Shown here piece after piece: positions 1-37,832 of a stretch of 37,832 bases of DNA. Each line of letters starts with the position of its first letter. The stretch's first letter is position 1. The notes beneath the pieces were generated by a model. That model saw only the letters and a program-made list of their open reading frames with translations. It made no database searches and was not told the origin of the DNA. Source of the DNA: Candidatus Schekmanbacteria bacterium (lineage in GTDB: Bacteria; CSSED10-310; JACPHN01); NCBI GenBank assembly GCA_016188575.1, contig JACPHN010000257.1, forward strand, positions 1 through 37,832. Reading direction: 5' to 3'. The translations under genes and the position numbers were made by a program.

Positions 1-471
1 CCACACCGCGTCGCCGCCGGCGCTGCCCGCGGCGTCTTTCTCGTAGCTCCAGACGAAGGTCCAGATCCCGGCGGTCAGCGTGTAGGACGCCTCCGTCCAC
101 GGCGTCTCCCCGGACCAGCGGTCCTTCTCGTAGAGCGTCCCGGAAGCGCCCCGCACGGAAAACACCAGCGCGTCGCTCCCGGCCTCGGTCGAGGTCTTCA
201 GCCAGAAGCGGACGCTTCCGGACGCGAGCAGCTCGAGCTCGACTTCCAACACCGCCGCGCTCCCATCCGCGAGTGGCGCCGAACGCGCCGCGTAGGTGCC
301 GTCGGCCGCGTCTCCGGCGGCCACCTGCCATCCTCCCTCGGGGCTCATCCGCCACGGCAGCGCTGAGAAGTCACCGCTCTCGAACGTCTCGACCACAGCG
401 AGTGCGACGGTCGGAGCGGCGGTTACGGCGATGGCGCAAACGCTCGCCGCCACCGCAAGGCAAGACCCCAC
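1..471 (-). CDS. Secreted protein, N-terminal part (runs off left edge); start region out of frame
   Basis: The minus strand is open from position 471 to the window edge. It reads as a hydrophobic signal-peptide stretch (ASVCAIAVTAAPTVALA) followed by VVETFESGDFSALPWR and then a beta-rich domain with VRFWLKTSTEAGSDALVFSV and WTFVWSYEKD. The FESGDFSALPW opening and the FWxKxSxEAGxDxLxF block match a beta-sandwich (concanavalin-like) module I know from large secreted bacterial proteins. The only in-frame start is GTG at 471, which has no ribosome binding site. A much better start, ATG at 502-500 with GGAGG at 515-511, lies in another frame. A TC-dinucleotide tract separates the two, and one extra CT unit would join them into an ideal signal peptide beginning MPRRVMSLSLS. 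The gene is therefore either switched off, phase variable or mis-sequenced here. The module is recognised with fair confidence; the function of the whole protein is unknown. Confidence 0.65.
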   Translation of the reverse strand, partial: MGSCLAVAASVCAIAVTAAPTVALAVVETFESGDFSALPWRMSPEGGWQVAAGDAADGTYAARSAPLADGSAAVLEVELELLASGSVRFWLKTSTEAGSDALVFSVRGASGTLYEKDRWSGETPWTEASYTLTAGIWTFVWSYEKDAAGSAGGDAVW

Positions 472-484
472 AGAGAGAGAGAGA
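472..484 (-). repeat. TC-dinucleotide tract inside signal-peptide coding region
   Basis: The minus strand carries thirteen alternating T/C bases directly after the ATG at 487-485. The tract sits between a well-placed start (ATG 502-500, with GGAGG eight bases upstream) and the reading frame of the secreted protein. From ATG 487 to the GTG at 471 is 16 bases, so the two are out of frame. Gaining one CT unit or losing two would restore the frame. Confidence 0.7.
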
Positions 485-641
485 CATGACGCGCCGCGGC
501 ATTCGGACTTCCTCCGATCAGACCCGTTGCCCTGGATGCTACCTCGCCCCCGCGAACGGCGCAAGCGGCGAGCCTTGCCCCCCAGATCCTTCACCCCGGG
601 CGGCCAATGGCGCAATGTCCCATCCTTATCCGCTTTCAGGG

Positions 642-772
642 GTAGGCATTTGAAAGGAAACGCTTGGCCATCGCGTTGTCGTAGACCTGGGCCAGGTAGT
701 AGCCTTCGCCCCCGGTGTAGGCGTGTTCGAGGGCAATCCGGACATCTCATGCAACGTGGTCCCGGAGCTCGT
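642..772 (-). pseudogene. Degraded coding remnant inside the small element
   Basis: One minus-strand frame gives DELRDHVA, a stop, then DVRIALEHAYTGGEG and YYLAQVYDNAMAKRF, ending in SNAYP and a stop inside the left inverted repeat (near 639-656). The amino-acid composition looks like real protein, but it is interrupted and has no start. It could be the tail of a transposase belonging to the surrounding element, since the frame closes within the inverted repeat. It could equally be an unrelated captured fragment. I do not recognise the family. Confidence 0.25.
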
Positions 773-784
773 CCTCACTGGAAT

Positions 785-841
785 TCACCGCGGAGAGCGC
801 AGAGAAGGAAATAGTGAGCTCCTCCGCGCTCTCCGCGGTGA
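785..841. repeat. Inverted repeat, 20-bp arms with 17-nt loop
   Basis: TCACCGCGGAGAGCGCAGAG at 785-804 pairs with CTCCGCGCTCTCCGCGGTGA at 822-841, with 19 of 20 positions complementary. The centre is AT-richer. It lies inside the small element and forms a strong hairpin in either strand. No T-run follows, so an ordinary intrinsic terminator is unlikely. It may be a separate palindromic repeat nested in the element. Confidence 0.6.
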
Positions 842-1067
842 GTTTCCTGCCGACCCACTCCTACCAAACCCACGAGAAGAAACGCTCCCCCACGCCGCCC
901 AGAACCGCTCACAAACAACCGATGAGAGTCGCCGCTTGAAATACCTACCCATGAAAGATCCTTATCCCCCCCTGGCACCGGGGGAGCATCTGGCAGGGAT
1001 GGCAGGGTGCGGCGGAACCCGGGCGAAGCGATCAGGTAGGGCCCGTGGTTTGGTCGCGGCGTGGGGG

Positions 1068-1424
1068 TTACTCGTCACCCCGAGGGGCGCGGAGGTGCTC
1101 GGCGGCCTCATCCGGCTTCACGCCGCACACTAACGGATCGAGCCCCCAGTCGAGACCGTGCGACGGCCACCACTGGCGGCGTTCGCCGCTACCTCCCGGG
1201 CGCCCGGCGGACGCCGCGCCAACGGGCACCAGCTCGATGTGCCGATGATAGGCGACGTCAATGGTCCGCCAGTAGTCCGGCGAGCGCCTGGACAGCCGGT
1301 TGGGACCCGAAGCAGCACCCGCGCGTATCCTGGCTTGCCGAACGCGCTGCGCAGTCGCGGCAGCACCTTCTTCAGTAGCGCCGCGAGCTCGGAAATGTCA
1401 TCCGAGTCGACACTGTCGAACCAA
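1068..1424 (-). pseudogene. galT-like (galactose-1-phosphate uridylyltransferase) C-terminal remnant
   Basis: Two minus-strand frames together resemble the end of GalT. The first (from about 1424) gives WFDSVDSDDISELAALLKKV followed by LPRLRSAFGKPGYA. After a frame change near 1290 the second gives DVAYHRHIELVP, then GLDWGLDPLVCGVKPDEAAE and HLR, ending at the TAA complementary to 1068-1070. Bacterial and archaeal GalT proteins have a comparable helix, an HWHIEI.P strand and a GFEWGTG...PPEEAA.FLR tail. Here the first His of the HxHxE motif is kept (YHRHIE), but about 20 odd residues are inserted and the frame is broken. The upstream end abuts the hairpin at 1429-1456, and no N-terminal part is present. 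This is a dead fragment; the family call rests on memory of motifs. Confidence 0.4.
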
Positions 1425-1428
1425 CTGG

Positions 1429-1456
1429 CCCCTCCCCCCGCAAGCGGGGGGAGGGG
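1429..1456. repeat. GC hairpin (C-rich/G-rich palindrome)
   Basis: CCCCTCCCCCCGC, two As, then GCGGGGGGAGGGG: a 13-bp perfect stem. Similar C-rich/G-rich hairpins occur between genes at about 965-984, 11511-11538, 28513-28535, 31011-31026 and 37142-37160. They look like a recurring intergenic motif of this genome, possibly terminator-like but without T-runs. Confidence 0.5.
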
Positions 1457-1663
1457 TGAACAGATACCCTGTCGGCTCGCCAGATCCGGTGGCTACGCGA
1501 GCACAGGCCCGAGGCCGTCCCGCCGCGGGTGCTGGCCCGGCTCGAGGAGGACGGCGCGCTGCGGCCGGAGCCGGGCCGCGGGTCCCGATCCAGGGGCAAT
1601 GCCTGCCATTGGTCGCACGGGGTGGCCCTGCAGCGCGCCTGGAGCCGCGCCGCGAGCCGTCGC

Positions 1664-2427
1664 TCATGCGGGCGGGTTCTGGGGTACCGGAGCGGCATCG
1701 CCCGGTGCAGGGGCCGGCGCCGGGTCGAGCCCGGCGGCCCGGCCAACGGTCGGCCGGATGCGCTCGGCGAGCTCGACTTCCCCCGCTAGCCGAAACAGCC
1801 CGCTCCACGCCGTCGCCACCCCCTGGTAGACATCGTTCCATACCACCAGCGCCCGGTCGCGCTCGATCATGGCCGACTCGAGCTCCCGGCGTTCCCGTGC
1901 CGTCGCGCCCAGGGCGCCGCGTAGCTCCGTGAGCCGCTCGCGCAGGCCACTGGCCACTCGGGCGCTGTCGAACGGGGTCCCCAGCGCGTCTTCCGCAACC
2001 ACGGGGCTTTGCTCGAAGAGCGCCACGGCGTTGGTGACGTGGGCCTCGAGGTCCTCCGGGGCCCGGGGCGTTTCGCCTGCGAGCCCATAGCGCGCGAGCC
2101 CGGGTTCGCCGAGGACATCCTCGACGCGGCTGCGCGCGAGGATCACCCGCGCCGAGAGCCCGGCGACCGCCGCGTCTCGAGCAGCGCGCGCCCCGGGTCA
2201 TCCGCCTGTTCGGCCGTATAGGCGAGCTCGCCAAGGCGCAGCGCCTCGGTGTTGCTGCTCAGCAGCTCGCGCAACCAGGCGAGGACCGAGCTGAGGACCT
2301 CCGCGGGCGGTGCGGCCGGCAGCTTGCCAAGGCCGCGGATGACCGCGTCTCCATGGACCGCGCCCGCGCTGGCGACGAAGTTGGCGTTTTCGACTCGGTT
2401 GGCGACTTCCTGGCTCATCTTGCTCAT
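1664..2427 (-). pseudogene. Helix-rich hypothetical protein, frameshifted near 2178
   Basis: The start is ATG 2427 with GGAG seven bases upstream. The first 82 or so codons read MSKMSQEVANRVENANFVAS through LRLGELAYTAEQADDPGRAL. That frame then ends in RRSPGSRRG and a stop. The neighbouring frame picks up at once as DAAVAGLSARVILARSRVED and continues for about 170 residues to a Pro/Ala-rich tail (DPAPAPAPGDAAPVPQNPPA). A single-base shift around 2176-2182 joins the halves into a protein of about 250 residues. It is predicted to be an all-helical bundle with a VWNDVYQGVATAWSGLFRLA segment near the end. There are no membrane segments or signal peptide. I recall similar hypothetical proteins in environmental genomes but no function. 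It may be a decayed gene or a sequencing error in a live one. Confidence 0.55.
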
Positions 2428-2964
2428 GGCGACGCTCCTGGGCAGGTGCGACCGCGCCCGGCGGCGGTGCCGAGGCCTCGGTTTCGGCCTCGCAACCGGG
2501 TGACAGCGCCGTGGGCCGCGGTTTGCAGACGCGGAGATTAGCCCGGCCGCCGCGGCAGCGAAAGAGCACGCGCAACCCCCGTCCACGGGTGGCGAGCAGG
2601 GGCGCGAGGCGGCGGCGCGACGGCTTGCGGGCGCCGCAGAGGCGTGCGAGAATCCTCGGCGGCGGGTGCGGCGGTCGCGGAGGCGTCCGACGCATCGGTG
2701 TCCAGGACGCCTTTCACTCGCGCCCCGCGGATCTCGGGCGTCGGCCGAATGTCCGGGCCTCAAACTTGCACGCGCCGCCATTGCAGGAGCCCAAAAGCCG
2801 CCTGGAATCCGAGATGTGCTGGGGCCAGCGTCGCCATGGTGTAAACCACATTCGGCCGACGCCAGTTTCTTCCTGGATACCTTGTCGCCGCAAGCCCCAC
2901 GCTGCAACAAACATCAGGACTCGGCTTTCCCCCCGGCGCGCACCATGCTAGACTCCGCGGCGCC
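2428..2964. other. Intergenic region, no recognisable gene
   Basis: This 537-bp GC-rich spacer separates the divergent helical protein and membrane protein genes. Open frames are present in several phases, but none has a convincing start, family motif or codon pattern. It presumably carries the two outward promoters; I see no clear -10/-35 pair. Confidence 0.4.
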
Positions 2965-2985
2965 TTGCCCTCCAAATTCAGCAGC

Positions 2986-4935
2986 ATGGTCACGACGGAT
3001 ATTCTCGCCACCCCCGCCAACGCGCTCTTCCCGCGGCTGTTCACCCGCGCCCGCGAAGGTCTGGCCACGCCTTCAGGAGGCTTCGCGTTCTGCATTCTTG
3101 CCGCGCTCATCGGAGCTGCGGCAACGAGCTCCCCACCCGACCGCGACCAGTTTTTCGGCGATGAGTCGACGTACTACATGATGGCGTGGAGCCTGGCGTG
3201 CGACGGCGACCTGACCTACGAGCGGGCCGATTTGCAGCGCGTTTATGAGCATGGTTATGCGGGCGGGCCCAACGGTGTCTTTCTCAAGCGGCACCCCGAT
3301 GGACCAAAGGGCGGTGATCATGCCGCGCGCATTCTGTTCTCCAAGTCGTTCGCGTATCCCGTCTTTGCCGCGCCCTGGGTGAAGGTCTTCGGCGATCGCG
3401 GGTTTCTGATTTTTCACGCGGTCTTGCTCGCCCTGATGGCCGGCACGGGCGCGCGGTACCTTGCCGCCGCGAGCTCGGCGGGCGGCGCGCTGCTCGCGGG
3501 GACGTTTTTCTTCGCTTCGGCGTTTCCGGTGTATTTTTTCTGGCGAACGCCGGAGATTTTCAACGGGGCGCTGCTGTTTTTCGGGGGAGTCCTCTGGCTG
3601 ACGGGACGCCCCCACAGCCGGGAGGCGCCAGTGACGCGCGGGCAACTCGCCTTGCTGTGCGCGTCGGCCGTGCTCTTCGGACTGGCCACCTACGCCAAAC
3701 CCTCCCACCTCGCGCTTGCGGGTGCCATGCTCGCCGACCTGCTGTTTTCCCGCCGTCTCCGGCTGCTGTTTGTGGTCGCACCGCTGTTTTTGGCCACCGC
3801 CGGCGGGCTCTTTTTTGCAGAGGCCGCGCTCAACGGAAGCTGGAACTTCATGGGCGGCGACCGCAAGACATTCGTCTTCCGCTTCCCGCTGGAAACGCCG
3901 GAGAGCCGCTTCGACAACCTGGGCATCTCGATGATCACGGATACCGAGACGCTCGAGGTTCCGTTTTCCCTTTCGCTCCTGACGCGCAACCTGCGCGACT
4001 TCTTTGTTGGGCGATACACGGGTGCGCTGGTCTACATGCTTCCCGGCTTCCTCCTGTGGGCCTGGGCCGCCGGGGCCGCGCTGCGCCGCCAGGGCATGGA
4101 TCAGCCGCGACTCCTGCTGCTGCTGGCGACCTCGGCGCTCATGCTCACCTACCTGGTGCTCGTTCCCGAGAACTGGCTGGGTGGCGGAGGAGCGCTCGGG
4201 AATCGCTACATGACCAACGCCTACCCGATCCTTTTGCTCCTGTTGCCGCGGCGGGCCGGCGAGGCGATCGGCGCCGCGGTGAATGCCGAAAGCGAGTCGC
4301 GTGTGGTGCCTTCCGGGAAAACGCTGCGGCGGCTGATCCTGGTATCGTGGATCGGCGGCGGTGTTTTCCTGGGCGGCATCTGGGCTCACCCGATCAAGAG
4401 CTCCCTGGAACCTGACGCCCACATCGATGCTGCACCGTTCGGATGGTTGCCCCTGGAGCTCTCGCTGCTGACCAATTTGCCCTTCAACATCCACAAGAGC
4501 AAGCATCGGGTGCCGTTCGGCGATCCTCCCGCGATGTATCTGTACTTCCCGGATCACGGCAGCCACCCGCTGGAGCCGTCCCGAGCGGGCTACTGGACGG
4601 CAGGAGCGGTCACGAGTCGTGCGGTGCTGCGAGTGGTGAACGATGTGGGTGGGCTGCGCGTCTCCGTCGGTAGCAGTCCCGTTCGCAATCGCGTGACGGT
4701 GCGTTTTGCCGGCGAACGCTACGCGGTGGATCTCGAAGCAGGCCAGCAGCGATCCTTCGATTTCGCGCTGTCCGGCGGGTTTCCCTGGCGCGGCACGCAC
4801 CTGTACGAGCTGGAGGTGGTGAGCAGCTCGAGCTTTGTGCCCCGGTTCTCGCTGCCCGGCTCGGCCGACCCGCGTAACCTGGGGATTTTTGTGCGCCTCG
4901 ACCTCCTGCCATCGGGCACTGGCGGCGAGCAGTGA
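2986..4935 (+). CDS. Multi-pass membrane protein of GT-C glycosyltransferase type
   Basis: About 650 residues. A short cytoplasmic N-terminus is followed by a first membrane helix and then an outside loop with FFGDESTYYMMAWSLACDGD. The Asp-Glu there, followed by aromatic residues and a SLxxDGDL tail, is typical of the first extracytoplasmic loop of GT-C enzymes (dolichyl/polyprenyl-phosphate-sugar users, PMT/ArnT-like). Roughly ten further hydrophobic helices follow up to about residue 430. A soluble C-terminal part of about 200 residues is rich in beta strands (YWTAGAVTSRAVLRVV, GGLRVSVGSSPVRNRVTVRF). The likely role is sugar transfer to lipid or protein on the outer face of the inner membrane; the substrate cannot be told. 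ATG 2986 is used here, but TTG at 2965 is an in-frame alternative; neither has a clear ribosome binding site. It is followed at 130 bp by the PhnD-like gene. Confidence 0.7.
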   Translation: MVTTDILATPANALFPRLFTRAREGLATPSGGFAFCILAALIGAAATSSPPDRDQFFGDESTYYMMAWSLACDGDLTYERADLQRVYEHGYAGGPNGVFLKRHPDGPKGGDHAARILFSKSFAYPVFAAPWVKVFGDRGFLIFHAVLLALMAGTGARYLAAASSAGGALLAGTFFFASAFPVYFFWRTPEIFNGALLFFGGVLWLTGRPHSREAPVTRGQLALLCASAVLFGLATYAKPSHLALAGAMLADLLFSRRLRLLFVVAPLFLATAGGLFFAEAALNGSWNFMGGDRKTFVFRFPLETPESRFDNLGISMITDTETLEVPFSLSLLTRNLRDFFVGRYTGALVYMLPGFLLWAWAAGAALRRQGMDQPRLLLLLATSALMLTYLVLVPENWLGGGGALGNRYMTNAYPILLLLLPRRAGEAIGAAVNAESESRVVPSGKTLRRLILVSWIGGGVFLGGIWAHPIKSSLEPDAHIDAAPFGWLPLELSLLTNLPFNIHKSKHRVPFGDPPAMYLYFPDHGSHPLEPSRAGYWTAGAVTSRAVLRVVNDVGGLRVSVGSSPVRNRVTVRFAGERYAVDLEAGQQRSFDFALSGGFPWRGTHLYELEVVSSSSFVPRFSLPGSADPRNLGIFVRLDLLPSGTGGEQ

Positions 4936-5064
4936 AGGGTGCCCCGACGCGGCTCGCGCCTCGCTCTGTCGGGCATTGACCGCGCGCGCACTTTCCGGGA
5001 CAATAGGAAGCTGGCATTGCGGGCACTCCCTGATTTTTGGTGCGCGGTGGGAAGGACTTTGACA

Positions 5065-6000
5065 GTGATTCGCGGCGGTAGATTGGCACTCCTGGCGGCA
5101 GCATTGGCGACAGTCGCCGAGCTGCTGAGCCCCGGTCCTGCTCCAGCGTGCGATCGCAAGGTTTACGAGATCGTCTACTATTTCCCCGACCTGGTGGGCA
5201 AGGACCGCGCCAAGATCGTTGGCTACTATCAGGCGTACCTGGATGCGCAAGTAGCGCCGGTTCTGGGCGTTCCCGTGCGCGTTCGCTACTTCGCACAGCT
5301 CGACGACCTCGTGGCGTTTGTGGCGGAGTGCCGGCGCCAGGGCCTCTGGCCCTTTCAGGCCAATCTGCACGGCGAGGTCGCTCTGCAGTACCGCAACCGG
5401 TGGGGGCTGGAGGCCTTCGGTGCGGCCGTCGAAAAGAGCACGCAGTTGACGACGCACCGGATCAGCGTCCTGGTACGGAGCGACAGCAACATTCATGCCT
5501 TGGAGGACCTCCACGGCCGCAGAGCGATCGCGCCATCCTACTGGGGGCAGGACGTGGAGCGCTTCGAGCGCATGGTGCTGGACGGCCGGCTGCGCCTGAG
5601 CGAGCTCGGTGAGCTCGTGCCGACGCCTTCCTCACTATCAGCGGCGACCGGGATCTATTTCAAGGAGGCCGACGCGGCATTCGTGTCCGACCACGTCTTC
5701 CGCGTGCTCAAGGAGAGCAGCCCGCAGGTGTGGCGGAGTCTGCGCGCGATATTTGCCTCCCACCCCATACCCATGGCCATTGCCGCCTTCTTTCCCGGGT
5801 CCAGTGAGCGCTTGCGCGCGACCCAGATCGCGGAAACGCTCAGGCTTCAAGACACCGAGGAGGGAAGGCGCTGGGCGGACTACGAGATGGGATCGCACGT
5901 CCAGCGCGCCAGATGGGCGGATCTGTTCACGCCGGCGGAGCTCGCGGCGGCAAGGGACTTCGAGGTCGCAGCGGGGTGGCGGCAGGAGCCGGCCCCCTGA
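5065..6000 (+). CDS. PhnD/SsuA-like periplasmic substrate-binding protein
   Basis: GTG 5065 is preferred because GGAAGG lies at 5050-5055 and the product then begins with a clean signal peptide (MIRGGRLALLAAALATVAEL) cut near PAPA|C. The sequence has the PhnD/phosphonate-binding layout. A first strand EIVYYFPDL precedes a helix, then YFAQLDDLVAFVAECRRQGL and HRISVLVRSDSNIHALEDLH. That is followed by GRRAIAPSYWGQDVE, the typical drop-in-helix after the conserved R/K-S-D-S segment, and a second-lobe ADAAFVSDHVF. Length, about 311 residues, fits the family. No permease or ATPase gene lies nearby, so it may be an orphan sensor-type binding protein instead of part of a transporter. A membrane Ser/Thr kinase follows at 115 bp on the same strand, so the protein could feed a periplasmic signal to it; this is inference. 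Confidence 0.75.
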   Translation: MIRGGRLALLAAALATVAELLSPGPAPACDRKVYEIVYYFPDLVGKDRAKIVGYYQAYLDAQVAPVLGVPVRVRYFAQLDDLVAFVAECRRQGLWPFQANLHGEVALQYRNRWGLEAFGAAVEKSTQLTTHRISVLVRSDSNIHALEDLHGRRAIAPSYWGQDVERFERMVLDGRLRLSELGELVPTPSSLSAATGIYFKEADAAFVSDHVFRVLKESSPQVWRSLRAIFASHPIPMAIAAFFPGSSERLRATQIAETLRLQDTEEGRRWADYEMGSHVQRARWADLFTPAELAAARDFEVAAGWRQEPAP

Positions 6001-6115
6001 GGGTCGGTCCACACCCTGCTTGATCGCGGGCGCAAGCCTGACTAGAGTGTGCGCCAAGGCGGCAGCCCAAGGCCACCTTTACCCAATACCGAGCTCCTCT
6101 CAGGGGGATGACGTC

Positions 6116-8035
6116 ATGCAGCCGCTGCCCACCGCATTAAGCTCGGCGCTCGCCGCGGAAGCCCGCAGCCTTCAGGAAGCGGGAGTGCAGAGCCTGGCGA
6201 CCATAAACCCGTTTCTCGGTACCGCGTCCGACGGCTCCCGGCAGTGGAGCTGCTCCTCGCAGGACGAACAGCTCGAGCAGCTCGGGCTGCAGACGCTGTC
6301 GTTGTTGCCGCGGATTTCGGTAACGGGGGACCGCGACGGCACGACGGCGGCGGAGTTCTGCCTTTCCGCGCGTCTCGGCGCGGGCGGGATGGGGGTAGTG
6401 TACGCCGCGCGCCAGCGCACCCTCGACCGCGACGTCGCCATCAAGCGGCCGCGGGGCAGCACTGGCGCGGACCGCGACGTCTTCGCCTTGCTGCGGGAAG
6501 CGGTCATGACCGGCCACCTCGAGCATCCCAACATCGTGCCCGTGCACGCTCTCGGTCGCGACGAGGAGGATCGACCGCTGCTGGTGATGAAGAAGGTCGA
6601 CGGCGTGGCCTGGCGGGAGTTGCTACACAATCCGCATCACCCCGCATGGCCGAAGTTCGAGGGCAACAGGCTCCGCTGGCAACTCGGAGTTCTCGTGCAG
6701 GTCTGCAACGCGGTTCACTATGCGCACAGCCGCGGCATCGTGCACCGCGACATCAAGCCCATGAACGTGATGATCGGCGCCTTTGGTGAGGTCTACCTCC
6801 TCGATTGGGGGGTGGGGCTACGGCTGGACGACCTCGCGGCACAGACCGAGAAGTTGGTCGGAACTCCGGCATACATGGCGCCGGAAATGCTGGACTCGAG
6901 CTTCGGGCCCATCAGCCCGCGAACCGACGTCTATCTGCTGGGAGCGACGCTGCACGAGATTCTGACCGGCGAGCCGCGGCACCGCTCCGCAGATCTGTTC
7001 GCCGCCATGGACGACGCTTTGGCATCGCTACCGTACGACTATGGGCAAGACGTTCCGGGCGAGCTCGCGGCGATCTGCAACCGCTGCTGCCACCGCGATC
7101 CCGAGCTCCGTTATGAATCCGCACAGGAGCTCCGGCTCGCCATCCAGGCCTACCTGTCTCATCGCGCGTCGCACGACCTCGCGGCAGCCACCATGAATCA
7201 CCTCGGGGCGCTGAGGCAGCTCGCCGCGGAGGCCATCGAAACCCGCGACATCGCCGGCACCCACCTGCATTTCAATGCGTGCCGCTTCGGGTTCGATCAG
7301 GCGCTCGCAAGCTGGCCGGACAACACGGCAGCGCACGCGGGAAAACAGGAGGCGATCGCGCTCATGGTGCAGGTCGAGATCGACTGCGCCAACCCGAGCG
7401 GCGCCGAGATTCTCCTCGCGGAGCTCGATCACCCGCGGCCGGCATTACAGGAGCAACTGGCCGAGCTGAACCGGCGGTTGGCCCATCAGCGGCAGCTTGC
7501 AGCTGACCGTGACCTCAGCGTTTCGAGTCTCTTTCGCCTTCGGTACGTGCAGGCGATAACGGCAAACTTCTTCCTGTTCCTGATCGGCGGTCTCATTCAC
7601 AATCCCGGGCCCTCTCCCCCCGACCCCGGTTTTCTCATCGTTCCGCCTGCCGTGATCACCGCGATCCTGGCAATCGCGGCAGCAATCGGCTGGCGATCCA
7701 TGGTCAAGAATGCCATGAATCGGCAGATCGCATTCTCGGCGCTCCTGGTCAGCGTGGTCATGACCTCCAACCGCGTCGCGGCTTATGTCACGGACATCGA
7801 CGTGGGCGTGACGCAGATCTACGACTGCTTCCTGTGCGCAACCATGGCCTTGATCGGGTGCTTCGTGATCCGGCCGGCACTGGCGCTGGCGGCAGTCGCT
7901 TTCTGTGTCGCCACAATCGTGGGTTTCGCGCACCCCCCGAGAGCGATGACGGCGTTTCTCACGGCGATGCTGATCAGCAACGTGTGGCTCGTCCTCGTGG
8001 GCATTCGCGACACGAGGCGGCTGCCGGTGAGGTGA
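6116..8035 (+). CDS. Ser/Thr protein kinase with multi-pass C-terminal membrane domain
   Basis: ATG 6116 has AGGGGG at 6102-6107. The 639-residue product starts with about 80 residues of unknown function. A Hanks-type kinase domain follows at 83-345: glycine loop GAGGMG (88-93), VAIK Lys110, Glu128 in the C-helix, HRDIKPMN (His210, catalytic Asp212, Lys214, Asn217), metal-binding Asp230 in DWG in place of DFG, and GTPAYMAPE (249-257). All catalytic residues are present, so it should be active. A helical linker (350-465, possibly TPR-like or coiled) leads to about five or six hydrophobic segments between 479 and 628 (NFFLFLIGGLI, AVITAILAIAAAIGW, CFLCATMALIGCFVI and others). Kinase-first, membrane-last topology with several helices differs from PknB types, which have a single helix and an outside sensor. 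It may act with the binding protein encoded just upstream. Confidence 0.85.
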   Translation: MQPLPTALSSALAAEARSLQEAGVQSLATINPFLGTASDGSRQWSCSSQDEQLEQLGLQTLSLLPRISVTGDRDGTTAAEFCLSARLGAGGMGVVYAARQRTLDRDVAIKRPRGSTGADRDVFALLREAVMTGHLEHPNIVPVHALGRDEEDRPLLVMKKVDGVAWRELLHNPHHPAWPKFEGNRLRWQLGVLVQVCNAVHYAHSRGIVHRDIKPMNVMIGAFGEVYLLDWGVGLRLDDLAAQTEKLVGTPAYMAPEMLDSSFGPISPRTDVYLLGATLHEILTGEPRHRSADLFAAMDDALASLPYDYGQDVPGELAAICNRCCHRDPELRYESAQELRLAIQAYLSHRASHDLAAATMNHLGALRQLAAEAIETRDIAGTHLHFNACRFGFDQALASWPDNTAAHAGKQEAIALMVQVEIDCANPSGAEILLAELDHPRPALQEQLAELNRRLAHQRQLAADRDLSVSSLFRLRYVQAITANFFLFLIGGLIHNPGPSPPDPGFLIVPPAVITAILAIAAAIGWRSMVKNAMNRQIAFSALLVSVVMTSNRVAAYVTDIDVGVTQIYDCFLCATMALIGCFVIRPALALAAVAFCVATIVGFAHPPRAMTAFLTAMLISNVWLVLVGIRDTRRLPVR

Positions 8036-8078
8036 GGGGGAACGAGCGGTCGCGGGTAAGCCAGGGGTGCGCCGGCGG

Positions 8079-9290
8079 TCACAGGAAGCACTGGCCCTGG
8101 CCGCGGTAGGTGGCGAAGCTGCCGGCGAGCTCCCCGCCGCGGATCAGGAGGTACTCGCAAAAGTGCTCGGCGAGCTCGCCGGCCTTCGCGTGTCTGAAGA
8201 AGACCGGGTCGCCGGCGCGGAGCGCGGCCGGTTGGGCGCATCGCAGCGGCGTCTGCACCTCGCCAGCTCCCTCCATGGCGAGCAGCGTAAGACCCCCTGG
8301 CAGCCAGGGACGCGGCAGCCGGTCGCGCCCCGCCTGGCCGCTTGCCGCATATCCGCCACCATGGCAGGTGACGATGCGCGGATCCGGTTTTCGCGCCGCT
8401 TGCACGGCGAAAAACGCCGCGGGTTCGAGAGTGAGGTCGCTGTAGTAGTCGAAGAGGTGGGGACAGACGAATCCGCTCCCCGCGGTGACCTCGGTGATCA
8501 CGGCGTCGCGGGGAGTCGATGTCAGCGAGCCGGTGCCGCCGCCGTTGACGAGGTCAAGCGGGCCGGCGCAAGCGCGCAACGCGGCGACGACCTCAGCGCG
8601 GAGTCGGGCGACGTCGGAGCGGCTGATGGCGCGGAGCGCGCGCTTGACCGGGTTGGTCAGGCGGCTGAACGGATTGCGGTCGGGTAATCCGGCGACCTGT
8701 GCCTCATACGCCAGGATTCCTCGCAAGGTGACGCCCGGGGTGGCGAGCACCTGGCGGGCGAGCTGCAGCGCGTCGGCGGCGCCGCGAATGGGGCTGCGGC
8801 GAACGCCGGCGTGGACCAGGCCGCCGAATCGCCGGTAGCTCACGTCAAGGTCCAGCGCGAGCGGCAACACGACGCCGTGTGCGCGGGCGCACGCCGCGGC
8901 GGCGGTGACGTGCTCGGCGCTGTCGACGACCAGCGCCGCCAGAGCGCCGCGCGCCGCCACGCCGCAGAGATCGTCCAGGTCGGCGCGCTGCAGCGTCGGG
9001 TACGCGAGCAGGAGGTCGGCAAGGCCAGCGGCTGCCAGAAAGGCCGTCTCGGCGGCGGTGAACGTCATCACGCCTCGGGAAATCGGGCCGAGCCGGGCCA
9101 GCAGATGCCTGAGCAGCGGCACGGAGCGCAGCGACTTCGACGCCACGCGCAGGTGGACGCCCGGATTTCCCGCGGCGGCGAGCCCGGCGAGAGTGTCACA
9201 GTTGCGGTCGACCGCGTCGAGGTCGAGGAGCGCGCAGGGAAGGCGCCGCCCGCGCACTGCGGCGCGCAGGGACTCGTAGCTGATGGGCAT
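8079..9290 (-). CDS. D-threonine aldolase / D-amino-acid deaminase-like PLP enzyme (alanine racemase fold)
   Basis: The product begins MPISYESLRAAVRGRRLPCA at ATG 9290; longer upstream reading lacks coding character. After TPxALLDLDAVDRN comes the PLP-binding region with VHLRVASKSLRSVPLL, whose Lys (ASKS) is the expected Schiff-base residue. GVMTFTAAETAFLAAAGLAD, LDLDVSYRRFGGLVHAG, LVNGGGTGSL and IVTCHGGGYAASG follow the fold type III barrel order. Near the C-terminus, AGELAEHFCEYLL contains the His-x-Cys pair used for zinc in eukaryotic D-serine dehydratase relatives, and the end FATYRGQGQCFL is typical of the family. Length, 403 residues, is normal. The reaction may be D-threonine/D-3-hydroxy-amino-acid cleavage or D-serine deamination; sequence alone does not decide. 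It is divergent from the ABC-F gene (178 bp between starts). Confidence 0.8.
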   Translation of the reverse strand: MPISYESLRAAVRGRRLPCALLDLDAVDRNCDTLAGLAAAGNPGVHLRVASKSLRSVPLLRHLLARLGPISRGVMTFTAAETAFLAAAGLADLLLAYPTLQRADLDDLCGVAARGALAALVVDSAEHVTAAAACARAHGVVLPLALDLDVSYRRFGGLVHAGVRRSPIRGAADALQLARQVLATPGVTLRGILAYEAQVAGLPDRNPFSRLTNPVKRALRAISRSDVARLRAEVVAALRACAGPLDLVNGGGTGSLTSTPRDAVITEVTAGSGFVCPHLFDYYSDLTLEPAAFFAVQAARKPDPRIVTCHGGGYAASGQAGRDRLPRPWLPGGLTLLAMEGAGEVQTPLRCAQPAALRAGDPVFFRHAKAGELAEHFCEYLLIRGGELAGSFATYRGQGQCFL

Positions 9291-9467
9291 GGCCTGGGAG
9301 TATTGCCGGTCGCCCTGCCGTTGCGCAAGCCGCTGCTGCGGTGGATTCAGGGACCCCGGGCTGACAAGGCGGCGGGAATGTGATATTATCGCGCCTCTAA
9401 AAGCCGGGGCGCTGCGTCTCATGCGCTCGCACCCCACTCTGAATCATCCCCTCGCCGGTGCCTCGCC

Positions 9468-11495
9468 ATGAGCCTCGCAGTCGTACAAGATCTCGGACTT
9501 TCGTTCGGCGGCCGAGCGCTCATGAGCGGCGTCTGCTTTCTCATCGGCGAAGGCGACCGGCTCGGCCTGATCGGACCCAACGGCAGCGGCAAGACCACGC
9601 TGCTGCGGATGCTCAACGGCACCGACCGCCCCGACACCGGCACGATCTCGTTCGCCAAGCACGTACGCCTCGGCTACCTCCCTCAGGATATCGCCGAAGT
9701 CTCCGATGCTCCGCTGCTTGCGTCGGTCCTGAGCGCGGTTCCGGGTCGACTCGACATCGAGGAGCGGCTCGAGGAAGCGCAATGCGCGCTGGAAACGAGC
9801 CACGACTCCGCCGAGCAGATGCGGCTCGCCCAGAGCCTCGCGGATCTTAGCGAGCATCTTGCGCATTTCGAAGCTCACTACTCCCAGCACCAGGCAGAGC
9901 GCATCCTGCACGGACTCGGCTTTCGCAATAGCGATTTCGAGCGCCCGCTGAGCACCTTCAGCGGTGGCTGGCGGATGCGCGCCGTGCTCGGCGGACTGCT
10001 ATTCGCTGACCCGGACCTCCTCCTGCTCGACGAACCGACCAACCACCTCGACCTACCGAGCGTCATGTGGCTCGCGGGCTTCCTTCGCGAATCTCACCAG
10101 GCCCTCATCCTGATCAGCCACGACAAGTCCTTTCTCAATCGCCAGGTCGACCGGGTCCTCAGCTTCGAGCCCGAAGGGTTTCGCACCTACCGCGGCAACT
10201 ACGACTCCTATCTTCAGCAGCGGGACCAGGAGAAGGTCACGTTGATGGCGGCATCGCGCAACGTGGAACGGGAGAAACGACAGGCCGAGGCGTTCATCCG
10301 CCGTTTCCGCGCTAAGGCGACCAAGGCGAGGCAGGTGCAGAGCCGGATTCGCAAGCTCGAGAAACTCGACGACGTGGTGACGCTGCAGGAGTTTGACACG
10401 GTCTCGTTTCGGTTCCCGCCGGCCGCGCGCTCGGGCGATGAGGTAGTTCGCGCGGAGCACCTGACCAAGCGCTACGGATCCAACACGGTATTCACCGACC
10501 TCGATCTGTACGTGCGGCGCGGCGATCGCATCGTCGTTACGGGGGTCAACGGTGCGGGAAAAACGACGCTGCTCCGGATCCTGGCGGGAGAGCTGCGCGC
10601 GGAAGAGGGTTCGGTGCGCTATGGGGCGGGGGTGGAGGTCGCGTATTACGCGCAGCATCAAACGGAAGCGCTGAACTTGACCCATACGATCCTCGAAGAG
10701 GTCTGGGCCGCGGCGCCGCGGCTGTCGCAGAGCTTCATTCGCTCCGCGCTGGGCGCCTTCCTGTTCTCGGGCGACGCCGTCGACAAGCCGATCCAGGTGC
10801 TTTCCGGTGGGGAAAAGGCGCGGGTCGCGCTGGCACGCCTGCTCGTGCACCCCGCCAATCTGCTGCTCATGGACGAGCCCACCAACCACCTCGACATCGC
10901 CTCGTGCGAGGCTCTGCAGGAGGCACTGGCGGCTTTCGATGGCACGATCGTATTCGTTTCCCACAACTTCGGGTTCGCCACGGCGCTGGCGACTTCGACC
11001 TGGGCCATGGGCGACGGCGGGCTGGAGGCGTACCCGGGGCGTCTGGATGAGTACCTGAGAGCGCGCGCTCCAGAGCTTTTGGGGCTGGCGCCCGCGACGA
11101 CAACCGCGGCTGCCACACCCGCTGCGACGCCGGCGACGAGCGCGAAACCCGCGCCTTCCATCCCCGCGGCTTCCACCGGGGCCCGGGCGCCAAAGCGCCC
11201 CGAGCCGCCGCGCTCGAAGGACCAGCGGCGCGTGGATGCCGAGGCGCTGCGGGTGCGCAACACCCGGCTCAAGCCCCTGCGCGAGCGCGCGATTGAGCTG
11301 GAAGGGCGGATTGCCGGCCTGGAGAAACAGCAGACCGACCTCGAACGCACCCTGGCGGATCCCGGCATCTACGCGGATCGCAACCGCTACGCGGAGTCCT
11401 TGTCGCGCTATCAGGATAACATCAAGAAGCTCGAGGACCTCATGCGGCGGTGGGAACGGGCGCAGCAGGACCTCGATCGGGCGGAGCGAGAGTAG
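9468..11495 (+). CDS. uup: ABC-F family ATPase, Uup type
   Basis: The 675-residue product has two ATP-binding cassettes and no membrane segments. Cassette 1 shows Walker A GPNGSGKTT, signature FSGGWRMR and Walker B LLLLDEPTNHLD. Cassette 2 shows GVNGAGKTT, LSGGEKARVALARLL and LLMDEPTNHLD, with switch histidines in LISHDKSFLN and FVSHNFGF. The charged linker between cassettes (NVEREKRQAEAFIRRFRAKA) is the ABC-F hallmark. After residue 535 an Ala/Thr/Pro-rich stretch leads into a basic coiled coil (570-675), as in E. coli Uup, which also ends in a DNA-binding coiled coil. Known roles of the family are ribosome-associated translation factor and, for Uup, effects on transposon excision and replication intermediates. 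The start is ATG 9468. The gene converges on the secreted hydrolase with a 28-nt palindrome between them. Confidence 0.88.
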   Translation: MSLAVVQDLGLSFGGRALMSGVCFLIGEGDRLGLIGPNGSGKTTLLRMLNGTDRPDTGTISFAKHVRLGYLPQDIAEVSDAPLLASVLSAVPGRLDIEERLEEAQCALETSHDSAEQMRLAQSLADLSEHLAHFEAHYSQHQAERILHGLGFRNSDFERPLSTFSGGWRMRAVLGGLLFADPDLLLLDEPTNHLDLPSVMWLAGFLRESHQALILISHDKSFLNRQVDRVLSFEPEGFRTYRGNYDSYLQQRDQEKVTLMAASRNVEREKRQAEAFIRRFRAKATKARQVQSRIRKLEKLDDVVTLQEFDTVSFRFPPAARSGDEVVRAEHLTKRYGSNTVFTDLDLYVRRGDRIVVTGVNGAGKTTLLRILAGELRAEEGSVRYGAGVEVAYYAQHQTEALNLTHTILEEVWAAAPRLSQSFIRSALGAFLFSGDAVDKPIQVLSGGEKARVALARLLVHPANLLLMDEPTNHLDIASCEALQEALAAFDGTIVFVSHNFGFATALATSTWAMGDGGLEAYPGRLDEYLRARAPELLGLAPATTTAAATPAATPATSAKPAPSIPAASTGARAPKRPEPPRSKDQRRVDAEALRVRNTRLKPLRERAIELEGRIAGLEKQQTDLERTLADPGIYADRNRYAESLSRYQDNIKKLEDLMRRWERAQQDLDRAERE

Positions 11496-11510
11496 CTTCC
11501 CATCACCCCG

Positions 11511-11538
11511 CCCCTCCCCCTGCGCGCAGGGGGAGGGG
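11511..11538. terminator. Perfect 28-nt palindrome between convergent genes
   Basis: CCCCTCCCCCTGC followed by GC and GCAGGGGGAGGGG is its own reverse complement over 28 bases. It lies 15 bp after the ABC-F stop and 33 bp from the stop of the convergent gene, where a bidirectional terminator is expected. No U-run is present on either side, so Rho-independent action is uncertain; it also belongs to the recurring GC-hairpin type of this window. Confidence 0.45.
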
Positions 11539-11571
11539 GACGATCGGCCCTATTCGCGTGGGCGAACGGCG

Positions 11572-13836
11572 TCACTTTGCGAAGAACACGTCATCCGTGC
11601 CGTCGGCGTTGAAGTCACTCACGCAGTAGTGGGTGGTGAACTGCTGGTAGGTGTGCGGGCCAATCGACTGCAGCTCGGACTCGGCCTGCAGCTCGTCGCT
11701 TGCCAGGTTGCCGTCGCATTCGCTTGGTGCGACCCAAAACGCGGTGCCGCTCGAAATTAGCAGGTCGTCGCAGCCATCCCCAATTCCAGGCGTCTGGCTC
11801 GCCGCGTCGAAGTAGTCCGCGACGAGGACGCGCTTTGACCGCATGATGTCACTGAGCTGAGAGTTGCGCAGCTTGTCGCTCGCGTCGAAGGTGCTCGCAT
11901 ACTGCACGTGCCAATCGATGTAGGAGTCGTCATTGTCGACAGTGTCGCGATGGAATTCACCGACCACCACGCCGTCGCTGTGGCCGTCGCATCCAAAGAC
12001 CGCGACCTCGTCGCACACCAACCACGCCTCGTCGCGGCCGTCGCCGTCGATATCGCCGATGTGATAATTCGTGCTTGTAAACAAGCTCGCGTTTGTAACG
12101 TTGTTGTCGGTGAAATAGTGCAGGCTGCCGAACGATTCACTGTCGCGATAGTTCGTGAAGTAGCCGATGCCCCCCGCCGTGAAGATGACCAGATCATCGT
12201 CACCGTCGTCATCCACATCGGCGGCTTTTGCCCAGGAGAGGAAAAGGGCGCTGCCGTCGAGCACCATTTTCCAGCCCGTAGAAGCCATGTTGTTGTACTT
12301 GCACTCGTACGATCTGGCGGAATAACCGTCCCATATTGAGCCCGGGGTGGGTTGCATGTAGCAAATATGGTATCGATCGTACGGTTCATAATAGGCAAGG
12401 ATATCATCTATGCCGTCGGCGTTGAAATCTCCTATCACGTAGTTGTCGATACCCAACGTTGCAAGGTAGGTATTGGTTGGATTCAGCGTATACCCCTCGT
12501 ACGAGCCCAGCACATAAGAATAGATGCGGATCTCTTCGCCAGTCGGCCGGATGACGTCCGTCTTCGTGCTGTACGTGGCGTTTCCAAACAGGTACTTGTC
12601 AGCAGATTTTGGCCACGTCGTATTTTCCGTCGAGATCTTGTCAAAGATATCAGTTGCCCCGTACGAGAAGCGCCAGCTATCATCGTCCTCTTCTTGCAGG
12701 GCGGCGTTCAGCCAATCCATGACGGGGTTGATGGTGTTGTCTTCTTGCGTATCGGTGTTCTGGCAAATGGTCGTATGCGAAAGATCGACCCATCGCTGGC
12801 GGTACGACAGCATGTTCTCGCGAGAGTCGGTGGGGGCGGCGAAGGCATGGTACCCCCAATATTGCTCGCCACCGACAATCTGGAAAACGCGGAGGTTCTC
12901 CTCCTCGTTGAAGGAGCTCCCGGAGTCCACGTAGTAATCGTACACGTCAAGCTCTGCGCCAGCGTAGTCGCCGTCGCTCGAGAGCGGATTGTCGATGAGC
13001 TCGTCCGTGCACCCGGCCTCGTAGTCGCCGCTCGTGCAGTTCAGCAGGGCGTCGAAGGTGGCCACGTAGAGCCGGACGCCGGACCAGGCCGAATCATTGG
13101 CGAGCTTCTTGCCGAGGCGAAGCGCCAGCGCTCCACCCCGGCTGGCGCCGGACAGGATCACGCGTTTGACGTTTCCCGGTCCACCGCCAGACCCGTGCGC
13201 CAGGGACTTGACCCAACTCACCACGTCGTCGAGTTGTTGGTCCTTGTATTCATTGGAGTTTCCGACGTCGAACTGGTGATCGAAAAAGAGTGCCCAGGTG
13301 ACGTTTCGCTTGATACTTCCACGGTCAGAGAAAAGAAGGTTATCGTAAAATGCGTTTCCGCTTGTCGAAGCAGCTTTTCGAATCCGCGGAAACAATGCGC
13401 CATTGATCAATGTCGCAGAGCCTGAGCAACTATCGTAGAATTCCCACGAGTTATATCCTTCTTGTCCAGTTACTGCGCTCTGATTTCCGGATCCCGATCC
13501 ACCAATACCCTGCTGTCCAGCAAACATTACAATTAGTGTGTCCACATAGGCGCTATTCGCTTCATCGTACGCTATGAAAAGATTCTTCTTGTCGGAATTC
13601 GTGTATTGAGTGAAGTAACCGCTTGCCCAGCTACAGTACATCTCGTCGTTCTTCATCTTCAGGCGGACTGTCACGGTGTTAGTGCCGCTCAAGTTTGGCC
13701 AGTCGGTCGCCGCCGCCGCGCCGGCGGTGGCCAGGACCACTGCCAGAGTGGCTCCCAGCCGGATTGCTGCCCCCAAACCGGCTGCCAACGCGCCAATGCC
13801 ACTGTCTCGATCCGCGCCGCTCTCTTGCTGCACCAT
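11572..13836 (-). CDS. Secreted alpha/beta-hydrolase-like protein with FG-GAP (VCBS) repeats
   Basis: ATG 13836 is chosen because GGAGA lies eight bases upstream. The 754-residue product has a long N-region and a hydrophobic signal stretch (GATLAVVLATAGAAAATDWP). The first half is hydrolase-like. VKRVILSGASRGGALALRLG carries a G-A-S-R-G nucleophile elbow with Ser as candidate nucleophile, preceded by WALFFDHQFD and a DVVSWVKSLAHG helix. The family I am reminded of is the vertebrate notum/pectin-acetylesterase-like group, but I am not sure. The second half has calcium-loop repeats: IGDFNADGIDDILAYY, AADVDDDGDDDLVIF, IGDIDGDGRDEAWLV and a final VSDFNADGTDDVFF, typical of FG-GAP propellers. Many Cys, Asp and Tyr residues fit an exported, calcium-stabilised protein. 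The gene is visibly less GC-rich than its neighbours, a hint of transfer. It is monocistronic. Confidence 0.7.
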   Translation of the reverse strand: MVQQESGADRDSGIGALAAGLGAAIRLGATLAVVLATAGAAAATDWPNLSGTNTVTVRLKMKNDEMYCSWASGYFTQYTNSDKKNLFIAYDEANSAYVDTLIVMFAGQQGIGGSGSGNQSAVTGQEGYNSWEFYDSCSGSATLINGALFPRIRKAASTSGNAFYDNLLFSDRGSIKRNVTWALFFDHQFDVGNSNEYKDQQLDDVVSWVKSLAHGSGGGPGNVKRVILSGASRGGALALRLGKKLANDSAWSGVRLYVATFDALLNCTSGDYEAGCTDELIDNPLSSDGDYAGAELDVYDYYVDSGSSFNEEENLRVFQIVGGEQYWGYHAFAAPTDSRENMLSYRQRWVDLSHTTICQNTDTQEDNTINPVMDWLNAALQEEDDDSWRFSYGATDIFDKISTENTTWPKSADKYLFGNATYSTKTDVIRPTGEEIRIYSYVLGSYEGYTLNPTNTYLATLGIDNYVIGDFNADGIDDILAYYEPYDRYHICYMQPTPGSIWDGYSARSYECKYNNMASTGWKMVLDGSALFLSWAKAADVDDDGDDDLVIFTAGGIGYFTNYRDSESFGSLHYFTDNNVTNASLFTSTNYHIGDIDGDGRDEAWLVCDEVAVFGCDGHSDGVVVGEFHRDTVDNDDSYIDWHVQYASTFDASDKLRNSQLSDIMRSKRVLVADYFDAASQTPGIGDGCDDLLISSGTAFWVAPSECDGNLASDELQAESELQSIGPHTYQQFTTHYCVSDFNADGTDDVFFAK

Positions 13837-14209
13837 GCCCGATTCTCCGTCGAAAATTGTCGTCCCACGACCCACGGGAAACGATCTTGCACTCGCTGTG
13901 CCATCATCGGGTCAGGCTCGCCGGCGCGCATGGGAATCGCATCTGGCTGCGCCTGTTCGCGGCAAAATCCGGCGAGGCATGGAAGTTTTTCCAGGCGGCG
14001 GAAAAACCCGCAAGGGGCAATGGAAAAAAACACCAGAGCGCATGGACCCCTGCATCCACCGCCTGTGCGACTGCGAGCTGTGCAGAAGAGATGACCGTTG
14101 CGCCTCAGCTCCAGGCCACGGCCCACCATCTCCGCGCGGCAGCCATGCTTGACAACCCCAGGCCGCGCCTGTAGCCTTTGTTTCACCCACGAAAGGAGCG
14201 AAGGTCACG
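13837..14209. other. Divergent intergenic region with one dispersed-repeat copy
   Basis: This 373-bp spacer lies between the divergent secreted hydrolase and the PAS-sensor operon. It contains a partial copy of the window's dispersed repeat at 14050-14098 and otherwise nothing I recognise. Promoters for both flanking genes should be here. Confidence 0.5.
14050..14098 (+). repeat. Dispersed intergenic repeat, partial copy
   Basis: The core GCCTGTGCGACTGCGAGCTG is followed by TGCAGAAGAG. It matches the copies at 28450-28496, 30840-30886 and 37076-37122 over the first 35 or so bases, then diverges. It has the same orientation as the others. Confidence 0.5.
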
Positions 14210-16576
14210 GTGAACCAAGGTGCACGCATGCAGACGCCGTCATTGGCCACGCCGTCCGCCACCAGCGAGCGCAGCGTTCATCAGGCGCTCCTCGCTTCAA
14301 TTGTCGAGTCATCCACCGACGCGATCATCAGCAAGACGCCCGAGGGCATCATCACGAGTTGGAATCGCGCCGCCGAGGAGATGTACGGCTACTCTCTTGG
14401 GGAGGTCGTCGGCAAGCCCGTCGGGGTCCTCTTTCACCCGGACCGCACCAGCGAGATCGCTTCCATGTTGCGCGCCATCCGAACTGGCGAGCGCGTGCCC
14501 AACTGCGAAACGGTCCATGTCAAGAAGGACGGCGCAGCCATCATCGTCTCGCTGACCGTTTCCCCCATCCGTGATGGAGCCGGTCAGCTCGTCGGTGTGT
14601 CGTCCATCGCGCGGGATATCACCGCGCGCAAGCGCGCCGAGGAGCAGGCCGGGATGGCTTCCCAGTACGCCCGGAGCCTGATCGAAGCCAGCCTGGACCC
14701 GCTCGTCACCATCAGCCCTGAGGGCAAGATCACTGACGTGAATGAGGCAACGATCAAGGTGACCGGAGTTGAGCGGCAAAGACTGATCGGAGCCGATTTT
14801 TCCGACTATTTCACCGAACCCGACAAGGCGCGCGAAGGCTACCGGCAGGCATTCTCCCGCGGCTCGGTCACCGATTATCCGCTTACCATCCGTCACACCG
14901 ACGGTCGGCTCACCGACGTTCTCTACAATGCCACTGTCTACAAGGACTCCCAGGGAAAGGTTCTCGGCGTCTTCGCGGCCGCCCGCGAAGTCACCGCGCA
15001 GAAGCAAGCCTCGCAATACGCGCGCAGCCTGATCGAGGCCAGCCTTGACCCGCTGGTGACGATCAGCCCCGAGGGGAAGATCACCGACGTCAACGCGGCG
15101 ACCATCAAGGTCACCGGAGTCTCGCGCGAAAAACTCATCGGCACGGACTTCTCCAACTACTTCACCGAGCCCGCAATGGCACGGGAGGGGTACCAACAGG
15201 TCTTCGCGAAGGGTTTCGTGACAGACTATCCGCTCACCATCCGCCACACCGACGGTCGGCTCACGGAAGTGCTCTACAATGCCACGGTCTACAAGGACGC
15301 CAACGGCAATGTGCTCGGCGTCTTTGCGGCCGCCCGCGACGTGACAGAACAGAAACAGGCGTCGCAATATGCCCGCAGCCTGATCGAGGCGAGCCTGGAC
15401 CCCCTGGTGACGATCAACTCCGAAGGCAAAATTACCGACGTCAACGAGGCAACCATCAAGGTGACGGGGGTGCCTCGCGACCGCCTCATCGGCACGGACT
15501 TTGCCGACTATTTCACCGAGCCGCAAAAGGCCCGCGAAGGGTACCAGCGCGTTTTTTCACTGGGTTTCGTTTCCGACTACCCGCTGACCATTCATAGCAA
15601 GGATGGCAAGCTTACCGAGGTTCTCTACAACGCCAGCGTCTACAAGGACACGCGGGGTCACGTTCTCGGCGTGTTCGCGGCGGCACGCGACGTGACGCAG
15701 CAGAAGAAGGCGGGGGAAGAGCGATCGCGCCTGGCCGCCATCGTCGACTCGACGATGGATGCGATCATCGGGAAGTCGATCGACGGTGTCATTACGAGCT
15801 GGAACAAGGGCGCCGAGCGCATGTTCGGCTACACCGTCGCGGAGATTATCGGCTGTCATGTGTCCGTGTTGATTCCGCCGCCGTTGCGCGAAGAGGAACA
15901 ACGCATCCTGGACAAGTTGGGTCACGGCGAACGCGTGGAGCCCTATGAAACGCAACGCGTCCGCAAGGGAGGCGAGGTCTTTGATGTTTCCTTGTCGGTC
16001 TCGCCTGTCCAGGACGCGGCCGGCAGGATCGTCGGTGCCTCGAAGATCTCCCGAGACATCACGGCGCAGAAGCAGGCGTCCCAGTATGCTCGCAGCCTCA
16101 TCGAGGCCAGCCTCGACCCGCTGGTCACCATCAGCCCCGAGGGCAAGATCACCGACGTCAACGAGGCAACCATCAAGGTGACCGGTGTCGGGCGGCAGGA
16201 ATTGATCGGGACCGACTTCTCGGACTACTTCACCGAGCCGGAGAAGGCCCGAGACGGCTACCAGCAGGTTTTCTCGAAAGGCTTCGTGACCGATTACCCG
16301 CTGACCATTCGTCACCGGGACGGGGCGCTCAGCCACGTCCTCTACAACGCCTCCGTCTACAAGGACGGCCGGGGGAACGTGCTCGGCGTCTTCGCCGCTG
16401 CACGCGATGTCACCGCCCAAAAGAAGGCCGAAGCCGAGGTTGCGCAGCAGCGCATGAAGGAGCTGGAAAGGCTGGCAGAGCTGGAGCGCTTCCAGCGCCT
16501 TACGGTCGGACGCGAGCTCAAGATGATCGAGCTGAAGAAAGAAATCGAGGAGCTCAGAAAGCAGGGGCCCCGCTGA
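14210..16576 (+). CDS. Six-PAS-domain sensory protein without its own kinase domain
   Basis: The GTG start at 14210 follows AGGAG at 14193-14197; ATG 14228 is an alternative. The 788-residue product is a string of PAS domains. PAS1 (about 27-145) and PAS5 (about 506-622) are one type, with SSTDAII or STMDAII then GxITSWN. PAS2, PAS3, PAS4 and PAS6 (from residues 150, 267, 384 and 623) are near copies of a second type, each opening SQYARSLIEASLDPLVTI and containing DYFTEP, DYPLTI and VYKD, then VLGVFAAAR. PAS2-4 repeat with an exact 117-residue period. The C-terminus (740-788) is a charged coiled coil. No signal peptide, membrane helix, kinase or GGDEF is present, so it probably passes signals through its coiled coil to the kinase encoded next, whose ATG overlaps this stop codon (TGATG). 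The ligand is unknown. Confidence 0.85.
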   Translation: MNQGARMQTPSLATPSATSERSVHQALLASIVESSTDAIISKTPEGIITSWNRAAEEMYGYSLGEVVGKPVGVLFHPDRTSEIASMLRAIRTGERVPNCETVHVKKDGAAIIVSLTVSPIRDGAGQLVGVSSIARDITARKRAEEQAGMASQYARSLIEASLDPLVTISPEGKITDVNEATIKVTGVERQRLIGADFSDYFTEPDKAREGYRQAFSRGSVTDYPLTIRHTDGRLTDVLYNATVYKDSQGKVLGVFAAAREVTAQKQASQYARSLIEASLDPLVTISPEGKITDVNAATIKVTGVSREKLIGTDFSNYFTEPAMAREGYQQVFAKGFVTDYPLTIRHTDGRLTEVLYNATVYKDANGNVLGVFAAARDVTEQKQASQYARSLIEASLDPLVTINSEGKITDVNEATIKVTGVPRDRLIGTDFADYFTEPQKAREGYQRVFSLGFVSDYPLTIHSKDGKLTEVLYNASVYKDTRGHVLGVFAAARDVTQQKKAGEERSRLAAIVDSTMDAIIGKSIDGVITSWNKGAERMFGYTVAEIIGCHVSVLIPPPLREEEQRILDKLGHGERVEPYETQRVRKGGEVFDVSLSVSPVQDAAGRIVGASKISRDITAQKQASQYARSLIEASLDPLVTISPEGKITDVNEATIKVTGVGRQELIGTDFSDYFTEPEKARDGYQQVFSKGFVTDYPLTIRHRDGALSHVLYNASVYKDGRGNVLGVFAAARDVTAQKKAEAEVAQQRMKELERLAELERFQRLTVGRELKMIELKKEIEELRKQGPR

Positions 16577-17559
16577 TGTCGGTGGCGGCGGGGGCAGTCA
16601 TGGAGAGTGATTTCAGCCCGAGCGAGTACGCCCGCGCCGTGCTCAACATTCTCGACGACTTCTCCCTGGAGAAGGCGCGGCTGGAGGTGACGCAGAAAGC
16701 CGTCCTCAACATTCTGGAGGACTTCGGCGATGAGAAGCGGCGCCTGGAGGACGCGCAGCGGGCCGTGCTGAACATCCTCGAGGACCTCGATATCGAGAAG
16801 CGTAATGCCGAGTCGGCAAGCCGCATGAAGAGCGAGTTTCTCGCCAACATGTCGCACGAGCTGCGGACCCCGCTCAACGCCATCATCGGCTTTGCAGAGC
16901 TGATGCACAACGGCAAGGTCGGACCAGTCTCGGAGCAGCATCGGGAATACTTGGGAGACATCCTGACGAGCTCGCGGCACCTGTTGCAGCTCATCAACGA
17001 CGTGCTCGATTTGGCGAAGGTCGAGGCCGGCAGAATGGAGCTCCGCCCGGAGCCACTCGAGCTTGCGCGCCTTGTTGGCGAAGTCCGCGTCATTCTACGC
17101 GCCGTCGCGTCCGCCAAGCTGATCGTGGTCACCACCGATATCGACGCATCGTGTGCGCACCTGACACTCGACCCGGGAAAGCTCAAGCAGGTGCTCTACA
17201 ACTACCTGTCCAACGCCCTCAAGTTCACCGCAGACGGTGGACGGGTGTGCATCCGCGCGCGGCCGGAAGATTGCGCCTCGTGGCGGCTCGAAGTCATCGA
17301 CACCGGCATCGGGATCGACCACTCCGAGCTTGGGCATCTGTACACCGAGTTTCGCCAACTTGACGGCGGTACTTCCAAGCGGTACCCGGGCAGCGGTCTT
17401 GGGCTGGCGCTGACCCGCCGAATCGTCGAGGCGCAGGGCGGGCGCGTGGGTGTCGCGAGCACGCCCGGCAAAGGCAGCACGTTTTTTGCCGTGCTGCCGC
17501 GCAGCATGGCGAAACTGCCAGTCGGCATGGCCAATGCCGCGCCCACCCGGGCGCTCTGA
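16576..17559 (+). CDS. Histidine kinase with three 21-residue signalling-helix repeats
   Basis: The ATG at 16576 overlaps the stop of the PAS gene, which implies translational coupling. The 327-residue product lacks a sensor domain. Residues 21-83 are three tandem 21-residue units, each beginning AVLNILxDxxxEK, i.e. three heptads per unit, forming a signalling coiled coil. Then come the dimerisation/phosphoacceptor motif MSHELRTPLNAIIGF (His94) and the ATPase domain: YNYLSNALKF (N-box), EVIDTGIGI (G1), FRQLDGGTSKRYPGSGLGLA (F and G2 boxes) and a final GKGSTFFAVLP. The protein is soluble. It most likely takes input from the six-PAS protein through paired helices and phosphorylates the receiver encoded one base downstream. 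Confidence 0.9.
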   Translation: MSVAAGAVMESDFSPSEYARAVLNILDDFSLEKARLEVTQKAVLNILEDFGDEKRRLEDAQRAVLNILEDLDIEKRNAESASRMKSEFLANMSHELRTPLNAIIGFAELMHNGKVGPVSEQHREYLGDILTSSRHLLQLINDVLDLAKVEAGRMELRPEPLELARLVGEVRVILRAVASAKLIVVTTDIDASCAHLTLDPGKLKQVLYNYLSNALKFTADGGRVCIRARPEDCASWRLEVIDTGIGIDHSELGHLYTEFRQLDGGTSKRYPGSGLGLALTRRIVEAQGGRVGVASTPGKGSTFFAVLPRSMAKLPVGMANAAPTRAL

Positions 17560-17560
17560 G

Positions 17561-17938
17561 ATGGCCGGCGAGCCGATCCTGATCGTTGACGACAACCCGA
17601 TTAACCTCAAATTGGCTCGCGTTCTCCTCCTCACCGAGGGGTACGAGGTGCGCACCGCCGCAGACGCCGAGGAGGCGTTGCGCGTCCTCGACGAGTTTCG
17701 CCCCCGCCTGATTCTGATGGATCTGCAGCTTCCGGGGATGGACGGGCTTGAGCTGGCACGCCGGCTCAAGGCCGATCCGGCATCTGCGCAGATCCTCATC
17801 TTGGCGGTAACCGCCTACGCCATGAAGGGCGACGCGGAGCGCGCGCTGGCGGCCGGCTGCGACGACTACGTCGCCAAGCCAATCGACACGGTAAAGCTTC
17901 CTGGGCTGATCTCCCGACATCTCACGGACTCGAAGTAG
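17561..17938 (+). CDS. Single-domain response regulator (DivK/CheY-like)
   Basis: ATG 17561 lies one base after the kinase stop. The 125-residue product is a complete receiver: acidic pair Asp10-Asp11 (ILIVDDNPIN), phosphoacceptor Asp54 (ILMDLQLPGMDG), Thr84 (AVTAYAMKGD) and Lys106 (DDYVAKP). The AVTAYAMKGDxxxALxAGCDDYVAKP stretch is typical of receivers in hybrid kinases and of DivK-like regulators. There is no output domain, so it acts by protein contact or as a phosphorelay shuttle between the kinase upstream and the hybrid kinase downstream. Confidence 0.9.
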   Translation: MAGEPILIVDDNPINLKLARVLLLTEGYEVRTAADAEEALRVLDEFRPRLILMDLQLPGMDGLELARRLKADPASAQILILAVTAYAMKGDAERALAAGCDDYVAKPIDTVKLPGLISRHLTDSK

Positions 17939-17955
17939 AGCAGGAGGAACGCCAG

Positions 17956-20082
17956 ATGACCGACCCGCACTGCCGGGGGGGCGGTAATCTCGTCCTTGTA
18001 GTTGATGACGATCCGCTTCACGCCAAGCTGTCGAAGATCCAGCTCGAGGTGAGCGGCTTCCGCGTCAGCACGGCGGCCTCACCGGATGCGGCCATGACGA
18101 TCGCCAGAAGTCAGCGCCCGAGCGCGGTGCTCTGCGATGTCGTCATGCCCGAGATGGATGGATTTGCAGTCTGCCGAGCCCTGCGCAGCTACCCGGAGAC
18201 AGCGGCTATCCCGGTGCTCCTCTTTACGTCACACACGGTGGAGGCCGCCGACCGCGCCAGGGGCGCCAGCGTCGGCGCCAGCGACATCCTCATGAGGACA
18301 GGTGACCACGAGGATCTCATTCGGGCCCTGCTGTCCGCCCTCCAGTCGCCTCCTCCACCGCCGCAAATGCGCCCGGTGATGGCGGGTCCGCCATCTGACC
18401 GGCGTGCTGGTCCAGGAGGGGCTGGCGCGCGCGTTGGAGAGCTCTCCGAGCCAGAGCCCGATTTGCGCGGCCAGGAGCCGCAGGTCGCGGCGCCAGGATC
18501 CATCAATCGAGCAGCGGGCACCTCTGACCTCGATCGCGCTTTCGCCTCTCTCGCGCTGAGCGAGCAGCGATTTCGCGCCATCAGCGAGCATGCGCCCATC
18601 GGCATCCTCATCCTCGACCTCGAGCAACGCATCGTCCACGCCAATCCGGCAATCCAGGAAATGTGCGGCTGCTCCGCGGCGCAGCTCTGCTCCATGACGC
18701 TTGGCGACCTCATCTCCCCGGAGAGCGCCGCGGCCGAGCAAGCGCTGTTCCGCGAGCTCGTCGACGGCACCCGCCACGGCTACCGTCTCGAGTCGCGCTA
18801 TCGGCACCGCGCCGGCGGCACATTCTGGACCAATACCGTAAGCTTGGCGGTGCGCGGTTCCGCAGGCCAATTTCTGTATTCGGTCGCCATGGTGCAGGAC
18901 ATTACGGATCAGAAGATGATCGAAGCGGCCACGCAGGAGGTCAACGCGCGCCTGCGGCGGCTTGACGAAGTCAAGAACGAGTTTCTGGCGATCGTGAGCC
19001 ACGACCTGCGCTCGCCCGTCAACACCATCATGGCGGCGGTGGAAGTGCTGCGTGATTTGCTCGCGACGAGCGCCGCACCGGACGCCGATCGCTTGCTGAG
19101 AATCCTGGAGCAAAGCGCCGCCCACCTCGGCGAGCTGGTAAGGAACCTGCTCGACATCGCAGTCATCGAGCGCGGAGAGCTGAACCTGAAGGTGCAACCA
19201 ACCGATCTTGCGGCGCTCGCTGCCGACGTCGTGCGCGAGTCAGGCGCGCTGGCGGCGAAAGCCGGCGTGAGCGTGGAGCTCGCGTCCACTTCTCCCTCCG
19301 TCGTCATCCCCGTCGATTCCGGCCGCTTGATCCAACTCTTGACAAACCTGGTCACCAACGCGCTTCGCCACGCCCGCACCACGGTCCAGGTGGCAGTGAA
19401 GCGAGAGCAAGACATCTGTCGAGTCGAGGTGGAGGATGACGGCGCAGGAGTCGAACCGGAGCTCCTCGGCGCGGAGCTCGACCGGTTGGCGCTGCTGCAA
19501 GCTCACCACGGCGCCTCCAGGAGGCGAGGATTCGGCCTGGCGATCGTCCGGGGAATCGCCGATGCGCATGGAGGACGAGCGTGGGTTGAGAACCGCTCGC
19601 CCGGACCGGAAGGCGACAGCGTTGCCGGGGCACGCTTTGTGGTTGAGCTCCCGGCGCTGGGCACGGCTCACGATGAGAAGACGGACGCGGTGTGGCGTTT
19701 TTCCCTGGGTCGCCGGCGCCTGCGCATCCTGCTCGCGCAAGGCAACGCCGTGCTACGCAGTCAGGTTCGCCGCGAGCTTGAAGGTGCGGGTTTTGCCGTG
19801 GAGGAGGCCATCACGGGTCAGGAGGCACTGGCATGCGCCCGCTCGGGTGACTTCAAGCTGCTTCTGCTTGACCTCGGCATGCCGGGGCTGGACGGCTTCG
19901 CGGTTCTCGAGCGACTCCGCGCTGCCGGCGATCGGCTCCCGGTGATCCTCATGGCTTCAGAACGCTCCGAGGAGGACCGACGCCGCGCCCTCGAGCTCGG
20001 TGCCTTCGCGAGCCAGGTGAGCGCGCCAATGGACTTACCTCGCCTGCTCGACACGGTTCGCACCGCACTCGAGCCGGTGTAG
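17956..20082 (+). CDS. Hybrid sensor kinase REC-PAS-HK-REC with degenerate receivers
   Basis: ATG 17956 follows AGGAGGAA with six bases spacing. The 708 residues are arranged as REC1 (11-130), a Pro/Gly-rich linker, PAS (about 202-320), a kinase core (340-567) and REC2 (588-706). REC1 keeps the acidic residues (VVDDDP) and Asp61 but has ILMRTG where the conserved Lys should be. The kinase has SHDLRSPVN with His349, a clear N-box (NLVTNALRHA), EDDGAGV and RGFGLAIV, so it can bind ATP, though the F-box region is unusual. REC2 keeps Asp639 (LLDLGMPG) but lacks the acidic pair (ILLAQGN in place of I-V-D-D-N) and the Lys (VSAPMD), so normal phosphorylation is doubtful. It is soluble and last in the four-gene signalling operon (17 bp after the receiver gene). 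Confidence 0.88.
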   Translation: MTDPHCRGGGNLVLVVDDDPLHAKLSKIQLEVSGFRVSTAASPDAAMTIARSQRPSAVLCDVVMPEMDGFAVCRALRSYPETAAIPVLLFTSHTVEAADRARGASVGASDILMRTGDHEDLIRALLSALQSPPPPPQMRPVMAGPPSDRRAGPGGAGARVGELSEPEPDLRGQEPQVAAPGSINRAAGTSDLDRAFASLALSEQRFRAISEHAPIGILILDLEQRIVHANPAIQEMCGCSAAQLCSMTLGDLISPESAAAEQALFRELVDGTRHGYRLESRYRHRAGGTFWTNTVSLAVRGSAGQFLYSVAMVQDITDQKMIEAATQEVNARLRRLDEVKNEFLAIVSHDLRSPVNTIMAAVEVLRDLLATSAAPDADRLLRILEQSAAHLGELVRNLLDIAVIERGELNLKVQPTDLAALAADVVRESGALAAKAGVSVELASTSPSVVIPVDSGRLIQLLTNLVTNALRHARTTVQVAVKREQDICRVEVEDDGAGVEPELLGAELDRLALLQAHHGASRRRGFGLAIVRGIADAHGGRAWVENRSPGPEGDSVAGARFVVELPALGTAHDEKTDAVWRFSLGRRRLRILLAQGNAVLRSQVRRELEGAGFAVEEAITGQEALACARSGDFKLLLLDLGMPGLDGFAVLERLRAAGDRLPVILMASERSEEDRRRALELGAFASQVSAPMDLPRLLDTVRTALEPV

Positions 20083-20158
20083 AGCCCGCACACGGCAGGC
20101 CTGGATCGACGAAAGCATCGGGAACGTCGCCAAACGCCGTTCGCGTCTGCCGGGTCGG

Positions 20159-21544
20159 TCAAACGTGCGTTGGCGGCGCGATCTTCGCCACCTCGCCGCG
20201 CGCGAGCCGTTGCTGATACTCCCGCCAGCTCATGCGCGGGATCGCGGATTCACGCTCCACCATGGAGATGCAGCCGTGCACGGGGCAGACCAGCGAGCAC
20301 AGGTTGCACCCCACGCACGTGTCCTGATTGACGCGATAGACGTTGACGACGCCGTCCCCTCCGCCCGAGACGGCGCGCTTGCCCCCGCTGTAGGTGACCA
20401 GGCGCGCGGCGGCGCCGCCCGCTGCCAGGAAATCGTCCACGCCGACCGCGGTGCACAGGATCGATTGGTGGGCGCCGTCCTCACAGGCGATGTAGCACAG
20501 CCCGCAGTGCACGCAGGCATCCTGGTCGATGGCCGCGACGATCTTGTAACCAAGGTCAAGGTCCGCCCAGTCGCCGACCCGCGGCACCGAGCGACCGACG
20601 AAGTCGTCGAGCCGCGCAAACCCCTTGCCCGCCATCCACGACTCGAGCCCGGACACCAGCGGGTCTATGAGGCGAAATCCGTAGTGCATGACCGCCGTAC
20701 AGAGCTGCACGGTGCTGGAGCCGAGCAGCAGGAACTCGACCGCATCCTGCCAGGCCTGGATGCCGCCGATGCCCGAGACGGGTAGCGCGATCTGCGGGTC
20801 GCTGGCAATCTGGTGCACGAGGTTGAGCGCGATCGGCTTGACCGCCGGGCCGCAGTAGCCGCCGTGCGAACCGCGTCCGGCCACCTGCGGCTTGGGCGCC
20901 AGCGTGTCGAGGTCGATTCCCATGATGGAGTTGATTGTATTGATGAGAGAAAGGCCGTCCGCACCACCGGCCCGGGCCGCTCTGCCGATCGCGCGGACGT
21001 TCGTCACGTTGGGGGTCAGCTTCACCAGCACGGGAATGCGCGCCGCCTCCTTGACCCACGCCGTGATGCGTTCGGTGTATTCCGGCACCTGCCCGACCGC
21101 GGATCCCATGCCGCGCTCGCTCATGCCGTGCGGGCAGCCGAAGTTGAGCTCCAGGCCGTCACAACCCGTGTCCTGCGTGCGCTTGACGATATCGTGCCAG
21201 CGCTCGCGCTCGCTCTCCACCATCAGCGACACCACGAGCGCGCGGTCGGGAAAGGCGCGCTTTACTTCGCGGATCTCACGCAGGTTGTCGTTCAGAGTGC
21301 GGTCGGTGATCAGCTCGATGTTGTTGAGCCCCATGATCTTGCGACCATCGTAGTCGACGGCCGCGTAGCGCGAGGAGACGTTGACGATCGGTTCGTGTCC
21401 GATCGTTTTCCAGACGGCGCCACCCCACCCCGCCTCGAAGGCGCGCTTTACCTGGTAGGCGGAATTCGACGGCGGAGCGCTTGCGAGCCAGAACGGATTG
21501 GGTGAGGAAATGCCGCATAGGGTCGCCTGCAGGCACGGTTTCAT
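20159..21544 (-). CDS. preA: NAD-dependent dihydropyrimidine dehydrogenase, subunit PreA
   Basis: ATG 21544 overlaps the preT stop by four bases (ATGA), so the upstream in-frame TTG extension is rejected. The 461-residue product begins MKPCLQATLCGISSPNPFWL as PreA proteins do. It has the FMN-barrel of the dihydroorotate-dehydrogenase class: ELNFGCPHGMSERGMGSAVG, VLVKLTPNVTN, GADGLSLINTINSIMGIDLD, and LPVSGIGGIQAWQDAVEFLL. The C-terminus adds two 4Fe-4S motifs, CVHCGLCYIAC and CVGCNLCSLVCP. With PreT it reduces uracil or thymine to the 5,6-dihydro form with NADH, the first step of the reductive pathway. The active-site loop has SAVGQ, where the mammalian fused enzyme has a Cys; I recall this as normal for bacterial PreA. 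It is the last gene of the cluster. Confidence 0.93.
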   Translation of the reverse strand: MKPCLQATLCGISSPNPFWLASAPPSNSAYQVKRAFEAGWGGAVWKTIGHEPIVNVSSRYAAVDYDGRKIMGLNNIELITDRTLNDNLREIREVKRAFPDRALVVSLMVESERERWHDIVKRTQDTGCDGLELNFGCPHGMSERGMGSAVGQVPEYTERITAWVKEAARIPVLVKLTPNVTNVRAIGRAARAGGADGLSLINTINSIMGIDLDTLAPKPQVAGRGSHGGYCGPAVKPIALNLVHQIASDPQIALPVSGIGGIQAWQDAVEFLLLGSSTVQLCTAVMHYGFRLIDPLVSGLESWMAGKGFARLDDFVGRSVPRVGDWADLDLGYKIVAAIDQDACVHCGLCYIACEDGAHQSILCTAVGVDDFLAAGGAAARLVTYSGGKRAVSGGGDGVVNVYRVNQDTCVGCNLCSLVCPVHGCISMVERESAIPRMSWREYQQRLARGEVAKIAPPTHV

Positions 21545-22896
21545 GGTCGGATCCTCCGGTGCGCGTCGGGCTCTGAGAGGTAGGCATGGATGCCACGGGC
21601 CGCCAGCTTGCCGTCCTGCACGGCGTCGACCAGCTCCGCGCCGTTGCTCAGGCAGTCCCCACCGGCGAAAACGCCGCCGGCGCCGGTCATGCGCGAGCAC
21701 GGATCAATGCGAATCTGCCCGCCGTTGATCTGGACACCAGGAATTTCGCCGAGCGACGCCGCCAGAGACCGCTGCCCGAGCGCCTTGACGGCCATATCGC
21801 ACGGCAGGTCGACGGTGGCTCCGGGGATGGGCGTCAGGGAGGCGGCGCGGCCGCTGCCCTCCATACGCAGCCGCTGAAACCGCACACCGGTCAAGCGCCC
21901 GTTTTCGGCCAAGAACGCGACGGGCTGGAGGAGAAATGCGAGCTGCACGCGATCCAGCCTGGCGAGGTCAAGCTCGTAGCCGTATGCCGGCATGTCGTTC
22001 AGACGCCGGCGATAGGCGATCGTAACCTGCTCGGCGCCCAGGCGCGCGGCCTCGGTGGCGACGTCGATGGCGGTATTGCCGCCGCCGATGACCACCACAC
22101 GGCGCCCGACCTCGCACGCCGCCAGCGGCGACCGGTGCGTCTGGAAGATGAAATCGAGCGCCTCCCACACGCCCTCGGAAGATTCGCCGGGAATGCCGAG
22201 ATCGAGTGTAGCGCCCCGGCCAATCGCCAGGAAGATCGCGTCGTACTCCTCGCGAAGCTGCGTGAGCAGCGCCGCGTCGACGCGGGCGCCGCAGCGGATT
22301 TCGACGCCCATGCGGGCGATCCGCTCGGCCTCGGCCAGGGCCGCTTCGGTCGTGATCTTGTACAGCGCCAGCCCCAGCGTGTTGAGCCCTCCAGCGACCT
22401 CGCGGGCCTCAAACACGGTGACGGCGTGGCCGAGCACGCGCAGCTCATGCGCGCAGGACAGCCCGGCGGGACCGCCCCCGACTACGGCGACCGCCTTGCC
22501 GGTGGGCGATCCCGGCTGATGAAACCACAGGCCGGCATTTTCGGCCGCATCCGTGGCGTATCGCTGCAGTTGTCCGATGCGGACCGGCGTGCCCTGGAGG
22601 GGCCGCTGAACGCAAGCGCCCTCGCACAGCACCTCCGTCGGGCAAACGCGGGCGCAGGAGCCGCCAAAGACGTTCTCGGAAAAGATGGTCCGCGCGGCAT
22701 CCAGCGGGTCCTGGTGCAGAATTTGGCGAATAAAGCGCGGCACGTCGATGTGCGTCGGGCACGCCCGCATGCACGGCGCGTCGTGGCAGTAGAGGCAGCG
22801 CGCGGCCTCCGCGAGTGCTTCGTTATCCGAGAGGGCGGGGTGGAGGTCGGCGAAGTTTCGCCTCAGCTCCTCGGAGCTCAGCGTCGTCTTGGGCAT
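21541..22896 (-). CDS. preT: NAD-dependent dihydropyrimidine dehydrogenase, subunit PreT
   Basis: The 451-residue product has an N-terminal GltD-like Fe-S domain (CLYCHDAPCMRACPTHIDVP and GGSCARVCPTEVLCEGACVQ). An FAD-binding Rossmann motif follows (AVAVVGGGPAGLSCAHELR), then an NAD-binding one (VVVIGGGNTAIDVATEAAR), and a final FAD-contact GGVFAGGDCLSNGAELVDAV. This is the flavin/NADH electron-entry half of PreTA, passing electrons through its clusters to PreA. It starts 37 bp after the mmsA-like gene and overlaps preA by four bases, the tightest link in the cluster. Confidence 0.93.
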   Translation of the reverse strand: MPKTTLSSEELRRNFADLHPALSDNEALAEAARCLYCHDAPCMRACPTHIDVPRFIRQILHQDPLDAARTIFSENVFGGSCARVCPTEVLCEGACVQRPLQGTPVRIGQLQRYATDAAENAGLWFHQPGSPTGKAVAVVGGGPAGLSCAHELRVLGHAVTVFEAREVAGGLNTLGLALYKITTEAALAEAERIARMGVEIRCGARVDAALLTQLREEYDAIFLAIGRGATLDLGIPGESSEGVWEALDFIFQTHRSPLAACEVGRRVVVIGGGNTAIDVATEAARLGAEQVTIAYRRRLNDMPAYGYELDLARLDRVQLAFLLQPVAFLAENGRLTGVRFQRLRMEGSGRAASLTPIPGATVDLPCDMAVKALGQRSLAASLGEIPGVQINGGQIRIDPCSRMTGAGGVFAGGDCLSNGAELVDAVQDGKLAARGIHAYLSEPDAHRRIRP

Positions 22897-22933
22897 AGGC
22901 GTAGTGTCGATCCTGAGTTAGGGGCGGTGGAGG

Positions 22934-24391
22934 TCAGCTCATCCAGTTGCTTTGGCGCTCCGCCGACCACTTGGTCGTGATCTTCTTCGTGCGCGACCAG
23001 AAGTCCACGGCGCTACGTCCGGTGATGTCTCCTTCGCCGAAGGCGCTCGCGTTCCAGCCGCCGAAGGGGAAAGGCTCGCGCGGCACGGGGACACCCACGT
23101 TCACGCCGATCATCCCCGCGTGGGCGCGTTCACAAAAGACCTCCGCCACCCGGCCGGAGCTGGTGTACACCGCGGCGGCGTTGCCATAAGGAATGGCGTT
23201 TTCGATCCGCAGCGCGTCCTCGAGAGTCTGGCAGCGGATAATCGTGAGGGTGGGGCCGAAGATTTCCTCGCTGGACGCCTCGTGCTCGGGAGAGGCGTTA
23301 TCGATGACGCACGGCCCGAGGTAGCAGCCGCCGGCGGGCGCATCAGCGGCCACGAGTGCCCGGCCATCGAGACGCAACACGGCGCCGCCGTGGGCTGCCC
23401 GGTCGAGATAGCCGATGATACGCGCGTACGCGCGCTCGCTGATAATCGCGCCCAGATCGCGTCCAGCGCGAAGCTGGGCCATCTTCTCGACGATCCGATC
23501 GACGATGAGGCCGACGTCGCCGACGGCAAGCAACACGCTCGCGGCCATGCAGCGCTGTCCGGCACAACCGCTGACGGAGGCGACGACGTTGGCGGCGGTC
23601 ATTTCAGGATCGGCGTCGGGCACCACGATCAGGTGGTTTTTGGCGCCGCCAAGCGCGCGCACGCGTTTGCCGGCGGCCGTGCCGCGGCGGTGCACGAGAC
23701 GGGCCACACGCGTCGAGCCGACGAAGCCAATCGCCTGAATCCCCGGGGCGTCGCACAGCGCCTCGACGATCTCCCCGTCGCCGTGCACCACCGAAAATAC
23801 GCCGCGCGGAAGACCGGCCTCATCCAAAAGCTGCGCGAGCTCCAGCGCGCTCATCGGCGTCTGCTCCGACGGCTTCAGAATGAACGCGTTGCCGAGGCTC
23901 ACGGCGATCGGGATCATCCACAGTGGGACCATGAGCGGGAAGTTGAAGGGCGTGATCCCGGCGACGACCCCAAGCGGAAAGCGACGGGTCTTGCATTCGA
24001 CGCCGCGACTGACCTCCAAGACGTCGCCGGGTGCGAGCTGCGGCAGGCTGGCGGCGTATTCCATACACTCCACGGCGCGGAGCACGCTGGCTCGCGACTC
24101 CTCGGGGGTCTTGCCGTTTTCGCGGCTGATGACCGCGGCGAGGTGATCGAGACGCGCCTCCGCGAGGTGCTTGAGGCGAAACATGACCTGCACGCGATCC
24201 TTGAGCGGTGTGGCGCCCCAGCCGCGGGCCGCGTCTGCCGCCGCCGCGACAACTCGGGAGAGCTCGCTTCCGGTGGACATCGGAACCTCGGCAATGATCT
24301 CTCCGGTCGCGGGCGCGGTGACGGGAAGCCAGCGATCGGTCTCCGACCGCATCCGCTCGCCGCCGACGACATTGTAAAGTCTTTCCGCCAT
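22934..24391 (-). CDS. mmsA: Methylmalonate/malonate-semialdehyde dehydrogenase (CoA-acylating)
   Basis: ATG 24391 has GGAGGAG directly upstream, so the TTG at 24403 is rejected; 485 residues. Aldehyde-dehydrogenase motifs: ITPFNFP with Asn150, KPSEQTP, FVGSTRVA, catalytic Cys281 in GCAGQRCMA, and EEIFGPTLTI. RALGGAKNHLIVVPDAD, where ordinary ALDHs carry the general-base Glu, is the hallmark of the CoA-dependent MMSDH subfamily. It converts methylmalonate semialdehyde to propionyl-CoA or malonate semialdehyde to acetyl-CoA with NAD and CoA. In this cluster it would finish thymine and uracil breakdown after transamination of 3-aminoisobutyrate or beta-alanine. It lies 136 bp after the aminotransferase gene. 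Confidence 0.9.
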   Translation of the reverse strand: MAERLYNVVGGERMRSETDRWLPVTAPATGEIIAEVPMSTGSELSRVVAAAADAARGWGATPLKDRVQVMFRLKHLAEARLDHLAAVISRENGKTPEESRASVLRAVECMEYAASLPQLAPGDVLEVSRGVECKTRRFPLGVVAGITPFNFPLMVPLWMIPIAVSLGNAFILKPSEQTPMSALELAQLLDEAGLPRGVFSVVHGDGEIVEALCDAPGIQAIGFVGSTRVARLVHRRGTAAGKRVRALGGAKNHLIVVPDADPEMTAANVVASVSGCAGQRCMAASVLLAVGDVGLIVDRIVEKMAQLRAGRDLGAIISERAYARIIGYLDRAAHGGAVLRLDGRALVAADAPAGGCYLGPCVIDNASPEHEASSEEIFGPTLTIIRCQTLEDALRIENAIPYGNAAAVYTSSGRVAEVFCERAHAGMIGVNVGVPVPREPFPFGGWNASAFGEGDITGRSAVDFWSRTKKITTKWSAERQSNWMS

Positions 24392-24527
24392 GAGCTCCTC
24401 CAAGAAGGCGGTTCGTTGGACTGGTCAGCCGCTCGGGAGCCGCCAGCAGCGGCGCCCGGACGGTCGCCGCTCATCGGGTCTGTGGGTCGTGCATTGTATC
24501 ACCGCGTTTACCCGACTGCGCGGCGCG

Positions 24528-25889
24528 TCAGGACACCCCCGCAAGCGCCACGTCGAGCGCCTCGATGGCGTATTCGGCGTCTTCCCGCGTCACGCACAGC
24601 GGCGGCTTGATGCGCAAGACGTTGCCGAAGAACCCGCCTTTCCCCACGAGCACCCGGAGCTCGCGCAGCGCTTCGAACAGCTCCAGAGTCTCTTCCTTGG
24701 CCGGCTCCTTCGTGTTGCGGTCCCGCACCAGCTCGACTCCGAGCATGAGCCCCATACCGCGCACGTCGCCGATGAGCCGATGGCGAGCCTGGAGCGCGCG
24801 CAATCCTTCCTTGAGGTAGCCGCCGACGATTCTGGCATTCTCCTGTAGCCCCTCATCCTCGATCACGTCCAGGACCGCCAGGCCCGCGGCCATACTGATC
24901 GGATTGCCGCCGTAGGTGTTGAAGTGGATCCGGGTCGCGAACGCCTTGGCGATGTCCATGCGCGTGACCACGGCCGCGAGCGGAAATCCATTGGCGATGC
25001 CTTTGGCCATGGTGACAATGTCGGGGGTCACCGCGAAGTTCTCGAATCCCCAGAAGTGCTCGCCAGTGCGCCCGAATCCGGTTTGCACCTCGTCGCTGAT
25101 GCAAACTCCGCCGTGCTCGCGGACGACTTCGTAGGCGCGGCCCAGGTAGCCTGGTGCGCCGTGCGTGGCACCGCCGACCCCCTGAATGGGCTCGGCGATG
25201 AACGCCGCCACCTTGCCTGGGGTCGAGAAGCGGATGAGGTCGCGGATGTCGGCCACGCTCTGGACCGCGATTTCTTCGGGCGTGCCGCGAAATGGGCTGC
25301 GGTAGGGATCGGGGCACACCGCGTGGCACACGCGCCCGGCGGGTGGCAGGGGAAACTTCCAGGTGCTGTGCGAGGTGAGCGTCATCGCGCCAGACGTACC
25401 GCCGTGGTAGCCGTTGCGCAGGGCGATCACGTCTTCGTTGCCCGTGTACAGGCGCGCCATGGCGATGGCGATCTCATTGGCCTCGCTGCCGCTATTGGTG
25501 AAGTAGACCACGTCGAGGCCCGGGGGAAGCTTGTCCGTGAGGCGTTTGGCGAGCGCCGGGAAGTTTGGGTGGAGATAAATCGTGGTGGCATGCTGCAACC
25601 TGTCGATCTGCTCCTTTACCCGCGCGAGCACGCGTGGGTGGCTGTGGCCGCAGGAGACCGTGACGATGCCGGCGATGAGATCCAGGTAGCGGGTGCCGGC
25701 GTCATCGTACAGATACTGCATCCATCCCTCCACGATGAGCAGCGGTTCGCGATAAATGGTGAAGATGGCGGGATGGCAGTGGGCGCGACGGGTCGCCAGG
25801 ATCTCTTCCCGGCTTGGCCCCGCGTACGGTGCGGGGCGGTGGTCGCATTGGGGAAGCTCGCGGTGCAGGCGACGTGCGGTCAGGCTCAC
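24528..25889 (-). CDS. Class-III aminotransferase, AGXT2 / beta-alanine-type
   Basis: GTG 25889 is preceded by TAGGAGAG, and that site lies in the end of the permease gene; a longer frame is open but less likely. The 453 residues contain class-III PLP motifs: YFTNSGSEANEIAIAMARLY, NGYHGGTSGAMTLT, AFIAEPIQGVGG, CISDEVQTGFGRTGEHFWGF and the PLP-binding Lys in TMAKGIANGFPL, then FNTYGGNPISMAAGLAVLDV. This is the alanine-glyoxylate aminotransferase 2-like branch, which includes 3-aminoisobutyrate/beta-alanine-pyruvate transaminases. Given the neighbours, the substrate is probably beta-alanine and/or 3-aminoisobutyrate, giving the semialdehyde used by the next gene product. Confidence 0.88.
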   Translation of the reverse strand: MSLTARRLHRELPQCDHRPAPYAGPSREEILATRRAHCHPAIFTIYREPLLIVEGWMQYLYDDAGTRYLDLIAGIVTVSCGHSHPRVLARVKEQIDRLQHATTIYLHPNFPALAKRLTDKLPPGLDVVYFTNSGSEANEIAIAMARLYTGNEDVIALRNGYHGGTSGAMTLTSHSTWKFPLPPAGRVCHAVCPDPYRSPFRGTPEEIAVQSVADIRDLIRFSTPGKVAAFIAEPIQGVGGATHGAPGYLGRAYEVVREHGGVCISDEVQTGFGRTGEHFWGFENFAVTPDIVTMAKGIANGFPLAAVVTRMDIAKAFATRIHFNTYGGNPISMAAGLAVLDVIEDEGLQENARIVGGYLKEGLRALQARHRLIGDVRGMGLMLGVELVRDRNTKEPAKEETLELFEALRELRVLVGKGGFFGNVLRIKPPLCVTREDAEYAIEALDVALAGVS

Positions 25890-25899
25890 GGTAGCTCTC

Positions 25900-27405
<1,506 letters not shown>

Positions 27406-27428
27406 GATGAGCGGCCCTGGCGCCGGGT

Positions 27429-28298
27429 CTAGAGCCGGGTGGTGGCGGTGTACGTTTCCGGCCTGCGGTCGCGGTAGAACTGCCAGACGTTGCGCACCTC
27501 GCGAATGAGCCCGAGGTCGAGGTCGGCGACGACGATGGCATCTCCATCGCGCGGCGCCTCGGCGATGATCTGTCCGCGCGGGTTCGCAAAGTACGACGTG
27601 CCGTAGAAGTGCCCGATGTTCCAGGGGGCCTCGGAACCGGGGCGGTTGATGGCGCCGACGTAGTAGATGTTGGCGCAGGCAGCGGCCGGCTGCTCGAGCT
27701 TCCACAGGTATTCGCTCAGACCCGCAACGGTCGCCGACGGATTGAAGACGATCTCGGCGCCATTGAGCCCGAGCTCGCGCCATCCTTCCGGGAAGTGGCG
27801 GTCGTAGCAGATGTAGACGCCGACCTTGCCGATCCGGGTCGGGAACACGGGGTAACCCAGGTTGCCCGGCTTGAAGTAGAACTTCTCCCAGAAACCCGGA
27901 AGGCAGTGAGGAATGTGGCTTTTTCGGTATTTGCCGAGGAAGGTGCCGTCCGCGTCAATCACGGCGGTGGTGTTGTAGTACACGCCGGTGAGGTCTTCTT
28001 CGTACATGGACGCGACCAGGACGGTCTGGTGTTTTTTCGCCAGCTCCTGCAGCAACCGCGTGGTCGGACCGTCCGGAATTCGCTCGGTGAGCCCATACCA
28101 CTTCAGACTCTGTTCGGCGCAGAAATATGGCCCGTAGAAGAGCTCCTGAAAACAAACGACCTCCGCGCCCTTGCCGGCGGCGTCGGCTAGCAGGGCGACG
28201 TGCTTGTCGATCATGGCCGACTTGATGTCCTCGACCGGGGCGCTGGCGTCCGCGCACAGGGTGGCCTGAATGAGGGCTGCTCGAACGAGTCTTTCCAT
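27429..28298 (-). CDS. Beta-ureidopropionase (N-carbamoyl-beta-alanine amidohydrolase), nitrilase superfamily
   Basis: ATG 28298 with GGGAG about 12 bases upstream is the natural start; the frame is open far upstream but crosses the intergenic repeat. The 289-residue product begins MERLVRAALIQATLC. The nitrilase-superfamily triad is present: Glu52 (CFQELFYGPYF), Lys126 (LGKYRKSHIPH) and Cys164 (GVYICYDRHFPEG). The CFQELFYGPYFC and KSHIPHCLPGFWEKFYF blocks match the beta-ureidopropionase/N-carbamoyl-putrescine-like branch. It hydrolyses N-carbamoyl-beta-alanine or N-carbamoyl-3-aminoisobutyrate to the amino acid, CO2 and ammonia. It is the first gene of the minus-strand pyrimidine cluster, so the promoter should lie in the 28299-28450 region. 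Confidence 0.9.
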   Translation of the reverse strand: MERLVRAALIQATLCADASAPVEDIKSAMIDKHVALLADAAGKGAEVVCFQELFYGPYFCAEQSLKWYGLTERIPDGPTTRLLQELAKKHQTVLVASMYEEDLTGVYYNTTAVIDADGTFLGKYRKSHIPHCLPGFWEKFYFKPGNLGYPVFPTRIGKVGVYICYDRHFPEGWRELGLNGAEIVFNPSATVAGLSEYLWKLEQPAAACANIYYVGAINRPGSEAPWNIGHFYGTSYFANPRGQIIAEAPRDGDAIVVADLDLGLIREVRNVWQFYRDRRPETYTATTRL

Positions 28299-28707
28299 GG
28301 TGCTGCTGCTCCCGAATGGACCTGATTGCCACGCGGAGTCGCGAGACCTCGCGCCGGCGGAAACAAGCCAAGTGTAGACGCGGACGGAGCGCGCCGCCAG
28401 TGGCGGGGCGAGGACTCGTACGGTTTTTGGCAAGTTCTTGCGCACACCTGAATCCACCGCCGATTCCACTGCAAGCTGTGCGGAAAGCGCATCGCGAGGA
28501 CTCCCCACCCACCTCCCCCGCCAGCCGGGGGGAGGGATGGGCGGGGTCGCTGTCGCACCGACGTCGTACAGGCGGCGGATCCAGGCAGCCGCCCGGAAGT
28601 CGCCGCGCCGCTTTGCGAAGACCGGAAGCTGGCACGCGCCCTGCACTAGCACCCGCGTCAACCGAGAGCTGCAACCACCCACCGCCCCATCCCTCAAGGA
28701 GACCACA
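28299..28707. other. Divergent intergenic region with a full dispersed-repeat copy
   Basis: This 409-bp spacer lies between the pyrimidine cluster (leftward) and the two-gene secreted locus (rightward). It contains the dispersed repeat at 28441-28546 and no other recognisable feature. Both outward promoters must be here, but no clear boxes or regulator site could be read. Confidence 0.5.
28441..28546 (+). repeat. Dispersed intergenic repeat, full copy
   Basis: The core at 28450-28496 contains CTGCAAGCTGTGCGGAAAGC followed by GCATCGCGAGGA, then a C-rich/G-rich hairpin (CCTCCCCCGCC ... GGGGGGAGGG) to about 28546. By hand count the core matches the copy at 37076-37122 at 39 of 47 positions and that at 30840-30886 at 36 of 47, without gaps. 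Confidence 0.6.
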
Positions 28708-29736
28708 ATGAGAAAAATAGCTTCCCCGCGAATACGGTTCCGAAAGCTCGCCGGCATCTGCTCGGTGCTCGCTCTGCTGGCCGGTATTCCCAGGGTTTCA
28801 GCGATGAGCAGCGTCGATCCCGGAACCGGAGGAGGAGGCGGCGGCGGCGGGACCTCGGGATCCGGGTCCAGCGCCACCCTGCAGGGTGCCACGCCGGGAA
28901 CAGACTCGCTCGAAGCGAAAATGTACGCCATTACTGTGTGGACCGACACGGAATGCGACAGCGAGGACAGCGACCTCGATCGCAGCCCATGGGACGACAT
29001 GACGCAGGCGTGGTACGACGAGATCACGTCTTCCGATCACGACATCTATTTCAAGGACGGCAGCCAGGTAAACGGCACGTTCAACCAGACACTACTGTGC
29101 GACACGCACTCCGGCTATTCGGATTGCGCCGACACCAGCAAGCTCGACGACGCCGATGCGGCGATCATCGCGACGCACGGCGGTGACAAAGACGGGCACT
29201 GGCGCGGGCGGATGCGGTCCAACGCCAGCGGTCGCACCGATTGCCGGGTCGACGCTCCGGACCCCAATTCGGGCTCGGACGAAGATCTGTTCGTGGGAGA
29301 TTCGGATCTCGAGTTTCTGCACTTTTCCTCCTGCCACAGCATGGACGACGACAACATCGGTAACACCTACCGATACTTCTATGATTCCTCCACGAGTAGC
29401 AGCCGACTGCACCAGGCGAACGGATTTCACGGTGTCATGTGGATCTATAGCTGGGAAGCAGACAACTACGAAGAGTTCGCCGATGATGCGTACAGTGTTG
29501 CAATAAGCTCGGCCTGGCAAGACAACCAGTACGACGGTTCTGTATACGATTGGGAGAACTGGGAGTATGTGGAGCAGTGCCCCGTAAGCTACGCCATCGG
29601 GTCCACCGGTGACGACTGCGAAACGCGGCTCCTCAACGAGCAATACGACTGGCAATACGGTGATCCCGAAGTCCAGTACACCTGCTATTCCTACTTCGAC
29701 GGGTGCGACCCGACGGACGACGATCCTTTCAATTAG
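28708..29736 (+). CDS. Secreted DUF6345-like protein with clan-CD-type His-Gly/Ser-Cys motifs
   Basis: ATG 28708 follows AAGGAG with six bases spacing. The 342-residue product has a signal peptide (GICSVLALLAGIPRVSA), a Gly-rich linker (40-55) and an acidic, aromatic domain. Two buried-looking strands each end in a motif: DAAIIATHGG (His157-Gly158) and LEFLHFSSCHSMDDD (Ser208-Cys209). This order and the 52-residue spacing resemble clan CD cysteine peptidases (caspase, gingipain, clostripain, legumain), where His-Gly and Ala/Ser-Cys form the catalytic dyad. Later parts contain WIYSWEADNYEEFADDA and several Cys residues that may form disulfides. From memory it resembles DUF6345, which I know only as a domain of unknown function. 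Peptidase activity is inference. It is followed at 66 bp by a second secreted protein, so the two probably work together. Confidence 0.75.
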   Translation: MRKIASPRIRFRKLAGICSVLALLAGIPRVSAMSSVDPGTGGGGGGGGTSGSGSSATLQGATPGTDSLEAKMYAITVWTDTECDSEDSDLDRSPWDDMTQAWYDEITSSDHDIYFKDGSQVNGTFNQTLLCDTHSGYSDCADTSKLDDADAAIIATHGGDKDGHWRGRMRSNASGRTDCRVDAPDPNSGSDEDLFVGDSDLEFLHFSSCHSMDDDNIGNTYRYFYDSSTSSSRLHQANGFHGVMWIYSWEADNYEEFADDAYSVAISSAWQDNQYDGSVYDWENWEYVEQCPVSYAIGSTGDDCETRLLNEQYDWQYGDPEVQYTCYSYFDGCDPTDDDPFN

Positions 29737-29802
29737 ACTTCGCTAGCGCCCGATCAAACATCACGTAGCTCCACGACTTTCAAGAATAAGAGGAAGCAAT
29801 CA

Positions 29803-30792
29803 ATGAAGCCCTCGCACAAGAAACTATCGAGCGTCGCCGTCCTGATTGTGGTTACCGTTCTTTCCGCCCGGGCAGGCGCGGCCCCTCGCCAGCGTCTCGT
29901 TACTCCGCTGGGCGCGCTCGTCACCGACGGGATGGACGCGCGGGTGGGAGATCCGGCATTCGCCGCTGGTCTGCTTGCGGCCAGGTCACAGGGTGCGTCG
30001 TTTGGCGACGCCTTCTCCCCGGCGCGGCTCGCGGCGGCCGTTGGGGACGAGGTCACGGGAACAGCGGTCCGCGCCTCGGAAACGAACCGCGGGACCATGC
30101 GCATGCGCTATCAGACCGAGCAGGGCGCGGAGCTCCGCGTGAACCGCGAAGAAGGTCGCGTTTCCTATCTGAATGCGCACCGCGCGTTCACCGCCGACCA
30201 GAACGAGAACCGGGTCAGTGTGCCGGCTGCGGAGCTCGCCCTGAGGCAGGCGGCGGGTCGCCTTGGGGTGCCGGTCGCCGAAGTTTCGGAGCGCGCGATC
30301 AGCAAGCGGCTGATGCTCGCGAATGCGGCCAAGGGGCAGGCGCCGGCGCCGGCGCGGGCGATCGAGGTCTTCGTTCGCCTGTTCCGGGAAATCGGTGGAG
30401 TCCCCGTGCTCGGTTCGAAGGCAACCGGCGCGATCGGCGCCGATGGTCGCATTGCCCGCATGCACGTGCAGTGGCCGGCGTTTCGTCTGAGCGAGCACGT
30501 GGCGCTTGCCGGACAACGATCGCGAGAGGAGATGGCGGAGCTGGTAACCACCGCACTGTCGCACCGCAACGCTACCCGGCTCGATCGCGTGCCTTCGTAC
30601 ATCGCGTTTGTGAAGGTGAAGCACCTGAGCGGCAGCGACCTGGCGAGCGCCACAGCGCGCGGCGTGAACCTCGAGGCGTTCGTCCCCGCGCTCATCGTCA
30701 GCCTGTTGCCGCAGGAGTCCGTCGAGGACAGCGGTGCAATCACCGGTGCAGTGGAGCAACTCGCGTTCTCGCTGTTCGATCTCGAGGCCTAG
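29803..30792 (+). CDS. Secreted partner protein, propeptide (FTP/PepSY)-like
   Basis: ATG 29803 follows AGGAAG with six bases spacing. The 329-residue product has a signal peptide (LSSVAVLIVVTVLSARAGAA). The mature part has ELRVNREEGRVSYLNAHRAF, a helix-rich middle with LALRQAAGRLGVPVAEVSE, and GGVPVLGSKATGAIGADGRI followed by ARMHVQWP. The last segment looks like the FTP/YPEB-type fold of thermolysin-family propeptides (GVPVxGSxxxxxxDxDGRV), which fold and inhibit peptidases. The C-terminal third (PSYIAFVKVKHLSGSDLASA and VPALIVSLLPQ) is not recognised. There is no catalytic motif. Placed directly after the His-Gly/Ser-Cys protein, it may be its chaperone, inhibitor or substrate. The resemblance is by eye. 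Confidence 0.65.
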   Translation: MKPSHKKLSSVAVLIVVTVLSARAGAAPRQRLVTPLGALVTDGMDARVGDPAFAAGLLAARSQGASFGDAFSPARLAAAVGDEVTGTAVRASETNRGTMRMRYQTEQGAELRVNREEGRVSYLNAHRAFTADQNENRVSVPAAELALRQAAGRLGVPVAEVSERAISKRLMLANAAKGQAPAPARAIEVFVRLFREIGGVPVLGSKATGAIGADGRIARMHVQWPAFRLSEHVALAGQRSREEMAELVTTALSHRNATRLDRVPSYIAFVKVKHLSGSDLASATARGVNLEAFVPALIVSLLPQESVEDSGAITGAVEQLAFSLFDLEA

Positions 30793-31362
30793 GCCAGAAG
30801 CAACCGATCAGCGACGGGCAGACGCGGCCGCGTCGGACTGAATCCGCCGCCTGGGCGGCTGCGAGCTGTGCGGAGCGTGCATCGCGCCGCTCCGCCTCCG
30901 TCACCTGCAGCGCGCTCGCCGGCCGCAGGGTATCACCGGCGAGCCGGCGCTAGCTCTCCAGGAGCTCCCCGAAACCCATAAAGAGCCTTCATCGTTGCGG
31001 AACGAGTGGGCCCCCGCAAGCGGGGGGAGGAGGACAGGTAGCGGCATCCGTCTTCTCCGGGCGCCACGAGCGCAATACCATCTCATCCGCGCTCGGTCCG
31101 GTACCCACGACTCGCGTTCGATCCTGTACTGGCGCTCAGGGCGCAACTCTCTACGGGACGTCGGTCGTGGTAACCCCCCGGGACACAGGTTCACCGCAGG
31201 CGGTCTAGCCGCAGGATTTTGGCGGTGTTCCCGGGAGGTACCGAACCGCTTGGCACTTTCCCTCGAGCATCGATTTTCCCCAGAGGGGTACAGGATTCAG
31301 GTCTGGATGTCCGGTTTTCGCCGGGCGACGAAGAAGACATCTGCCGCGCTGCCTGCCGCCGT
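30793..31362. other. Intergenic region between convergent genes, with repeat copy and hairpins
   Basis: This 570-bp region holds a perfect 14-nt palindrome GACGCGGCCGCGTC at 30821-30834 (29 bp after the stop, possible terminator stem), the dispersed repeat at 30838-30886 and a GC hairpin at 31011-31026. The remaining 330 bp has no gene I can support. Confidence 0.45.
30838..30886 (+). repeat. Dispersed intergenic repeat, copy flanking the secreted pair
   Basis: The core contains GGCTGCGAGCTGTGCGGAGC followed by GTGCATCGCG; 36 of 47 positions match the copy at 28450-28496, in the same orientation. It lacks the C-rich/G-rich hairpin tail directly after the core; a comparable hairpin appears only at 31011. 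Confidence 0.55.
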
Positions 31363-32403
31363 TCAGGGCTGCAGCGCGAGCTGCCCGCATGCGGCAGCCA
31401 CTTCCGCACCGCGGGACTTGCGCACGGTGACGATGCAGCCCTGCTCGCGCAAGAACGACCAGCTCCGCGTCACGTCTTCCTCCGCGGGCCGCGAGAAACG
31501 GGTGCCGGGGAATGGGTTGAAGGGGATCAGGTTGATCACGCAGTGCAGGCCGCGCGCCCAGGCGGCGAAGGCGGTGAGCTCCTCGCGGGTATCCGTGACC
31601 CCGGCAAGCAGCACGTATTCCAGCAGCAGCCAGCGCCCCGGCGGCAGGGGGTAGCTCGCGAGCGCCGGATACAGCGATGCGAGGTCATGCCGCGCGGTGA
31701 TCGGCATGAGGCGGTGTCGGGTCGCGTCAGTTCCGGCGTTGATGCTCACGGCGAGCTGCAGGCGCCCGCCGAAGTCGCGCCCGAGCCAGGCGATGCGGTC
31801 CGCGAGGCCGGAGGTCGACACCGTGACGCGGCTCGGTGCCAGGGCCAGCCCATGCGGATCCGTGATGACGCGAATGGCGTCGCGAACCGCGGCGTAGTTG
31901 TGCAGCGGCTCACCCATGCCCATGAAGACGACATTGCGAGCGACGGCACCCGCATCCGCGGTCGCCGCCGCGCCGCAGTACACTTGTGCGACGATCTCCG
32001 CCGCTGTGAGGTGGCGCGTCAATCCCAGCGTGGCGGTAGCGCAGAAGGAGCAGCCCATGGCGCATCCGACCTGACTGGACACGCACAGGGTGCGGCAGGC
32101 GCGGTCTCCGCGGCGCGGAATCGCCACGGCTTCGATGTGGGCGCCATCGGGGAGCGCGAATAGCAACTTCCCCGTGCCGTCGGCGCCCGGTCTGTAATCG
32201 GCGAGTCGCAGAGAAAAAGGCGGCGACGCCTCACGGAGCTTGCGCGCGGCCTCGTGACCCAGCCCGGAAATCTCTTCCACGGTCTCCCGGCGCCGGTGAA
32301 GCCCGGCAAACAAGCGATGCTCGTGCACGGTGCGAATGCCGAGGCCGACCATGAGGTTGCGGAGCGCATCTCGCGGCAAGCCGAGCAGCGAGCTGGCTTC
32401 CAT
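31363..32403 (-). CDS. rlmN: 23S rRNA/tRNA adenine-C2 methyltransferase RlmN
   Basis: ATG 32403 lies one base after the stop of the S9 peptidase gene (TGACATG); the longer in-frame start at 32436 would overlap that gene. The 346-residue product is a radical-SAM enzyme: cluster cysteines Cys114-x3-Cys118-x2-Cys121 (CAMGCSFC), the preceding resolving Cys107 in LCVSSQ, and Cys339 in the C-terminal VRKSRGAEVAAACGQL, which carries the methyl in RlmN. VVFMGMGEPLHNY and STSGLADRIAWL are family blocks. It methylates C2 of A2503 in 23S rRNA and A37 of some tRNAs, affecting decoding fidelity. Two protein-coding neighbours, a peptidase and a secreted protein, give no functional link. Confidence 0.93.
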   Translation of the reverse strand: MEASSLLGLPRDALRNLMVGLGIRTVHEHRLFAGLHRRRETVEEISGLGHEAARKLREASPPFSLRLADYRPGADGTGKLLFALPDGAHIEAVAIPRRGDRACRTLCVSSQVGCAMGCSFCATATLGLTRHLTAAEIVAQVYCGAAATADAGAVARNVVFMGMGEPLHNYAAVRDAIRVITDPHGLALAPSRVTVSTSGLADRIAWLGRDFGGRLQLAVSINAGTDATRHRLMPITARHDLASLYPALASYPLPPGRWLLLEYVLLAGVTDTREELTAFAAWARGLHCVINLIPFNPFPGTRFSRPAEEDVTRSWSFLREQGCIVTVRKSRGAEVAAACGQLALQP

Positions 32404-32404
32404 G

Positions 32405-34579
32405 TCAGCGACCGTCCTCGTCGGGTGCGGCAGCACCGGCGGGCCGCGCTGCGAGGTGGCGGCGAAAGAACGACAGGATCCGCTCCCACTGCCGCTTGAC
32501 CACGGTCTCGTCGAAGACCATGTGCGTGAACCCGCTCAGCGGCACGAACGCGAGCTCCTTTCCGGCGCGGAAGATGGCGTCGGCGAGCTTGACGGCGTGC
32601 TGGAAGTAAACGTTATCGTCGACCGTGCCGTGCAGGAGGAGCAGCGGTGCCGCGAGGTGCTCGGCGTAGGTAGAGGCGGCGCTGGCGCGGTACCCTTCGG
32701 GGTTTTCCGCGGGGAGGCCGAGATAGCGCTCGGTGTAGTGGGTGTCGTAGTCTGCGAAGTCGCACACCGGTGCGCCGGCGACCGCCGCGGAGAAGACGTC
32801 CGGCCGGCGCATGGCGGCCATCGCGGAGACGTAACCGCCGAACGACCAGCCGAAGATTCCCACCCGGTCCAGGTCGAGCTCGGGATGCGCGGCACCGAGC
32901 GCCGCCAGCGCCGTCACCTGATCCGCGAGGGGGACGTCGATCAGGTTCCCGCGCACGGCGCGTTCCCATTCCCGATCCCGGATTGGCGTGCCACGCCCAT
33001 CGATGGAGACGACCACGAATCCGTGGTCGGCGAGCCACTGATCGAGCAGATACTGGTAGCCGTTGGCGCGGACCATCGCCTTGCCCGGGCCGCCGTACAC
33101 GCTGACGACGACGGGGTAGCGAGAGCGCCGGTCGCACGGCCTGGGGCGCACGAGAAGCGCGGGATAACACCGCTTGCCGGCAGTCGCCGTGCAGCGCTCG
33201 GCGTTGGGCATTCGCGCCGGTTCCACTGCGACCGAGGGCAGCTCGGCCACTGCCGACCAGTCCCGCCGGCGCACGACGTAGCGCGCGGTTGCAGTGAGGC
33301 TGCAGAAGGTGTGGACAAGCAACCCCCCGGTCGGCGCGCCGCACACGGCGTGGATGCCGCTTTCCTGCGTGAGGCGCTCGGGTTCGCCGCGGGTCGGGTC
33401 AAGCCAGACGCGACTGACGTGGGTTTCGGTCGAGTCGGGCGAGGCGCCCACATACAGTGCTCCCTGCTCGGTATCCACGGCCATGAGCTGCTGATAGCCC
33501 AGCGCTCGCGGTGTCAGCTTGCGCACCAGGGTACCATCGCTCGCTCTGAGCTCGACCTCCCACGCGCCGTTGCGCTCGGTTGCCCAGAGGAATCGCGCGC
33601 CGCCGGAAAGCCAGCGCGGAAATTCCTGATCCAGGTTGAGCCACGCGGGGTCGCGCTCGACCAGGAGCGGCTGCGTGCTGCCGGTCGTCGGGTCGGCGAC
33701 GAGCAGCAACTCCTCCTGCTGCCGGCGATCTTGCACCAGAAGCGTCAGTGGGCCGTCCTCTCCCCAGGTCACGGTTGCCAGGTACGGGTAGCGCTCGTGG
33801 TCCCACTGCACCTCGACGGTGTCGCCCCCGCCGTCCACCCGCACGACGAGGAGGCGGACGTCGGCGTTGCGACGGCCGGCCCGCGGATACGGGCGCGCCT
33901 CGGGAGGGCGCTCAGGATGCGCAGGATCGGCAAGATAATAGGTCTCGACGCCCTCGACGTCCGTGCGCTGGCAGGCGAGCGAGCGGCCGTCGCCGGACCA
34001 CCAATGGCCGGTGAATCGATCCATCTCCTCCTCGGCGATGTAGTCTGAGCAGCCGTACTGCAGAGTGGCGGCCGCGCGATGCGTGAGCCGGCGGACCTCG
34101 CCGGTATCCAGGTTCGCGACGTGCAGGTCGCCGTTGCGCACGAATGAGAAGCGCGCGCCGTCCGGCGAGAAGGCGATCGGACCGCTGGCGCCGTGGGCCG
34201 CGGCGACTTCGCGAGCGTCCCCGGACCGCGGGCAAACGGTAAACACGCGGTCGGCCAACGGCACGAGCAGCCGCGACCCGTCCGGGGAAAGCTCATAGGT
34301 GACGATGCCGCCGGCGACGAGTCGCCGGCGTTCGCGGCGCGCCTGCTCCTCAGGGGAGACGTCGTCCGCCCCGCCGCCGCCGAGCCGCGCCGCGGAGACC
34401 AGCAGCGCCGTCTTGCCGCTGGCCGCGTCCAGCCGATACAGGTCGCGCTCCTTGGTCGTCGCACCCGACCTCAGAAAGTAGACCGCGCTGCCTCGCGGGC
34501 AAACGCGCACTACCGCTGGCCGCCCCAGGCTGAACCGCTGGGTTGCCGCGAACTGTTCGAGAAAGTCTGAAGTGTCCAT
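32405..34579 (-). CDS. S9 family prolyl oligopeptidase, DPP-IV-like
   Basis: The 724-residue product starts at ATG 34579 with MDTSDFLEQFAATQRF and no signal peptide, so it is probably cytoplasmic. The first 460 residues form a beta-propeller with DPP-IV blocks (TLQYGCSDYIAEEEMDRFTG, WWSGDGRSLACQRTD). That segment includes the Glu-Glu pair that binds the substrate amino terminus in DPP-IV. The C-terminal alpha/beta hydrolase has the triad Ser579 (GWSFGGY), Asp654/655 (HGTVDDNVYF) and His686 (SGFTHMVF), with normal spacing. It probably removes Xaa-Pro or Xaa-Ala dipeptides from peptides. Its stop is one base from the rlmN start, so the two are co-transcribed. Confidence 0.9.
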   Translation of the reverse strand: MDTSDFLEQFAATQRFSLGRPAVVRVCPRGSAVYFLRSGATTKERDLYRLDAASGKTALLVSAARLGGGGADDVSPEEQARRERRRLVAGGIVTYELSPDGSRLLVPLADRVFTVCPRSGDAREVAAAHGASGPIAFSPDGARFSFVRNGDLHVANLDTGEVRRLTHRAAATLQYGCSDYIAEEEMDRFTGHWWSGDGRSLACQRTDVEGVETYYLADPAHPERPPEARPYPRAGRRNADVRLLVVRVDGGGDTVEVQWDHERYPYLATVTWGEDGPLTLLVQDRRQQEELLLVADPTTGSTQPLLVERDPAWLNLDQEFPRWLSGGARFLWATERNGAWEVELRASDGTLVRKLTPRALGYQQLMAVDTEQGALYVGASPDSTETHVSRVWLDPTRGEPERLTQESGIHAVCGAPTGGLLVHTFCSLTATARYVVRRRDWSAVAELPSVAVEPARMPNAERCTATAGKRCYPALLVRPRPCDRRSRYPVVVSVYGGPGKAMVRANGYQYLLDQWLADHGFVVVSIDGRGTPIRDREWERAVRGNLIDVPLADQVTALAALGAAHPELDLDRVGIFGWSFGGYVSAMAAMRRPDVFSAAVAGAPVCDFADYDTHYTERYLGLPAENPEGYRASAASTYAEHLAAPLLLLHGTVDDNVYFQHAVKLADAIFRAGKELAFVPLSGFTHMVFDETVVKRQWERILSFFRRHLAARPAGAAAPDEDGR

Positions 34580-34688
34580 GGCGCCAGGATGAGTGTTCCG
34601 AGCGGGTCGTCAGTCTAGCGTCGTTCGTGCTCCGAGCCAAGCAAGCAGGATGGCCTTGTCGCGCCGGTGACCGGAAAAGAAGCGCTCC

Positions 34689-36737
34689 TCAATGCGCCTG
34701 CACGGTGGCCGTGGCCGGCGCGGAAACGAGACGCGCGGGCAGCTCGAAGTCCGCCTCGAGCTGGTATCCCGAGACCCCGAGCGAAAACGGGTTCGCGCCG
34801 AAGGCGTGCAGCGCATACGGATTGTCGAAGCGCTCGTAGTCGGTGATCGCGATCGGCTCGCCATCAATCTTGAAAGGCGTGTCGAGGCTCACCTGGGCGC
34901 GGCCGAGCCCCGGCGCATCGTAGGTGACATTGGTGCCGATGACCCGGACCTCGGCGCTCGTGACGGCGGCCGAAAAATCATCAAAGGACCCGAGCTGCGT
35001 CTGGTTGCCGAGCTGGCAAATCCACACGTTGTCCGTGCCGTCGGCGATGAGCTCGCTGCCCGGCCATTCGCCGCCGGTGGCCCAGCGCGTCGCGCGCGAC
35101 GAATACAGCCCGACGTAGGCATTGTTACGCCTACCAAGCGTCCAGTGGCCGATCTGGCGGACCTCGTCGAAGGCGGCTCGCGGGAAATACGCGTGCGTAT
35201 AGGGGACCGCGAGCTCGGGCACGAGCGCCGGCAGCGGCTTGACGTCGTAGATCGCGATCAGCGCATTCTTCTCCTGGACGACCTTGGGAAACCAACCGCC
35301 GGTCCAGTAGCTGCGATATCCGTCACCTTTCTGCCTGGCGGTTCCCGGGTGCGAGGTGAAGACCACCGCGTCCAGATCGATCGTCGCCTGCCAGGTGTGT
35401 TGCTGAAAGCCGAAGTAGCCGACGCGGTTATTCTGAGCCGACGCGAGCATGTAGTCCGGTGTCCGATACGAGTAAGTATTGACCTCGGACAGCACGGAAC
35501 CGCTGGTGAAGCTGCGGATTGGCCGAGACAGCTCGGCAAGCAGACCCGCTGCCCACGCCGGGCGAAGGTAGGCAAACGGCTTGAAGAAGTCGTTTTCCCA
35601 CAGGTTGTAGGTGTCGATCATCGAAAACGTGAGGTCGATCGTGCGCCAGTCCGCGTAGGCGCCCATACCCCAAAAGAAGATCCCATCCTCCTTGTCGGCG
35701 AAGGAGAGGCCATGAGCGGCGGCGTCCTCCAGACGCACCCCCATGCGCTGCCGGCTGACGCGCTCGGGAAGCTGATCCGCCGCCGCGGCGAGAACGGCGC
35801 CGGCCGGCGTGTAGCGGCGGGAGGCGGCGAGCGAGATCGAGGTCATGTTGCCGCGCGAATTGAGCAGGCCGGCGCCGCTGAGGAGATTCATGAGCACCGA
35901 GGTGGACTCACGGCGCGCGCCGAGGACGTGCTCGTCGTACGTTCTGCCATGAGAGACGCCGAAGATGCCGTCGTGCGTGTTATTGACGAGCTCGAAGAAG
36001 AGCGCGTCGAGCACAATCGCGGCGCGCACGGCGACGCTTTCGTCGGGGGCGAAGTCGGCGAGGTTGACGAGCGCGGGCAAGTCCTCATTGTAGTAGACAT
36101 TGGAGTGCCATTCGCTGAAGCCGAAGTAGAAACGGCGGCGGAGCCAGTTCTCGATGCGGTCGCGCGCCGCCACGGAATGTTCGCGGCCGGTGCGCCCGTC
36201 GTTGGTAAAGATGACATCGGCGAAATGATTGCCGACAAGGTACTCGGCGCTGGCGAAGAGGATCTGGTGGTTCTCGGAGTAGTAGCACATCGAATCGACG
36301 CCCGGCTCGTCGATCCAGTATTTGAAATCGAGCAGCGTCCGCTCGAGGCGCTGGCGAAGCTCGGGCGAGAGCATGGGGCTGCCGGCGTATTGCAGCAGCA
36401 TGCGCACGAATCCGGCGACGAGAAAGTCGGCGGTGTCGTGGCGAGCGTTCACGAAGTCGAGGGCGGCGTTGATGACGTCGGCATCGAGGGGGGTGGACGC
36501 GAGCTCGAGGCGGGCGACCTGCATGAAAAGCCCCGAGCCGCCGGGAGGCGTGGGTTCGGCGGCCCAGCGCAGATAGGCGGCGGCGCGTTGCCGATAGGCC
36601 GCGGTGAGCATGTCGTCACCGCGCTGCGGCGAGCCCGGCGCCGCGGCGGTAGGTGTGGCGGCGGCGGCGAGCACACCGGAGCAGCAGAGCACGAGAAGCA
36701 TTGACGGTCTGAATGGGTGTTTTCTTGGGGTGCTCAT
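34689..36737 (-). CDS. Secreted alpha/alpha-toroid-like protein (polysaccharide-lyase-like)
   Basis: The 682-residue product starts at ATG 36737 and has a signal peptide (MLLVLCCSGVLAAAATPTAAA). About 400 helical residues follow, with MCYYSENHQILFASAEYLVG, FSEWHSNVYYNEDLPALVNL and DLTFSMIDTYNLWENDFFKP. The remaining part (from about 420) is strand-rich with HTWQATIDLDAVVFTSHPGT and GYWTGG-like (YRSYWTGGW) segments. A helical toroid with a conserved Asn-His, a Tyr/Trp-rich cleft and a C-terminal beta-sandwich is the layout of chondroitin/heparin/alginate lyases. I cannot match it to a named family, so lyase activity is inference. It lies 109 bp upstream of the S9 peptidase gene, on the same strand. 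Confidence 0.65.
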   Translation of the reverse strand: MSTPRKHPFRPSMLLVLCCSGVLAAAATPTAAAPGSPQRGDDMLTAAYRQRAAAYLRWAAEPTPPGGSGLFMQVARLELASTPLDADVINAALDFVNARHDTADFLVAGFVRMLLQYAGSPMLSPELRQRLERTLLDFKYWIDEPGVDSMCYYSENHQILFASAEYLVGNHFADVIFTNDGRTGREHSVAARDRIENWLRRRFYFGFSEWHSNVYYNEDLPALVNLADFAPDESVAVRAAIVLDALFFELVNNTHDGIFGVSHGRTYDEHVLGARRESTSVLMNLLSGAGLLNSRGNMTSISLAASRRYTPAGAVLAAAADQLPERVSRQRMGVRLEDAAAHGLSFADKEDGIFFWGMGAYADWRTIDLTFSMIDTYNLWENDFFKPFAYLRPAWAAGLLAELSRPIRSFTSGSVLSEVNTYSYRTPDYMLASAQNNRVGYFGFQQHTWQATIDLDAVVFTSHPGTARQKGDGYRSYWTGGWFPKVVQEKNALIAIYDVKPLPALVPELAVPYTHAYFPRAAFDEVRQIGHWTLGRRNNAYVGLYSSRATRWATGGEWPGSELIADGTDNVWICQLGNQTQLGSFDDFSAAVTSAEVRVIGTNVTYDAPGLGRAQVSLDTPFKIDGEPIAITDYERFDNPYALHAFGANPFSLGVSGYQLEADFELPARLVSAPATATVQAH

Positions 36738-36789
36738 GGCGATTTTCCGGGGAGAAACGGGTTATGCTGTTCGCCCGCACGTGGCTTGG

Positions 36790-36860
36790 GAGCTGCATGA
36801 CGAGGACCCCCACCTCGTGTCTTCCCGCCTGCGGTGGAGGCAGGGAGGGGGCGATTCGGG
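36790..36860 (+). repeat. Dispersed intergenic repeat, partial copy
   Basis: AGCTGCATGACGAGGACCCC then CACCTC, and after a short gap CCGCCTGCGGTGGAGGCAGG and GAGGG. It matches the second half (GCATCGCGAGGACTCCCCAC and hairpin) of the 28441-28546 copy, with the 5' part missing. Confidence 0.4.
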
Positions 36861-37068
36861 GCGTCCGACTAGTTGTGCAAATGGAATGCCGAATCCGGCT
36901 GACGCAGTCGATGAGCTTCTGATGCGGCTCCGAGTCCGAGCGGAGGGCCAGGACTGTGACTTCGCCTGCCGCGTATGTGACGTTTCCGTCCCGCGGAGCA
37001 GGACCAGGTCGATAGCTCCAGCTACGCGCGCCGCGTGGCCGCTTTCAACAGCAGGGCAAGAAACGGCC

Positions 37069-37174
37069 CGCACCTGAAGCCAGCGCCGGTGCGACTACAA
37101 GCTGCGCGGAAAGCGCATCACGAAGACCCCCCGACATCACTTCCCCCTGCACTGGGGGAGTCACGGACGGGGGC
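37069..37174 (+). repeat. Dispersed intergenic repeat, full copy
   Basis: Core 37076-37122 (CTACAAGCTGCGCGGAAAGC then GCATCACGAAGACC) followed by a CCCCCTGCACTGGGGG hairpin and a GGACGGGGGC tail. It is the closest relative of the 28441-28546 copy (39 of 47 core positions), including the order core then hairpin. Confidence 0.6.
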
Positions 37175-37204
37175 GCAGGCATCGTCACAGTCCGGAGCTT
37201 CGGC

Positions 37205-37832
37205 CTACGGCTGCATCGGCAACTGGCAGTAGCTCGGGTAGATCTTGGGCGGGACGGGGGGGTAAACGGTGTTTTCGTTCACCTTGTCCCTGCGGGTCAG
37301 CCTCAGGTTATACAGCTCCGGCTCCACAAGAATATGCCAGTCATCTCCCGTCCTGCCCTCGGACTTCAGGCGGCGGAGCTCTTCCAAAGTCCCATTCAGT
37401 ATCGGGAGCTGTGGCCGGCTGTCGAAAGTCGATGAGCTATTGGTCCTGAACCGGCCGCCCGCCTCGAGCCACGCTATCGTCTGGAGTAAGAGCCGCTCGA
37501 TCTCATCCCAGTCGTCGATGTAGGAAAGTGCGTACGCCAAAAGGAACTGGTCGGCCGGATCTTTCTCGTATTCCGCGAGCCAGAAATCCGCGAAAGGTCG
37601 CTGCATTTGTGCCATCGTCCGCGGCTCGTGGGGCAGAGCGCGGCGAAAAAGATCGAACCGATGCCGTGGCAGGACCTCCTCTGGCCTCAGCCCGACGCGC
37701 CACTCCGCGGACTTGGGTGTAAACCTGGCAATCCACGCGAGCTCCGGGGAGCGCGCGATGGATGGGTCGAAGGAGGCGACGATCTTGTAGGTACCGAGCC
37801 GCAACGGACAGCCGTCGCGCGGGCGGACCTCG
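37205..37832 (-). CDS. Unrecognised protein, C-terminal part (runs off right edge)
   Basis: The minus-strand frame is open from the right edge to the TAG complementary to 37205-37207, giving at least 208 residues. It begins in mid-protein with EVRPRDGCPLRLGTYKIVAS, so the TTG at 37804 is not needed as a start. The first 50 residues look like a beta-sandwich (LGTYKIVASFDPSIARSPEL, then AWIARFTPKSAEWRVGL). A helical part follows with DPADQFLLAYALSYIDDWDE and a TPR-like helix pair, then a Pro-rich end (YPPVPPKIYPSYCQLPMQP). No catalytic motif is visible and I do not recognise the family. Confidence 0.6.
   Translation of the reverse strand, partial: EVRPRDGCPLRLGTYKIVASFDPSIARSPELAWIARFTPKSAEWRVGLRPEEVLPRHRFDLFRRALPHEPRTMAQMQRPFADFWLAEYEKDPADQFLLAYALSYIDDWDEIERLLLQTIAWLEAGGRFRTNSSSTFDSRPQLPILNGTLEELRRLKSEGRTGDDWHILVEPELYNLRLTRRDKVNENTVYPPVPPKIYPSYCQLPMQP

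Follow-up and report, generated by a model that had tools for sequence, protein, structure and literature searches.

Introduction

A glycine beside the catalytic histidine is conserved across all families of the clan CD cysteine peptidases (PMC4357240), and in family C11 an aspartate two residues before the catalytic cysteine sets the P1 specificity (PMC4850288). The PepSY domains of M4 propeptides are intramolecular inhibitors, and it has been suggested that proteins with the shared fold inhibit a partner either within their own chain or in another protein (PMC4282423). YpeB, for example, is a PepSY protein separate from its partner SleB, which it inhibits (PMC4282423). We found no mention of DUF6345 or PF19872 in the open-access papers searched (prior recognition is possible), and none of those found for PepSY and caspase jointly connects the two.

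We describe here a locus of a Candidatus Schekmanbacteria bacterium in which the gene of a caspase-like DUF6345 protein is followed by a gene for a protein with a PepSY/FTP-propeptide-like fold; the two genes together are called the cassette. The window is the whole stretch of DNA analysed, contig JACPHN010000257.1, with a length of 37,832 nucleotides. What is new appears to be a clan CD family with one branch in an unusual two-gene arrangement. We favour, with a probability of roughly 60%, the reading that the locus encodes an exported clan CD cysteine peptidase, of an unrecognised family distantly akin to caspases and metacaspases, that is co-transcribed with a separate PepSY/FTP propeptide-like inhibitor or foldase acting in trans.

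Results and Discussion

The peptidase-like gene and its product

The features of the locus, all on the + strand, are the following:

28696–28702, +: Shine-Dalgarno-like AAGGAGA 5' of the peptidase-like gene (sequence)
28708–29736, +: DUF6345 protein of 342 amino acids, exported and caspase-like (clan CD-like) (translation, PF19872 score, 23-sequence alignment, profile–profile alignment)
28708–28803, +: signal peptide, residues 1–32, ending in VSA before MSS (judged by eye)
29176–29178, +: codon of His157, the predicted catalytic His, with the invariant Gly158 next to it (invariant in 23/23)
29332–29334, +: codon of Cys209 in S-S-C-H-S, the predicted catalytic Cys (invariant in 23/23)
29790–29796, +: Shine-Dalgarno-like GAGGAAG before P2 (sequence)
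29803–30792, +: partner gene P2, a secreted protein of 329 amino acids with a PepSY/FTP-propeptide-like fold, putative inhibitor or foldase (gene order, model, structure comparison, profile searches)

The AAGGAGA leads to the start codon ATG at 28708, and the translated protein begins MRKIASPRIRFRKLAGICSVLALLAGIPRVSA. A longer reading frame from TTG 28438 was considered and is not required. Behind the signal peptide (signal peptides were called by eye throughout), a Gly/Ser-rich linker extends to about residue 56 and is followed by a domain of about 285 residues. This domain holds the motifs IIATHGG (His157) and FLHFSSCHS (Cys209), at a spacing of 52 residues. His157-Gly and Cys209 each close one of two successive hydrophobic stretches. 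The signal peptide, both motifs and their spacing, as listed in an earlier note made from the DNA alone, are all present in the translation. The mature protein is Cys-rich and acidic, with a computed pI of 4.1.

Membership and distribution of DUF6345

The earlier description of the protein as DUF6345-like was borne out by a profile search of the genome, in which PF19872 (DUF6345) scored 32.4 bits, above its cut-off of 26.9. Our six-sequence alignment contains five further members, all of which match PF19872 directly. The default filters of hmmscan overlooked the domain in the window protein, and acidic, Gly/Ser-rich secreted proteins may be under-annotated through these filters. Of 386 genomes, chosen broadly around that of the window, 8 contain DUF6345, as does the control genome of Methanosarcina acetivorans. 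Five more close relatives came from a scan in which each bacterial or archaeal species was represented by one genome; they were found in a Deltaproteobacteria MAG, a Cocleimonas MAG, Pseudoalteromonas sp. NBT06-2, a Phycisphaerae MAG and a MAG labelled Hyphomicrobiales. Most relatives come from metagenome-assembled genomes (MAGs), and their taxonomic labels may be wrong. The plasmid, phage and viral collections held no convincing relative. In one MAG (L017, 5875–6782) the peptidase-like gene is split by a frameshift, which may be a sequencing error or mark a decaying copy. A single protein elsewhere (L010 253–3024, G262:C18) combines a papain-family (C1) peptidase, a DUF6345 domain and a C-terminal domain resembling P2.

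Conservation of the His/Cys dyad

An alignment of 23 divergent homologues has only three fully invariant columns, His157, Gly158 and Cys209, and the spacing between His and Cys ranges from 31 to 65 residues. Judged by this alignment, the two motifs are not there by chance. The check proposed in the earlier note, whether both residues are invariant in the family, thus came out positive in 23 of 23 sequences. Two features of clan CD, the order of the dyad (His, then Cys) and the Gly adjoining the catalytic His (Gly158), are kept in all 23, and the residue that precedes Cys is always small (S, A, T, G or C; 23/23).

The divergent paralogues encoded in the same genome carry the motifs THGG...KACQGS and SSHGN...ATCHSG. 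These are similar to the QACxG of caspases and the DSCHSG of metacaspases. The two residues before Cys are Lys-Ala (KAC) in the paralogues of this genome, Asp-x in some distant members and Ser-Ser in the window protein. Since the residue at Cys-2 is thought to set the P1 preference in C11 (PMC4850288), specificities probably differ, by analogy, between DUF6345 copies; the window protein has Ser at this position and not Asp, so its substrate preference is not predictable. Cys179, Cys291 and Cys333 are additionally invariant within the 12-member branch that has the partner gene, and may form extracellular disulphides.

The dyad could also have been retained for other chemistry or for structure, in a descendant of the caspase fold that no longer carries out proteolysis. 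The proteolytic activity of DUF6345 is predicted from sequence, and pseudo-enzymes that lack the dyad are common among prokaryotic caspase homologues, with 16% of bacterial metacaspases being without an intact dyad (PMC3501461). However, the pseudo-enzymes so far known lose the dyad, whereas DUF6345 has kept it in 23 of 23 members while nearly all other positions vary. We regard such a non-proteolytic descendant as improbable and continue with the reading of an exported peptidase.

Relation to clan CD peptidases

For comparison by sequence, we used 25 Peptidase_C14 and 30 Peptidase_C25 domains from the same genomes. When the DUF6345 members outside the cassettes were aligned with C14 by hhalign, the score was 43.3 (E 9.5e-6, probability 83%), for an alignment that spans the part up to and including the His-Gly. 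With all 23 DUF6345 sequences the score was 33.6 (E 3.7e-4), and His-Gly fell on His-Gly and Cys on Cys. The cassette branch alone scored 24.9, with both dyad residues matched. Column shuffling (100 shuffles per alignment) gave maxima of 20.4, 18.4 and 18.2, and the real scores lie above all of them. An origin from gingipains (C25) was considered and rejected, as the profile link is weaker than that to C14 and there is no significant sequence link. Of the two clan CD families tested by sequence, C14 (caspase/metacaspase) is therefore the nearest, and not the gingipain family. In Pfam profile searches no DUF6345 member tested reached the cut-off of PF00656 (Peptidase_C14), and there was no match at the cut-off of PF01364 (Peptidase_C25). 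PDB sequence searches with the window protein and with three alignments gave no relevant match. Outside the window, this genome also has one Peptidase_C25 match and three Peptidase_C14 matches of the ordinary kind.

The AlphaFold model of the window protein, made from six sequences, is of low confidence (pLDDT 43, pTM 0.49). In this model one strand ends at His157 and another ends two residues before Cys209. A Foldseek search with it returned nothing significant (best E 0.37, not a caspase). All 50 of the 50 rows in the VIA list belong to clan CD, and include caspases, CED-3, MALT1, legumain-type enzymes and a SAVED-CHAT protein; the best Z of 6.7 over 169 residues is within reach of unrelated folds, and the PDB contains a disproportionate number of caspases. 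The earlier note had looked to a predicted fold with the two residues facing each other at strand ends. In clan CD the His and the Cys terminate, on their C-terminal side, neighbouring parallel strands in a caspase-type sheet; the strand ends and the VIA rows of this low-confidence model may point to such a layout.

The low-confidence model, the low sequence identity and the lack of a Pfam clan CD match would all fit a convergent HG...C layout on a fold unrelated to caspases. Against such convergence stand the three profile–profile alignments, which beat all 100 shuffles with the dyads aligned, and the uniform clan CD rows for the model; we consider it very improbable. The profile result and the invariance, together with structural results that are individually weak, make it highly probable that the window protein and DUF6345 are homologous to clan CD. 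The clan CD-like layout of the dyad proposed earlier is upheld by the significant C14 alignment with superposed dyads and by the invariance in 23/23. The homology is well supported, and catalysis is predicted.

Linkage of the partner gene

P2 starts 66 bases downstream of the peptidase-like gene on the + strand and carries a signal peptide. It lies outside the stretch that the earlier note described and was not remarked there. A P2 homologue stands directly downstream, on the same strand, in 7/7 of the relatives first found. A search of the window's own genome with a P2 profile revealed two more copies, each immediately behind a divergent DUF6345-like gene overlooked by Pfam. When the upstream genes were combined into one profile, a fourth gene of this genome emerged, and the beginning of a P2 follows it where the contig ends. 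Thus, P2 lies directly 3' of the peptidase-like gene in 12/12 members of the branch, which come from nine genomes of several phyla, with four pairs in this genome. Among the 386 genomes, the P2 and upstream profiles match the same four, always side by side; three of these four contributed to the profiles, and G261, used for neither, is an independent confirmation. The cassette copy is the sole P2 match in each of the five genomes from the species scan, and no free P2 copy away from a cassette was found in the nine genomes. We found no third conserved gene around the cassettes. There is no terminator between the two genes, and no promoter was recognised. The distances of the two genes are correlated (Mantel r 0.54, permutation P 5e-5), which is consistent with joint inheritance and is not specific to interaction. 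We did not retain charge complementarity as an argument for binding, since the peptidase-like protein is acidic in every pair but P2 is basic in some pairs only.

An intergenic repeat of about 100 bases occurs in the window at 28444–28550, 37071–37176, 30838–30886 and 14046–14087, with copies 73–81% alike, and also close to the remaining cassettes of the genome (L024, L025, L046). This element seems to be interspersed throughout the genome and not to belong to the cassette. On the minus strand (22934–28060), consecutive genes resemble by eye an aldehyde dehydrogenase, an aminotransferase, a cytosine-type permease and a nitrilase-type amidohydrolase; their set is similar to a cluster for reductive pyrimidine degradation. 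Neither an RNA family nor a tRNA was found within the window.

Fold and relatives of P2

The model of P2 is of fair to good quality (pLDDT 73.6, pTM 0.73). Its structural matches are the uncharacterised 5coz (Z 12.6) and the PepSY protein YpeB (9.9), followed by YycH (8.8), YycI (8.5), the M36 fungalysin propeptide (8.0) and M4 vibriolysin propeptides (6.5 and 6.3). The modelled P2 has the PepSY/FTP fold. In Pfam the P2 of the window matches no family above cut-off, FTP and PepSY included. Across the P2 family the FTP motif is weakly matched in 2 of 6 members (best E 0.0064) and DUF4901 in one; a P2 paralogue of this genome reaches 20.9 bits for FTP against a cut-off of 21.0.

In several distant DUF6345 proteins a further domain, weakly similar to P2, is fused on the C-terminal side. 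A plain HMM search with the P2 profile did not match these domains, and a first hhalign comparison with few sequences was not convincing. With more members, the fused domain and P2 aligned at a score of 29.5, where the maximum of 100 shuffles was 18.5. This sequence comparison argues, with moderate strength, that pairing of the P2 type also exists in cis.

A clan CD peptidase could also be paired with a P2 that is an export chaperone, a surface anchor, a targeting subunit or a substrate and not an inhibitor. Non-inhibitory PepSY proteins exist, namely YycI and BqsP/Q (PMC4282423), and two P2 homologues (L006 2–1276, − strand; L016 1495–3336, + strand) have long C-terminal extensions, as in a surface-bound protein. 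The extension of L006 has thrombospondin type 3 (calcium-binding) repeats by Pfam, that of L016 has a similar repeat by eye, and these repeats suggest surface attachment. On the other side, M4 and M36 propeptides are among the nearest folds of P2, and distant DUF6345 members seem to contain the P2-like domain as a cis fusion. We judge a non-inhibitory role of this kind to be unlikely, and retain the reading of P2 as a propeptide-like inhibitor or foldase.

Proposed mechanism and significance

The peptidase-like gene (28708–29736) and P2 (29803–30792) would be transcribed together, and both proteins would be exported. During and after export, P2 may bind the peptidase in the manner of a propeptide and help it to fold. 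It would then keep the His157/Cys209 site blocked; once P2 is displaced or degraded, His157 would serve as the general base and Cys209 as the nucleophile. The sequence, the invariant dyad, the homology to C14, the P2 fold by model comparison and the strict linkage have direct support. We infer co-transcription, physical binding and proteolysis, and the inhibition of the partner by P2 is deduced, by analogy, from fold and linkage. As to the earlier suggestion of an exported cysteine peptidase or a descendant of one, the clan CD relation stands, through the invariant dyad and the C14 alignment, and the enzymatic activity is predicted. For the wider statement, in which DUF6345 is an unrecognised exported clan CD peptidase family and one branch is under a separately encoded PepSY/FTP-type propeptide in trans, we see an even chance.

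If the relation is true, a family without an assigned function, present in bacteria and Methanosarcina, joins the caspase clan, and its predicted catalytic pair is testable by single mutation. If the pairing is also true, a caspase relative uses the zymogen principle of metallopeptidases, split over two genes, with four pairs in one genome. The conserved pair of enzyme and PepSY protein makes the old question of the roles of stand-alone PepSY proteins testable with a defined partner.

Comparison with known systems

The window protein shares the HG and C motifs with the family PF19872 (DUF6345). Its branch has a separate downstream partner gene, whereas many other members are long, multidomain proteins. 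With C14 (caspases, metacaspases and orthocaspases; PF00656) it has in common the order and context of the dyad, the profile–profile similarity and the strand layout of the low-confidence model, but it is exported, Cys-rich and acidic, and has no Asp at Cys-2. Gingipain (C25), clostripain (C11) and legumain (C13) are peptidases that belong to clan CD, are exported or lysosomal and carry a His-Gly ... Cys dyad; their pro-domains are different, and C11 and C13 were compared by structure only. P2 shares its fold with the M4 and M36 propeptides and with YpeB, and in the YpeB–SleB pair the inhibition of the enzyme comes from a separate PepSY protein. Unlike P2, the M4 and M36 domains are in the same chain as a metallopeptidase, and SleB is not a peptidase.
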